This document shows positions 1 through 64,000 of a stretch of DNA of 64,000 bases, in pieces. Source of the stretch: Saitoella complicata NRRL Y-17804 (lineage: Eukaryota; Ascomycota; Saitoellomycetes; Saitoellales; Saitoellaceae); the NCBI RefSeq assembly GCF_001661265.1, contig NW_017567011.1, forward strand, positions 124,001 through 188,000. Direction: 5' to 3'. The notes under the pieces were generated by a model, which saw nothing but the letters and a program-made list of their open reading frames with translations, was not told the origin of the DNA and made no database searches. Position numbers and translations under genes: made by a program. How positions within the stretch are numbered: the stretch's first letter is position 1; each line of letters opens with the position of its first letter.

Positions 1-1287
1 AGTTTGAAGAACAACTTGGGAAATATTGCGGAGGTTGCGTTGACTGCTATGGGTGATCTTCTTGTTGTCACAGCTGAGTTACCGTCGGAGGATCTGGAGG
101 CGGAGAACGAGATGAGCGCGGATGCTGCGACGTCGGGCGGAAGTTTCGAGAGCCAGCTGTATTTGTTCGAGAGTGCGGGGTTGTTGATCTCGGATCAATC
201 TGTGCCTGCTGAGCAGCAGTTGGCCGTGGCACGGAAGTTGCTGGCGCCGTTATTTGCTGATATTCAGCAGCGACTCGCTGGTAGTAAAACGGATCAGTTG
301 AATGTGTTGCAGGTTCATCACGACATCATGGCCATCGGAACCTTCTGTAAGGGATTCCCGGAGACGATGAAGGGTGAGCCGGCGACGGCTGAGTGGGCGA
401 CGGCGTTTCTGGAGGCAACAGAAGTTATTCTCGTTGCGCTTCAGACGTTCAATACGGTGGAGATTGTCCGTGATGCTTCGAGGTTTGCGTTTGCGAGGTT
501 AGTTAGTATTCTGGGGTCGCGGTTGCTTCCGGAGACTCCGAGACTTATCAATGGGTTACTTACGGAGGCTAAGACGTCGGAGTTGGTTGATTTCCTTCCC
601 TTCTTGGGTCAGTTGATTCACAAGTTTCAGCCGCATATCTTCGATATGCTCAACAACTTGTTGATGCCTTTGTTGGGCCGGATCTTCTCTACGCTCAACA
701 ACCCTGCGGAGGGAACGGATGCTTTGCTCAAGAGGATTGAGATGCGCAAGGCGTACTTGAACTTTATTCTTGCGATCTTGAACAACCGTCTTGGCTCTGT
801 CTTTGTTAGCGAGACGAACCAGGGTAACTTCGAGTCCATCATTCAAAGTATTGTTCACTTTGGGTCTGATGTGTCTGATGCTCCGACGGCGAAGCTTGCG
901 TTTGGTGTTTTGACGACTATGGTTGCTACATGGGGTGGTCCTAACAAGACTACTGCTATTACTAACCAGCTCGTCGGTCAAGATCTTCCTGGGTTCCAGA
1001 GGATCATGTACGAAATCATGACTCCAGTATGCTTCGAGGTTCCTTCGAAACCTGAGTTCAACCCCCGAGATGCTCAAGCGCAACTCCTCCTCTTCGAAAT
1101 CGCTTCCCTGCAGAAAGCTATGTTCGAGCAAAAAGGCGACACCTTCATCGTCGCCCTCCAGAACTACCTCGTCTCCATCAACTTCCCCCAGCCCACCGCG
1201 GCAGAATATATTCAGTCCCTTCGAACAATGGACCTCCGCGACTTCAGAAAGTTCTTTTATAACCTAATTATCGCTAGCCGTGGCTAG
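1..1287 (+). CDS. LOS1: Exportin-T (tRNA exportin), 3' part only
   Basis: The window opens inside this gene; frame 1 is open from the first base to a TAG at 1285-1287, giving 428 residues of the C-terminal part. Exportin-T is a Ran-GTP dependent karyopherin that carries mature tRNA out of the nucleus. The sequence is all helical, HEAT-like, with stretches typical of the family, such as LPETPRLINGLLTEAKTSEL, DFLPFLGQLIHKF and a terminal FRKFFYNLIIASRG. The full family length is about 1000-1100 residues, so roughly 60 percent lies outside the window. No intron is seen. It converges on the methyltransferase-GatA fusion gene 509 bp away. Confidence 0.85.
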   Translation, partial: SLKNNLGNIAEVALTAMGDLLVVTAELPSEDLEAENEMSADAATSGGSFESQLYLFESAGLLISDQSVPAEQQLAVARKLLAPLFADIQQRLAGSKTDQLNVLQVHHDIMAIGTFCKGFPETMKGEPATAEWATAFLEATEVILVALQTFNTVEIVRDASRFAFARLVSILGSRLLPETPRLINGLLTEAKTSELVDFLPFLGQLIHKFQPHIFDMLNNLLMPLLGRIFSTLNNPAEGTDALLKRIEMRKAYLNFILAILNNRLGSVFVSETNQGNFESIIQSIVHFGSDVSDAPTAKLAFGVLTTMVATWGGPNKTTAITNQLVGQDLPGFQRIMYEIMTPVCFEVPSKPEFNPRDAQAQLLLFEIASLQKAMFEQKGDTFIVALQNYLVSINFPQPTAAEYIQSLRTMDLRDFRKFFYNLIIASRG

Positions 1288-1796
1288 TTGGTGTGTTCCA
1301 GTACAGTGATTCAGCAAGCAGCGAGCGATTTTAGCTTTCATTTTTCTCTACATGGCGTCGGCCTTTATCGTTTATTCGTTTTTGTCACGCATGATATAGA
1401 TGCAAGCATCTTTCAAAAAGTTATTGGATTTCGGTGGATTTGGAGTGTTTTTGGTGATTTAGTGCAGCTGAGAAGGCATGGTGTGAGGATATCAAGAGCA
1501 AGAAAGGAGCAAGGAGTGAAAGAAGATATGGCATTGTATGTTTAGCATAGCGTGTTGCATGTCGGGGCGCTGGTTTTCTGGACTGTGATGTGCATTGGCG
1601 GCATGAGGGTTGGTGGGTTAGCATATGTGAATGGTAATCATTTAGTAGGTGAATTATGATCAGTCTGGATCTATCCGCGTCGTCCGTCTCTTCCTATGTC
1701 AATCACTTTCTTCATCGTCATGGCATTAAAGATTCATAAGCAGGTCATTGTCATGGAGGAGTAAGATCAGGATGTACGATATATAGCACTATACCC
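1288..1796. other. Convergent intergenic region
   Basis: About 0.5 kb between the stop codons of exportin-T and the minus-strand fusion gene. It should hold both 3' UTRs. I see no RNA gene or convincing coding region; the open frames here lack conserved features. Confidence 0.6.
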
Positions 1797-4499
1797 TCAT
1801 GAAACCATATCTTCTAGGATTTTGGCCATTTCCAAGACTGTGTGGTCCTCTCCGAACTGACCCATAACCTGCAGACCAATTGGCATACCGCTTTCATCCT
1901 TGCCATACGGGACACTGCAAGCCGGAAGGCCAGCTAAACTTGCCGGAACGGTCAAAACATCGTTCACATAAGCATCCAGTCTCTTCTGCTTCTTAACCTC
2001 TGACAGTAATGGCGCAGTGGTCATAGATGACGGTGTGATCAACACATCAACACCATCCTCCACTCCCTGCTCCGTAGCACGCGACGGGTTCTTCGTGGCA
2101 AACACTTTATCAAAGTCATCTTGAACCATCCTCCTGATTTTCTGTGCCTGAATGAAGAAGTTATCGATGGCCTCAGAGCTCAGCGTGAAAGTACCGAGCA
2201 ACACACGTCTCTTAACCTCTTCGCCCCAACCTTCCTCTTTGGTGTTGGCGTACAGCGTGCCGTTAGCAGAATCCTGATCAGCACGACGACCGTATCGAAT
2301 ACCATCGAATTTAGCCAAGTTTGAAGACGCTTCAGCGGGTGCAAGGATATAGTATGCGCTTATAGCCTGTTGTACTGCTGGGATGGACACCTCCTTGATT
2401 GTATGACCCTGACTGCGCAAGGCGTCAATCGCGCTTGCCCATGCTTTACGGACTGGTTCCGAGAGTTCCTCAGGGTTGAACTCGGCAGGAACTCCAACTG
2501 TCCACGTTTTCTTCTTTTCCGATCTAATAGGTTTTCTCGCCGTAGGTGGCAGACTCGTCGGGTCTTTGGGATCATGCACATTCAATACATCAAAGACCTT
2601 CCGAGCATCCTCCACTTTTTTAGTCATGATCCCAACCGTATCCAGGGAGTTGGCGTATGGGATAACTCCCCATCGCGAGAGTAAACCATAAGTTGGCTTG
2701 AAGCCAACGATGCCGGTGTATGCTGCGGGAAGCCGTACAGATCCACCAGTGTCAGTCCCCAGAGCAGCATAGCACATACCATCCCGTACAGCGACCGCAG
2801 AACCGCCAGAACTGCCACCAGCACTGTACTCCACTCCGTCAACGTGGTTCACCGTAGGTCCGCGAGCAGAGTATATGGAGTGTGAACCCATTCCGAACTC
2901 ATCCATGTTGGTCTTTGCATGGATCACAGCTCCTGACTCCTCCAGCAGGGACACGACTGTCGCCGGATATGGGCTTGTGTGACCTTTGAGGATGTTGGAG
3001 GCACATGTGGTTGGTAATTCAGAGTGTGATGTGCAGATGTTATCCTTGATGGCGATAGTCTTTCCGTGGAGAGGCGTGTTCGCTGGCGCATTTTCTGCTA
3101 AAGACTGGATGGATTCGCGTGGAAGATAGGAGGTGAATGCATTTGTGCGTTTGTTCCAAGCTGCGACGTCTTTGGGTGCTAATAAGGAGTCGCGCTCGGT
3201 CGTTTCAGCCTCCTCTTCGAGCTTCGAATGCTGCACTGACTTCTCAGTAGCTGCTTCCACAGCCTCCGAAACAACCTCACCTCCCTTGTTCTCCACATCA
3301 GTCTCTTCCTCCTGCACCGCTTGGTTCATCGTCCACTTCACCTTCCTGAACACCGCCACGAACCCTCCACCGACACTCCGCCCAACAGCACCCACAGCCT
3401 TCGGCTTACAAACCCACTCCATCCTCTTTTCACCCTGCTCCTTCGATACATTCACACTTCGTACATCCCAAGGCCTCAACCCATTCGTCTGAAACTCCGT
3501 GATGGAGAGTGGTACAAGGGGAATATAGGCTTCTCTCCTACTATTTTGAACGTGGTCGATGCAGGCCATGATCTGGGTTATGGAGGGGCACCATACGAGA
3601 AGGGAGTGGTCTGGGAGGAGGCACTTGGCGACAGAGGCGAAGTGGGCGTGCGGGTCGGGGAGGTCGAGGATGGCGGCAGAGAGGAAAGGTTTTGGCTCTG
3701 TAGTTGAAGCGGGTATAGATTCTGGTTTGGTTTCCGATGCTGATTCGGATGAGAACTCAGTAGATGCTGCCTTCGAGGCGCGGAGTGCGAGTTGTTCCTC
3801 ACACCATGCTGATGGATTGGTGGGTGCGTAGAATTCGACATCCTTGCTGTACATTCCCCTTCGGAAACCGGCCACGACGCCTTCTGCGTGCTTCGAGTGC
3901 CTAGTGTTGATATCGATCGTATGGACTTTCGACGTTGGATTATCCGTTGCGTTGGCAGCATGGATCGCTCGTGCGAGGTAGAGCGTCAAGGCACCATGTC
4001 CCGTACCCGCTTCCATGACCTCCATTGTCTCCCCAGGATTCGGATGTAAGTCGAGTAATGCGACGATATTCGCGGCATCGATGGGGTAAATGGGTGTAAC
4101 CAGTCGCTCTGAAAGTAGGACATAGTCATCGAGTGTTGGGTGGTGTATAGAATATGGAGCTTGGTTATGAGTCATGACGGTAGTCCGGACAGGTTGCCCG
4201 ATCATGTCTTCGTGTTCGATAAGGCCATCTTTCACTTGAAGACTTTTGCCCTCTTGTAAAGGACCGACAAGTCTGGTTTGTTGAGAGCGAACTTTTGATT
4301 TGGAGGTAGGTCTCCTCGAACGGAGAAGAATAGTGTCGCCGGCGTAGACATGAGTGAAATCGAAGTTTGGTTTCCCAGTTCCGGTCGTTATTGAGTACGC
4401 CCGTCGAAAGGAGGCCCGTAAAAGCCCGTTCATGGTTGAGCGGCGTCTGTTGTTCGGAAAATTATGACCCCTGTAACGTTGAAGTTTTTGGGACGTCAA
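1797..4499 (-). CDS. Fusion: TrmI/Trm61-like tRNA methyltransferase + mitochondrial GatA amidase
   Basis: One uninterrupted 900-residue frame carries two enzymes. Residues about 50-390 are an SAM-dependent methyltransferase of the TrmI/Trm61 (tRNA m1A58) type, with the N-terminal strand region (GDTILLRSRR), motif I MEAGTGHGALTLYLA near 163 and the DLPDP motif near 280; an S/E/K-rich insertion lies near 240-270. Residues about 440-900 are an amidase-signature protein close to GatA of mitochondrial Glu-tRNA(Gln) amidotransferase, with Lys near 485 (GKTIAIKDN), the GGSSGGS cis-Ser motif near 561-567 and the nucleophile Ser near 587 (DTGGSVRLPA). An acidic linker joins them. Met23 starts a basic, Ser-rich mitochondrial-type presequence, so translation may begin at 4433. 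No stop or likely intron separates the halves. GatA makes Gln-tRNA(Gln) in mitochondria; m1A58 stabilises the T-arm. Confidence 0.85.
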   Translation of the reverse strand: MTSQKLQRYRGHNFPNNRRRSTMNGLLRASFRRAYSITTGTGKPNFDFTHVYAGDTILLRSRRPTSKSKVRSQQTRLVGPLQEGKSLQVKDGLIEHEDMIGQPVRTTVMTHNQAPYSIHHPTLDDYVLLSERLVTPIYPIDAANIVALLDLHPNPGETMEVMEAGTGHGALTLYLARAIHAANATDNPTSKVHTIDINTRHSKHAEGVVAGFRRGMYSKDVEFYAPTNPSAWCEEQLALRASKAASTEFSSESASETKPESIPASTTEPKPFLSAAILDLPDPHAHFASVAKCLLPDHSLLVWCPSITQIMACIDHVQNSRREAYIPLVPLSITEFQTNGLRPWDVRSVNVSKEQGEKRMEWVCKPKAVGAVGRSVGGGFVAVFRKVKWTMNQAVQEEETDVENKGGEVVSEAVEAATEKSVQHSKLEEEAETTERDSLLAPKDVAAWNKRTNAFTSYLPRESIQSLAENAPANTPLHGKTIAIKDNICTSHSELPTTCASNILKGHTSPYPATVVSLLEESGAVIHAKTNMDEFGMGSHSIYSARGPTVNHVDGVEYSAGGSSGGSAVAVRDGMCYAALGTDTGGSVRLPAAYTGIVGFKPTYGLLSRWGVIPYANSLDTVGIMTKKVEDARKVFDVLNVHDPKDPTSLPPTARKPIRSEKKKTWTVGVPAEFNPEELSEPVRKAWASAIDALRSQGHTIKEVSIPAVQQAISAYYILAPAEASSNLAKFDGIRYGRRADQDSANGTLYANTKEEGWGEEVKRRVLLGTFTLSSEAIDNFFIQAQKIRRMVQDDFDKVFATKNPSRATEQGVEDGVDVLITPSSMTTAPLLSEVKKQKRLDAYVNDVLTVPASLAGLPACSVPYGKDESGMPIGLQVMGQFGEDHTVLEMAKILEDMVS

Positions 4500-4619
4500 T
4501 GTCGTGGTGCGCTAGGAAATTGCCGATATTCGGAGCCCCAATTGCCGAATGCGGAAGCTTAAGTTCAGAGTTTAAAGGCATTGTAAACAACAACAGCAAA
4601 CTTCACTCGCAGCTGATCC

Positions 4620-5302
4620 ATGGCTGAACAAGTGCAGACAGAGTTGGGCGAACACATGGTCGAAGGTAACGGTCAGAGTGCTCCTCGGCAGGAACATCAA
4701 TCTAGGGATACACAGTTTATTCCATGGTCAACCCAAAGTAAACAGGCGGCTGCAGAGATTGCTGAGAAGACAGCGTATCTGTCGCGTACAGAGACATTCA
4801 GTGCTGCTCATCGACTCCACTCGGCTCACTTAAATGACGAGGAGAATGTTGCATTGTATGGCAAATGCAACAACATCAATGGTCATGGACACAATTATCA
4901 AGGTGGGATTTTTGGGCATAAGCTATAAAGGACGTGAGCTAAACAGTTGTAGTTACTGTTACTGTGAAAGGAAAGGTCAGCTACGGAACAGGCATGATCA
5001 TGAGCATGACGGCCCTGAAGAAGGTTATGATGGAAAACGTCATCGATTACCTCGACCACAAGCACCTGGTATGTCCCTTTATCCCCTCCCTGGATCATGG
5101 CTAAAGTATGCTGCAGGATAAGGACATCTCTTACTTCTACGAAAACAAATTGCAGACGACGGCTGAGAACCTAGCTATCTTTGTCTGGGAGGTGATGAAG
5201 GAGGTGTTCACGCAGCATGGGTATCTTGGTTCGCGGACGCAGCTATGGGAGGTTAAGGTCCGTGAAACGGATCACAATGAGGCTATCTACAGAGGCGAAT
5301 GA
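4620..5302 (+). CDS. 6-pyruvoyl-tetrahydropterin synthase (PTPS)
   Basis: Three exons, 4620-4902, 4953-5068 and 5117-5302, encode 194 residues. The first intron has a GTGGGA donor, the second GTATGT. PTPS converts 7,8-dihydroneopterin triphosphate to 6-pyruvoyl-tetrahydropterin in biopterin synthesis. The three zinc His (SAAHRLHS and GHGHNY), the catalytic Cys in [12 protein letters not shown] and the late Asp/His/Glu segment ([12 protein letters not shown]) are all present, so the active site looks complete. About 55 residues precede the usual family start, rich in Q and E, with no clear targeting signal. QueD-type enzymes are related, but the CNN...GHGHNY spacing fits PTPS. It is divergent from the fusion gene, with 120 bp between the start codons. 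Confidence 0.85.
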
Positions 5303-5896
5303 GAGGGATGTGGTTGAGATGAGAACCAACGCGAGGATGAACCTGCTGCGCTATCGGCACCTTGACGCTCAGAAGTCAAGTACGTGGTTTACGTCTGTGT
5401 TACGCCATGTTGTTGACAGACGATGGAGCAAGAACGTGGTTATCACGGTTCGCTCCGGGATGATCATCATGGGACAGTGGGCTACCCACGGTCGAGATGG
5501 ACATACGCCGCGGTGGCATGAGCACGTGCAACGGAGGATCATGAAGGGATTCGGTTGGAGAGATATGGTATTGTGAGGATTAACACGAGTATCGGCAAGA
5601 GCGGAGCAGTTGGATGGAGGATTACTCAGCCGTGCACCCGAAGCAGCCGGCTGATCAGAACACGGCAAATGACCAGGAATCCTCGAAGCACTGGATTGGC
5701 CACGTAGAAGCATGAAATAAATCCCCAATCGACGCTCTTTTTCACTCTCCTCCTCGTAATCCACCCCCCGGTATGACCCGACAGTCCGGCAGAGTGCATC
5801 AAGCCACAAAATCTGGAGGTCCCAAAATTCGCCCCAGCCAGCCATCGCACGTAACGCTCAACCAAAACACCCTCCACTCACTCTCGTATACCAAAA
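5303..5896. other. Intergenic region upstream of the phosphate carrier
   Basis: About 0.6 kb between PTPS and the phosphate carrier, both on the plus strand. It should hold the PTPS 3' UTR and the carrier promoter. I see no RNA gene, repeat or conserved coding segment. Confidence 0.6.
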
Positions 5897-6981
5897 ATGG
5901 CCGGTGCCGTCGCGGAGAACATTGCTGTTGCCAAGGCTGCTGCCCAGCAAGCCAACCCTGTCGCTCCTTCCGGTGTCGACTTGTACTCTCGTTTCGCTCT
6001 TGCCGGTGCTTTGTGCTGTGCCATCACCCACGGTGCCTTGACTCCGTATGTCGTTCAAACCTCTCAATCAAGCATCAATCGCTAATAATCAGACCTACAG
6101 CGTCGATGTCGTCAAGACCCGTATTCAGCTCGACCCCGTCACCTACAACCGCGGTTTGATTGGTGGTTTCCGTCAGGTCATCGCTGCCGAGGGTGCTGGC
6201 GCCCTCTTGACCGGTTTCGGTCCTACCGCTGCTGGTTACTTCTTGCAGGGTGCTTTCAAGTTCGGAGGTTACGAGTTCTGGAAGAAGACCTTCATCGAGC
6301 AGGTTGGTGTTGATAACGCTGTCAACAACCGCACTGCCATCTACTTGGCTTCCTCTGCTTTGGCCGAGTTCTTCGCCGATGTTGCCCTCTGCCCTCTCGA
6401 GGCCACCCGTATCCGTTTGGTCTCCCAGCCTACCTTCGCTAACGGTCTCGTTGGTGGTTTCTCCCGTATCGTCAAGGAGGAGGGTTTCGGCGCTCTCTAC
6501 GGTGGTTTCGTTCCTCTCTTGTTCAAGCAGGTCCCCTACACCATGGCTAAGTTTGTCGTCTTCGAGCGTGCCAACGAGGCCATCTACACTGCTCTCGGCT
6601 TGAACAAGTCTGAGGTTTCCGGCTCCAAGGCTACCGGTATCAACCTTACTTCCGGTTTGATTGCTGGTGCCGCCGCTGCTGTCGTCTCCCAGCCCGCCGA
6701 CACCCTTCTTTCCAAGATCAACAAGACTCCGTATGTTTCCCTTCATAAAACTCCTGTACGAGTTGAAGCTAACTTTTCGATGCAGCCGTCTTCCTGGAGA
6801 GGGTGTCGTTGGTGCTCTTGCCCGTCTCGCTCGCGAGCTCGGTCTCAAGGGTTCCTTCTCTGGTCTCGGTCCCCGTATTGTCATGGTCGGTACCCTTACC
6901 GCCGGTCAGTTCGCTATCTACGCCGACATCAAGAAGGTTCTCGGTGCCACTGGTGGTGTCGAGATCGCCCCTGCCAAATAA
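5897..6981 (+). CDS. MIR1: Mitochondrial phosphate carrier
   Basis: Exons 5897-6045, 6101-6730 and 6786-6981 encode 324 residues. This inner-membrane carrier imports phosphate with protons for ATP synthesis. The three carrier repeats are visible, each with its Px[DE]xx[KR]-type signature: [10 protein letters not shown] near 50, [11 protein letters not shown] near 155 and [10 protein letters not shown] near 250. The short N-terminus before [14 protein letters not shown] and the [16 protein letters not shown] segment fit the Mir1/PiC branch rather than other carriers. Both introns have GTATGT donors and the first sits in the PVDVV motif codon. Codon use is strongly biased to C-ending codons and GGT/GCT, as expected of a highly expressed gene. 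Confidence 0.93.
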
Positions 6982-7625
6982 GTGTAGAATCTTTGCTAGA
7001 AGAGAGAGGTTCTATAGAGGAAAAAATACGATATCATTGGCCGGAAATGTTTGTGCTTCGTAAACATTCACTCGCGTCTGATTCTTTCCCATCTTACACG
7101 TAAATGTTTATAGACGCATCAGGCAACATTCCGACGTTGAGGAAGGATCGTTCCCACGCTTCATGATGCCATGTTAGGTCCCCTGCCCAGCGCATGTTGA
7201 AAGGCGAGACCCTTCGCAAACCGTTCAAGTGCCTTGCTTGTCTTCCTTTCAATACAGTCTTGCGCGTTAGAGCTTTTGTATGAGTCTGGCGTTCGATCTG
7301 GATATGCCTTGTAATTGTCATTCCTAGTACGACATGTTTTGAAGGTATGAAGTGCGACGATTACACCAGCGCAAAGAAGGGATAAATTGGCTCCGTGAAG
7401 CAACCGTGTGAATATGTCCAAGTTACCACTCCCCGAGACCTCCCGATAGAGGATCGTGTGTTAACATATTGATAGGCGCCCAACCTGATCAAGCTCACAA
7501 AACGGGAACAAGATAACCCGAACGACAGAAGACATGGACAAGGACAGATGTTTGTTCACACCGAATCGACACCCTGCTTTATACACATGAGGGTTGCGTT
7601 CATTGGGTAAAAAGCAAAAAACGAA
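6982..7625. other. Intergenic region between phosphate carrier and tRNA-Tyr
   Basis: Holds the carrier 3' UTR and, near 7609-7621, the T-runs that end the minus-strand tRNA. A minus-strand frame at 7094-7312 starts with ATG and has 73 codons, but shows no recognisable domain, so it is not called as a gene. Confidence 0.5.
7609..7621 (-). terminator. Pol III terminator of tRNA-Tyr
   Basis: Runs of six and five T on the minus strand, starting 5 nt after the end of the tRNA, match the simple oligo-T terminator of RNA polymerase III. Confidence 0.8.
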
Positions 7626-7713
7626 TCCCTCGAACCGGAGTCGAGCCGGTGACCTTCGCTTGACGATGTTACCATTACAGAGCGACGTGATGAACCAACT
7701 ACACCATCGAGGG
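7626..7713 (-). tRNA. tRNA-Tyr (GTA) with a 13-nt intron
   Basis: Read on the minus strand, acceptor arms CCCTCGA and TCGAGGG pair fully and the first pair is C1-G72, the eukaryotic tRNA-Tyr identity pair. The anticodon stem is TCGCT/AGCGA, the loop begins CTGTAA, giving anticodon GTA, and a 13-nt intron (TGGTAACATCGTC) follows the base 3' to the anticodon, the canonical position. The variable loop has 5 nt, the T-stem is ACCGG/CCGGT, and the discriminator is A. Downstream are T6 (7616-7621) and T5 (7609-7613), fitting Pol III termination. The T-loop reads CTCGACT rather than the usual TTCGANT. Confidence 0.93.
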
Positions 7714-8014
7714 CGGTTATGGTTCGCGCATTTGCATAGAATTACCTTAACCGACAAATTTGAGAACGAATCCGAACAATTCTCCCGTGAATGGACTGCT
7801 ACCCTAGGTCCTGCCACATAGAACAAGCGATAATCCTTCTTCTTCGAACGTTACGACAGGACCTCAATCAATCTATCCCGGTCCCTTCAAGCCCACCGAC
7901 ACTTGAATATCCTCTGCATCATGACCCAACTCGACCTAATCCGCGGCGCGACGAACGCCTCGAGCACGCTTCCCCACGGTGCGTCCTCGTCGTCTATCTC
8001 AGTCATGCATCGTC
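7714..8014. other. Intergenic region between tRNA-Tyr and THG1
   Basis: About 300 bp holding the tRNA 5' flank and the THG1 3' UTR. Nothing else is recognisable. Confidence 0.5.
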
Positions 8015-8997
8015 TCATGCCTTCAACAAATTACCCAAGATCCACGGTCTTGCGTCCCAAAACTCATCCCTAATAACATCGCAATGATAAACACGCACCA
8101 CAGTCTTAACCTGCCTCTCCTCCTTCTTTGCCTGCTTCTTCGCTTCCTTCTTCAACTGTCTATTTGACTTTGGTCTCTCTGGCTCACCCATTGTCGCACC
8201 ATGCTCTTGCAGTAATGACGGCGCATCACCATTCTCTTCATCCTTGACAGGCTCCCTTACCATGACGGTACCTTTTTTGTACATCTCGGGTTCATTATTG
8301 TAGTTGATCCCAAAACGGGAGAAGAGGATTTCGTGTTTATCTGCTGCGCGGCTTCCCATAAGTTCACGTTCTGCATCTCGTTCCGTCATGCCGCCTTTGA
8401 GGATCAGGGCCCAGTTTGTGGTGTTGTAGAGATTGTTGATGTGGCAATCTGCTTGTCGCCATGAGAAATAGTCTCGTAGGTTCTGGTCCGAGGGGTAGAG
8501 CACGGCGCGACCATCGAATGAAGGCGGGTACAGTGGTTTGGGTGTTGGAAAGTGATCTGACCAGTAGTAAAGGTAGTATGATGTGAATAGTGATGCAAAT
8601 GTTGTGATCAGTTTTGACTCGCGGCGGTCGTATAGCGAGCACAACTTCGATAACAGGAAACTGTATACCAAGTCAGTCAAGTTCAACAGTGCAAACCTAG
8701 AAGGTTGTATACCTGTACTCATCACTATCACCATATGCCATAACGACATCACTCAACTCACTCATCACAGCTTTTGCAGCCGCATTCATCAGGTTCAATG
8801 CACGTGCATCATTTGGCTTCTCAAATTCGTGCACCTTTGAGAATCTATGGAAGCCATGACCGTCTATTCTGATGATGACCCAGGTGTTTGGGAGTAAGGG
8901 ATCAGGCCGCTCAAAGTCCTTCACGTATTCGTATTTCGAGTTCGCCTGCCGCACGGTTAGTCAAACCCCATACGCCGCTCCTGCCACCGCTTACCAT
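8015..8997 (-). CDS. THG1: tRNA(His) guanylyltransferase
   Basis: Three exons on the minus strand, 8995-8997, 8713-8945 and 8015-8660, encode 293 residues. Thg1 adds the G(-1) needed on tRNA-His, using 3'-5' polymerisation. The protein starts MANSKYEYVK as in the family, has the metal-binding IRIDGHGFHRFS and GDSDEYSF motifs, and the DCHINNLYNTTNWAL region. The first coding exon is only the ATG: GTAAGC follows it directly and the acceptor GGCAG precedes GCGAACTCG. The family N-terminus is restored exactly by this splice. The second intron (8661-8712) restores DSDEYSFLLSK. The C-terminus carries a lysine-rich stretch and ends in RDEFWDARPWIL. Confidence 0.93.
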
Positions 8998-11370
8998 GAC
9001 TACCCTGTCCGTTTGGTTGGCGATCGAGGCCTGTAACGTCGACTCCGGTTCTCTCTTCCTACCCTTCTCAGCCTAGCCAGGGCACAGTCGCACCTGCCAG
9101 TTTAAGCTTAACCCGCATAAAGGTTCATGGAAGCCAACTCGAAGCCAACCTTGCTTGCGAGCTTGCGAATTGTAAGGGTCTCACAAATGGGAAAATGACG
9201 TGTCAATCGGAAATTGTGCAGGGACTTCTCCTTCCGAGAGATTTCTAGACTGTGGTGCGAGAGCGGAAGGGGGGCAGACCAACGGGACAAAGAAGGTTCC
9301 GGCTGGGGAGCAATTGAGGGAGAGTGAGGCTCGGCTTGGGATGTTATCAATGATACTGTAACCCAAAGAAGGTCATAGCGGCCTACGTAAGGCCGCAATT
9401 CGTCACTCAGGCGTCCGAAGTTCCCCAGCGGCACTTTACGTGTGCCTGCTTACATACGACACGAATACGGCAACCCGTTCCCATGACCCATAGTTACGGT
9501 TTAAGCTTAAGCCCACAAATTCACGATCCCGCCTTAAGCTCAAGTTCCTTGTTTCTCCTACATACCCCTCTTTGTCTTCGATTTCCACGAACTGAGGGGT
9601 TCCCGCCTCAAAGCCATGCCGGAGGCTTAGAGCCAAGAGAAAATGTGGGTAAACTCACGAGGTCTTTATCGTAGGCTGCCATTCCTTCAGAAAGTGTTGA
9701 GACTCGGCATAGGATGCCAAGCTTCTCTGGCTATGGCCAAGATAAGCATAACACTCCATGGGTACAGCCAAGCATTCCAAGCCTCACCTTAAGGCCTCAC
9801 GGCACAATCGCGATCAGCCGCCCTTAAACCTTAATCTTAATTCGAGTTTATATCTTTTGCACTTTAACCGCGATCGCAACGCGGGCATTTAGAGTTAACG
9901 TTGCATTGCGCTTGCGAGATTGAGGAAGTGATCTGCGCGTCTGAGCTGAGTGAGGTCAGGGTGATCGGCAATCCTCGGCCCGGTCGGTACGAGGTCGAAC
10001 AAACTTCCCTCGATGTTCGAGCGGAATCAGGAGGCCATATGGCAATGAAACAACAGGATAATGATGGGTGTGTGAGTGTAATCAACGTTTGTCATCTCCT
10101 TACCAGTCAGACTCCATTCATCCGATCGAGTGGAGGTGCGCCTTGGCTGTCCTGGCTGTAGGCTTACTCATCTCTCGGCTTTACGCGGAAGCTGGAGCTG
10201 CGCGGGCTTTAGTGGGCTTTGTCCCCTAAAACCAAGCAAAAAATTGATGTCGCAATTCGATCGCTCGGCACGAACGGGGCTTCTCTTTCGTAGCCGTAGC
10301 CGTATCCGCTTCCGCTTCTGCTTAGATCTGCGAAGTGCTGTGCTTGCTGCGCTTTGCCTCCTCCACGGGTCCCGTGAATAAGAACTGACTAAGAAACACC
10401 TTATTTCCGTATCATGTCATTCCGCCGTCCCGCGTGCTGCTTACAAACAACGCTCCTGGGGCCGCAGCTGCTGCGACAAGCTCGACGTTAAGGCGGAGTA
10501 TTTGATTCGTTGGACATCTCTGCGCGTCGCTGCCATGCATTTTGCATGTTTTGTGTGAGCCATGGTATATGGATCATGATCCATGGGGAGGGACGCAGGG
10601 GCGCGGGCGCCGAGGATTAAGCTTGATTCTCCGCCCCGCGGCTCCATGTCAGATTTAGCCTTTTCGCTTACTCAGCATAGAAACCTTCTTTTGCCGCTCA
10701 CAGGTCCGTTGCTGACGCGTTCGGTGGTGTGATGCCCCATGGTCGTGTCGCACGGTCCGATGGCTCAGCGGAGGATTGTAAAGGACCGACGGAGTAACGT
10801 AGAAACGAAGGCCGTTTCATGACGGTAAACCTTCTCGGCGGATGCGATAGCCCAGATCCGGTGGACCAAACCAGTCTCTAGCGCGAATTTGTGGAAATAA
10901 GAGTGACGAGTCACCGCCATCGCAGGGAGCATGCCCCGGGCCCGGCTATCTCGGCACCCAGCACGGAACGAGCGGGTAGTAAACAGGGTCCTCTGATTCC
11001 TGGACCTTGAGCCTCAAAGGACCTCGTGAAGCGTAGGCGACGAGTCCATCACACTCCACACGCCAGCGTCATCTTCATCTTCATCGACATCTTCATCCCC
11101 TTCCCCCCGGCAGAACTGGATCTAGAACGGGCTTCGTTGCGCAACACGTGTGGTTCATTTTTCGTTTAGAGTTTTCCGCGGCGCATCCACCTAAATCTAG
11201 CTTAAGCGCCTGCCTGTCTGCCCGTCCGCCCTAGCCAAACCTTCAACTGGCAAGAACTGCCCGAATCCCCGGAGGCAAATTCTACTCCTAACCAACCACG
11301 CACCACCATAGCATAGCATACATCCAGCATACACCGACTGTAATCACCACGGCCTCCATCTATCATATCT
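8998..11370. promoter_or_regulatory. 2.4-kb gene-free region upstream of the WOPR gene
   Basis: No conserved coding frame or RNA gene is seen over almost 2.4 kb, the longest such stretch in the window. It lies between the divergent THG1 and the WOPR regulator. Long promoters are usual for WOPR master regulators. Repeated TTAAGCTT-type palindromes occur at 9101-9111, 9500-9510 and 10617-10624, with related AGCTTAAGC at 11199-11207. Near the start codon is a pyrimidine-rich stretch (about 11060-11110). Confidence 0.5.
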
Positions 11371-13116
11371 ATGGAGACATATTACGGCCACGTACATACC
11401 CCAACGGATGCGATCATCCTCTTCGAGGCATGTCGTATCGGGGTCCTCCCCCGCGTCCAACGCCGCCTTTCCGAGAAGGAAAGAGCGAGTATCAGATCCG
11501 GTTCCGTCTTCGTCTGGGATGAGCGAGAAGCAGGTATGAGACGCTGGACGGACGGCAAGTCCTGGAGCGCAAGTCGAGTTGCTGGCTCGTTTTTGACGTA
11601 TCGCGAGATGGAGGGAAAGCGTCTTCCGTCAGCAAATGGAAACGGAAAAGGTTCATCGGGTGAGGACTCGGGTGGTGAAGGCGATCCGAACGATGACGGG
11701 AATCCCGGCACTTTTCGGTATAAGCCGGATGGGTTGATGAAGCAGTCATTTTCCATCACGACATCGATGGGACAGAAGCTGCATCTTATCTCTTACTACG
11801 CCCGCTCACATCCTTCGTCTTCTACGCTGCAACAGCCATCGAACGATCCCGCTCTCAAGGGTGTTCGCATCCCTGTCGGCATGTACCCAGACGCTTCCCT
11901 CGGCGAGACCATCGCGCTCAACGCACCCTCCCCTCCACCAGGCATGTACCCAGCCTGGAACGGACACCCTCATCAGGCTCCCTATCCTCATCACCCTCAA
12001 CCACCTCTTCACATGGCCGGTGGCCCCATGCACCACATGCCACCCCATCCTCATCACCATCCTCATGCGTACTCCCCCTACGCACGTCCCCCGCCTCCAC
12101 CCATGCAGCAAGAAGTCCCGTCGGCACCGACCTATGTCCGTCGTCCGACCCTGAACGGCGGCAACGGAGTTAACTCCCCTCAACAATCTTTCCGTGGTCC
12201 GCCGGGTGCGGGTGACCGGCCCATTATGAACTCTCCTCAACAACCGTATCAGCAGGCGCTGCCGCAGGTGCATACACCTCAAGCACAGCATCAGCGTCCT
12301 TCGATGCCGACGCCGTCGCCACCGGGCCAGCATGTTCAGGCTCATCAGCACCAACACCAGCAGCAACACCAGCAGCAACACCAGCAGCAACACCAGCAGC
12401 AACACCAGCAGCAACACCAGCAGCAACACCAGCAGCAACACCAGCAGCAACACCAGCAGCAACACCAGCAGCAACACCAGCAGCAAGGACCACCTTCTTC
12501 TGCATCTGCGAACGCATATGCCTCCCGTGGCCGCTGGCCGCCCTCTCCGCCCATGGCCATGTCCGGCCCTCCTCCTCCTGCTCCTTCCTCTGTCCCTCAG
12601 CAAGGCCCAGGTGGACCAGGTGGTGACTATGGACGCGCGCGTACTCCTCCTCGGGACGAGCGTGCGTTCGAGCCGGCACCATTGCAGGTATCGCCGAGGG
12701 GTGTACCGCCTGCCCCGCATCACGGACATTCAACTCCTGGTCGCCAGCATGTGCAGGAAAGAGGACAGGAGAGGGGCAGGGAGATGGATGGGAGGCAGGA
12801 GAGGGAGTTGCCGGGAATTGCGGGAGTTGCTGCGTCTGCTTATGAGTCTAACAACGTTGCGAACGGTAACCCTAACGCCGCCCCAAACGGTAACGGGGCT
12901 CCGGTGCCTCATGGTAACGGACAACCAGCGATGTCGACCGCGCCTGGAACGCCTGGCTCTGCTGCCTCTGTCGCCACGATTGGTGGTCCCTCGGGTGTTG
13001 TCGAGAGTGGACAGGGACCCGTGGGGTTGCCTTCCCTCGATATTCCTGTTGAGAAGATGAGATGGACGGAGGATGGTAGGGTCCTCGATGTGCTCCGTGC
13101 GAGCTTGAAACTCTGA
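11371..13116 (+). CDS. WOPR-domain transcription regulator (Gti1/Pac2 family)
   Basis: A single exon of 581 residues. WOPR proteins are fungal DNA-binding master regulators of morphology, sporulation and virulence (Wor1, Ryp1, Sge1, Gti1/Pac2). The first half of the domain is residues 2-85, starting TYYGHVHTPTDAIILFEACR and including RRWTDGKSWSASRV and FLTYREME; the second half is about 113-145 (FRYKPDGLMKQSFSIT and LHLISYYA). The rest is disordered: P/H/M-rich to about 320, a Q/H tract at about 329-372 encoded by eleven perfect 12-bp repeats, then P/G/Q-rich sequence. It ends IPVEKMRWTEDGRVLDVLR, a conserved-looking patch. Whether it is the Gti1/Pac2 or the Wor1/Ryp1/Sge1 branch cannot be settled by eye. 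Confidence 0.92.
   Translation: METYYGHVHTPTDAIILFEACRIGVLPRVQRRLSEKERASIRSGSVFVWDEREAGMRRWTDGKSWSASRVAGSFLTYREMEGKRLPSANGNGKGSSGEDSGGEGDPNDDGNPGTFRYKPDGLMKQSFSITTSMGQKLHLISYYARSHPSSSTLQQPSNDPALKGVRIPVGMYPDASLGETIALNAPSPPPGMYPAWNGHPHQAPYPHHPQPPLHMAGGPMHHMPPHPHHHPHAYSPYARPPPPPMQQEVPSAPTYVRRPTLNGGNGVNSPQQSFRGPPGAGDRPIMNSPQQPYQQALPQVHTPQAQHQRPSMPTPSPPGQHVQAHQHQHQQQHQQQHQQQHQQQHQQQHQQQHQQQHQQQHQQQHQQQHQQQGPPSSASANAYASRGRWPPSPPMAMSGPPPPAPSSVPQQGPGGPGGDYGRARTPPRDERAFEPAPLQVSPRGVPPAPHHGHSTPGRQHVQERGQERGREMDGRQERELPGIAGVAASAYESNNVANGNPNAAPNGNGAPVPHGNGQPAMSTAPGTPGSAASVATIGGPSGVVESGQGPVGLPSLDIPVEKMRWTEDGRVLDVLRASLKL
12355..12486 (+). repeat. 12-bp coding minisatellite, 11 perfect units
   Basis: The unit CACCAGCAGCAA is repeated eleven times without a mismatch and encodes (HQQQ)n in the WOPR protein. 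Identity at the DNA level, including synonymous positions, shows recent expansion or homogenisation. Confidence 0.95.
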
Positions 13117-13525
13117 ACGTGAATGTGAATGAACAGTGATGTGATGTACGGTACGATAGCGTTTGGTTATTTGTGATTCAAGGAATTTCTAGACGGGCAG
13201 GGCCTAGGACGCGTATGGGATGGGTTCTTTTGTGATTTTTGTGTTTTGTTTAGGGTTAGACGCAGGCGCTTTTGGTGTATGCTTTCTCTTTGGATTGGCT
13301 TTGTGAATTGAATGGTTTCGTATTGACTGCTGCTGCTGTTGTTTGTGGTCCTCATCATTTGTATGGGTCTGTCTTGTATGCCGAGCTTGAGGTAAATCTA
13401 CATTGTCAAGAGTTGATAGACGGTACAGAACGAGGGAAATGAAAAGTAAACATTGACGAAAAGAGTCTTCAATCAAATGTCGTTGCAAAATCCTCGAAAA
13501 ACATCACCGAGTAACCCGCCGTTCA
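13117..13525. other. Convergent intergenic region
   Basis: About 0.4 kb between the WOPR gene and the minus-strand protease remnant. It should hold the WOPR 3' UTR. No other feature is seen. Confidence 0.5.
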
Positions 13526-14862
13526 CTACTGTCCCTCGATTGTTGGATGAACCGCCTGTGCAAACCACATCTCCTTCTTATCCTGGTCAATAGCAACATA
13601 CGCATACTTCAAAAACGAATGACCGAGAATGAACGTCGAACGCCCCAAATAATCAAACGCCGGCATCACACTTGGATCCTCGAACTCCGTCAGCACACTT
13701 AAAGACATATTTGTCGTTTGGCGCCAGCCTAAGAAACTCAGTGAACGGGATGCCGATCCACGTCTTGCCGTTGTCGAAGGAGAATTCGACACGACGATCC
13801 TTTTTCTTTTCGAGGTACTGTTGACAGTGGTAGATGTACCCTATATGGCTGTTAGGTGTATCACCGCGGTCGAAATCGAGGTTCATGGCCTCTTGGATTT
13901 CTAGGGCGATACCCGAGTGAAGAACCATTCCGGGATGGGTAGTAGATATGAAGACTCTGAATGGACCTTCCACACGTTGAACAAGATTTTGAAGTTCACC
14001 TGATCAGGATTGATGTCCCAGAGTTCCCTGTTGCCCGTCACCTTCATTTTGGTAATAGCAACAACGTTCTCGATATGTTTCGTCTTCATCTTACCCTTTC
14101 GCATTTTTGTGGCTTGACGGCGAGCGTGCTCTTGTTCAGTTTGGTGTAACCAATGCCATCAAAGAGGACCTCGCCATGGTATTGGCCAAGATTGAGGCGG
14201 AAGAAGCAACCTCCGATCAAGCCTTGTTCGTAAAGCTGATCAACAAAAGTCGGATAGTGCCAACCATCGGTAGCTTCGTGCGGTTCCAGTCTCAAACCAA
14301 GAGTACTTACTCTGATCCCGGGCATTATGTAAGGGTACCCGAACGTGACATTATACAACTCCAGGTCAAGACCCAAGGTGAAGGTCTCCTTAGCTCACAC
14401 GTCCTCAGCGATAACATCGTTGCCTCAGTTCATCCACAGTTGTTTATGCTGGATTTCCCCATAGGATGAGGAGCTATAGTTGTTGTAGACCCCAGGGTAA
14501 GAGCATGCTCCTGTATCACAGAGCTCTGGGGTTGGAGCCTCAACCCATGTGTGCGCAGAATGGGTGCTGACCAACATGTGCACTTCTGTGGAGGGGTACC
14601 GATGTACACCCGGACGTCCAGTGACTCTGTGCGGGTTGCTCACTTTTCGTGTAAGATTAATCTTTGTGGAGCGCCAAAGGGTCGTGTACCGCATATTTCT
14701 CTGAACCGTGCGCAACATTCGAGTCCGGGGCGGGGCGTGCTTGTGTAGGGAGAGCGAAAGACTCTTGCTGTTTGTGGGGAGATCTCGGCGAAATTCGGTC
14801 GGGGATGCTCCAAGAGCCGGAAGGAAAGCAGCAAGAGCAGCGGCGGCGATAGCAAGCTTCAT
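13526..14862 (-). pseudogene. Decayed secreted aspartic protease (pepsin family A1)
   Basis: Minus-strand pieces in all three frames line up in order with a pepsin-like protease: a signal peptide (MKLAIAAAALAAFLPALG), a VYIGTPPQ strand, SAHTWVEAPTPELC, TFVDQLYEQGLIGG, GEVLFDGI, RVEFSFDNGKTW, and a C-terminal LGRSTFILGHSFLKYAYVA. Frame changes occur at several points with no room for introns, and there are in-frame stops. The catalytic motifs are also lost: where DTGS and D[ST]GTT are expected the sequence reads STHS and HSGIA, and the GDSFL position is GHSFL. This is an inactive remnant, although local reading frames are still long, so decay is not very old. An expressed truncated product cannot be excluded. 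Confidence 0.8.
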
Positions 14863-15266
14863 GACGGCAAAGCCGGTCAGGACGGCCGGTTACAGACAGA
14901 TGCTAGGATTGGAGAACTATGGGCGCCTTGACAAATGTTCGGGTTGCTCCCGTGACGAGCTCTGCTCCGCGCTAGTCGAAGTATCAAGTTTGCCGCAAAA
15001 GGAAATTCCCCTAGCGTGATGACGCACATGACTGATCCCGTCAGGTTCGAGAATCAAGTGCAAGACGTGATTCGGACCTGCTGATATGTCTGCTGACGAT
15101 AGGTCGGTGCACCTTGTCGCCCAATGCGGCGGAGTATGTGCTTTGCATGGTAATTCTGCAATCATACAACCGCCGTGAACAGACGAGATCTCCAAATGAG
15201 CCTCTCCACTGCTTGATAGTCGTCATATACTTGATGATCCAACCAGTTCCAACACGTCACACATCC
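14863..15266. other. Intergenic region upstream of the protease remnant
   Basis: About 0.4 kb between the start of the decayed protease and the stop codon of the ATL gene, both on the minus strand. No feature is recognisable. Confidence 0.5.
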
Positions 15267-15709
15267 TCAATCCAAATCGACCACCTCCGGAAACCACCCA
15301 TACACCCCCAAACTAACCTTCCCCCCTCCACCCCCCTCAAACCTCTCATCCATCCCCACATCAACGACCTCCACCCCTTCCTCCCTCAATATCGCAGCTT
15401 GCTCACGTGCGCCCTCCATCCGCTCCCGTGGCGAGATCTTCCCGGAGGAGGAGATGACGCGGTGCCAGGGGACGTCGGCTTGGTCTGCGGGGAGGTATTT
15501 GAGGGCTTGGCCCACTTGACGGGAGTTGCGGGGGGCGTCGATGAGTTTTGCTATGTGGCCTAGGTATCCAAAAGCTCTAGTTCAGCAGGGAAGACTCGAG
15601 AATGGGCTTGGATGCGAACCGTACCGTATGTAGTGACTCGACCGTATGGGATCAATCGGACACAGGTATAAACTGCGTCATAAAACGCCTCAGCTTCAGG
15701 CGTGGCCAT
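15267..15709 (-). CDS. atl1: Alkyltransferase-like protein (ATL)
   Basis: Exons 15625-15709 and 15267-15559 on the minus strand encode 125 residues. ATL proteins resemble the DNA-binding domain of O6-alkylguanine-DNA alkyltransferase but lack the alkyl-accepting Cys; they flag bulky O6-alkylguanine for nucleotide excision repair. The hallmark is PWHRVISSSGKIS, with Trp in place of the Cys of PCHRV. Also present are the Tyr-flip region (RLIPYGRVTTYG), the Arg-finger helix (APRNSRQVGQAL) and PADQADVPWHRV. The intron (15560-15624, GTACGG donor) falls in the TYGHIA codon for Gly, giving the family sequence exactly. The length fits fission yeast Atl1 (108 residues). Confidence 0.92.
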
Positions 15710-15762
15710 TCTAGGGTCAATAACCGAACGCTCTATCAAGACTTTCTCGAATTGCTCCCCTT

Positions 15763-15818
15763 GACCTTCAGACCTTCAGAGCTTCAGACCTTCAGAGCTT
15801 CAGACCTTCAGACCTTCA
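15763..15818 (+). repeat. 8-bp tandem repeat, 7 units
   Basis: Seven copies of GACCTTCA, two of them variants GAGCTTCA, lie between the ATL start codon (15709) and the light-chain start codon (15973), within their shared promoter region. Confidence 0.9.
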
Positions 15819-15972
15819 GATATCAGCGGCTTCGGTCCCCATGCACCAGCCACAACATACGTGCACCGCCATCTGTTTACCCGCGATATCACCCTCAGGC
15901 TCCCCCTCCCCCTCCACCTCCACCACCTCCCTACTCTACTCATCCCACCCCACCATATAAGTATAACCACCG

Positions 15973-16606
15973 ATGCCCTCAGAGTTGACACCCCGCCGTC
16001 TCCCACAAACCGCAATGCGTCCAGGAAACCGGAACCACCTCCGCCGCGCAACATCCGGTGCTTTCCACCGTCTCTCGCCGACACAAGCACAAGAACTGAA
16101 AGAGTCGTTTAATTTGTTGGATAAGGATGGAGATGGGGTTGTCGAGATGGAGGATTTGAGGGCTATGCTCGTCTCACTTGGTATGTCCCCTTTTCCCACT
16201 GTGGGTGTGTGAGGGTGTGTGCTGACATGAGTGGGGAACAGGTCAAAACCCGAATGAGCCCCAGTTGAAGGATATGCTAGACGAAATGCCCTCCCCCCTA
16301 AACTTCGCCGCATACCTAACCTTCATGTCCTCCCACCTCCTCGAGATATCCTCCCGCGACGACCTCCTCGCAGCATTCAGCACGTTCGACGAATCCAACA
16401 CGCCCGCGCTTACGGCTCCTGTCACCCTCCTCATGGAAGCGTTGGTGGAGGAAGGGATGGGGAGGGATGAGGTGGAGAGGGGGATGAAGGGTTTTGTGGA
16501 GAAGAGGGGGGTTGGAGGGGGTAGGGAGGGGGTTTTCCATTATGGGAGGTGGGTTGATGCGTTGAAGGGGAATGAGGGGAGGCCGGGGAGTGAGGGGAGT
16601 CAGTAA
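15973..16606 (+). CDS. rlc1: Myosin II regulatory light chain
   Basis: Exons 15973-16180 and 16242-16606 encode 190 residues. Regulatory light chains bind the myosin II neck and act in the cytokinetic ring. The N-terminal RRATSGAF matches the phosphorylated RATSNVF site of myosin light chains (Thr27/Ser28 here). The first EF-hand loop, DKDGDGVVEMED, is canonical; the following SLGQNPNE and SPLNFAAYLTFMSS match the RLC pattern PGPINFTMFLTMF. Later EF-hands are degenerate, as in RLCs. Calmodulin and centrin are less likely because only one loop is canonical. A Met at 16015 could be an alternative start. The intron interrupts the Gly codon of SLGQN. Confidence 0.88.
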
Positions 16607-16807
16607 ACCGACGCAAGTATTGCGAGGTTTGCACGTTTGCAGAGGCGCTACTTTGTGAGTGGAGGTGATACACATGTTTTTTCTTTTCTATTGATACCCT
16701 GATTAACGAAGACGCGTTTTCGTACGTCCATGATGAAGACAAAATCGATCACGCGTTCAAATAGCCCATTTCACCATCATTCTCCACGTCCTTTTCACGT
16801 CACACAC

Positions 16808-17343
16808 CTACTCCACAATCAACTCAGAACACGCCCAATCCTCATACGACCCATCCGGCAAATATCTCCTCACCAACAACGGAATCTTCTTCTGACTCAA
16901 CTCCTTCATCGCAATCTGCAACGGATCCGTCTCCCCCTCCAAATCCACAAGCACAGGCGCGTTCATACTAATCTGCAAGGCCCTCGTTCCCAACAACCGT
17001 GCTTTCTCGTATTTGGTCATGTATGGGGTCGTTGTTCGCTTCTCTTTGGGTACGGCTTTACCCGCTTTGCGGCCGGAGACTGTCGCGGTTGCGGCGACGT
17101 CGCCGCCGGCGGAGGCTATAACTTCGGTGTGGGGGTTGACGGGGTCTTGGCCGTTGGGGGCGTGTGCGTCTGTTTCGCCTTCGCGGGGTGCGTCTTGGAG
17201 GAGGTTGTCTTGGTCTACGTAGTCGTAGTTGTCTGCGTCGAAGGTCTCTTCGTAGCCGCCGAAGCTATCCCATCATTAGCCCGCCGTCATGACAGGAAGA
17301 GAAGGGAAGAAGCGCACTGGTCATCGTCTCCGTAGTCTGACAT
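16808..17343 (-). CDS. RPB6: RNA polymerase I/II/III shared subunit RPB6 (RPABC2)
   Basis: Exons 17318-17343 and 16808-17264 on the minus strand encode 160 residues, close to yeast Rpb6 (155). The C-terminal core is nearly invariant: [58 protein letters not shown] and [10 protein letters not shown]. The N-terminus is the usual acidic tail (MSDYGDDD... [15 protein letters not shown]). The intron has an unusual GTGCGC donor and TAATGA-type branch; its exact edges are inferred from frame. It shares a 155-bp promoter with TFIIIA. Confidence 0.93.
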
Positions 17344-17498
17344 TGTGGGGATGTATGCTGTTTCTTTGGAGGTTAGGAGTGCCAAAACTTACGATGCAGG
17401 CCAACGCGCGCCCCTTGGATTCCAGTGGCCACCTGCATCCTCCCTTATAAATGTGTTGTGAAGGTAGGAAGAACGGTGAAGGGTGTCGACTCGCTGCA
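17344..17498. promoter_or_regulatory. Bidirectional RPB6/TFIIIA promoter
   Basis: Only 155 bp separate the start codons of RPB6 (minus) and TFIIIA (plus). A TATAAAT element lies at 17446-17452, about 50 bp before the TFIIIA start. Confidence 0.6.
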
Positions 17499-18970
17499 AT
17501 GGGGGCTCTGAGCCAGCACAGTATGCAGGACTGGCTGATGACCAATCCGTTGAAGAGGAAGTGGGTTCCCGTTGCCGTTGGCCATGGAGGTGCGTTTCGT
17601 TGTGCAGTTGCAATTGGCTGCGTGTCTGGTTGTTGACTTCGTCCTTGACAGACCAGGAATACATCCCTAACCTCGACATGCTCCAATCCGAGCCCTTAGA
17701 AGAATACCTCCAACCAGAAGTTCTGGAACCCTCAGAACCTCCCACCGAACCCGAACCAAAACGCCAGAAAGGCGTCCGACCAAACAAATACCACTGCACC
17801 TTCGAAAGCTGCGACAAATCTTACAACCGCCCCTGTCGTCTCCAAGAACACCTCCGCTCCCACACCGGCGACCGTCCCTTCAGCTGTGACTGGCCCGGCT
17901 GCGACAAAACCTTCTTACGTGACGCACACCTCCAAGTCCACCGCCGCTCCCACACAAAAGACAAACCCTTCAAATGTCCGCACGAAGGGTGCGACTCGTC
18001 TTTTGCGCTAAACCAACACTTGAAGCGACACCTCATGACACACGAAGCACCGAAGCCTTATAAATGCACAGAGTACCCACCATGCGAGGTGAGCTTCGCC
18101 AAGAACTTTCAATTGAGGAAACATGTTGCGGAGGTGCATACGCATAAACATCCCTTCCTATGTCCGCACGCACCGGGATGTCCTGCGTCTTTCCCGACCC
18201 GCTCAAAACTCAACGCACACATCGCCCGCGCACACTCCCCCCTCCCCCAATACTTCTGCGCTCACCCCTCTTGCCCCGCCTCTTCCGAGGGATTTAAGAG
18301 TTGGTCCGCGCTGCAGAAACATGTCAAGGAAGAACATGTTCCAACGTGTCACTACGAAGGTTGTGGGAGGTCATTCGCGAGTCGGAAACAGTTGAATGCG
18401 CATCTTGTTACGCATGAGACGAGTGTGGAGGAGAGGAGGAGGTTTGCCTGTACCGTCGAAGGATGTAACAAGCGCTTCACACGGGCTTTCGCACTCGATA
18501 AACACGTCCGGACCGTCCACGAAGACGAACGGCCATTCGTCTGTTCCCATCCCGGCTGCACCGAAGCATACGGTCATAAACGTCTCCTCCAACGTCACAT
18601 CAAACGCGTCCACGAACACGAACACGATCCAGACCCGACACCGTCACCCAAGGGCAAGCAGAAATCGAAGGATAAGCAGGGCCTTGTGGGACAGTTGACT
18701 GGAGCGGGGTATGTGGAGACGAGGAAGATTGGGTGTGTTGTTGAGGGATGTGAGTTTAGGTTTTTGAGGGTGTATGATTTGAGGAGGCATGTTGGGAGTG
18801 TGCATCCGGGGGTTGTGATGGAGGGTGATGATGACGAGCTGGAGCTGGATGAGGATGAGGATGAGGACGAGGATGAGGATGAGGCGGAGCCTGAGTTGCC
18901 TGACGATGATGAGGATGAGGATGAGGAAGAGTTTTTGGAAGACATGGAGGAAGGCGAAGAGGAGATTTAA
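17499..18970 (+). CDS. Transcription factor IIIA (10 C2H2 zinc fingers)
   Basis: Exons 17499-17589 and 17652-18970 encode about 469 residues. TFIIIA binds the internal control region of 5S rRNA genes and recruits TFIIIC/Pol III. Ten C2H2 fingers can be counted, from YHCTFESCDKSYNRPCRLQEH to a last one (IGCVVEGCEF...VYDLRRHVGSVH) set apart by a basic linker of about 40 residues, as in fission yeast Sfc2. Finger 6 has an enlarged loop. The C-terminus is an almost pure D/E tail of about 60 residues. Start choice: ATGs at 17499, 17523 and 17538 are in frame; 17499 is the first after the TATA box. The exon 1 junction (G|GTGCGT...GACAG|AC) is inferred. Confidence 0.88.
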
Positions 18971-19114
18971 AGTGATCATTCTTGGGTTTCTGGAGACCAT
19001 ATTCTTTTCGTTTTTGGGTGCATCTAATGCTGGCCATTGACATCATTCACCATATCATAGAATATATCCCCCATCTCTATCTCTACACATTCCCATCCCT
19101 TATCACTTGCCCCT

Positions 19115-20716
19115 TCAAAGCTGCCCATTCAACCCCCTACCATGCTCCCCCCAAACCCCCTCCGCCCACCCCTCCACCAACGCAAACCTCTCCCTCTCCC
19201 CTTCCTTCACCCCCTCCCTCCCCCCCAAATCCTTCCCTTCCTTCGCAAGCCAGTACGCAAGATGTCTAACCTCCTCACTCAACCCCCTCACACTCCCCTC
19301 AACACCTCGATCGAGGCGCAACAACCGATACGCAGACGAGAGAAGATACTGTAGGAGATGGAAGGGCGTGTCGAGGCCGTGGTCGAGACGGAGGGGGGTT
19401 ATGAGGGTTGGGGTGAATGTAAGGTGGCGGATGAGGGAGGATATGTGGGTGTGGGCTGGGTGGAGTGGGGATGTGGCTTCTCGGAGTTTGAGAAGGCTGG
19501 GCGGTTGGCAGGTGTTGGGGTCGGCGAGGGGGGTGGTGGAGATGTGGGAGATGAGGGAGGAGACGAGGGCGGTGATGAGGGGTGAGGAACCGAGTTCTTC
19601 CCATTCTTCTTCCCATTCTTCTTCGGCTTGCTCGATTTCGGACACCTGCTCGTCGGATAATTGATGAGAACAGGTGTCGCAGAGCCAGCCTGAGGCGGTG
19701 GGTGATGCGATTCCGTCCGTACACCCAGAGTTGGTACACAGTGCAGCACGGGCATAATCCGCGACATCCCCAGAACACATCACACACTCACACACGAATC
19801 CTCGGCGGCGGAGAAGCATCCGTCTATCCTCCGTTTGTATGAATTCTTGATCGTGGTAGGAGATGGTCACCTCCTCGCCTGTCTTTATGGGTTTTGTGCA
19901 GATGAGGGTGAGAGTTGGTGGGGAGGAGGAGGCGAGGGGGAGGAGGACGGAGGCGGTGGGGAGGCAGGAGTGGTTCATGAAGGAGGCCAAGAGGAAGAGG
20001 CCGCATTGTTCTTCTTCCTCTTCCTCATCCTCGTCCTCTTTTTCGGCGGCGTCTTCGTCTTCCCAGTCGTCTCCCTTGGTGGAGGTGGAGGTTGTGGGTG
20101 ATGCGGTTTCGCCGCGGACGGGATCGGGGTGCGAGGACCGGGAATGGCAGTTCGTTTCGAGAACGTGGATCAGACGCTCAATTTCCTCCACGGTGGGTAC
20201 CCACTCCTCGCCCTTCTCCTCCTCTCCTGCAGCTGGTGCTGGTGCAGCAGCGCCGCCCTTCTTTTTCTTCTTGTTCTTGTTCCGTCTCCGCTCCTTCCAC
20301 CTATTAACCCAAGCTTTCGCACTCTCCTTATGATCCTTCAACTTATCTTCATCCTCCTCCTGCGCAATCGCATTCGTGGCTCCGTCAACACTCAGCACAT
20401 TCAATCCCAGCTTGACCAGTGCGCATTCTGGCCCATCGTCGGTCGTGCGAAGATGTGCGTAGAGGTGGAGGATTCGCTGCCAGTCGAATGCAAGGTTTAG
20501 GTTTGTGGAGGGCTGGAATGTTTGTGCGTAGGGGTGCTGGGTATGGAGGATAGGCGATTCGGTGAAGATGACTTCTCCGATTTTGTAGTCGCGGGTTGCG
20601 ACGAGGTATCGATCCGCTGGGATTGAGGGGTCTGATTGGGGGTGGAGGCGTAGCTCGACATTGTCGGCGTATTGGCCGAGGTAGGCGTCCAGCTGTTTCT
20701 GGTAGTCGGTCGTCAT
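19115..20716 (-). CDS. SET-domain protein (SMYD-like, no MYND finger)
   Basis: A single exon of 533 residues. The SET core is split: an N-terminal part near residues 35-60 (RYLVATRDYKIGEVIFTESP), then after a K/E-rich insertion the catalytic part near 235-300 with FMNHSCLPTASV and GEEVTISYHD. A post-SET cysteine cluster follows (CECVMC near 310), with a further Cys pair (CTNSGC...CDTC) and a helical C-terminal region as in SMYD proteins. The usual MYND zinc finger inside the SET domain is replaced by low-complexity sequence. It is probably a protein lysine methyltransferase; the substrate is unknown. The gene converges on TFIIIA with 144 bp between stops. Confidence 0.8.
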   Translation of the reverse strand: MTTDYQKQLDAYLGQYADNVELRLHPQSDPSIPADRYLVATRDYKIGEVIFTESPILHTQHPYAQTFQPSTNLNLAFDWQRILHLYAHLRTTDDGPECALVKLGLNVLSVDGATNAIAQEEDEDKLKDHKESAKAWVNRWKERRRNKNKKKKKGGAAAPAPAAGEEEKGEEWVPTVEEIERLIHVLETNCHSRSSHPDPVRGETASPTTSTSTKGDDWEDEDAAEKEDEDEEEEEEQCGLFLLASFMNHSCLPTASVLLPLASSSPPTLTLICTKPIKTGEEVTISYHDQEFIQTEDRRMLLRRRGFVCECVMCSGDVADYARAALCTNSGCTDGIASPTASGWLCDTCSHQLSDEQVSEIEQAEEEWEEEWEELGSSPLITALVSSLISHISTTPLADPNTCQPPSLLKLREATSPLHPAHTHISSLIRHLTFTPTLITPLRLDHGLDTPFHLLQYLLSSAYRLLRLDRGVEGSVRGLSEEVRHLAYWLAKEGKDLGGREGVKEGERERFALVEGWAEGVWGEHGRGLNGQL

Positions 20717-21174
20717 TGTTTACTCGACCTTGAAGGTTATCCGTCCGGTACAAGAAGTTTGGTGTATGAGAGGAGATGCAGGGGATGTCGTCGACAAGAC
20801 CCCAGATTTGGCTCACCTTAGAGAGAAGCTTCGAGTCCGTGGAGCATTGCTATGGCATACACTCCCATCATACCCGTCGGCTGCTATAGCTACGACTCAT
20901 ATCTCTTTGCAATGAGCAACAGTTCGTCCAATTTTTGACTCAATGGTTACGAGGCATTGCAGATGAACCCACGGGCCGCTCCCTGTAGCACGCCGCCAAG
21001 GCTGTGACACACCCTCTGCTCACGGATCAGCTGAAAGCCTATTGAAGCTTAAGAAGCTGCACATCCCGTCGTCAGCACGTTTGAGAGCTCTCCGGTCCGA
21101 CCGTCCAGGGATCATAAACATCATTCCGATCTAAGCTATTCTTATACAAATCGAGGCTCAGCCGCTTCCTCCGT
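20717..21174. promoter_or_regulatory. Divergent promoter region, SET gene / Skt5-like gene
   Basis: 458 bp between the start codons of the minus-strand SET gene and the plus-strand Sel1-repeat gene. No RNA gene or repeat is recognised. Confidence 0.5.
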
Positions 21175-23901
21175 CATGACGGACGACTTATATGCTCCTC
21201 GTCCGCAAAGGTATGTGATATCTCAGTTAGCGATGATTGAAACACCGCCTTACTTCTCACCTGTACTGAAAGGTTAACCACCACCATCCCCTCCCACGAA
21301 AGAGGGAGGTCGCCCGTTCTTCCTCCCATTAGTGACACAGGACACATGGCCATGGATTTCTCAGAGTTCCGAGTCGGGTTCAATGATGTAGCTCCGCCGA
21401 AGCGTCATAGTCCTACTCCTGATCACACGGAGATTTATGATCATTATACGCATACACAGCAGCACCGTGAGCCGCCGACTGCGATGATACAGAACATGTC
21501 TCTTAAGCATCAGCAGCTACAGCAGTATCAGCAGTATCAGCAGCGTACCCCGTCACCGCCGCGTGCGCCGGTTCGTGGGAGGAGTAATTCCGTGAGCGAC
21601 TTCCTGCCCCACGTCGACGATCCACCACAGATGCTCCCACCAAGCGCCCGTATCGAACTGGATCACATCGAGATCACACGCGGAGATGTCCTAGCCTCAA
21701 TCGACCCCGAAGATCAAATGGATTGGGCAGCATCGGCGTTAAAGTATTTCTACACCCACGACACCACCACCGAAACACAACAGACCCTCGAAAGCGCAAT
21801 CCAAATCGTCGAGAATTTAGCGCAGAAACACAGTCATCCCCGCGCAATCTACCACACCGGAAAATGGTTCGAATCCGGCCTGTTCGGGCGTCCGAAAGAT
21901 CGGAAAGAGGCGCTGAGAGCGTATACCCGTGCCGCAAAACGCGGGTTCGCGAGGGCGGAGTGGAGGTTGGGGGAGGTGTATGAGCGTGAACACGATCATG
22001 CAAAAACCACCGCTTGCTACCATCGGGGGTGGTCAAAGGGTGACGCAGGCTGTGCCTTCAAGCTCGGACTGTGGACGATTAAGGGCGAGCATGGGGTTGG
22101 GAGGAGTTTGGCGGAGGGTGTGGAGTTGTTGGAACAAGCGGCTGTTGGGGCAGATGAGGATTGTCCCTTTGGGGCATGGTTTTTGGGGTTGTTGTATGTG
22201 GGGGACTTACCTGGTGGACCCACTCCCGAAGAGTTCCCAAGGGATGAGGCGAAAGCGAAGAGTTTGATCGAGCAGGCTGCGTTTCTTGGGTATGCACCCG
22301 CTCAAATGCGTCTTGGGCGCGCCTATGAGTATGGCGAGCTATCGTGTGACTTTGACCCGGCTGTCTCGATGCATTACTATGCGCTTGCCTCGAAGGGCGG
22401 GTTCAGGGAGGCTGATATGGCGTTGAGTAAGTGGTTTTTGGCGGGTGCGGAGGGGGCTATGGCACCGAATGAGGAGCTGGCGTTTAAGCTTGCGTACAGA
22501 GTCGCTATGGAGGGCAACACCATGGCCGAGTTCGCTATGGGATATTTCTATGAGGTTGGGATTAGCGTGAAACCTGATCCTATGGAAGCGGAAAAGTGGT
22601 ACGCAAAAGTATGCAACATATCGAATGGTATGTTCTGATCGAGATACTGACTTTTTGTGGCATAGAGCGCAGCGAAGGGGAATGTTGATGCGGAGACACG
22701 GATGAACAGTATTAAACGCTCTGGGACCTTGAATAGGGCGGATCATCAGACAATTATGCTCACCAGGGTTAAGAGCCAGCATCCCACCAACCGTCAACGT
22801 ATCGCGAGTCGTGAACGGAGGGAGACTCGACAAGGTGCCCCTCTTCCGCCTCTTCCCGTAGGCGCGGATCAAGGGGCCTTGATGCCCGAATTGCCAGGAC
22901 ATAATTCGTTGGATGCAAGTTCGCATTCGTGGTCGCCGCCCAGTGGGTCAGCTAGGTTCATGCCTGCTGCTATTCCGGAGGATGGGAGTGGGTATGCGGC
23001 CCCTGTTATGTCATTGCCGAACATCCCTGGACAGTATCCCGCTTCACCGCCTATGGCTGGGGCTCAAGCTCCGCTGTTTGCGCCGCCTTCGCAACCGGGC
23101 AAGGAGGAGATGATGGCTCCACCCGTGGTGCCGGTGGCTGCTCGTGGCTCTGGTCTTGGGATCGGGGTTGAAGTTAGGCAGCAAGCGCCGATGTTTGCTA
23201 CACCTTCTGCTCCTTCTCCGCCGATGTTCGTCACGCCGAGTGCTCCGTCTCCGCCGCGTGTGTCTCCGCCGAAGGATTCGAGGCAGGCTCGTTCGGGTCA
23301 TGGTCATCATGGCCAGGGACACTACGGACAGCATGGGTATCGCCAGGGAAGCCATTCGCCGCACAGACATTCACCGCAGGGATCCCCGAGACTCCAACCA
23401 GAACCCATCCCGCAACAAGCATTCTCTCCACCCCACGGTCTCAGTCCCCATGACTATACCCAATTACAAGTGCAAGGTCACCCAACCCAACATCTTCCCA
23501 CGAGTCCACGTCCGCACGATCCCCAACGTCAACGCCGGCATATGTCAGAGGCTCCAAGGCCAGTCAGCGGGAATGGACATGTGCAGCAGAAGCAGAGACC
23601 ACACAGTGCGTTACCGATGAATGCGCCCGTTACGGCTGTTGGGCCGCCGCATCCTCAGCAGATTGCGCAGCAGATGAGCACGAGGCAGTTGCAAAATCAG
23701 CATAGAATGAAAGGGCCCAAGTATCAGGGTCAGGAGAGGGCGCGTCCGGTTACGCAGTCGCTCCCAGCGCCTGTACCGGCGCCGACAGTTCGGGCGACTC
23801 AGACAGCTACACCGCAAGGGATGAAGAAGGGACCGGCTACGTTTGAGGAGATGGGGATTCCGAATGTTGCGAAGGATAAGCATGATTGTGTCGTTATGTA
23901 A
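21175..23901 (+). CDS. SKT5: Chitin synthase activator, Skt5/Chs4-like (Sel1 repeats, CAAX)
   Basis: Exons 21175-21209, 21273-22608 and 22666-23901 encode 868 residues. Skt5 recruits and activates chitin synthase III at the bud neck or septum. Sel1-like repeats run over about residues 200-450 (for example AIYHTGKWFESGLFGRPKD, ALRAYTRAAKRGFARAEWRL, GYAPAQMRLGRAYEYGEL, EKWYAKSAAKGNVDAETRM). The long C-terminal half is P/Q/H-rich and ends CVVM, a prenylation box like the CVIM of yeast Skt5. The first coding exon gives 12 residues (MTDDLYAPRPQR); the spliced frame continues without a break into the main exon, so the later ATG at 21346 is probably internal. Confidence 0.87.
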
Positions 23902-24163
23902 AACGCTCGAGGGAGACTTTTTGGATATCTGTTCCCTATTTTTCCTATTTCTAATGGATTGTTGGTGTTCAATTTGTTCCTTTCGTACGCGTGAAACCGC
24001 TGCGCATCGGCTGTCAGGTTGAGATTGACTGGGGTGATGTCATGGCCCATGCACGAACGGAGCACGGCGCTCCTGCGCGAATAACCCAAACCTTATAAGA
24101 CGCGAAAAAGGTGGTGAACAACAACTACCATTGACCAGCATACATCCCCAACAAACTCTCAGA
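23902..24163. other. Intergenic region before GPC1
   Basis: 262 bp in tandem orientation; presumably the 3' UTR of the Skt5-like gene and the GPC1 promoter. Nothing further is recognised. Confidence 0.5.
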
Positions 24164-25752
24164 ATGGACCGCAAACGGACGGCGTCAACGTCGTCTTCAA
24201 TACAAGCAAGTCCGATGAGTTATGCGTCTTACGACGGACTCGAAGAACCACTCGCGTTCAATTTGGATGAGAGTCCGCAGTTTGATCTGATTGACTTGTT
24301 GGACTTTAACAATTACGTGAATTTGTCTGATATGAGGAGGAGAGGGAGTGAGGTTTGTCTTCATCGTCTTTTAATTGCGACGGACGTATGAAGGCTAACA
24401 GCGGGTTTGACAAACGTACAGTTCAAGAGAAGAATCGGCTCCAAAACACCCAAGATTGATAAAGAACTTGAACGATTCAAGGCGCGATTCTCGAGACATG
24501 TGGATAAAGCCAAGACGAAGTGGAACTCCAAGAATGTCGTGCGGACGCGGGATAAGATTGCATTTGTGTTGGGAGTGTTTAATATCTTTGTCAGCGCGTT
24601 GTTGATTGGTATGTTCGCGTGGCATTCAGCTGCTGCTTGCTCGTACTGGAGGCTGACGTATGCGAACAGGAATGGCGCCAGAGTGGATTCATGTCTTCTA
24701 TTCGGCTCAGCTTGCGTACTTCATGCCAATGCGGTACATCTCATATCACCGCAAAGGGATGCATTATTTCATGGCAGACCTGTGCTATTGGTAGATTTCT
24801 CGCGTCTTGCTTTTGTTGCAACGCAAGCTGACGGTCTTCAGGGTGAATTGGCTCCTTGTTGCCTATTTGTGGGTAGCACCAGGTTCGACTGGCTTGTTGA
24901 TTTCGACGTATTGCTTGACGCATGGTGGGTAATTTCTCACAGAGTACATAGTCCGTTGCTGACCAGTCGCTCACAGGATCCTTGGCTTGGGCTATCGTTG
25001 CTTGGAGAAACTCACTCGTCTTCCATTCGATGGATAAGGTTTGCTACGGTTGTGGTTGAGGTCAGTATCCCGATACTAATCGTTGCAAACAGGTTTGTTC
25101 CCTCTTCATTCACGTCTATCCGCCCCTTGTCCTGCACACGATCGTCCACGTCCTCCCTCGCTCGTACGTTGACACTCGCTTCCCCGCCGTACCTGCCGTC
25201 CAAACGCTCAACTTCCTGCCCGCCATGGCCGTTGCCTCGATCGCGTACATGACCTGGCAAGTCCTGTACTACGTCTTCATTCAAGTCCGGAAACAGGAGA
25301 AGATCAAGGCTGGACGACCCACGAGTTTCACCTGGTTGCTCAAAAGCTACTCCAAGACCTGGATCGGTCGCATGGTTCTCAAGCTTCCCCAAGCCCTCCA
25401 GCCCTTCGCATTCATGATGATCCAGTACGCATACGCCCTTGTCACCATGGTCCCTTGCCCATTCTGGTACGCAAACCGAACTTACGCCGCTGGATTTTTG
25501 ATTCTGGTGTTTGGATGGTCAGTCTGGAATGGAGCGAATTATTATATTGAGGTGTTTGGGTCGAGGTTTCAGAAGGAGTTGGAGAGGTTGCAGGCCGAGG
25601 TTGCTGAGTGGGAGAGGAATCCGGGGACTGCGCCGGTTACGCCTGCTGTGGAGAAGACGGGGATGGATTTCTCGGGGGGAGCGATTAGTGATGGGTTGAG
25701 TAAGTTGACAGCGCTTGGGACTGGAGATGTTGGAGGTGGCAAGGCGGAGTAA
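24164..25752 (+). CDS. GPC1: Glycerophosphocholine acyltransferase (Gpc1 family)
   Basis: Six exons, 24164-24352, 24422-24608, 24670-24790, 24842-24924, 24977-25038 and 25093-25752, encode 433 residues, making this one of the two most intron-rich genes here. Gpc1 acylates glycerophosphocholine to lysophosphatidylcholine in phosphatidylcholine remodelling. Splicing gives the family order: a cytosolic N-terminus with basic coiled segment, a first membrane helix (FVLGVFNIFVSALLIG), EWIHVFYSAQLAYFMPMRYI, YHRKGMHYFMADLCYWVNW, LAWAIVAWRNSLVFHSMDKV, then HVYPPLVLHTIVHVLP and several further hydrophobic helices. The C-terminus after the last helix is a coiled tail (FQKELERLQAEVAEWERNP). All five joins keep frame and recover conserved motifs. 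Confidence 0.87.
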
Positions 25753-26074
25753 GATTTTTGGGTTGCTAAGATCAAAGATACGCTGGAGTCTCCCACGGCT
25801 GCGCAAGTGCATGGTCTCAACGCGCGCGCGCACCAAAGCCCAGGGCAGCCCAGGGGTAGCGGTAGGCCAACAGCTGGCGGTGTGCAAGCTGATGAAGCAC
25901 GGCCAAAAACGCGTCGTTTACGTGCTGTAGAAAGGGAAGGGATGAAGTAGCCTAACTCCAGACCGAATTTCAGGACCCCAACTCCCACCTCCACCAAATT
26001 TCCGACCAACGCATACACCCCCCCTAGACACATCCACACCAACACACGACAACAGAGGACGTGGAGAGGATATC
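25753..26074. other. Intergenic region between GPC1 and HPC2
   Basis: 322 bp in tandem orientation, with a short CG-alternating stretch near 25820. No other feature is seen. Confidence 0.5.
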
Positions 26075-27865
26075 ATGTCCTCGATAAATATGCTGCTTGA
26101 TAGTTCGGTGGAGTTGGGGGGAGCGGTGAGTGCGGAGAATCACGTGGCGCAGTCGAATTCAGGGTCGGGACTGGGGGTACGTCAGGAGAACTGGGGGTAA
26201 ATAAAGAAGCAAGCTGACGACGAATGATTACAGCAAAACCAAACGGTGAATGCTACACCTACACCTCCCGTTGCTGTCGTACGGCATACATCGCCCACCA
26301 ATCCCTCGCAATTAAGGCAGTCTTCTGCCCCCGCACAGGATGAGGAGATGGCCGATGTTTCGGCACCTGCTACGCCCGTCTCGGCGTCTACATCTATAAA
26401 CGGGACTGGTATTGGTACTGGCTCAATGCAACCTCCAAAAGCATTAATCCCAGCAAAACGCTCCGCATCCTCGACTTTCGTACCTCGTCTCCCGGGCCAA
26501 CCTCCCTCAGACCTCGATCTCTCCTCACTCCCAGACCGTCCAAACATCTCCATCGATATCTCTCTCAACCCGCAGAAAGATGGGGAAGCGGTACAAGTCA
26601 ACTTTGCCCAACTCGCGGAAAAGACATATGGATGGGCCGCGGTGCACCCCGTCGCCGCAGCCACCCTCGCACGTCTCCAAGCGGAAAAATTGGCCGAAAT
26701 GTCAAGCGACGACGAAGCCGCCGACGACGACTCCGACGACGAGGAAACCGCCGCATCCGGTGCCGACGGCCCCGGTGGTCCAGAAAAAGATTCGGCGGCG
26801 AAGATGAAGAGGAAGTATGATACTGGAGGCGTATATGACCTCAAAGACGATTTCATTGACGACTCGGAGATTTTGTTGGAGGAAATGGCTGCGGCGCATA
26901 AGGATGGGTTTTTCGTGTATAGTGGGCCGCTTGTGCAACAGGGCGAGAAAATCAGGATTGAGAGGTGAGTTGGACGACAGGCCTTGGATGTGTGCATCGA
27001 ATGCTAACTATTGACTCACAGACCCGACGGAACGGCCAAACGCGGTAGAGGCGGACGTGGGCGCGGAAGAGGAGCTGGGACGGCGAGGGGTGGACGTACG
27101 ACAAGTGCGGCGGCGAGCACGGCTGCTGCATCGCCTGCTCCGACTCCTGCTGCTGCTCTCACTACTACTGGGACCACCGGTGCTGGCACCGCTGCGGGTA
27201 CTGTGACTGCATCGCCTGCTCCTGCAACACCCGTCAGAGGACGTGGACGTGGTGGGAGACCTCGTGGCTCAGGGAGGGGCGGAGCGAGGGGTGGGTCGGC
27301 TACGGCGGCTGCTACGCCTACTGGTGCCGTTACTCCTGCTGCTCCCTCGTTCTCGTCAGATCCCCCTCTCGCTATTGCTGCACCTCCCACGCCGTTTCCA
27401 GCTACCACTACCGTCGCAGCTGTCCCGGAAACACCGACAGCAACAATCAAGGACACCACAGCTGAAACCGCAGCGCCCACCCCCACCCCGATCACGAAAG
27501 CGGCCGAGTCGACCTCGACGGCCGCAGCGGAAGAGCTGTCGAAAGAACAATTAGAAGCACAAAGGAGGGAAAAGCGGAATGAATATCAGAGAAAACGGAG
27601 GCAGATGCTCAAGGAGCAGGAAGCGGCGGCGGCAGCGGCAGCTGAGGGTGGGGCTACGCCGGGGAAGGGTGGGACGCCTGTACCGGCTGGTACGGCGACG
27701 CCCGCGGCTACGACGGGAGGTATGGGCACGCCGGTACAAGCGCCGGGGTCAGCTGCTGGAGCACCGGCGGGACCGAGTGAGGCAGCTATTGCTGCTGCGG
27801 CGGCGTTGCAGGCACGGTATGCGGTTCAGGTTAATGGGGGGACCAAGATGAATACTAGTCAGTGA
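26075..27865 (+). CDS. HPC2: HIR complex subunit Hpc2/ubinuclein (HRD domain)
   Basis: Exons 26075-26176, 26234-26964 and 27022-27865 encode 558 residues. Hpc2/ubinuclein is part of the HIR histone chaperone that deposits H3-H4 outside S phase. The Hpc2-related domain lies near residues 225-275: GGVYDLKDDFIDDSEILLEE followed by DGFFVYSGPLVQQGEKIRIE. An acidic patch precedes it. The C-terminal half is A/T/P/G-rich with RGRG-type basic repeats and one basic coiled segment (QRREKRNEYQRKRRQMLKEQE). The third exon begins within an Arg codon of IERPDG. The gene converges on BUD32 with 96 bp between stops. Confidence 0.88.
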
Positions 27866-27961
27866 TGATGTTTTGGGGGTGATAGCTTTGGGACTTTTTG
27901 GTAGATGAAGAGGATTTTGTGTATTGCGGGCATAGCATGAGAGCCAATACAATCCACACAC

Positions 27962-28678
27962 TCATCCAAGCATACTCCTCTTCCGCCCCCTCATCCTTAC
28001 ATCCTCCAACCTTTTCAACACCAACCTACTCCCCTTAGGGTACGCTTCCCGATACCCCTCCAGCACTTTGTCAAACTGCGCCTCGCTCTTCGGGTGCGTA
28101 CTCGCGAATGCACGTTCCAGCACATACAGATCAACAGCCTTGTCCTCCTCCGAAATCGACACTGACCCGAGGCCGAAATCGATGATGACAACTTTATTCT
28201 CGGGAGCAGGTGTGAGTATGAGGTTCGAGGTCGTCAAGTCCCCATGAACGACTTCGGCCTCATGCATCACCGCTAATGCCCGGCCAATACTCTTCAACAA
28301 TCCTTTTTTCCCTGCCTCGCCTACTGTGTCTTCTGACTCAGCCTCAGAGTCGACGGCTTGTAATGCGTCACGCACGGACCGGCCTTCAATCCACTCCATC
28401 CATACCTGGCCGCGTGCTTCATCGATAAAGTAAACCCCGGGTACCGGGACACCCACCTGTTTACACTTCACCAACAGCCGCGCTTCGGCCAACACCCGAT
28501 GCTTCGTTAATCTTGCGTCGAGGGTTGGATGTCTCCATTCTTTTTTTGGCCGGACTTTTAGCAGCGCAGGGGTATCTGGTGTGAGGAAAGTAGTTTTGTA
28601 GGCGAGTGCTTCTGCTCCCTGTTTGATGAGGGTCTTTTCTAGGCCGTCGAGGCGTGCTAGGGATTCAGCTGTTGCCAT
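27962..28678 (-). CDS. BUD32: EKC/KEOPS complex kinase Bud32
   Basis: A single exon of 238 residues, about the size of yeast Bud32 (261). Bud32 is the small atypical kinase/ATPase of KEOPS, which makes t6A on ANN-decoding tRNAs and affects telomeres. The sequence shows QGAEALAYKT in place of the glycine-rich loop, the invariant KVRPKKEWRHPTLDARLTK, the catalytic HGDLTTSNL, the metal-binding DFGLGS, and a C-terminal RMRGRKRSMLG tail. All key residues are present. It is divergent from CBP6 across 169 bp that include a 14-G run. Confidence 0.95.
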   Translation of the reverse strand: MATAESLARLDGLEKTLIKQGAEALAYKTTFLTPDTPALLKVRPKKEWRHPTLDARLTKHRVLAEARLLVKCKQVGVPVPGVYFIDEARGQVWMEWIEGRSVRDALQAVDSEAESEDTVGEAGKKGLLKSIGRALAVMHEAEVVHGDLTTSNLILTPAPENKVVIIDFGLGSVSISEEDKAVDLYVLERAFASTHPKSEAQFDKVLEGYREAYPKGSRLVLKRLEDVRMRGRKRSMLG

Positions 28679-28683
28679 TTCTT

Positions 28684-28699
28684 TTGGGGGGGGGGGGGG
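28684..28699 (+). repeat. Poly-G tract in the BUD32/CBP6 promoter
   Basis: A run of about 14 G lies 8 bp upstream of the BUD32 start codon (as poly-C on the gene's own strand), inside the region shared with CBP6. Exact length may be affected by sequencing. Confidence 0.7.
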
Positions 28700-28847
28700 T
28701 CGACGTTACAGTGCCCAGACGATGGATTGCAGCTCTCGAGGTCCTTTTGGGTTTAGCCAGGCGACGCACGCACATATTCGCGATTACGCTCCAACTCTCA
28801 ACACATCGATAAACTCACCACCAACTTTTTCCATCCTCGAAGCCAGC

Positions 28848-29441
28848 ATGTCCGGAGCCAAACATATTAAAAATATCGGCGCAGGAGCCTACCGAAAGTC
28901 CCTCGAACTCCGCCAACACGGACACCTTCCAACCACCCAAGAACTCCATGGATCTTTTCAGAAACTCATCATGCACTACCCCGTCGACAGACTCCGCAAA
29001 CACGTCTCCTTCCCGGCGACGCTGGAAGCTATGGCCCGTGACGCGTTCATGAATCCTGTGGAACTAGAGGAGGGGGAGTATGAGGCTGCGGTTGCGGAGG
29101 GGAATATGAAGAAACTGGATGGCTCGTTGATGAAGGTTGAGTGGAAAACCCTTGGGGCTCAGGAGATTATGAAATTGGAGGGACAGTTCTTTGCGCTTGA
29201 GAAGTTGTTTGGGAATGAGGCCAAGAAGAAGGTACGTATCATTCATCCATCTTCCAGGAGGGACAGTGTGCTAATTTTGGGTGAACAGTACCCTTTGTCG
29301 GACAAACTCCTCAAGCCCCCATTTAAGCCGAATTATTATGAGATGATCTTGGAGTTGGTTGAGAAGACGATCGAGGACCCGAAGAAGGCATACAGGTCGA
29401 GGTGGTTGCCGTATCTGACTTGGTCTTGGAATAAGCCTTAA
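28848..29441 (+). CDS. CBP6: Cytochrome bc1 assembly factor Cbp6 (UQCC2-like)
   Basis: Exons 28848-29231 and 29289-29441 encode 178 residues. Cbp6 pairs with Cbp3 at the mitochondrial ribosome and supports cytochrome b synthesis and assembly. The match to yeast Cbp6 is in two places: HYPVDRLRKHVSF corresponds to KYPKDRIHHLVSF, and YPLSDKLLKPPFKPNYYEMI corresponds to YDIGDKLYKPAGNPQYYQRL. The splice (AAG|GTACGT...AACAG|TAC) joins these directly. The N-terminus is short and basic without a strong presequence, as in the yeast protein. The C-terminus ends SRWLPYLTWSWNKP, not known from yeast. Confidence 0.8.
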   Translation: MSGAKHIKNIGAGAYRKSLELRQHGHLPTTQELHGSFQKLIMHYPVDRLRKHVSFPATLEAMARDAFMNPVELEEGEYEAAVAEGNMKKLDGSLMKVEWKTLGAQEIMKLEGQFFALEKLFGNEAKKKVRIIHPSSRRDSVLILGEQYPLSDKLLKPPFKPNYYEMILELVEKTIEDPKKAYRSRWLPYLTWSWNKP

Positions 29442-29593
29442 GCTCGGATTCTCGAGGAGATGGAGCTGTGTGGAAAGAAAAAGTGTTGTCATTCTTGTCA
29501 TTTTCTTCGGCGTTTTCGGTTGGCTTTTTTGTGGGTACATCAAAGAAGGGAAAGCAAGCATGTGCGGTGTGTTACAATATGATTTATTGCATT

Positions 29594-30634
29594 TCACTCT
29601 ACCTTCGCCGGTAAGAGTTTCCTCAACCCCCCCTGAACATCCCCATCCTCCCCCAACGTAACAACCTCCTCCCAAACCTCTCTCACCTTCCTCTCCTCTT
29701 CAGGAAGAATAGACCAATGCGGGCTATGCTGTTTCTTCAGCCAATTAAAATCCTCCACTTGGTCCCACAAATCAACCATAGGACTGAAATCTGCGTTGTT
29801 TGACGTAGGAAAGGGCCACGGCGCAAACCGGAGTCCAGAGCAATTCTCGATGATGGGTTTCGATGCGCAGCGGAGGTAGATAATCGTATCATGACTATCG
29901 TGCATACGAAACTGGTGACATGACACAGCCAGCGTACACCCCCTAATCCCGGTCAAGTGCGCTGGACCTGTGACTTCGCCTAGATGTGCTACGGACTCCC
30001 GTAGTTCACGGGCGGTGAGGACGGCATGGGCTCGGGGTCGGCTGGGGTTGGATGTGTCGTGCGGGTTGGGGAGGGGGTGGAGGTTGATGATGCAGGATGT
30101 TAGGGATGCGATGTCGATGTCGGGGAGGGAGGGGGTGGGGAGGGTGAGGTAGGTGTGGAATTCGGAGGAGAGGAGGGTGCTGTGGAGGGAGGTGGTGAAT
30201 GCGGGCGGACGAGGGTGGGAAGGTGTTGATCCGCTTCCTTCGCCTTCTGATTCGGTGTCTGCTGCTTTACTGGCTGAGCTGGATATTTTGGAGCCCCTAT
30301 TCTTGAAAGAAAACCGCGGTTTTGGTGCGAGTTTCGTTTGTGCACGCGTGAGAGATTCACTCAGGCTCTTGAGTTGCTCCGTGCATTGTTTCCTATCATA
30401 CCCCGCCAACTGAGTCGAAACTCCGTTAAACTCGCTGTTTAGACGTGCGATGCGTGCGAGGGTTTGTTCGATTGCGGGGGGGCGTTCGGTGGTGGTTAGG
30501 ACTGACAAACTGTCGATTTGGGTTTGGAGAGCTGGTCCCAAGTGTCAGCCATAGCTTCGAGAAAGCATGGAAGGACACATACCTTGTCGCTCGGCTTGGA
30601 ACATCTCGTAGAATTGTTCTGAGGAGGAGTCCAT
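29594..30634 (-). CDS. Tubulin-binding cofactor C
   Basis: Exons 30583-30634 and 29594-30531 on the minus strand encode 329 residues. Cofactor C is the GAP that stimulates GTP hydrolysis by tubulin in the cofactor D-E supercomplex and releases native tubulin dimers; the yeast equivalent is Cin2. The C-CAP/TBCC beta-helix occupies about residues 190-290, with CHQFRMHDSHDTIIYLRC holding the Arg finger of the QxRxH pattern and PIIENCSGLRFAPWPF. The N-terminal third is a coiled spectrin-like segment. The first exon encodes 17 residues; the join (CAA G|GTATGT...CCAG|CT) falls in the Ala codon of QALQTQ. Confidence 0.9.
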
Positions 30635-30786
30635 GGTGTTTAGTGTTTTCGGTGTCCGGTGGTGTAACGTCGACGTATCCGAATCCGGGGAACGCAGAGT
30701 CATGCACCTCATGCTGCACAACGCGTCGCATCAAAACAATACACCAACTCCATCCCCATTACCTCTTCGAATAGCATACAGTCACG

Positions 30787-31284
30787 ATGTCATACAACCC
30801 CCACGCCCGCTCAGCCTACGCCTCAGCAAACCCGGCCCTCGCTGCACGCTTAGCGGAGAAACAACGCGAGTATGAAAACCTGCTACAGTTACGGGATTTG
30901 AGTGCTGGGCTCGCTGCGCAGATGGAGCAGTTGGAAGGGAAGTTGGAGACGTTGACGAATGGCACAGAAGGTATGTGGGATGGGGGTGGGGGTGGGGGTG
31001 GGGGGAACGGGGGCTAATTATGGGGGGTTGTTTAGCTGTCGCGACCGTATTGGCGAATTGGCAGAATGTGTTTAGGGCGATTAACTTGTCTGCAGGTTTG
31101 TAGTATTCCTCCCTGTGTCCCGTGTGATTCAGGTTGATTAACACTGCAAACAGCACGGCTTGGTAAGCAGGATCCCCCAGAGGAAGAGGAGGAGGAGGAG
31201 GAAAAGACGAGACCAGAAGAGGCACCGGAGTTGCCGGAGACGCTTGTGCGGATTCCTATGGATGCGTTGACGAGACAGGCATGA
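30787..31284 (+). CDS. DAD2: DASH/Dam1 complex subunit Dad2
   Basis: Exons 30787-30970, 31036-31095 and 31154-31284 encode 124 residues. Dad2 is part of the ten-protein DASH ring that couples kinetochores to microtubules in fungi. The N-terminal helix (ALAARLAEKQREYENLLQLRDLSAGLAAQMEQLE, described in parts) and VATVLANWQNVFRAINLSA match the family; after the third exon join the protein continues with an E-run and ends PELPETLVRIPMDALTRQA, the typical LPxxLVRIP ending. The first intron is extremely G-rich. It is divergent from cofactor C over 152 bp, so two microtubule genes share a promoter. Confidence 0.93.
30982..31013 (+). other. G-quadruplex-prone tract inside DAD2 intron 1
   Basis: Five runs of 5-6 G (30982-30986, 30988-30992, 30994-30998, 31000-31005 and 31009-31013) with loops of one to three bases, on the transcribed RNA sense, fill the middle of a 65-nt intron (30971-31035). 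Confidence 0.85.
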
Positions 31285-31544
31285 TTGGGGTTTGGAACGC
31301 GGAGGAGGAAGGGTGGAGGTGTGGGTGGAGGAGGATTGGATATAGACAGGAGACATCGCCATAGACGCGATTATACCCCACTGCAAGGACATGCAAAGAC
31401 TCCGATATCACATAAAATAATAATGTATTGCAAAGCTTTCGCTCATATGCCCACGCTATCCCTCTCACGCACTCTCTGTCATGCATGTCGTTCATTATCG
31501 TATACCGTACATACCGAACTCTGTATTCACACCGCGCCCCAAAT

Positions 31545-32197
31545 TTAGGCAACCCGTCCCTTTCCAAACACCTCCTCCGCCTCCGCCCGATAATACCTCT
31601 TCTTCGCCGTGAACCACTTATTCTTAAGCTCCTCCTTCTCCTCTTCAGTCATCCCCTGATAGATGGAACCGTAGGATCCACCACACCAATCAACCACAGC
31701 GAACGTCGATCCGATGAGTGCACCCATCCCGAGAACCGAGGTGACTTTACCCTTTTTGAGACCAGCGACTGCACCGGCCGCGAAACCGCCGATGAAGACG
31801 TTGAAGGCGTCTTCGGTTTCTCTGAGGTTTGCGGAGGCGGTTGAGAAGAAGGCGAAAGAGGTTCCGATGGCGGCTATTTGGTGATTCACGGTCAACTTTT
31901 ATCCATTCCATGGCTTGGACTCGGGAAGGTGCAACGTACCTCCCCAACCAATCAACGATCCTGTTCTCGTGAAAACACCCATGGCTCCTTTGTTATGCTT
32001 TTCCAAGTGGTTCTTCATTGCAGAGACGGCAAAACCCATAACTAACACACACACGCACCGGATCAATATCCTTCCTCCTCGATTGAAGTCCGATTGTACG
32101 TACCACCCATCGATGCGCCACCTTGCAAGGCCTCCATGAGGGTATCCTTCTTGTGGAATGGAGCGCGTGGAGGATGAAACGATTGAACTCCAGACAT
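31545..32197 (-). CDS. NDUFA11: Complex I accessory subunit NDUFA11/B14.7 (Tim17/22 fold)
   Basis: Exons 32104-32197, 31940-32041 and 31545-31873 on the minus strand encode 174 residues. The protein has the four-helix, glycine-rich Tim17/Tim22/Tim23 fold: MEALQGGASMGVMGFAVSAM, TRTGSLIGWGAAIGTSFAFF, DAFNVFIGGFAAGAVAGLKKG and VLGMGALIGSTFAVVDWCGG. The C-terminal tail (KNKWFTAKKRYYRAEAEEVF) and overall size fit the fungal complex I 21.3-kDa/NDUFA11 subunit better than Tim22 or Tim23. Both joins fall in GxxxG regions and keep frame. It is divergent from UBP2 (154 bp). Confidence 0.85.
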
Positions 32198-32351
32198 TTT
32201 CGATGCTGGTGATGTATACTGGTCTTGGTGGTTACTATGGTCGGGGTGATTCGCCAGGGGCGATTTGTCCGTGCAGGGGATGCAGTAGGCAGGGCGCCCG
32301 CTGGGTCCCGGTTACGTAGGGAGGGAACAAGAAGGACGGTATTGGACAACG

Positions 32352-35300
32352 ATGACGATGAGCAACAATCCGTTTGAGGGGATGCTGGATACGAAGCATA
32401 TAGGACCAGGACAGAGTCCGCCGCTCTTGATCCATGATCTAGCGGCGGAAACAACTCCCGGTACGCCCCCTTCGAGTCACAAACACAGGTTTGTCACGGA
32501 TGAGGAGGGTGGTGATGATCGACACGTCGCATTCGGGAAAGCAGGGAGGCTGAGAGCGATTTGTGAGGAGTGTAGGGTCCATGCCACCCTCGCTGTCCGC
32601 GTACGCAATTCGAGTTCGGAGCCGTGTCCGGGGCATTTCTCGCCGATGCATCATTTGCATGAGGAGGGGTTTGAATCGAATTCGAGGGTGGGAGGGGTGC
32701 GGAAGATGTATGTGTGTTGTGCGTGTCCCACAGAGGTTCAGGTCGAGCTTGAAAGTCCGTTTTTACCTCATGATCTCACGAATCACTTTGCGAAACAAAC
32801 CAAGACGAGGACTTCGTTCGCTGCTGCTGCTGCGGCAAAGTTGCATATCAACAAAGCTGCGCCATCGGCGTTTTCGACATTCTCGACTATGACGTTTTTC
32901 ATTAAGGATGTGTTGACGGGTCAGGCGAAGAAAATACCGATTCAGGAGAATAATACGTTTGCGAGGAGGGTTGGGTCGGATGGGATGGTGGCGAGTCTCA
33001 TGACCAAGTTGTATTGGAGGAAGCATGAGATGTCGGATGGGGCGGAGTGGAGAGCAGTCGATCTTTCAGCCGAAGATGAGCAGAATGAGACAATTCGGCA
33101 TAACCTTGAGAAAGCTCGGCTTGAGTTGAAAGTATTGGCAGTTCAGGCTCGTGATCCCAAGATCCCGGACGACATGAAATCTATGTGGGCATGGAGCCAT
33201 ACCGCTGGTCCAATCCCCATGCTCCAAATCCTCGGCTCGAATAACTATCCCAAGAAACTCACAAACCCCTGGGCACAAGACCTAACCGGCCCACCAGTCT
33301 CGGTTCCAGCGAGACGATTGGGGATTATGTCCGATTTTAGCGATGATTTGGTGAGAGAGTTTTATCGGAAACAGTGTAAAGATGACCCCGAGAATGAATC
33401 CCATTATTTTGATGCGTTGAGGGCTATTGCGCAGGACCGGGCGACGGAGGAGTTATCGGTGTTGCTGGCGGAGGAGGAGAGTAAGGATAAGGTCGGGTAC
33501 CAGGACACGATTCGGGCATACGACCTCCTCGGCATCACCCCCGATGTGTCGGATGAATTCGTGACGGTGTACTACGAGACCAAGCTCTCTGACCTACCCG
33601 AACGGAAACAAGAGTTGAGACACGCCCTGGAAACGATCGCAAAATTCCGGAAGAGCGCGGTGCTGAAGCATTATGTCCAGCATGGCCGACGAGAACATGA
33701 TATCGTCATGGAAGACGCACCGATGGAGTTGGATATGGCGTACGCGACGCTTAATATCACGGATCGGAATGCACCTGATGAGGTCGTTGTTTCGGTGTAT
33801 GATATCGCTGTTGGTGATGCGCCGGCTCAAATGGACGAGTTCACGCGTGCCCTGAGAGCCATTGGGGAGGCGAGGAAGAGTGAGGCTATTGTGCTGTATC
33901 TTGCTAACAGGGGTGGAGTGGTCGATGAGGCGCTTCTAGCACCGTTGATTCCGAGTGTGGATTTGACGTGTCCTGTGGGGTTGGAGAATATCGGAAATAC
34001 ATGTTATCTGAACTCGTTACTGCAGTACTACTTTACGATCAAACCGCTAAGGCAGGCTATCTTGGTGAGTGTCGAGAGCGGGAATATCGAGGTCGATGTC
34101 CAGGCGAATGAGAATGGTGTTACGGAGAAGAGAGTGGGTGGTCGCGCAGTCAGTAAGAAGGAGATTGAGCGTGCTGTGAGGTTCGTGACGCAGTTGTCAG
34201 GTTTGTTCAAGAGTATGATAGCGAGTACTGAGAGTGCGATTACACCTGAACGCGATGTTGCGTATCTTGCACTCGTGAGTTCGAGGGATGAAGAGGATGA
34301 TGAGAAGGTTCGGAAGAATTCGGTTGGTGGAGAGCTGGCTCCCATCATGATTGGGTCTGATGAGGCGAGGAAGGGGACACCTGTGGACGGAGATGAGGGT
34401 ATGGTTACGCCGATTGTTTCGGAGGAGCCGTTGGAGATTGGAAAGGAGCCGGCGCCTGGGCTTGATCATTCGGAGGCTGCGACGAAGGAGACGACTGTTG
34501 CGCCTTTGGCGAGTGAAGTTCCGGAGGCAGAGGCTGTGGATGGGGAGAAGTTGGGCGTTACTAACGAGGATACCAGGTCGGAGAGTTCGCATACTGTGTT
34601 GGGCGAGGACGAGGTTCCAGGGGAGGAGGAGAAAGACTTTGTCATGGTCGAGAAGCCGAAGGAGAATGAGACCAACGGTGTGGAGGCCACTGGCGAGGTA
34701 CCCTCGTCCACGGAGGCTGAGGCACCGGCTTCACCAGCGCAAGTAAATGAGGAAGTACCTCCAGCCTATGAACCTGGAGAAATCGGACCCACGATTCCAG
34801 TCGATTTCAAGAGGCCGCTTGATCTGCCGCCTCAGTTCATGGGTGCAGAACCCCCTCCGGACTTCAAGTTCGACCCGCAACCACCAACGCTCCCAGCCCG
34901 TCCCACGGCTCATCAACGGCAATCATCAGTCATGTTTGGCCGCCAACAGGATGTGACTGAATGTATCGACAACGTCATGTTCCAGATCGAGGCGGCCCTG
35001 AAGCCAGCTAGCGTCGACTCGGACGGAGAGCAGGTGGATATTGTTAAGGAACTTTTCTATGGAAAAACGAAGCAATTGCTTGTTGATATGGATATGGAGA
35101 AGTCCACGGGGAGTATCGAGGAGCGGAGGGCCGCGAAGGAGGAGAGGTTCGCGCATCTCATCGTTGATGTTCATAAAGATGGACGGGATATCTATAATGC
35201 GTTGGACAGTATCTTCGATGCTCAATCCGTCGATTTGGATGGGAAGCAGATCCGGAGGCAGATTACTGTATCCCAGCTCCCACCAATCCTTCAGATCCAG

Positions 35301-35963
35301 ATTCAGAGAGTGCAGTTTGACCGTGCGACGGGTCAGGTATACAAATCGAATGCGTACCTCAAGTTTGGGGAGACGCTGTACATGGATCGATACCTCGATA
35401 CTGCGGACGAGAATATCCAGGCAAGACGCGAGGCGTCGTGGAAGTGGAAAGCCAAGCTCGAGAAACTGGAGGCGAGGAAGCATGAGTTGGTGCAGACTGA
35501 GACACGTCCATTGCCTATCTATGAGGCGTTGGAGAAGACTAGGGCGTACTTGGAGACGATGCGGGATAAACATGGTATGGATGTCGATCCCTTCATTCTC
35601 CGCACGCTCGAGGACGAGGCGAAACGTGTCAAGGCTGAGTTGGAGACGATTGAGGAGCGGATCACGGAGTTGCAGTCTCGTGTCAATCAACAGTTTACGG
35701 ATCTAAGGGCCCATGGGTATCGTCTCCACTCCGTGTTTATCCACCGTGGGTCTGCAGCTTTCGGCCATTACTGGATATACATCTATGACTTCGCACGAGG
35801 CGTGTGGAGGAAGTACAATGATCAGTACGTGACGGAGGTTGGGGTTGAGGAGGTGTTGAGGGACACTACAGGGGATACGGCAAGTCCGTATTTGCTGACG
35901 TATGTCAAGGAGGGTACGGAAGGGGAGGTTGTCGAGGCGGTGAAGAGGGAGGTACCACAGTGA
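32352..35963 (+). CDS. UBP2: Ubiquitin-specific protease Ubp2 (peptidase C19)
   Basis: A single exon of 1203 residues, near yeast Ubp2 (1272). Ubp2 works with the E3 ligase Rsp5 and trims K63-linked chains. The catalytic Cys is Cys551 in GLENIGNTCYLNSLLQYYF; the His is His1139 in FGHYWIYIYDF, followed by the conserved WRKYNDQYVTEV. Between them are a long acidic E/P/T insertion (about residues 650-820), the QQDVTECIDNVMFQIE box and a coiled insert (KLEKLEARKHELVQTE). Before the protease domain are a Cys-rich patch (CEECRVHATLAV, CCACPTEVQVELES) and TPR-like DYLLGITPD repeats typical of Ubp2. There is no sign of inactivation. Confidence 0.93.
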   Translation: MTMSNNPFEGMLDTKHIGPGQSPPLLIHDLAAETTPGTPPSSHKHRFVTDEEGGDDRHVAFGKAGRLRAICEECRVHATLAVRVRNSSSEPCPGHFSPMHHLHEEGFESNSRVGGVRKMYVCCACPTEVQVELESPFLPHDLTNHFAKQTKTRTSFAAAAAAKLHINKAAPSAFSTFSTMTFFIKDVLTGQAKKIPIQENNTFARRVGSDGMVASLMTKLYWRKHEMSDGAEWRAVDLSAEDEQNETIRHNLEKARLELKVLAVQARDPKIPDDMKSMWAWSHTAGPIPMLQILGSNNYPKKLTNPWAQDLTGPPVSVPARRLGIMSDFSDDLVREFYRKQCKDDPENESHYFDALRAIAQDRATEELSVLLAEEESKDKVGYQDTIRAYDLLGITPDVSDEFVTVYYETKLSDLPERKQELRHALETIAKFRKSAVLKHYVQHGRREHDIVMEDAPMELDMAYATLNITDRNAPDEVVVSVYDIAVGDAPAQMDEFTRALRAIGEARKSEAIVLYLANRGGVVDEALLAPLIPSVDLTCPVGLENIGNTCYLNSLLQYYFTIKPLRQAILVSVESGNIEVDVQANENGVTEKRVGGRAVSKKEIERAVRFVTQLSGLFKSMIASTESAITPERDVAYLALVSSRDEEDDEKVRKNSVGGELAPIMIGSDEARKGTPVDGDEGMVTPIVSEEPLEIGKEPAPGLDHSEAATKETTVAPLASEVPEAEAVDGEKLGVTNEDTRSESSHTVLGEDEVPGEEEKDFVMVEKPKENETNGVEATGEVPSSTEAEAPASPAQVNEEVPPAYEPGEIGPTIPVDFKRPLDLPPQFMGAEPPPDFKFDPQPPTLPARPTAHQRQSSVMFGRQQDVTECIDNVMFQIEAALKPASVDSDGEQVDIVKELFYGKTKQLLVDMDMEKSTGSIEERRAAKEERFAHLIVDVHKDGRDIYNALDSIFDAQSVDLDGKQIRRQITVSQLPPILQIQIQRVQFDRATGQVYKSNAYLKFGETLYMDRYLDTADENIQARREASWKWKAKLEKLEARKHELVQTETRPLPIYEALEKTRAYLETMRDKHGMDVDPFILRTLEDEAKRVKAELETIEERITELQSRVNQQFTDLRAHGYRLHSVFIHRGSAAFGHYWIYIYDFARGVWRKYNDQYVTEVGVEEVLRDTTGDTASPYLLTYVKEGTEGEVVEAVKREVPQ

Positions 35964-36287
35964 ATGGTGAATGGTTTGAATGTGCTTTTGGCTTTTGCAT
36001 GCATTTGGGTGTTTCGGGCGTTAGCTATATCATTAGACGGAGCTTTATTACAGACGGATACCACACGTATGTGTATGTGTAACGAGTGTGTTAAATGGAT
36101 GGGCTCAATAAGAAAGATTGTGAAGCTCGTATCACCAGGCTTCCTCCCTGCACAATTCCTGTCTCCACATGCCCAGGCCCTTTTTCCGTCTCCCGCCGTC
36201 TTCATTAAGACATAAATATCGTACCAGCATGCACATGTGTATACAACCCAACACCTCCACAGCCACAACCCCAAGCCCAAGGTCCGA
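35964..36287. other. Convergent intergenic region UBP2/NDUFS8
   Basis: 324 bp between stop codons; both 3' UTRs are expected. No other feature is recognised. Confidence 0.5.
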
Positions 36288-37031
36288 TCAACGGTAAAGG
36301 TGATCGGCCTCGATCACTCTCGCGAGCTCACCCTCCCACTTGTCACCATTCGCCAACAACTTTTCCTTGTTATACAACAACTCCTCGTGCGTCTCGGTCG
36401 AGTAATCCACATTGGGAGTCTCGACAATAGCATCAACCGGACACGACTCCTGGCAAAGACCGCAGAAGATACACTTAGTCATGTCGAGATCGTAACGCGT
36501 GGTACGACGTGCGCCGTCTTCACGCTCCTCGGCTTCGATGGTGATGGCTTGGGCCGGGCAAACGGCTTCGCAGAGTTTACAGGCGATACAGCGTTCTTCG
36601 CCGGAGGGGTAACGGCGGAGAGCGTGTTCACCACGGAAACGGGGGGAGAAGTAAGATTTTTCGAAGGGGTAGAAGATGGTGTATCTGTGCAACCATACGC
36701 GTTAGTCGTCTATTCGCAATTACGAGTGAGAGGGAGTGGGGGCGACATACGGTGCGCGGAAAAAGTTCTCCATGACGACGTACATTCCCCTCATCATCTC
36801 AGTCATCAAGAAGAAATGACCGGCCTTGTCCAAAGCGCTCTCCTCTTTGAAATTGGGATCAGACTTTGGACGGAAACCCGCGGGTACAGGGGTAGCAGGG
36901 AAGGGTGATGCGTGGCGGACAGGCGCAGAGGTAGAGAAAGCGGCGAAAGCTGGCAGCTGGGTACGAGCCTGTGTCCGTGCCAAGGACATGGCTGGTGATG
37001 ATCTCAGAGCGGCGGAACCGAGCTTGAACAT
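36288..37031 (-). CDS. NDUFS8: Complex I iron-sulfur subunit NDUFS8 (TYKY, 23 kDa)
   Basis: Exons 36751-37031 and 36288-36684 on the minus strand encode 225 residues. The subunit carries clusters N6a and N6b in the peripheral arm of NADH:ubiquinone oxidoreductase. Two ferredoxin motifs are intact: [12 protein letters not shown] and [31 protein letters not shown] and the acidic, tyrosine-rich C-terminus ([21 protein letters not shown]) match the family closely. A basic, Ala/Ser-rich presequence of about 40 residues is evident. The intron splits the Pro codon of [11 protein letters not shown]. It is divergent from ACP1. Confidence 0.96.
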
Positions 37032-37296
37032 TGTCGACTTCTATGTCTTTTTCTGTCTTTGGGGTATCTGGGTTGCGTTCGTTGACGGTTCGCTCGCGGG
37101 TGAGTAAGTGAACTGCAGGTGTGGAGCCCCGGTTGTCTGCCCGCTGATTGGCTGCACGTGAGCGACGTCGACGTTACCCTGACCAGACCTCCCCGGTTAC
37201 GTCTGCAGCCTGCTCGTGCATAATATAAAACGACGAGTAAACAAGGTTGGTATCCTCTCTTTTGATCCCTCCCATTGATATTGACGTCTTCAAGCC
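37032..37296. promoter_or_regulatory. Bidirectional NDUFS8/ACP1 promoter with CCAAT and E-box
   Basis: 265 bp between the two start codons. It contains ATTGG (CCAAT on the minus strand) at 37147-37151, the usual site for the HAP complex that controls respiratory genes, CACGTG at 37155-37160, and TATAAAA at 37224-37230 on the ACP1 side. Binding is inferred from motif match only. Confidence 0.6.
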
Positions 37297-37694
37297 ATGT
37301 CTCTCCGCGCATCTGTCAACTTCCTCGGCGCTGTCCGCTCTGCTGCCGCTTCCTCTTCCTCCTTCCGCATCGCCGCTGCCCAGAGGTTCTACTCGTCCTT
37401 GGGAGAGGCTAACATCGAGTCAAGAGTTCTCGACTGCATCAAGAGCTTCGACAAGATCAACCAGGACAAGGTGAGTTTGAAGGTGCGCAATATACGGCAC
37501 CACGCTGACACGAGTATTCACAGATCTCCAACACTGCTTCTTTCGAGGACCTTGGGTTGGACTCTCTTGATGTTGTTGAGGTTGTGTTGGCTATTGAGGA
37601 GGAGTTCTCTGTTGAGATCCCAGACAAGGTTGCCGACGGCATGAAGACCGTGAAGGATGCCATTGACTACCTCAAGACTGCTGAGGCTAAGTAA
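37297..37694 (+). CDS. ACP1: Mitochondrial acyl carrier protein
   Basis: Exons 37297-37470 and 37524-37694 encode 114 residues. Mitochondrial ACP carries acyl chains in mitochondrial fatty acid synthesis (lipoate precursor), supports Fe-S cluster assembly through LYR proteins, and is itself a subunit of complex I (NDUFAB1). The phosphopantetheine site is the Ser of [19 protein letters not shown]. An N-terminal presequence rich in A, S and R ends near QRFYSS. The C-terminus ([21 protein letters not shown]) is typical. The intron is phase 0 with GTGAGT donor. Confidence 0.95.
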
Positions 37695-38169
37695 GTTGGT
37701 TGCTCGGTTGGAGAATGATCAAACAGAGAAACAGGTTGTGTACGTGTATTGGAGAGAATTGAGAAGAGAGAACGGTCACGGAGTACGAACGGATCCGTAT
37801 ATCGATATCAGAGGAGGTGCATTCGCATGAGTTCGCCATAGCAGACAGAAACTACTTCAAGTCCATGGCCAGCCCTGGCTAAAACCAAACACAATTCAAA
37901 AAGCTCTAAACACTCCCGTCTCCACTGTAAATCCTCGAGGACGCGATTTTGAGTTTTGTTGGCTGTTGAGGTATCGCGCTTAGTCCCTGACAGCCGAAGC
38001 GTGCGTCAAAGGTACATGTGCCCAACCGACCGCCCAGCTTCAACCAGAAATCCATTTCGTTGGAATTGAACGGAGAATAGAAGAGCACCGTCGCGGGTAC
38101 ATCTACAGCTACAAGGACCTACACGCCAACTGAACCTTATCTCGCGAGGACACCTCACCACCACCCACA
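37695..38169. other. Intergenic region ACP1/VPS74
   Basis: 475 bp in tandem orientation. No RNA gene or repeat is recognised. Confidence 0.5.
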
Positions 38170-39367
38170 ATGTCAACCCTCACCCGCCGCCGCGGCGCCG
38201 GTGGCCCCTCCGCCGACGACTCCACCTCCGGCACCTCAACCCCAAGCAACCAGACCCCCTCAGACCCCGCCTCCTACAGACCCCCACGAGAAGAAGATGT
38301 CGGGCATAAAATCGCGTTTGACCCACGGGATATGGATGAGGGACGGGAAGCGTCGAAGCAGCCGAAATTGACGTTGATGGAGGAGGTGTTGCTGATGGGA
38401 CTCAAAGATAAGCAGGTGCGATACTCGGGAAGAGATAATCAAGGTTGTGAGCATCGGGGCTAATGTTGACAAGGGCTACCTCTCCTTCTGGAACGACAAC
38501 ATCTCCTACACCCTCCGCGGCTGTATCCTCATCGAGCTCGCCCTCCGCGGACGAATTGCCATGCAGAAAGACCCGAACAGGAAACGGTATGCCCTCGCGG
38601 ACCGATTGATTGAGGTTGTGGATGAGAAGATGACGGGGGAGGTCTTGTTGGATGAGGCGTTGAAGATGATGAAGGTGAGTGAGAAGATGAGTGTTGGGAG
38701 TTGGGTTGATTTGATGTCTGGTATGTCCTTCCCTCAATTCTCTATACTCGGATCCACGTGTGGGGAAGAGGTGCTATATGTGTGGAGCACAGGTGACTGA
38801 CGGATGAGAGTAGGGGAGACGTGGAACCCAATGAAAATCGGCTACCAACTAAAACAAGTCCGCGAACGCCTCGCAAAAGGCCTCGTCGACAAAGGCATTC
38901 TCCGTACCGAAAAACGCAATTTCCTCCTCTTCGACATGGCAACCCACCCCGTCTCCGACTCCGCCGCCAAAGACGAGATCCGACGCCGTGTTATTAATAT
39001 CCTCTCGGCGCGAACTGTGCTACTCCCGGCGTCGGGGTGGTTGCCGGAGAATGTTGAGATGAGGACCGTGAGGACTGTTGCGATGGTTTGTGCGGCGTAT
39101 GCGGGGAATGTACTCGAGAATGCGTTGATGAGTATGGGACACGAAGCGCGCGAGCGTGCATTTGGCCGTGTGGACGAGCTGCTGGGAGAGTTCTCGCAGT
39201 GGCCGTTTGGGGTGAGACCTGGCGGGGGCGCGGGTGGTGTTGGGGCCAATTTGGCGGAGTTGGTTAGGGAGGAGGTTGGAGAGGATGCGAATGGGGAGAG
39301 GGAGTTGAGGTTGGAGGTTGTCGCTGGGGTTTTGCAGGTTTATACGAGGTTGGACTCGATTTTGTAA
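38170..39367 (+). CDS. VPS74: Golgi PI4P-binding protein Vps74 (GPP34/GOLPH3)
   Basis: Exons 38170-38415, 38474-38720 and 38814-39367 encode 348 residues, matching yeast Vps74 (345). Vps74 retains glycosyltransferases in the Golgi by binding them, COPI and PI4P. Family landmarks: KLTLMEEVLLMGLKDKQGYL, FWNDNISYTLRGCILIELALRG, RNFLLFDMATHPV and a C-terminal hydrophobic helix (EVVAGVLQVYTRLDSIL). A basic patch (TRRRG) lies at the N-terminus where COPI binding is known. The first intron removes a GTGCGA donor segment; the second (38721-38813, 93 nt) is the longest in the gene. Confidence 0.95.
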
Positions 39368-40306
39368 GGGCTATACCGAGTGAGACGGCCATTTTCATGG
39401 GTATCAAAAGTAATGCTACACTTGACTGATCCTTCTCGTCCTGGCACGACTTCCCGGTCTTGCCCGTAAAACGGAGTGCACGTGCACGACGTCACCTGGG
39501 CTCGTGTATCCGTTCTCGAACATAACGTAAGAACTCGACTGACGCACGCATGGCCGCCCGTTGTCATGCTCTCCTGACCTTCTCACGTGCACCCTCCTAT
39601 ACGAAGAATTCGAGGAAACACTTTCGATTTCGAGAACCCCGATTCATGAATTTAAGGGCACCGTCGATCCGCGGGGAAACGGTTTGTCCCTCAGTTTCTC
39701 TCCCTTCTGCCGCTCCAACGCGCGTCAGGTGCCGCAGCGGTCGTCCCGATCGCGATTCTATCCGAGGTGCGGTGATTTAGAGTTCGCCGAGGTCGAGAAG
39801 GATAGATAGGCAGGCAGGAAGGCGAGTCATAATAAGGTTATTCTACATGTAGGTATCGACGATGGGTGAGGTTGAGCGATCTGCAGCTGCAGCAGCTGGG
39901 CCGTAGGATCGTCGGTGAGCTGCTGTACGTAAGCTGCAACAGATCGTGTTGGAAGTGAAGCTAGGTTGCGCAAGTTCTCGAGCGAGTTTCGGAGGGTCAT
40001 CAGAGAGTGAGACTGGCTGGTGGTTGGCTGACGAAGGGGACGAAGGTTGAAGCCGATCATTAGCGTGATCGGGCCCGGGGGTCTGTCTGGATCGGGGGGA
40101 AGTCGATGCGCCCTTCCCGCGAGATTGCACGTGTGGGTTGGGCGAGACGGGGGGGGGCTATAAGGAAAGTGTGCGAGAGAACAGTTCCTTATAGCCCCCC
40201 CTGATCCTCCCCTTCCCTTGGCTGTTCCACGAAAAAGTTGGAACGAGGACGAGCATTTATCGCCAATACGACCATTTGACAGCACGGCAAACTACTCGAA
40301 AACACG
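39368..40306. promoter_or_regulatory. Intergenic region with hairpin, upstream of the Q-rich gene
   Basis: 939 bp. It holds the VPS74 3' UTR and a long upstream region for the next gene, including a perfect 17-bp inverted repeat at 40151-40201 about 105 bp before the start codon. No coding frame or RNA gene is convincing. Confidence 0.5.
40151..40201. repeat. Perfect inverted repeat, 17-bp arms, 17-nt loop
   Basis: The left arm GGGGGGGCTATAAGGAA (40151-40167) and right arm TTCCTTATAGCCCCCCC (40185-40201) are exact reverse complements, separated by 17 nt. Each arm carries a TATAAG/CTTATA core flanked by a G or C run. Confidence 0.97.
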
Positions 40307-41674
40307 ATGCCCCCCGTCTACTCCACCACAACCCGCAAATCCGAGCGCACCCACGAAGAAAACCAAGAGAGAGCCTATATCGCTGCATCCCGTCGCTCCG
40401 ACCGCTCCCTCGAAGCCCGCATCGAATCCGCCCGCCGCGCCTCCGAAATTCACAAAAAGCGTACCGGCAAAGCCCTTCGCGTCACGGAAGCCGATGTCCA
40501 GAATGAGGAGATGTACGAGGAAGAAGACGATGACCTCCCGCCAGGGTTCAGGGGCTTGACGGGACATTTGACGACCGGGAGGGATGGGTTCGACTGGAGG
40601 ATTAGCAGTTACGTCGCGGGGAGTGTTGCGTTTCGGTCGTTTATTGGGGATCGCTCTCTTGTCTCGCAGAATCCGCATGACCCGGCGTATATGCAACAGG
40701 GGATGGGGATGCCGCAGTTCGATCGCGAACAAATCTTCCCGAACTTGCATTGGAATCCGGTCATGACTCCACGGGCTCTGACTCCCGCCGAGCAGGGCCC
40801 TGCTCCGGCACCGATTTATCCTAGGGGACAGCAGCCGTATCATCGGTCGCAGAGTATGACGCATCGACGTGCTTCCTCTTCCACTACCGTTACCACCAAT
40901 GTCGATGGTGGGAGTCCGGGAGGTAGGAGTATGACCTTGTCCGGGATGGAGGGGCATAGGTACTCCTCCACCTCGGGCTCTGAGTCGACGAGTACTTCGA
41001 ACACGACGCCTGATGTTCCCGGAGGACACGCCCAGGGAGGTCAGGGTCAGGGGATGAGCATGAGCTTGCCGGCGAATTATCCGTATACGACGACATTGCC
41101 GCTCAATACGCAGCAGTTTATCGATGTTGCTGGGTTGGGTGGGCCGTCCCCTTTCAAGCAGCCTCACGCTCCGACGCAGAGTCAGAGTCAGCAGGCTCAC
41201 GCTCATGCTCAACAAGCTCAGCAGCAGGCACAGAGTCGTTTTGCGAACTTGATGGGTGCGAAGGAGGCTTTCAACCTCAACTATTCTACCCTCCCTCATG
41301 GCCGCCAGCAGGAGGTGAAGAACGAGGATACCGTGGGACCCGCACAAAGTATGGGCATGGACGCCACTCTCGCCGCGACATCAACCTTCTCCCCAACCTG
41401 GATGACTGACGCCGTCACCGCTACCGCTACCGCCCACGATGGGATGGGGTATTTTGATGAGGGTATGTTGGCTCTCGGACACCACCAGCAGAACACGGGT
41501 GGCTTGAATGGATTGGGAGGAGATGAGTATGCCTTGGCGAGTCCGGGGTTGAAGCTGGAGAATGTTGATGAGCAGGGGTTGTGGAGTGCGATTATGGATG
41601 AGGTTGCTGTTGCAGAGGGCGAGGGGACGTGGGAGGGGATAGCTGCTGCTGCTGCTGGGCAGGGGTGGATGTGA
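40307..41674 (+). CDS. Q-rich nuclear-type protein with conserved N-terminal motif
   Basis: A single exon of 455 residues. The N-terminal 70 residues (RKSERTHEENQERAYIAASR, then SDRSLEARIESARRASEIHK, RTGKALRVTEADVQNEEMYE and an EEEDDDLP end) are highly charged and I recognise this block from uncharacterised Pezizomycotina proteins. The rest is low complexity: S/T/G-rich, a Q/H tract at about 285-310 and an acidic end with repeated Ala. This layout suggests a transcription regulator, but no DNA-binding domain is visible, so no function is assigned. The hairpin described at 40151-40201 lies in its promoter. Confidence 0.8.
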   Translation: MPPVYSTTTRKSERTHEENQERAYIAASRRSDRSLEARIESARRASEIHKKRTGKALRVTEADVQNEEMYEEEDDDLPPGFRGLTGHLTTGRDGFDWRISSYVAGSVAFRSFIGDRSLVSQNPHDPAYMQQGMGMPQFDREQIFPNLHWNPVMTPRALTPAEQGPAPAPIYPRGQQPYHRSQSMTHRRASSSTTVTTNVDGGSPGGRSMTLSGMEGHRYSSTSGSESTSTSNTTPDVPGGHAQGGQGQGMSMSLPANYPYTTTLPLNTQQFIDVAGLGGPSPFKQPHAPTQSQSQQAHAHAQQAQQQAQSRFANLMGAKEAFNLNYSTLPHGRQQEVKNEDTVGPAQSMGMDATLAATSTFSPTWMTDAVTATATAHDGMGYFDEGMLALGHHQQNTGGLNGLGGDEYALASPGLKLENVDEQGLWSAIMDEVAVAEGEGTWEGIAAAAAGQGWM

Positions 41675-43238
41675 GTGTTGCGTCCGTCCATCCACGGTGC
41701 ACAAAAAGGGTGAGAGGGATGAGAGAGCTAAAAAAAAAAGGACTTTTGAGTTTTGTTCAAGGGGTTTTCTTCGAACATCTTCGGGTGTGATGGTATGCAT
41801 TATCGATGCATTCTCTTTATCTTTTTACGGGTTCGCTTTTTGTTTTTCGAGGTGAGGAGTCTGCTGGCGTTTTCTTTCTCTTTTTTCGGTTGGCTTTGTC
41901 GAAGCCCTCGACAGTAGGTAGTAGCTACTGTTGTTTGTGGGCTTTGCAAATTTGGGTTATGGTATGGGTCGCTTTTGATTTATGGTACGGACGTCGCGTA
42001 TGTGATCGTGCGAGGACATAAGATGGCCATGGGGCATTATCACTAGAGGGTTTTTTCTTGTGTACTGGAAGAAGAAAGGAAAAATAATAACAAAGGCATA
42101 TATGATCCGTATTGCTTCGACTTGAATTTGGACTTTGTATGGTGAGGCTGAACCTGTTGGCGTGCGACTTTGCCGCTGCGACCAGTGAACAGCGCCGGAG
42201 TGTGACCTGGGTGAACATGTGTCAAGTCCCGTGTATACCGAAGCTCTGATGACAGGTCGTGAAAATGCTAATTATAGCTGAGAATGGCGCCTTCTTTGAT
42301 TACAAAGTTTTGCGGCATCTCGCCGTTCACCTATCTGATAGCGACTTTTCACGAGCGTGTGACCATGTTCCAGTTTCGAGTCGAAACCAAGCTCGACGTC
42401 GGGGTAGAGTAGCAGTCGCGCCAAGATCCTTGGAAGGATTGGGAAGAAGAAATATGGCCATGGGTTTCAGCTATTCTAGCCCCGCAACCCCGGACTTGGC
42501 CTTATTCGGTGTCCATTTTAGACTTTCATATCCAAAAAGCTGAGGTTCAGCTGATACCGGCGGGACCCCGTTCTGGGTTCTCAATCAGCATCTATGCGAA
42601 GCTCGCAATATGAGCGGGGCAACAGTGCAACCGGTAAGCTTCGGTCGCGATAGAAAATAGGAAGATCGGCATTCTCCAAGCGAGGGTTTGGAATTTGGAT
42701 TCGGTAAGACAGCTGGCTGACTTGCGAATGGCGGTAAGGTTCGTCATAGGTCTAGTAGGTGTTTGCAAGGCAACCTTTTCGGAGATTCGTCGCGTAGTTT
42801 CTGGACATGACAGAAAGTAGCCCGGCTCTGGTATTGTGAAGTACGAACCTTGCTTGACATCGTTATCATGCGGAAAGCCATGTCCAACCGTACTGTTTAT
42901 ATGAGAAATCAACCTGTAAGTAGCATGTGCAAACTCAGATGTGATGCGATATTGTAAGATCTTGGTCTCGTAACTGAGCATGCCATATTATACCTGGTAG
43001 CATGCAACTACTGACGAAAGTGTATTATTAGTATTAAGATAAACCCAAAACGCCGTAATATCCTTCGTAGATGGCAAAGGCCGGGTATACAGAACTGAAG
43101 TTGATTGACATGTTCAGTTTCTCTCCTCGAGCTCCTCCAATGAAACCCCTATCGCATGCTTCCACGTAGAACCAGCACATCATTTATGAGCGGTGACAAA
43201 AGACCACGCGATTCAATTGTATTCATATCATCAATATC
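41675..43238. other. 1.56-kb gene-poor region
   Basis: Between the Q-rich gene and HSK3. Open frames occur on both strands (longest about 129 codons, 42592-42981 minus), but none shows a recognisable domain, presequence or splice-supported extension. No tRNA or repeat is seen. Confidence 0.5.
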
Positions 43239-43569
43239 TCAAAGGGGGTCCTCGGTTGGTTCCCTCGCACTCTCCTCGCCAAGAACGCGACTGGCTGCCA
43301 TGAACCTAGATAAACCCATTAGCCAGAGAAGGACACCTGTGCTCATGAGAAACGTACAATCCGCCCTGTAAACCACCCAATCTTCTGATAGCTTCGGCCT
43401 GGATGGCAGTTACGCGCACATGGTTCTCGAGGTCGGAGAGGTGTGCTTGGAGTTGTGCGAGCTGCGACTGGAGATGCGCAAACTGGCGGGGCTTGATAGA
43501 TGTCGGACCAGCAGTAGAAAGACGAAGTGAGGGATGGCCAGGCTGGCCAGACGTCGAAGAACGGTGCAT
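43239..43569 (-). CDS. HSK3: DASH/Dam1 complex subunit Hsk3
   Basis: Exons 43358-43569 and 43239-43305 on the minus strand encode 92 residues, the normal small size. Hsk3 helps hold the DASH heterodecamer together. The helix PRQFAHLQSQLAQLQAHLSD, then LENHVRVTAIQAEAIRRLGG, matches the family pattern, and the splice (GGA TT|GTACGT...TCTAG|G) restores GGLFMAASRVLGEE, the diagnostic C-terminal segment. Without this intron the C-terminus is lost, so the join is well supported. It is the second DASH subunit in the window. Confidence 0.9.
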
Positions 43570-44081
43570 CTTTGTTATGGTGGTGAACGTCGAAGTGTAT
43601 GCTGGAGCGTATTGTTTTGATGTATGCGCTCGACGCAGGTGTGATTGCCAGGAGCAACCGAGCTACAGTAGTGCTTTCCCACCCAGGGTTCCCTATAAAA
43701 AGGAGGCCCCCCCCAGCAGCGAAGAAGCCCCTCATGTTTTAAACCTCACGGCAAGCTCTCATAAAGAACTCCAAGTGCATGTCATCGTGCAATCGTGTAG
43801 CTAGACCGTGTAGATAGATCTTACGGGAAAGACAATGCTGGGCGCCGGAAAGGATTCATACCAGGAAACCTCCGGAATCAGTGGTTCTTACATGCCTCCT
43901 CTAATAAACAAATGTCTCTTACTTCAATCCAAATACTGTTAACTCGTCGCTTGGCATTCCTTCCATCGCATCACGCAACTTAGACTCATACAGGGTTTGC
44001 GGATGGCTTTATACGGTACGGGGCTGCCGCGTTCCTCCCCGCTCGACGCCCTCGAACACGTAAGTTTACACAGGCTCTAGA
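43570..44081. promoter_or_regulatory. Divergent promoter region HSK3/MMT
   Basis: 512 bp between start codons. A TATAAAAA element at 43693-43700 with a C-run beside it is the only motif noted. Confidence 0.5.
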
Positions 44082-45722
44082 ATGCTCAGACACTTGGCAA
44101 CACGACAACGACCAGCTGCAGTCTCAATAGCTAAGGCGTCTTCTTCATTACACCGTTGCTCGTTTTCAAATAGCGCAACACATCGTCTTCAGCGCTCACC
44201 AATAGCTGCTGTTGTTAACCAAGGACGTTCCGCGGGCGCATCATTTCTGCGGAGACCGTCGACAATTGCACTTGGATCTGGAACTGGAATCATGACTACC
44301 AGTACGGAGTTGAAACATACGGGTGGACAGCAGAGACGGGGACATGCTGGGCATAGTCATGGACATGGACACGGGCATCATCACCATCATGACAAGACGC
44401 TGCTGACGTCGAAGGATAAGTCCAATCCAGGCGTACGTAGAGCCAGGCATATACTGTACCACGTCGGCTAACATGACCATTGTCAATCAACAGGCAAGAA
44501 TCACTCGCATTGGTCTCTACGTCAATCTCGGTCTCACAATCCTCAAAGCCGTCGGCGGGTACGCACTCAACTCTGCCTCCCTCCTCGCCGACGCTGGGCA
44601 TTCCGCTGGGGATTTGTTGTCTGATCTCTTGACCTTGTCTACGATTTCGATCTCGTCGAGGGCGCCTACGGCGACGTTTCCGCTTGGGTTTGGGAAGGTG
44701 GAGACGTTAGGAGCTGTCGGTGTTTCGGGAATCTTGATCTTGACTGGCTTTGGGATTGGGTGGAGCTCACTGGTCCAACTCATCACCATCGCAACCGGTG
44801 TCAACGTCGCCGAGGTTGTAGGAGAACTGGGACACTCGCACTCACATTCCCATTCCCACGGCGCCATCACCGGCATCACAGACATAAACGCTGCCTGGCT
44901 CGCGCTCGGCTCCATCGCCATAAAAGAATGGCTCTTCCACTCCACCCTCAAAATCGCCCACCAAACCCAATCCGGCGTCCTCGAGGCCAATGCCTGGCAT
45001 CACCGTACCGATTCCCTAACCTCCATCGTTGCACTCGTCGCGATTTTGGGTGGTCATTTCGTGCAGAGTTGGAGTTGGTTGGATCCGCTTGGAGGGGTGA
45101 TGGTGAGTGCGATGATTGTGCATGCGGGGTGGGCAACGGGAAGGGGGGCTTTCTTGGAGTTGGTGGACAGGACTATGGAGGAGGATGTTAGGGAGCAGAT
45201 CGCGGGGGCGGCGCAGAAGAGTTTGAAGAGCGTGCAGAGTGAGGGGTTGTCTGAGATTATTGGCGTAAAGGGGACGAAGAGTGGACCCGGCTATCTTGTG
45301 CAAGTTGGTGTTGCGGTGAAGGGCGACATGACCGTCATGGATGCGGGGAAGATTGACAAGGTATGACGGTTTGTTCGGAATGTTTTGACAAATTACTAAC
45401 GATTGTGGTACAGATTGTACGCGAGGTTGTCGAGAAAGAAGTTACCTGCCGATCCTGCGATATCGATGTCTTTGCGTTCGAGGATGAGCAGAAGCGGACG
45501 TACTGGGCTGCTATTGATGGGCTTGGAAACGTGGGTGAGGGAGTGGTGGAGAATGGTGAAGAGCATAACCACGACCATAACCACGAGCACAACCATGAAG
45601 AGGACGCGCGTGAGCCCCTCTTGGATGAACAAGAGCAGAAGGAGCACCAGAAGGAACTAAAAGAACAAGAGAAGCAAGAGCAGAAGGAATCTCTCGGGTT
45701 ACATGACCATAGGCGGGAGTAA
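44082..45722 (+). CDS. MMT1: Mitochondrial cation-diffusion-facilitator (Mmt1/Mmt2-like)
   Basis: Exons 44082-44432, 44494-45360 and 45414-45722 encode 508 residues. Mmt proteins are CDF transporters of the mitochondrial inner membrane linked to iron. An N-terminal presequence (MLRHLATRQRPAAVS) is followed by a His-rich stretch (HAGHSHGHGHGHHHHHD) before the first helix. CDF metal sites appear as SLLADAGHSAGDLLSD in TM2 and EANAWHHRTDSLTS in TM5. A second His run (HSHSHSHSHG) lies in the usual TM4-TM5 loop. The last exon supplies the cytosolic-type domain (CRSCDIDVFAFED) and a third His/Glu-rich tail (EEHNHDHNHEHNHEED). A zinc role cannot be excluded from sequence. Confidence 0.85.
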
Positions 45723-45866
45723 ACGACGAGTATTGGCAAGACGAGTGTACGATTATTAGAAAGGACCATCTCAACCCAACTAAAGACGTTGAGCGGTTAT
45801 AGAGTGCAGCAAATCAATATCACGCCTTTTTATATCCTACAACCAAATGGTATTTCCTATAGCTAC

Positions 45867-46736
45867 TTAAGCCTTCAAATACTTCGCGTGGTGCTTGACG
45901 TGCTCCTCCGCAAAGGTAGAGATGAAGAAGTAGGAGTGGTCGTAACCATCCTGGTATCTCACATTTGCCTTAACACCCGCTTCCTTCGCCGCCTTCTCAA
46001 AGTTCTTCGTCAAGAGCTGGTCGGGGTAGAAGTTATCAGCCAAACCCTGATCGATCAAGATTTCCGGCAACGACGCAGCCTTGTCTCCGAGGGAAGAGAT
46101 GAGCTCGGTTGCGTCATGCTCGGACCACTTAGACTTGTTTTCGGCGCCGAAGTAGCCGGAGAAGGCTTTCTGACCCCATTGGCAGTTGATGGGGTTCACG
46201 ATGGGAGAGAAAGCGGAAACAGACTTGTACTTCCCCGGGTTTCTCAAGAACAAGGTAAGCGCACCATGTCCACCCATCGAATGTCCTGTAATCCCCACCT
46301 TGCTCTCATCCAACTCCTTCCCGAACTCCTTGAACAATAACTCCGGCAACTCTTTGGTCACATAGGAGTACATTCTGTAGTGCTTCGCGTACGCATCAGA
46401 GGTGGCATCGATATAGAATCCAGCACCGGTTCCAAAATCCCAAGAGTCCTCCTCGTTGGGAGCGCCGGCGCCGCGGGGGGAGGTGTCGGGGAAGACGAGG
46501 GCGAGACCTTCTTTGGAGGCGGGGTTGATAAAGTTACCCTTTTCGGCGCAGTTGTCGCCAGTGCAGGTCAGGCCCGAGAGGTAGAAGAGGACGGGGACCT
46601 TACCCTTCTCGGCCTGAGGAGGAAGGTAGAGGTTGAGCTTGGTCTCCAAGCCGCCGAGCTCGGCAGACTTGTGGGAGAGCTTGAGGAGCTTTCCGCCAAA
46701 GGTGCGGATTGTTTGGGCGATCTCGAAGGCTGGCAT
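45867..46736 (-). CDS. S-formylglutathione hydrolase
   Basis: A single exon of 289 residues. The enzyme hydrolyses S-formylglutathione to formate and glutathione, the second step of glutathione-dependent formaldehyde detoxification (esterase D family). The nucleophile elbow GITGHSMGGHGAL, the oxyanion LSGLTCTGDNCAEK, the acid-containing DQGLADNFYP and the catalytic His in DGYDHSYFFIST are all present. The C-terminus ends KYLKA, so no SKL-type peroxisomal signal is evident. It converges on the Mmt gene with 144 bp between stops. Confidence 0.95.
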   Translation of the reverse strand: MPAFEIAQTIRTFGGKLLKLSHKSAELGGLETKLNLYLPPQAEKGKVPVLFYLSGLTCTGDNCAEKGNFINPASKEGLALVFPDTSPRGAGAPNEEDSWDFGTGAGFYIDATSDAYAKHYRMYSYVTKELPELLFKEFGKELDESKVGITGHSMGGHGALTLFLRNPGKYKSVSAFSPIVNPINCQWGQKAFSGYFGAENKSKWSEHDATELISSLGDKAASLPEILIDQGLADNFYPDQLLTKNFEKAAKEAGVKANVRYQDGYDHSYFFISTFAEEHVKHHAKYLKA

Positions 46737-47289
46737 TGTACTATTTGACTGATCAGTCGATGCTCGAAGGTGAGGATTGACCTCGGAGAACGCGCGGGTG
46801 CCTGCACGCAGAATCGTTGATTACAAGTGATGTCACAACAGTTACCCTGAGGATGAGCCCTGTTTTTCCGCGTAATGTACGGTGAGAAACAAGCAGTTCA
46901 GTGCTTGCTGTATTGATAACGCTGTAACTTGCCTTTGAAGATGGTGGTGATGATGTGTTATAGGTGTGCTCGATCCCACGGTATACGTCGCTTCGCAAAA
47001 CGTTGTCAACCATTCTTCAGCAATACCTAGCTCAGTGGCCGAGTCAGTCACCCGAAAGATAATTATGGTAGCTCTACAGGCACAGCGGGACAGCTGAATG
47101 TGGATTCGAAGCACGGGCTTGCGCAGGTTTTCTGGGTGGAAGCCCAGGGCCGGCCCGAAGTCGATCCCAAGAGCTTGTTCAACCATTGATAAGACAGGTG
47201 GTTCAGGACGGGCCTGAGTCACAGATCCCATAATAAAGGAGAGTACCTGGTGTCGACATTGCTGTTGGCCTCATCATACCTGAGAAGGT
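46737..47289. promoter_or_regulatory. Divergent intergenic region
   Basis: 553 bp between the hydrolase and membrane-protein start codons. A minus-strand frame of 129 codons (46842-47231) begins with ATG but has no recognised domain. No RNA gene is seen. Confidence 0.5.
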
Positions 47290-47838
47290 ATGGAAGGCGC
47301 ACAAGATATACTCCGACGATCCTCGCCCCACGCAAAGCCCTCTCCCACCTCCTCTTTACCTCTCGGTACCATTGACAGCCATCAGCTACCCATGGGTCAC
47401 ACGCCAGATCTCGGTGCGGCACATGCGCCCTTGGCCCAATGCGCCGCATTCTTCACCCAGATCTCCGCTATCGGTGCAACCCTCACGTTCGCCGTCATCG
47501 CCGGCCTCGGTCCATGGGGTGAAGCAAACGTCGAATATCCCTCCTCTCATCGGCGGAAATGTGTTTGTATGGCTTGGGCAATGTTTACTTTGACTGTGAT
47601 TCTGGCTGCGGTTGTGCAGATGGTTGTGACGTTTGGGAGTCGACACAGGCGGGGAGAGGGGATGGTGAAGGTTGTAACTGGCGTTGTGTGGATGTTACCA
47701 CTCACTACAAGCGCTGCCTTAGGGCTTATGGCGGAAGTTGTAAGAGGGTACTATCCGACGAGTGGGATCTTTATTTACGTTTGGCTCGGTGTCGTCTGGG
47801 TAGGTGCACTCGCCGTGCTCCTCATGTCTAGGCTCTGA
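47290..47838 (+). CDS. Small predicted membrane protein, four helices
   Basis: A single exon of 182 residues, not recognised as a named family. After a 48-residue hydrophilic N-terminus there are about four hydrophobic segments: AFFTQISAIGATLTFAVIAG, MAWAMFTLTVILAAVVQMVV, VVTGVVWMLPLTTSAALGLM and IFIYVWLGVVWVGALAVLLM. Loops are short and basic (SHRRKC, GSRHRRGEG). The regular spacing of helices supports a real gene. No motif suggests an activity; similar small four-helix proteins are common and poorly characterised in filamentous ascomycetes. Confidence 0.6.
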   Translation: MEGAQDILRRSSPHAKPSPTSSLPLGTIDSHQLPMGHTPDLGAAHAPLAQCAAFFTQISAIGATLTFAVIAGLGPWGEANVEYPSSHRRKCVCMAWAMFTLTVILAAVVQMVVTFGSRHRRGEGMVKVVTGVVWMLPLTTSAALGLMAEVVRGYYPTSGIFIYVWLGVVWVGALAVLLMSRL

Positions 47839-48038
47839 TGCCGGCGTCATTGGAGGAATAGAGCTACGTAAGCTTTATGAGATGCTATTGGCAACCTCTT
47901 GATCTGCTCACGCCGCGTTCCCTCGAGATCTGGACAGGTTGTATCCGTGACGACCAAGGTAACGTACACTTTCATGCAGGCCGAAGACGACGGCGTAGAA
48001 TTCCTTCAAACAATAAACACCGTGATCCCCGATACGAC

Positions 48039-49397
48039 ATGCCTCCACGATTCCCCCCGAAGTCTGCTAAAAAGAAGGGGAAAGCCAAGGAGCCTGTGCT
48101 CGAAACCTACGACGACTTCTTCGATGAAGCCGTGTTGCAGGAGGAGAAGGGTGAACGATGGAAGGTGTCGGATGGGCCGAAGGTATGCAGCGATCTCCGT
48201 TCTCTTGGGGTTGGCGACTGACTATCGAAATAGGCCGGACGCTTTTTGGCTCGCGCACTCGAGCTTTACGATCAATGTCTTCGCCTGCGCCCAAATGACT
48301 TCGACACAACCTACAACGTCGCCCGTATCCATTTCCTGTTAACTCAACTCCCGCCAACACCACCGACAGAGCAACTGATCGCGGGCTTGCAAAGAGCGAT
48401 CGAGAGTCATAAGGCTGCTCTTACGCTGAGTCCGGAGAACATTGACGCGTTGTTCAATACTGCACAAGTCTCCATCGAATTGGTGGAAACCGTGACCGAG
48501 GCAGACGATGGCAGAGGAGGCCAAGTCGTTCCAGTGCTGGAAGAAGCGATTCAGCTACTACAGCGCTGCTACCAGGTTCAAGAGCAGGAGTTGCGGAATA
48601 CCGCCGCGGAGGAGGCTACGGAACCCACAGCGAATGGCGACGACATGGATACTGACATCCCTATCGCACTGTCAGCAGGTGAAGAGCTCAACGAAGAGGA
48701 TGATGAAGGCGAGACAGAGCGCGCTACCGTGAAGTACGCAACAACGCCAAGCACATTGCTCGACACCTGCTTAGCTATGCTTCACGCCTACACCGTCTAT
48801 CTATCCATCATCGCATCAGCACCCCCCTCAGCTTCATCAACAGCTGATGCAGCCACTACTGTCCAAAACATCACGACCTCCGCCAATGAGGATTTGATCC
48901 TCAGAAAAGCAGCACTACTGGCTCAACAATCTGAGAGAGAACCCGAGTTAGCACTCGCACGGGCGAATCTGCTAAGCACGGCGGCGGCGGCGAGTGTTGC
49001 ACATGGATTGGCGACACTGACGGATTGGCAAGCTGCTCTGTCGCATTACGAACGGACGAATCCGAAGGATGCAGAGGCCTTGTGTGATCGTGCCGATGCT
49101 CTCATCGCATATGCGCGGGCGACCTCGCCGTTTGGTGCACCAGCAGAGGCTCAACAACAAGCTTGGACAGTATACACCCAGGCGGCTGGTTTGCTCGGGG
49201 CAGCAGTTAAGCTCGCGACATTTACGCAGCCGACGCCGCTTGAGGTTTGGATCACGCGTGCTGAGGTCGATTTGGCTCGTGCGAGGTTGGATACGGAGGT
49301 GTCAAGGAGGAATCGCGGTGTACTGTTTCAGAACGCGAGGGTGTTTTATAAGAATGCAGGTAGAGGTGATTTGGGCGACGCTATCGTGGAGGTATAG
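48039..49397 (+). CDS. TPR-repeat protein
   Basis: Exons 48039-48182 and 48234-49397 encode 435 residues. The N-terminus is basic (RFPPKSAKKKGKAKE), then TPR-like helical pairs begin at GPKAGRFLARALELYDQCLR and continue (NDFDTTYNVARIHFLL, ESHKAALTLSPENIDALFNT, VPVLEEAIQLLQRCYQV). An acidic stretch follows, then more helical repeats (ALSHYERTNPKDAEALCDRA, LEVWITRAEVDLARARLDTE) to the C-terminus. The pattern recalls conserved but uncharacterised fungal TPR proteins; the ribosomal-protein chaperone Acl4 is a possibility I cannot confirm. The intron is phase 0 with GTATGC donor. It converges on PPM1 with 38 bp between stops. Confidence 0.75.
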
Positions 49398-49435
49398 ATC
49401 GAGATTCATAATTGATCTTGTGAGACGAAGTACCG

Positions 49436-50602
49436 TCACTTGTCTTCAAGTCCTCTCCATCCAGCCCAGGTGTTAACGCCGGCATCCTTTTCTTTGTAGC
49501 CCCATGATATGCAATACTGAGCACCAAGTAGCTTCCATTCCTCCACTTCATCCAACATCTCCACTCCTTGTACCCGTCTTATCTCATCTTCTGGGATCCA
49601 CTTGTCATGCAGCTCATTTATGTCTTTCGCCGTGCCTGCCGTAAATCTGCCATCCAAGAATCTTCTTGCTTGTGACCGGAGGTCAGGATAGGTCCCAAAG
49701 GTTCTGAGAGTGATATCTCGTGATGATAGGTTGTGGGTCATCATCTTACCAAAGTGCGTGTGAGGAAGAATGGGCTCGTAGATTAGGAGTCCTGCAGACC
49801 CAAAGTTCCCGGTAATCCAGTTCAATATGCCTGTCACCTTATCTGGTGGCAGGTATATAAGGCAGCACTCGCTGATGAACAGGGTCGGTAATGATGGATC
49901 CAGGTTCGGTATATCGTTCGGCGCAAGCGAAGGCAGATTTGTCAGATCCAAAGCATGTAGGCAGTATGATGGTGATACTATTGTTCCTGCCGATTGGTCG
50001 ATATGAACAGACTCGAAACCGTCCGTACCTCGGATAGGAGCTAACAGATCTGGTGTAGTTGCAATGGTCTTTGCCTTCTTCTTGATCATACTCGGGAAAT
50101 CAATCTCGTGCCACCGGAAGGCATCAATTCTCGGCTGTTCATTTGGAGATTTACCGGGTTTCTCGATTCGCAAACGCTCCTGTAAGGATCGTGTCAACGA
50201 TTCATGTCAGGGTTGAACACGCAAAAGACAGATGCTTACCATCAATCTCCAATATCGCGTATCACTCCCAGCACCAAAACTGACAACCTGCCTCTTTATC
50301 TCACTACCTGCCCTTTCCTTATCTTCAGTTACCTCGAGAAACCTCTCCACTAATGCATCGATAGCCAATGTCCGCACCCATGTTCCACGGTTAATCACTG
50401 GTGGTCTGCGCTGCGACCGACGCTGTCGTAATGGCACGAAGTGCTGAATATATGGATCATGTAGATACCCTGTCTGTACAGCACTCCATCGAGACAGAAG
50501 CGCATCGGAGTCAGTGCCTTGGATGGGAAGTGTTGGATCAACTGGGCGGGAAGGAGTCGGATCAGGGGTAGCGAACGGATCGCGAAGAGGCGGAAAGCTC
50601 AT
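49436..50602 (-). CDS. PPM1: Leucine carboxyl methyltransferase 1 (PP2A methyltransferase)
   Basis: Exons 50240-50602 and 49436-50179 on the minus strand encode 368 residues. Ppm1 methylates the C-terminal Leu of the PP2A catalytic subunit, which controls holoenzyme assembly. Key features: an N-terminal DSDALLSRWSAVQTGYLHDP, the SAM motif QVVSFGAGSDTRYWRL, RIDAFRWHEIDFPSM, the acidic ribose-binding region (SPSYCLHALDLTNLP), and TLFISECCLIYLPPD, the conserved E-C-L-Y block. The C-terminus shows WKLLGAQYCISWGYK. The join (ATG|GTAAGC...TACAG|GAG) is phase 0. All motifs are intact. Confidence 0.92.
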
Positions 50603-51026
50603 AGTTGTGGAACCTCACGGTCAAAGATCAATCGACGAGCAATCTGTACCTCTGCCTGGCAACTGACAGTTTGCCTTGAGACGTTGCACGATGGGTGTCA
50701 GAATGTACGGTACGTCACAGGGCTAGTAACGTGGAACACCGTTTTCGGCACGTCTTGGTTCTCAGGCTAAACGGGGACGGTAGAAGAAGTATGATGTTGA
50801 TGAATAGTTCTTAAAAGTGTCAATTGTCCCGGCATCGTGCCAAGACGGCTAAGAATCCTCGATATCAAACTTCCCAGGCTCGAGCCTCATTCCCTCCGGA
50901 TATGAATCCTTTCCCAATCATGGATATAAATCAAACAAAACGCCAGCTGGCCATACCGGACCATCGCTAAATAATCGAACGCAAATGTCTTAGATGATCA
51001 TTTCACCTTCCTCTCAGTGTCGCTGC
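50603..51026. other. Intergenic region upstream of PPM1
   Basis: 424 bp between the PPM1 start and the stop of the PH-domain gene, both on the minus strand. No further feature is seen. Confidence 0.5.
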
Positions 51027-52403
51027 TCATACACTCACCCTCCGAATCTGTCCCTTGCAAACCACATACCCACCCCAAGCCCTCGGCGCATCAGGCCTCA
51101 ACACACTGACGACCCATTTATCCGCATACACCGTCATCGCACCCCGACTCAAATCTGGACACCGTCTCGGCACGACACTGATCGTGATGCTGTTATCCGC
51201 CCTCCGATCATTCGCTTCCTCGCTCGGATGTCCGTCCATCGCCGACTCCTCAGCCGTACGTCCACGACGAGAAGTGCTCGAAGCAGGTTCGGCGCGACGA
51301 CGGGGGAGGGTGTAGAATTTCGGTTCGCGCATTTCTTCGAGGGGGACGGCGATGTTGGCGCCGGTTTGGAGGCGCTCAATGAGGCGTGCACAGTTTTCCT
51401 CTCCGACACCGTCACCGAGGGTCTCAACGTCGGGGACTGCGAGCAAGAGCGTTTCCTCCTCCAAGCGCACGCGTACCACGCAAGCTTTCTTTCCGTAGTC
51501 GATCGCCAAACCGGCTTCGGCATAAGCCATTGTGTACTTCCTGATCAACTCGTTCTTATGCTCCTTGTGCAACGAAACAAGCGTCCCGTTGACCTTGATC
51601 TGCATGCGCTTCCACGACGAGCCTTTAGGCTGCTCGTGCTTCACATTCCACCAGCTGGAATGCACAAGAGTGTCCGTATACCGCGGCAATATCTCGTGAC
51701 CTTCCTCCGGTCTGGGCGATACAGGCTGGTTGAGGAGATATTCCGGAAGCCTGATCTCGGCCGACTCATATTCTTCCCCCTCTGGTGCTGGCGGGAAGGG
51801 CGAGTACGGCGGCGAGAGCTCATTGTAGGTCGGTAACCGTGGTGGAGAAGCCTTGGGCAGAGAAGAGCGTCGAAGACCGGAGAGGATGCTGAGCGCACCG
51901 GATGACCGGCGGCGTTGGCTCACAACTATATCTTCGGACTGTGCACGGCTGCGCGTAGCAGAAGGGGCGATAACATATTCCGGAGACAGAAGTTGACTGG
52001 ACCGGTTGGAATCAATTTCCCAGGCTTCGTTTTCGATGATTGGTGTGATGCTTGTTGGCTTTCCATCTGAAGAGACACTAACGGCTGATCCTCTCCGTTC
52101 GTTCTTGGCAGAGAAGGCTGATGCGATGGAGTATCGGCGTAAACCCTGGACAGCCTGAGCATCCTTGTCCGGGACGACGTTGACACGGAGATCAATCTTC
52201 GGAGAGAAGAACCCATCACGAAGGTGTTCCGGACTGCTGTCACTGTCGGAGGTGACAGCCGTAGGTGACAATGGCGGAGCATGCTGTAATTCGTAGACTG
52301 GCTGCTTGAATGCCGGTGCCGCGATCATATGGTGAGCGGCATCTGTCGTGAGATCTGCCTTGTATACGCGCTGTTGACGGCGCTGGAGAAGTGACAACGG
52401 CAT
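51027..52403 (-). CDS. PH-domain protein of Pezizomycotina type
   Basis: A single exon of 458 residues. The N-terminal 220 residues are Ser/Arg/Pro-rich and probably phosphorylated (RRYSIAS, QRRRSSGALS, RRSSLPKASP). A PH-like domain covers about 240-370: SSWWNVKHEQPKGSSWKRMQ, VNGTLVSLHKEHKN, YTMAYAEAGLAIDYGKKACV and VRVRLEEETLLLAVPD, ending in the PKFYTLPRRRAE stretch that follows such domains in filamentous ascomycetes. The C-terminus is a second, less certain folded patch (VVPRRCPDLSRGAMTVYADK). Membrane binding is inferred from the fold only; partner and process are unknown. Confidence 0.78.
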   Translation of the reverse strand: MPLSLLQRRQQRVYKADLTTDAAHHMIAAPAFKQPVYELQHAPPLSPTAVTSDSDSSPEHLRDGFFSPKIDLRVNVVPDKDAQAVQGLRRYSIASAFSAKNERRGSAVSVSSDGKPTSITPIIENEAWEIDSNRSSQLLSPEYVIAPSATRSRAQSEDIVVSQRRRSSGALSILSGLRRSSLPKASPPRLPTYNELSPPYSPFPPAPEGEEYESAEIRLPEYLLNQPVSPRPEEGHEILPRYTDTLVHSSWWNVKHEQPKGSSWKRMQIKVNGTLVSLHKEHKNELIRKYTMAYAEAGLAIDYGKKACVVRVRLEEETLLLAVPDVETLGDGVGEENCARLIERLQTGANIAVPLEEMREPKFYTLPRRRAEPASSTSRRGRTAEESAMDGHPSEEANDRRADNSITISVVPRRCPDLSRGAMTVYADKWVVSVLRPDAPRAWGGYVVCKGQIRRVSV

Positions 52404-53770
52404 ACTGACTAACTAGACACAGCTGTCGTGATTGTAGATATGCAAGTGCCGTAACCGATCCTGGATTCCTCCACCGTAAGATGCTGACAATGCTCGAAAA
52501 CAACGACTCTGATGCACGAGTTCACGCGACGGTAGCGACAGTATTATGGAAGGTACAGGAAGACGATTGATGATCGACATTGTTGGCTGCTGGGAGAACA
52601 AAGGTTATAAACGGCCAGGGCTTGTTTTTGGGCTTGAGGCCACCGAAGACTGTTCAGATCGAGCGGCTGCCCAGGCGCTGCGGCGGACGAACAAGGGCGC
52701 ATATGGCGGCAAATCCGGATGCGCACGCTAAACTTAATCCGGCGCAACGAATGAACAAGGGTCCGTGCTTTGACGTGAATGAGCCGTGATCATCGCCTAT
52801 TATGGAACCCGTCCTTTATGCGTAGGACATCGCCTCGGTTCAATTGCAGGTCGGTGAAAGTCAATTGCGAGGACTGAGCCGTGCTCCTCCATCATCGACA
52901 GCGCGTTTATTCGAGGAGGTCTTTTGATCCCCACAACGAATAAACGCTTCATCAGCTGTCAATGTTCTGTCATCAGATCATTAGCCATAGCCCGGGTCCG
53001 CAAACGGTCTCGATCCGCTGCATGGGATGATCGGGGGAACGCGCACACGTGCGCCCCGAAAAACGGAGCCGCGCCGGAGCGCACAGGATCTGGCCTCGAG
53101 AGCAAACACCCCCAGGGTCTTTCAAAGTTATCCCGGGTTTTCAGACCTCATTTGCGGCGTTTTACCATCGCCATCCCTTGTAACATCCTCCGTAGAAGTG
53201 GATGATCACCTGTTCCACTCTGCATAATGTGCATAAGCATCATGCGCGTGCACGGGCCATCTGCAACGCACCCACGCCGAACTTCGCTGCATCGCCGTAG
53301 ATCCCTGAAGCATCACAGACTCCGGCGTTAGAAGCTAACCGCATATGGAACCCAGCATCCAGACATCCCATCCCAAAATGAACTCAACATTATGTGCAGA
53401 TGAACACTGCGAAAAAAGAGGCTGACAAACCGCCTTTTCGAAGAAGGGTGGACCCCTGTAGAAGAAAATAACTGGCAGTTGGGGACGTTGCGGCTGAGTA
53501 AGGGAGTTTTGGCAGAGAGGCTTCATGCGCTCGTACGACTCCGCCAAGTCCTCTAGCGTCTGTCGTACCTCTTAGCTCTGGCTACCGCTGTGACCTGATG
53601 TCCAGCCCACCCAAGCGCTGCGCAAATCCTCTGTGAAATGAACTGAAGAACAGTTGGTTTGTAAGCTTCTATGTTGCCAAAAACATACGAAATGAGTGAC
53701 GGCGTGGATCCTTTTTCGGTGGCTGCCTCGAGTCTAGTATGCAGTAGGACGCGCCCTGAGGTGCTCCGCT

Positions 53771-53780
53771 CGAAGCGAAG
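53771..53780 (+). repeat. Target site duplication, left copy
   Basis: CGAAGCGAAG directly abuts the left inverted repeat; the same 10 bases on the same strand follow the right one. Confidence 0.85.
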
Positions 53781-54238
53781 GGTCTTGATCATTTCACACC
53801 CCATTTTCTTCATTTCACACCCCAGCGCCAACAAAAAACTCAGGATATCTCGCCAACCGCAAATCGGATCTCGGAGGGTAGAGAGTGTATAGACTGATAA
53901 AAGTCCCCTGAATCCGTTCCCACCTTCAAATTCGGATTTGAAGGTTCCTGGGAGAAGATACCAACTGTTTCTCACCTCTCAGCCCGGCGCTGCGGCTGGT
54001 GTGGCACAGCGCATATATGCATAAATCTGCACATCACATCTCAGCAGTATTTGGCAGAGTACAGCAGCTGGTGGAGTGAAATCTGCGAGTTAAAGGTATC
54101 AGGATATTCACAAAGTTACTCTCTATCTCTCTACGCTCTTACCGTATTCCCAAGTTCAATGGCTGTTGAGATATCTTTGAAATTGTGAGTGCGCCGGGGT
54201 GTGAAATGAAGATTTAGGGGTGTGGAATGATCAGGACC
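53781..54238. mobile_element. MITE with 48-bp terminal inverted repeats (probably MULE-derived)
   Basis: The left end 53781-53828 and the right end 54191-54238 are inverted copies matching at 41 of 48 positions; four of the seven differences are one block (ATTT against TAAA). Each end holds two copies of a TTTCACACCCC-like motif. The element is 458 bp, carries no transposase frame, and is flanked by 10-bp direct repeats. Long TIRs with a 9-11 bp target duplication are typical of Mutator-like DNA transposons, so a MULE-type non-autonomous element is the best reading; hAT (8 bp) and Tc1 (TA) fit less well. It lies 113 bp beyond the PalB stop codon. Confidence 0.85.
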
Positions 54239-54248
54239 CGAAGCGAAG
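54239..54248 (+). repeat. Target site duplication, right copy
   Basis: CGAAGCGAAG, identical to 53771-53780, abutting the right inverted repeat. Confidence 0.85.
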
Positions 54249-54351
54249 GGCTTCAAAGACATCGGGCGGGCGTAGGCTAATAGCCGAGGGCACTCGGGTA
54301 CAACGATGTGCCGTATGGCCAGTTTTGTATGAAAGTTGTCCTCTTTCGACC

Positions 54352-56915
54352 TCATTCTCCAATCGTCACAGAGCTGTCACTCAGCACCTCGATCACATAC
54401 TCACTCCTCTCTACCGCGTTTCCCATTCTTTCAATAAGCAACTCGTAGGTTTGTCCACCCTGTAAATCAAACTCTGACAACCTTGCTGCTCCCTCCATAA
54501 ACCTCCCCGAACTGACAAGAACTTGACCGTGTAATGTGAGACTTGCCTGGACATAACTTGAGGTTGTCGAGATGTGGAAACTGTTCAGCCCAACGTTAGC
54601 ACTCGCCAAAGCGGTCACACAGGAAGACTGGACCTTGCGGACGTCAATCGTGCCACATTGACTGAGTGTCTCTGCACCGTAGCTGACCCATTCCATCCGC
54701 CCTCAATGGTCCTATTCATCTTTCCAGCCCAGCTATCATGAACAGGTTCCACGCTCACGGCCATGTTACTCTTGACGAGAAGTGTACACTTTCCTACACG
54801 CCCAGCATCGAAAGTCGACAGAATAACGGTATAAGTCCCTGCCGGCACATCCGGGATCTGTACGATTGTATTCTTCGGCGTGAATTCACCACTGTCTGCC
54901 AGGATTTCTCGGCGAGATATCCTGTATCCGATTTAGCACAGCTTCACAACTACTAAACTTTTCTCGGACATACCTCTCGACACGCTTCCCGCCGCCCCAT
55001 ACAACAGCAACGTGTACAGGCCCACATCCTTCTTCAGCACTCAAGCACAACAGCAGATCACCGCTGCAATCCAATCGTAACGAGTATTGTGGATTGATGT
55101 TAGGCGTGTTGCGTCCACCGGATGTCCTCTTCGTCCATTCGCCAGCTCTCTCGACGGATAATGGATACCTGTCTCTTGCTTCCATAAACTCCGATAGCTC
55201 AGTCACGGAAAAGGCGGACAGTGTGAAAGAGCACCGATGACCGACAGGGAAGCGCTTGTAAGTAGGAATAATGGTGTACGACTTTCTCGACGGGATGTTC
55301 AAGCGGAGCGATGTTTCGAGAGTATCCTGATATGATGTCTGTGTAAAAGATTAGCAAACGCTCCATAGAACCTCACATTACTCTCACGGACCGTTTTGAG
55401 TGGTCGAGCCATGCCATACACTTTCTTCCCATCCATATCAAACACCTGCAAGGCGATATCTCCTGTTGGATCATCCTTGCTCAAATAATGCCGACTGAGT
55501 AGAACAAATACGCTCTGAGTACTACCCGTGTCATTCCGCAAAACATACTGCTGATTATCAATATAGTGATCCCTGTCTGTAACATCAACGGTAAAGTGGA
55601 CATCCCGCCTGTATGGATGAAGACACGGATTCCAGTTCAGGTTTAGACCGATGAAGTACCGGGGCAGCATATCCCAATCCATCCAGAACATACCCCTGCT
55701 AGGTTCTGGCAGTGCTTCGCGGAGCTCTTCGGTCCATTCATTCGTATGTACCGTACCGGACTCGTGATGAATCCAAGGATTCTTGACAAGAACGTGCCGT
55801 CGACCACCAGCTTCTCTCATATCGACCACCGCATAACAGTGATCCCCAACGATGCCTAATCGCCGTTCATCCTCAGCACTCATCTTCCCTGTGCCCAGAG
55901 TTACCAAAACGTTCCCCCTTTGCCACGCTTTGTAAAGACTCGTCCATCTATCATCTGATTTGACATTTAACCGTCGTAATGAGATATGTTCGGGTACCCA
56001 GCTTGTAAGAGCATAGATATCTGTTGCAGAGTTTGAACCAGGGAAGACATATCCATAACCCATAATCTTCAGATACGCTTTCTCCAGAAGAGCAGGTGCT
56101 AACAATGAGGGATCGGTGGCAGAGGTTGCATATGTGGGTTTCCCTGATGACGAGAACGGCAGCAAATCATCGATCGCGACTCTCCGTTCCCAGCCATTGA
56201 AAAAAAGCTTGACAATGTATTTCCCATTGGCACTTCTACCATGCGGCCATATTCGGTTCAAAGCGATGAGTTGACCGTGAATCGCTTCGTGCAGTCCAAT
56301 CACGCATAATGCTGAGACTACGGAACAGTCAGAGATGACATCTTGAACCAGATCGACTCCCGTATATGACTTGTCGATGACGGTAACGTTATCCCAGACG
56401 TCCGTTGGCCGTCTCCACTCAAAGTCGCTGGATGGACCAGGTAGTGGTAGTGGATCGACGTAAGGCTCATCTCCAGTGAATTCTGTTTCCTTCGGCTCTG
56501 TTGTCCACGGTGGATATACACCGCCGTTAATCTTTGCTGAGCGTAGTAAAATCGTCTGCTGACGGGTCTGTAGTGTATCAATTTCTGGTAATGGCGCAGG
56601 CGGTGTATGCTCCGTACGTTGTTGATTCCGCCGTGAGTCTCCGTTCTCTTTTGGCGAAGGCGGTGCAGAAGAGATATGATCGTTGGATTCCTGCTTAATT
56701 CTCTCCGCATCCTCGATACAACTCTTCGCCAGCGACCTCAGCCGCTGCTTCTCCACCTTATCTGCCTGTTCAGTTGCCTGAATAGCCTTCAAATACGCAT
56801 CAACAGCGGCGGCGTACGACTTGACTCTTACAGACGGAGTGGAGGCCGTGTTCTGTCCTAGAGCAACATGATACTCGGCAGTCGCTTCATGATGAGCTGA
56901 CTGCGACGCTGGCAT
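54352..56915 (-). CDS. palB: Calpain-like protease PalB/Rim13 (ambient pH signalling)
   Basis: Exons 55377-56915, 54974-55338, 54678-54921 and (less surely) 54352-54633 on the minus strand encode about 809 residues; Aspergillus PalB is about 840. PalB cleaves the zinc-finger factor PacC/Rim101 on endosomal ESCRT-III under alkaline pH. Residues 8-80 form an MIT domain. The protease domain has the catalytic Cys in QDVISDCSVVSAL, His in GIVGDHCYAVVDM and Asn in VLVKNPW. Two C2-like domains follow (HFTVDVTDR onward; RTSGGRNTPNINPQYSLRL onward), ending YVIEVLSDSSVTIGE. The first intron uses GTGAGG. The last junction is uncertain: a 44-nt intron at 54634-54677 (GTGCAG...CAAG) restores frame, but a frameshift in the gene or the assembly is possible. 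Confidence 0.88.
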
Positions 56916-57311
56916 AGGGATGTATGCTGTCCGGGATGTATGCGGTCGATCTCGCTATGGTGGTGAATGAATGCGGTCCAGGCGCGGGTACCCGTACCGA
57001 ACATCGGGGTGCTTGAGCCCGCAGCGGGCGATGCATGCGGCTGTAAGGCGTGAGATGAATGTTTGACGGGGCAGATGAATGTTCAACTTGTACATGTTCA
57101 TGATCCCGGTGTTCAGAAAGTATCTTTGCTGACGGACGTGGGAGGAGAAGCAGTAGCTGTTGTTACGCGAATTAGGGCTGGAGCTCGTCAAACCCTAAGG
57201 CACGTGCCCCCGCCGCGCTCCCCGCCGCAAATATCCAAAATATATACCGAACGTCGCGGCCTCCGAGAGAACGGTTCCCTGCCCAGCTCCACTACTTCAG
57301 ATCCAGCCAAG
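56916..57311. promoter_or_regulatory. Divergent promoter region PALB/RPL12
   Basis: 396 bp between start codons, with the telo-box and E-box cluster described separately at 57172-57206 and TATATA at 57240-57245. Confidence 0.5.
57172..57206 (+). promoter_or_regulatory. Tbf1-like and Cbf1-like sites upstream of RPL12
   Basis: TTAGGG at 57172-57177, AAACCCTAA at 57190-57198 and CACGTG at 57201-57206 lie within 35 bp, about 105-140 bp before the RPL12 start. Tbf1 (ACCCTAA) and Cbf1 (CACGTG) are known activators of ribosomal protein genes in Candida albicans. The assignment here rests on motif match. Confidence 0.6.
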
Positions 57312-57949
57312 ATGCCCCCCAAGGTCGACCCCAACGAGATCAAGATCATCTACCTCCGTGCCACTGGTGGTGAGGTCGGTGCCTCTTCCGCTCTTGCCCC
57401 CAAGATCGGTCCTCTCGGTCTTTCTCCCAAGAAGGTACGAGCATACACCATCTCCCTACGTTCGCCTTAGGGCGGTATGTGATGGGAGAGTGATTGCTTA
57501 CACCTGTCCTACCTAGGTCGGAGAAGATATCGCCAAGGCTACCGGTGACTGGAAGGGTCTCCGTGTCACCGTCCAGTTGACCATCCAGAACCGTCAGGCT
57601 GCTGTCTCCGTTGTTCCCTCCGCTTCTTCCCTCGTCATCCGTGCCTTGAAGGAGGCTCCCCGTGACCGCAAGAAGGAGAAGAACATCAAGCACAGTGGTA
57701 ACATCGAGCTCTCCGAGATCATCGAGATTGCCCGTACCATGCGCTTCAAGTCTTTGGCTCGTGAGCTCAAGGGTACCGTCAAGGAGATCCTCGGTACTGC
57801 TTTCTCCGTTGGATGCACTGTCGACGGTCAGAACCCCCACGACCTCCAGGCTGCCATCGACGCTGGTGAGGTTGAGAGTATGTTTCCCCGTTTTCCCTGT
57901 GCTTTGGAATGAATGATGCTAACGAGTTTTCGCAGTCCCCGAGGAGTAA
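57312..57949 (+). CDS. RPL12: 60S ribosomal protein L12 (uL11)
   Basis: Exons 57312-57434, 57517-57877 and 57936-57949 encode 165 residues, exactly the family length. uL11 forms the stalk base of the GTPase-associated centre. The start [58 protein letters not shown] and the end [20 protein letters not shown] are near invariant. The last exon has only 14 nt and adds the end of the Ile codon plus Pro-Glu-Glu-stop. Codon bias is strong, as in highly expressed genes. Confidence 0.97.
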
Positions 57950-58580
57950 ATTTGTCTTTGAATCTAGTTATTCTTGGGCCCTCCCTACGTTTCGCATGTG
58001 ATGGGAGTTTAATCAAAAAACTATTTACCCTCATCCCCTTTCTACTCGTGACTGCTTCACCTCCACTAACCAATAGCTCCCTCAACAACGAAGCACATAT
58101 GGATGCTTACGGTGGTTCAAGCTTCATGAGATAAGCTGGTGAACTGCTTGCTGTGTTCGGAACAGTGCTTCATGTTCTGCCGAATTCCAGGTATGGACGG
58201 CAAGATTTTGGCACGCTCGGCAACAACGTGTCGTTCACGAGCGCATTTCATGGCGCTTATGCCAGCGATAGCATCCATATGCGTCTTCCTCTCAAGACCA
58301 TCATTCAAACGGGACATCTTATTTTCTGTTTGCTACAATGTGGCCCAATTACCAAGCTTTTAAAACAGTTCTCCTCTCGGGGTTTTGAGCTGCTACTTGG
58401 TGGGCCAATTTGTGAGCAAACTAGAACTACATTCCTCATTACTCACCGCGTTGTTCTGCTCTATGAGCAAGGCGGTCCATAACGTACGAGGAGATATACT
58501 TTTTTTTTTTACGTGAATATACTTTTGGTCTTCTTTGCACACTCTTCTCATTGGTATTTTGGGTATCTCTTATGGTTCTG
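57950..58580. other. Convergent intergenic region
   Basis: 631 bp between the RPL12 stop and the coiled-coil gene stop. It contains an 11-12 base T run near 58500. The frames present are not conserved-looking. No RNA gene is recognised. Confidence 0.5.
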
Positions 58581-59431
58581 TCATAAGTCTTCACTGTCCC
58601 TACTCCTCCCTCTTCCTGGTTCTGCCTGACCACCAGACTCAGCCGGCCTCAGCCATTCCCTCCTCAGCTCCTCCTCCATAATATCATTGTCCTCCACTAA
58701 CCCCTCCACAGCCTTCCCCACCGCCTCGAACTCCCTCTTCGTCCTCACCAACCTCGTCTTCTTCAGCTCCTTATGATGCGGATGCCGCAACCCCCCCAGC
58801 ACCTCCGCCGTGATCGGATTCTTCCTTAATAATCGTCGAAGATGGATATGACAGGTACAGGAGCGGGAGGAGAGGGTATGTTCGACGTTCCAGAGTGTTG
58901 AGATAAGCAGTTCAATTGCGGTGTCTCGTTCGCGGTCGGCGGAGATGTTGGTGGACTGAGTGGTGGAGGCGGGGAGGGATGTTTGAATTGAGACTGTGCG
59001 GGTACGAGGTTTTGGTTTGGGGAGGTCGCGGAGGGAGAGGTCGAGGGCGTGTTGATCCTCGAGTCTGCACACACTTTTAGCTCCAGAGCATGTTTCACAG
59101 GATCATAGGTTGCGTACTGCGCTGTCTTCAACTTCAATTGCCTGATCGCACGCTCCTGTTCCCGACACCGTGCATCCAGCACTTGCACCCTATTCTTCCA
59201 CCACGCCCGGCTGCGCTCGCTTTCTCGCAGTAATCTATCCGCCGTAACCAACTGATCCCGTAACTCATGAACCTGCTGCCGCAGACCCAGATCCAATTGC
59301 CGGAACTCCTCGACCCGGCGCGTGAGGGAAGCGTCTAGGGCGGATATATCCACCGTCCGGGACAAAGAAGGTGAGGCGCGAGTACGCACTGTGTCGCGAC
59401 GGTATGTGGAGGTGTCTCCGGTTGTATTCAT
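58581..59431 (-). CDS. Coiled-coil protein of unknown function
   Basis: Exons 59118-59431 and 58581-59064 on the minus strand encode 265 residues. I do not recognise the family. The N-terminal half is a coiled coil (DASLTRRVEEFRQLDLGLRQ, VHELRDQLVTADRLLRESER, ARCREQERAIRQLKLKTAQ). After an S/T/P-rich linker comes a helical segment (RDTAIELLISTLWNVEHTLS) with a Cys pair (SCTCHIHLRRLLRKNP), then a charged helix (KREFEAVGKAVEGLVEDNDI) and an R/G-rich tail. The intron (53 nt, GTACGC...TGCAG) is inferred: it joins two frames that both look coding on their own side. It shares a 132-bp promoter with PET100. Confidence 0.7.
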
Positions 59432-59563
59432 CCTAATTTTCGGTCGGTTGGAAATTGTCGTCGGCGTGATGGTGTTGCTGGTAAACAATGACAGCTGCAC
59501 GTGTATGCGGAAGTACCGATAGAGTTTAACGACGACGTCGACAACACCTCGATCGACGACAAG
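59432..59563. promoter_or_regulatory. Bidirectional promoter, coiled-coil gene / PET100
   Basis: 132 bp between start codons; CACGTG at 59498-59503 sits near its middle. Confidence 0.5.
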
Positions 59564-59940
59564 ATGGCCGGCCCAAATATGGAGATGTTTCGTGTATGAC
59601 TACTGGTCTTGGAGTGTCTGCTTATAGCTAATGTGAGGATGGTATAGTTTGCAATGTACGTGTTCTTTCCCATTGCTTCCATGTACTACTTCGGTGATAT
59701 CTCCTTCTACAACAAATACGTCGCACATGTACATCTCCCCCCCTCCCACTCAAACGCAGAGCTAATGAGCATGGACAGTTGCAACTCTGGCCAGATTCAA
59801 ATCCCATTGAGAAGCTACCACAGGATCCAACAGATCTGAAGGAAGAGTTGGAGAAGGCACAGCAACGGCGGTTAGAGAAGAAGAAGCTGAGGGAGGCTTT
59901 TGTGGCACAGCAAAACCAGGGAGCTGCAGAGAGCTCATAA
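59564..59940 (+). CDS. PET100: Cytochrome c oxidase assembly factor Pet100
   Basis: Exons 59564-59593, 59648-59728 and 59779-59940 encode 90 residues. Pet100 is an inner-membrane assembly factor of complex IV. The pattern follows the family: MAGPNMEMFRFAMYVFFPIA, then SMYYFGDISFYNKYVAH with one membrane helix, LWPDSNPIEKLPQDPTDLKE, and a charged coiled C-terminus (RRLEKKKLREAFVAQQ). The first coding exon has only 10 codons. Both joins are phase 0. No cleavable presequence is seen, as in known Pet100 proteins. Confidence 0.9.
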
Positions 59941-60095
59941 AATGCATGTTCAGAGAGCAATGCAAATCGAACATAATGCTAGGCTTAAGCAGAACCAGAG
60001 CAACCAATCTCCTCTCTTTCCTCTGCCACGCCGGTATGCTTCGAGTCTCGACGCTCAGTGTCTCGCGGCTTGCACGTCTCGTCACCCACACCATC

Positions 60096-61423
60096 TCACT
60101 GCTGATCCATAGCGTCGTCCTCCCCGACACTCTCCTGTCCTCCCTGTCCCCCCAATGCACCCAACCCTACCCCACTCCCCATCAACCCCTGCCTCGCCAT
60201 CTCCTTTAACTCAGCCTTCAATGCATACTTCCCATGATGTGGCCCCGCCCTATTCAACCTCGCAATCCCCTCCAAAACCTCCTTCAAATACGCCTCCGGC
60301 TGTGCCAGTTTTTCACGTAGTTCACGCATGGACCAGTTGTCGCGCTGTTCGTAGAGTGTAAAGATTTTGTCCATGAGTTCGTTGCGGGGGATACGGGCTG
60401 CTTTTTGGTCTTGGGAGATTTTCTTTGACTGTGGCGCCTTCTGTCAAACAGACCAGTATTAGCATTGTGCGCACTGCGAACACAACCCAGGATAGATGGG
60501 ACGTACCGAGAATGTTGAGATCCGCGACACATTCCCCAACGTCCCGGGCGCCAACAAATTCACACTCCGCTTATGCTTCTCATCCAACATTACAATAGCT
60601 CGTTTCGGCTGTGCTTGGACTTGTTGCTGTCGTGCTCTCATGACTCGTCGGTATCGTTCATTCATAATGGGGCCCACTTGGCATTCGTGGACGATGCGGC
60701 CTTTGATGGCGGTTTCCTCTGTTCACCCACACATTAGCAACGCTCCTACCATGTAGGTGAAGGTGATCATACTGGGTATAGGCTTCCAATATGGTCGTGC
60801 CGCATCCCTTGGTTTACTTATACTCCCATCCGATACATCCCCTGCCCCAGCCCCAGCCGTCTCCGGTCTCGATGATGTCTGAGACTTCCCACCATGTCCA
60901 GGCAATGCCTTCTCATTGAATATGAGGGTGTTCTTGACGTGTTGGTTCGTCACTGTAAGCTTGTATTCATTTGGGATATCGGCGTATTCTGGGGTATCTG
61001 GGGCGAAGAGTTTGATCTGTGGGTTCTGTTTAGCATGCCACACGCAGAGACCGAGAATGCGAACCCACATTTTTGATATCTGTAGGACTGAAAGCAAATC
61101 AGTAAAGTGAAATGCATACAGAAGAGAAGGGACTTACTCCGCCAAATGCAGATGTCCGACCTCCAGATCTCCCGTATAGCCCTGCGCATCTGCCATCTGC
61201 CCAACCTGCTTCCATTTATCAAAAAGCTGTTGTGGTACCTTTACCAACCATGCATTATTTCTCAGGCCGCTCAGCTCAAGGTCAAGGTCCTCCTACCCCC
61301 ATCATTAGTATGCGCATTCAGTCCATGGAGGGGGATGCATACATCCTCGTCGATGGCTGGCATGGGCCGTACGTCGGTCATCTCTTCACCTTTTATTTCT
61401 GTCTTGATGGCTGGGGTGCTCAT
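60096..61423 (-). CDS. TFG2: TFIIF small subunit (beta, Tfg2)
   Basis: Six exons on the minus strand, 61343-61423, 61138-61292, 61069-61087, 60773-61025, 60507-60718 and 60096-60440, encode 354 residues. TFIIF binds Pol II and supports initiation. The N-terminal dimerisation part is LRNNAWLVKVPQQLFDKWKQ and DLEVGHLHLAEDPTDIKN; then APDTPEYADIPNEYKLTVTN, VKNTLIF, and AIKGRIVHECQVGPIMNERY. The C-terminal winged helix is RIPRNELMDKIFTLYEQRDN and LKEVLEGIARLNRAG. Exon 3 has only 19 nt. Every join keeps frame and restores conserved sequence; branch sites such as ATACTAATG and GCTAAT are visible in the introns. Confidence 0.92.
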
Positions 61424-61695
61424 CGTAGTTGTGTGCGGGAAGGTTCAAACGTCTGGAGGTTATGAACGGGATGCACGACGTCGTAAGTGTATGTGAGTCT
61501 GAAGCAACGACGACGAATTCGAGGAGAAGACTGAGCTTGAATCGATGACAACGTACCGAAAACTCGGACGTTCGCTGTTCTTCGGTGGTTAACGTTTGGA
61601 CGTCGAACGTCACGCCGACCCCTCTCGTGCAACCTTGACGCGCCTGCATGGGCCGGAAACTCCAAAGCTAAGGCAACGAACGACGACGAGCAATC
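61424..61695. promoter_or_regulatory. Bidirectional promoter TFG2/CWC22
   Basis: 272 bp between the start codons of two genes of mRNA synthesis and splicing. No specific motif is recognised. Confidence 0.5.
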
Positions 61696-64000
61696 ATGTC
61701 GTCGCCAGCTGCTGAAAGGAATGGCAGAAAGGACGAAGGGAAGGAGGGAACGCCAATGGTTGCGGAGCAGGCTGAGGTCGTCCCTGCGCAGAAGCGGAAG
61801 AGATCGGTCTCTCGTTCACCTGCGCCGCCCTCTCCCCACCGTCGACGTTTATCCCCGCCCCGTGGACCTCGTTATGATCTTCCACCTCGAGGACCGCGCA
61901 ACGATGCTCGTCATGACAGACCGGCTGTCCCCGACGTCGATCTTGCCCGTGCCCGTGAGCGTGAACGCCAACTCGCAGAACAAATGGAGAAGCGAACCGA
62001 AGAACCCGAAAAGAAGCCCTTTGACGCAAAAGCCGAATTCGAACGTCTCATGGAGACTCGTGCGGGTGGAACCTACGTCCCGCCCGCTCGTCTTCGGGCT
62101 TTACAGGCGCAGTTTACGGATAAGAATACGAAGGAGTATCAACGTATGCATTGGGAGGCGTTGAAGAAGTCGATCAATGGGTTGATCAATAAGGTCAATA
62201 CGTCGAATATCAAGATGATCATTCCGGAGCTTTTTGGAGAGAACTTGGTTAGAGGAAGGGGGTTGTACGCGAGGAGTATTATGAAGGCCCAAGCTGCTTC
62301 GTTGCCATTCACACCGGTCTTGACAGCGTTGACGGCAGTGGTTAATACGAAATTGCCGCAGGTTGGGGAGTTGTTGCTTACGAGGTTGATTGTGCAGTTC
62401 AGGAAGGCGTTCAAGAGGAATGACAAATCTGTTTGTCTTTCTTCGACGACCTTTATTGCTCATTTGTGTAACCAGGCTGTGGCGCATGAGATCGTTGCGT
62501 TGCAGATCTTGTCGTTGTTGCTTGAGCGACCTACGGATGATTCGGTTGAGGTTGCGGTCGGATTCATAAGGGAAGTCGGTGCGTACCTTGCCGAGGTTTC
62601 ACCGAAGGCGAATAACGGAGTCTTTGACCGCTTCCGCGCTATCCTTCACGAAGGGCAGATCGACAAGCGGGTTCAGTACATGATTGAAGTACTCTTCCAG
62701 GTCCGTAAGGACAAGTACAAAGACCATCCCATCATCCCTGAGGGTCTCGATCTTGTCGAGGAAGATGACCAGATCACGCATTACATCAGTTTGGACGACG
62801 AGTTGGATGTTCAGGAAGGTCTGGGTGTCTTCAAGTTCGACCCAGAATTCGAAGAAAACGAAGAGAGATACAAAGAAATCAAGGCCGAAATCCTCGGTGA
62901 CTCAGGCGAAGAGTCAGGATCCGACGACGAAGACGAAAGCGACGAAGAAGAAACCGAAGGTGCAGCTGTGGTCGACGAAGCCAAGCGTCAGGAAATCCAA
63001 GACCAGACAAACACCAATCTCGTGAACCTCCGCCGCACGATTTATTTGACGATCATGTCCTCCGTTGACTACGAAGAATGTTGCCACAAACTCATGCGGA
63101 TCAACATCCCCGAAGGACAACAAATCGAGCTAGCAAACATGATCGTGGAGTGTTGTTCCCAAGAACGGACATACAGTCGTTTCTATGGGTTAATGGGTGA
63201 GCGATTCTGCAAGTTGAACAGGATGTGGACCGACACCTTCCAAAGCGCATTCCAGACCTACTACGAGACGATCCACCGCTACGAATCCAACAAACTCCGC
63301 AACATCGCAAAATTCTTCGGACACCTCCTATCCACCGAAGCGATCCATTGGCACGTCCTCTCCTGCATCCACCTAAACGAAGACGAAACAACATCCTCCT
63401 CCCGTATCTTCATCAAAATCCTTTTCCAAGATCTCCAGGAATCACTTGGACTTAACGCATTGAAAGCTGTAATGGCAGATCCGATGTTGGAAGAGTGCTT
63501 CGGAGGGCTGTTTCCGAGGGATGAGAGTCGGAACACGAGGTTTGCGATCAATTATTTTACGAGTATTGGGTTGGGGGCGGTTACGGAGGGTTTGAGGGAG
63601 TGGTTGAAGGGAAATCCTACGGTACCGGCTGCGTTACCTGCCAAGGCTGGGAGCAGGTCTTCGTCGATCGATTCGAGAAGTAGCTATGACAGCCGTGGGA
63701 GGAGTCGGTCAAGATCGTATAGCTCCAGGTCGAGATCGGGATCGTATAGTGACTCCCGCTCCCGTTCGAGATCCAGATCCTACAGCTCTTCTCGGTCGAG
63801 GTCGAGGTCGTCTGACTCCCGCGACTCTCGGAGGAGTAGAAGCTACTGTTCCTCCCGCTCTCCCTCGCCTCGTCGTGGTCGTACCCATGGACGTGCTAGG
63901 TCGAGGTCGAGGTCGAGATCCAGGTCTTATGATTCGAGGTCGAGGAGTAGGAGTAGGAGTTCCAGTTACTCCCGCTCGCGGTCGCGCTTGTCCCGGTCGA
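61696..64000 (+). CDS. CWC22: Pre-mRNA splicing factor Cwc22, 5' part (runs off the window)
   Basis: The frame is open from ATG at 61696 to the window end, 768 codons without an intron or stop. Cwc22 joins the spliceosome before the first step and, in many eukaryotes, delivers eIF4A3 for the exon junction complex. An R/P/S-rich N-terminus precedes GGTYVPPARLRALQAQ. The MIF4G domain covers about 150-330 (HWEALKKSINGLINKVNTSN, FGENLVRGRGLYARSIMKAQ, FKRNDKSVCLSSTTFIAHL). An acidic stretch follows, then the MA3 domain about 440-560 (LRRTIYLTIMSSVDYEECCH, ERTYSRFYGLMGERFCKLNR). From about 650 the protein is an RS-rich tail, still running at the last base. Confidence 0.95.
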   Translation, partial: MSSPAAERNGRKDEGKEGTPMVAEQAEVVPAQKRKRSVSRSPAPPSPHRRRLSPPRGPRYDLPPRGPRNDARHDRPAVPDVDLARARERERQLAEQMEKRTEEPEKKPFDAKAEFERLMETRAGGTYVPPARLRALQAQFTDKNTKEYQRMHWEALKKSINGLINKVNTSNIKMIIPELFGENLVRGRGLYARSIMKAQAASLPFTPVLTALTAVVNTKLPQVGELLLTRLIVQFRKAFKRNDKSVCLSSTTFIAHLCNQAVAHEIVALQILSLLLERPTDDSVEVAVGFIREVGAYLAEVSPKANNGVFDRFRAILHEGQIDKRVQYMIEVLFQVRKDKYKDHPIIPEGLDLVEEDDQITHYISLDDELDVQEGLGVFKFDPEFEENEERYKEIKAEILGDSGEESGSDDEDESDEEETEGAAVVDEAKRQEIQDQTNTNLVNLRRTIYLTIMSSVDYEECCHKLMRINIPEGQQIELANMIVECCSQERTYSRFYGLMGERFCKLNRMWTDTFQSAFQTYYETIHRYESNKLRNIAKFFGHLLSTEAIHWHVLSCIHLNEDETTSSSRIFIKILFQDLQESLGLNALKAVMADPMLEECFGGLFPRDESRNTRFAINYFTSIGLGAVTEGLREWLKGNPTVPAALPAKAGSRSSSIDSRSSYDSRGRSRSRSYSSRSRSGSYSDSRSRSRSRSYSSSRSRSRSSDSRDSRRSRSYCSSRSPSPRRGRTHGRARSRSRSRSRSYDSRSRSRSRSSSYSRSRSRLSRS

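Follow-up and report, generated by a model that had tools for sequence, protein, structure and literature searches.

A predicted mitochondrial tRNA methyltransferase and the amidotransferase subunit GatA in one open reading frame of two Saitoella species

In the genome of Saitoella complicata a tRNA m1A58-type methyltransferase and the amidotransferase subunit GatA seem to lie in one gene, and the question that this locus raises is whether they are really parts of a single polypeptide and what becomes of that polypeptide in the mitochondrion. The window, i.e. the whole 64-kb stretch of DNA that was analysed, corresponds to positions 124001-188000 of contig C20 in an assembly of 14.12 Mb and 34 contigs; the published assembly is of 14.1 Mb, with no gene-level data on this locus in the paper that describes it (PMC4447899). 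The database entry P0121 is a predicted piece, 311 aa long, of the same frame. The features considered are the following, with the evidence for each of them in brackets.

1797..4433, minus strand: whole fusion ORF, 878 aa plus stop (intron-free open frame; orthologue in S. coloradoensis)
4395..4433, minus strand: putative mitochondrial-type presequence, residues 1-13, with an R-3 type site, RAY/S, at 11-14 (residue counts)
3336..4349, minus strand: predicted TrmI/TRMT61B-type tRNA m1A58 methyltransferase domain, residues 29-366 (homology, fold, Tyr116/Asp257)
3162..3335, minus strand: acidic linker, residues 367-424 (composition, species comparison; low-confidence helix to 415)
1800..3161, minus strand: GatA domain, residues 425-878 (TIGR00132, match to 4n0h, amidase motifs)

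The frame runs on the minus strand from an ATG at 4433 to a stop at 1799-1797, and its 878 codons, for which no intron is needed, specify a protein of 95.4 kDa. Upstream from this ATG there are 26 further open codons, without a second ATG, up to a stop at 4514-4512, and this is the reason why the first-pass annotation of the window had placed the start at 4499. That annotation had described two enzymes in a single frame of 900 codons and about 98 kDa: the continuous ORF, free of stops and of necessary introns, was confirmed, while the start, the codon number and the mass are replaced by the values given above.

The C-terminal half is GatA. Residues 422-875 score 495.4 bits with the GatA equivalog TIGR00132 (cut-off 481.1), and this half matches the GatA/HER2 subunit of the yeast mitochondrial GatFAB complex (4n0h) at 6.9e-109, the likeness to the fungal system covering the whole amidase domain, the triad positions and the presence of GatB and of a GatF/Gta3-type subunit in the genome. 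The motifs IAIKDN, GGSSGGS and DTGGS are kept at 460, 539 and 561, in alignment with 4n0h and 3h0l, with Lys463, Ser541 and Ser565 at what we take to be the positions of the amidase triad (Lys-cisSer-Ser). Searching the whole genome with TIGR00132 gave nine matches, of which only the fusion exceeded the cut-off of 481.1 and the other eight scored 22.7-202.4 bits (22.7 bits for one scattered amidase on contig C24); a second scan had given 94.3-193.5 bits for seven of these eight loci. As the search runs exon by exon, it might underrate a GatA split by many introns. The partners are encoded elsewhere in the genome, GatB with 335.3 bits and a third subunit of the GatF/Gta3 type with 71.1 bits for Gta3 and 58.3-59.5 bits for GatF. 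At G000:C11:247921-248343 (L014) one and the same stretch scores 71.1 bits with Gta3, 59.5 with GatF and 29.5 with GatC, and the third subunit found there possibly connects the families GatC and GatF.

The N-terminal half is predicted to be an m1A58 methyltransferase of the TrmI/TRMT61B type. It has the TrmI fold, including the TrmI N-terminal domain, and a SAM motif, and its likeness to TrmI/TRMT61B proteins (PDB 2pwy and 1i9g; stand-alone fungal proteins such as P0122) appears to extend to the equivalents of Tyr78 and Asp170. Precisely, T. thermophilus TrmI has Tyr78 and Asp170, which were mutated in the structures 5c0o (Y78A) and 5c1i (D170A), at the positions of Tyr116 and Asp257 of the fusion; the alignment is weak around Asp257, and all 57 sequences aligned carry both the Tyr and the Asp. 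The Pfam model GCD14 scored 22.4 bits for the whole protein and 26.9 bits for the methyltransferase piece (cut-off 26), and TR61B_FKBP-like scored 23.8 and 22.3 bits, respectively (cut-off 27). The domain identities proposed in the first-pass annotation agree with these data, i.e. with TIGR00132 above its cut-off for GatA and with TrmI homology and fold for the methyltransferase, and the catalytic motifs that it considered intact in both domains are indeed retained, judging by the motif positions and by the alignments with known structures. For the structural model, residues 1-415 were used on their own, together with 56 hand-picked relatives; when the entire fusion was aligned jointly with the stand-alone methyltransferases and GatA proteins, the methyltransferases fell against GatA with 12-17% identity to the query, and this alignment was dropped.

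A search of the 14.12-Mb genome with this methyltransferase gave one match, the fusion itself, and no second copy at the sensitivity of that search. The cytosolic Trm61 is encoded elsewhere in the S. complicata genome, and 119 of 119 relatives are closer to the methyltransferase domain of the fusion than to this Trm61, these relatives having been found with the domain itself; the comparison shows that the predicted methyltransferase is distinct from the cytosolic Trm61 of its own genome, and speaks of distinctness, not of phylogeny. The fusion also suggests that fungi have a family of m1A58 methyltransferases of the mitochondrial type; among the literature matches listed for TRMT61B together with fungi there was no paper on such a family. 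A second, sub-threshold match to GCD14 lies at G000:C14:52041-52391 (L010), with 24.9 bits against the cut-off of 26.

The same architecture was found in a second species. The S. coloradoensis protein P0001 is a fusion of 890 aa, 90% identical over the whole length (100%), and its two domains are conserved to a similar degree (307/338 identical residues, 90.8%, in the methyltransferase and 425/454, 93.6%, in GatA). The linker diverges faster than either domain (43/58 identical, 74%), with a single 10-residue gap, hence the reading frame continues through the junction in both species; from the sequences compared, this would not be expected of a mere spacer between two genes.

For the whole-fusion search, 7999 candidates sharing most words were scored, with 6122 matches, and among the best 120 of these 6122 only P0001 carries the methyltransferase part. 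When residues 1-415 were compared by blastp with those 120 proteins, P0001 was found, plus three chance matches with E of at least 4.2; the 37 other long GatA proteins among the matches listed (>560 aa) are thus without a match to the methyltransferase part. In the methyltransferase search, with residues 20-370 as query, the candidates were 6,337 proteins of about 483-1,536 aa; 16 of them matched, and of these only P0001 carries an amidase according to precomputed Pfam domains. Both protein searches depend on shared 5-residue words, and the whole-fusion search could miss a distant fusion, a gap that the methyltransferase search, with all of its 16 matches listed, approaches from the opposite end. 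Taphrinomycotina genera other than Saitoella were absent from the named matches listed. The search for proteins combining methyltransferase and amidase, which the first-pass annotation had suggested, thus gave a second fusion in S. coloradoensis only, within the candidates searched. On these comparisons the fusion is real; the two named Saitoella species have it, and the searches reached no further case. It was not found in the open-licence literature searched.

Other long proteins were seen among the matches. Three of the 16 methyltransferase matches, from the Leotiomycetes Scytalidium, Diplocarpon and Erysiphe (P0242, P0247 and P0250), consist of a methyltransferase followed by a calcineurin-like metallophosphoesterase, and may represent another fusion or adjacent genes merged in annotation. 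In Hortaea (P0059, 1027 aa), Teratosphaeriaceae (P0115, 1495 aa) and Coniosporium (P0038, 662 aa) there are long annotated GatA proteins with other N-terminal parts, without a methyltransferase match, which are perhaps merged gene models as well.

The junction was then delimited by means of stand-alone relatives. Among 119 stand-alone fungal relatives of the methyltransferase domain, the GGGF motif is present in 117 and the protein ends within 25 residues after it in 98 (median tail 14 residues, longest 311), whereas in the fusion the linker begins there; stand-alone fungal GatA proteins start 20-32 residues before the NAF position in the 12 examined, whereas in Saitoella this position is preceded by the methyltransferase and the linker. 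Both domains are therefore whole in the fusion, with about 58 residues between them. These 58 residues contain 16 D/E and 5 K/R in S. complicata, and the corresponding 71 residues of S. coloradoensis, taken with slightly wider bounds, contain 19 acidic and 5 basic ones; the model gives a low-confidence helix for the linker up to residue 415. On the coding strand the fusion frame is the only open one of three across the linker, and the opposite strand also has one open frame. Codon scoring gave 13.6 bits for the linker, a value equalled or exceeded by 93 of 3329 open non-ORF pieces, and averages of -1.2 and 3.1 for the pieces of the two domains themselves; as it separates coding from non-coding sequence poorly, we did not lean on it. 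A scan of the linker for bacterial promoters and terminators gave no match, a result that is uninformative in a fungus. The stand-alone protein P0157 of Peziza echinospora has, after GGGF, a 311-residue acidic, repeat-like tail (70 acidic and 17 basic residues), which begins at the position where the Saitoella linker begins.

With regard to import, simple counts show four basic residues among the first 24 of each Saitoella protein, and none that is acidic. RAYS at 11-14 is the only R-x-Y/F/L-S/A sequence in either fusion protein, and presumably represents an R-3 site. The single import signal postulated by the first-pass annotation is supported at sequence level by one R-3 type site per species, at residue 11, and by an acidic linker. 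A GatA starting at Met369 would begin with 7 acidic and 1 basic residues in 24.

The S. complicata genome contains one frame with both domains, each of them in a single copy at the sensitivity of the searches, and between the two species frame and catalytic residues are conserved. We consider it highly probable that the product of this nuclear gene is a mitochondrial precursor with two functions, composed of a presequence, a TrmI/TRMT61B-type methyltransferase, an acidic linker and GatA, and that its origin and working are as set out below.

A branch of this explanation, and not an exclusive alternative to it, is that the precursor is cut in the mitochondrion into two free enzymes, so that the fusion ties only their expression and import, which we regard as possible, if rather on the unlikely side. 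Composite mitochondrial precursors that are cut are known in fungi, as the passages cited here describe for Rsm22-Cox11 of S. pombe and Arg5,6 of yeast (PMC12375894, PMC8847149); they resemble the Saitoella gene in that a single nuclear gene gives both mitochondrial proteins; moreover, Rsm22 is a member of a methyltransferase family, and S. pombe, like Saitoella, is one of the Taphrinomycotina. A cut would also agree with the faster divergence of the linker and with Arg429, which both Saitoella species have where the GatA core starts. However, no Arg within 367-424 is common to both species for MPP (Arg414 is Thr in S. coloradoensis), there is no R-3 site beyond residue 11, the windows examined that start at 367-403 in the linker have a net charge of -4 to -7 in S. 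complicata, and the basic stretch 343-366 (net +6) forms the conserved C-terminal end of the methyltransferase. In comparison with Rsm22-Cox11 and Arg5,6, as far as those passages go, Saitoella has another domain pair and a linker in which residue and charge counts showed no processing arginine common to both species and no presequence-like stretch. With one ORF, one N-terminal presequence (by simple counts) and two whole enzymes, the fusion adds a variant to the composite mitochondrial precursors already known from fungi, and is not a new kind of system.

It is improbable that the frame gives two separate products, i.e. GatA from Met369 (510 aa) by means of an internal promoter and the methyltransferase from a transcript that ends early. 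Both species have Met369, where the methyltransferase ends, and for yeast GatFAB presequences are listed for GatB and GatF only (PMC4027206), so that a stand-alone GatA from Met369 might still be imported; on the other hand, the methyltransferase has no terminal stop codon of its own, so an early-ending transcript would have none, the protein from Met369 starts strongly acidic, and the frame is conserved throughout the linker. An assembly or sequencing error hiding a stop, or an unseen linker intron, is the least probable of all, since, in spite of splice-like GT sites near the junction (3464, 3457, 3417, 3409, 3395 and 3280) and a branch-like CTGAT at 3301, the whole architecture is repeated in the second species, an intron that began at 3464-3395 and ended past the branch-like site would delete Gly355-Phe358, found unchanged in all 57 sequences aligned, and an in-frame intron would leave a fusion anyway.

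For the bifunctional precursor, we infer origin, import, activity and assembly as follows. A methyltransferase gene would have lost its stop codon and been read through a short spacer into an adjoining GatA gene, before the split of S. complicata and S. coloradoensis. The precursor would be imported via its single N-terminal presequence; its GatA half would join GatB and the GatF/Gta3-type subunit in converting Glu-tRNA(Gln) to Gln-tRNA(Gln), and its methyltransferase half would methylate mitochondrial RNA, most likely A58 of tRNA, or else a different adenosine of mitochondrial RNA. Since the searches gave neither half a second copy, each must be either functional or dispensable. COX1 had no match in the 14.12-Mb assembly, and the mitochondrial genome is therefore probably missing from it.

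A fixed 1:1 ratio of the two enzymes, as the first-pass annotation had proposed, holds only if there is neither an internal transcription start nor a later cleavage, and functional coupling of the two reactions beyond common expression and import is speculative. In one form of such coupling, the methyltransferase half would form a TrmI-like tetramer carrying four GatA, and hence at most four GatFAB complexes; the same mt-tRNA(Gln) would be methylated in its T-arm and undergo Glu-to-Gln conversion on one particle, with methylation either gating or following transamidation. We regard this as quite unlikely. Human TRMT61B is listed, in the part of the source cited, for six mt-tRNAs, Gln not among them, and for 16S rRNA (PMC8348895), which argues somewhat against a coupling specific for tRNA(Gln). 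The fusion is in any case a natural experiment joining a tRNA modification enzyme to a tRNA-dependent amidotransferase: if uncut, it offers a handle on the link between m1A58 and Gln-tRNA(Gln) synthesis in mitochondria and on the question whether GatFAB complexes can sit on a TrmI-type tetramer; at least, it adds to a short list a composite precursor common to two species.

Four neighbours lie within 9 kb in the window: exportin-T (49-1287, plus strand, 519.9 bits), an exon of 6-pyruvoyl tetrahydropterin synthase (4620-4925, plus strand, 27.7 bits), a mitochondrial carrier (6048-7103, plus strand, 122.9 bits) and the tRNAHis guanylyltransferase Thg1 (8015-8749, minus strand, Thg1C 158.7 bits). 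Three of these five genes, including the fusion, are related to tRNA, which may be chance.
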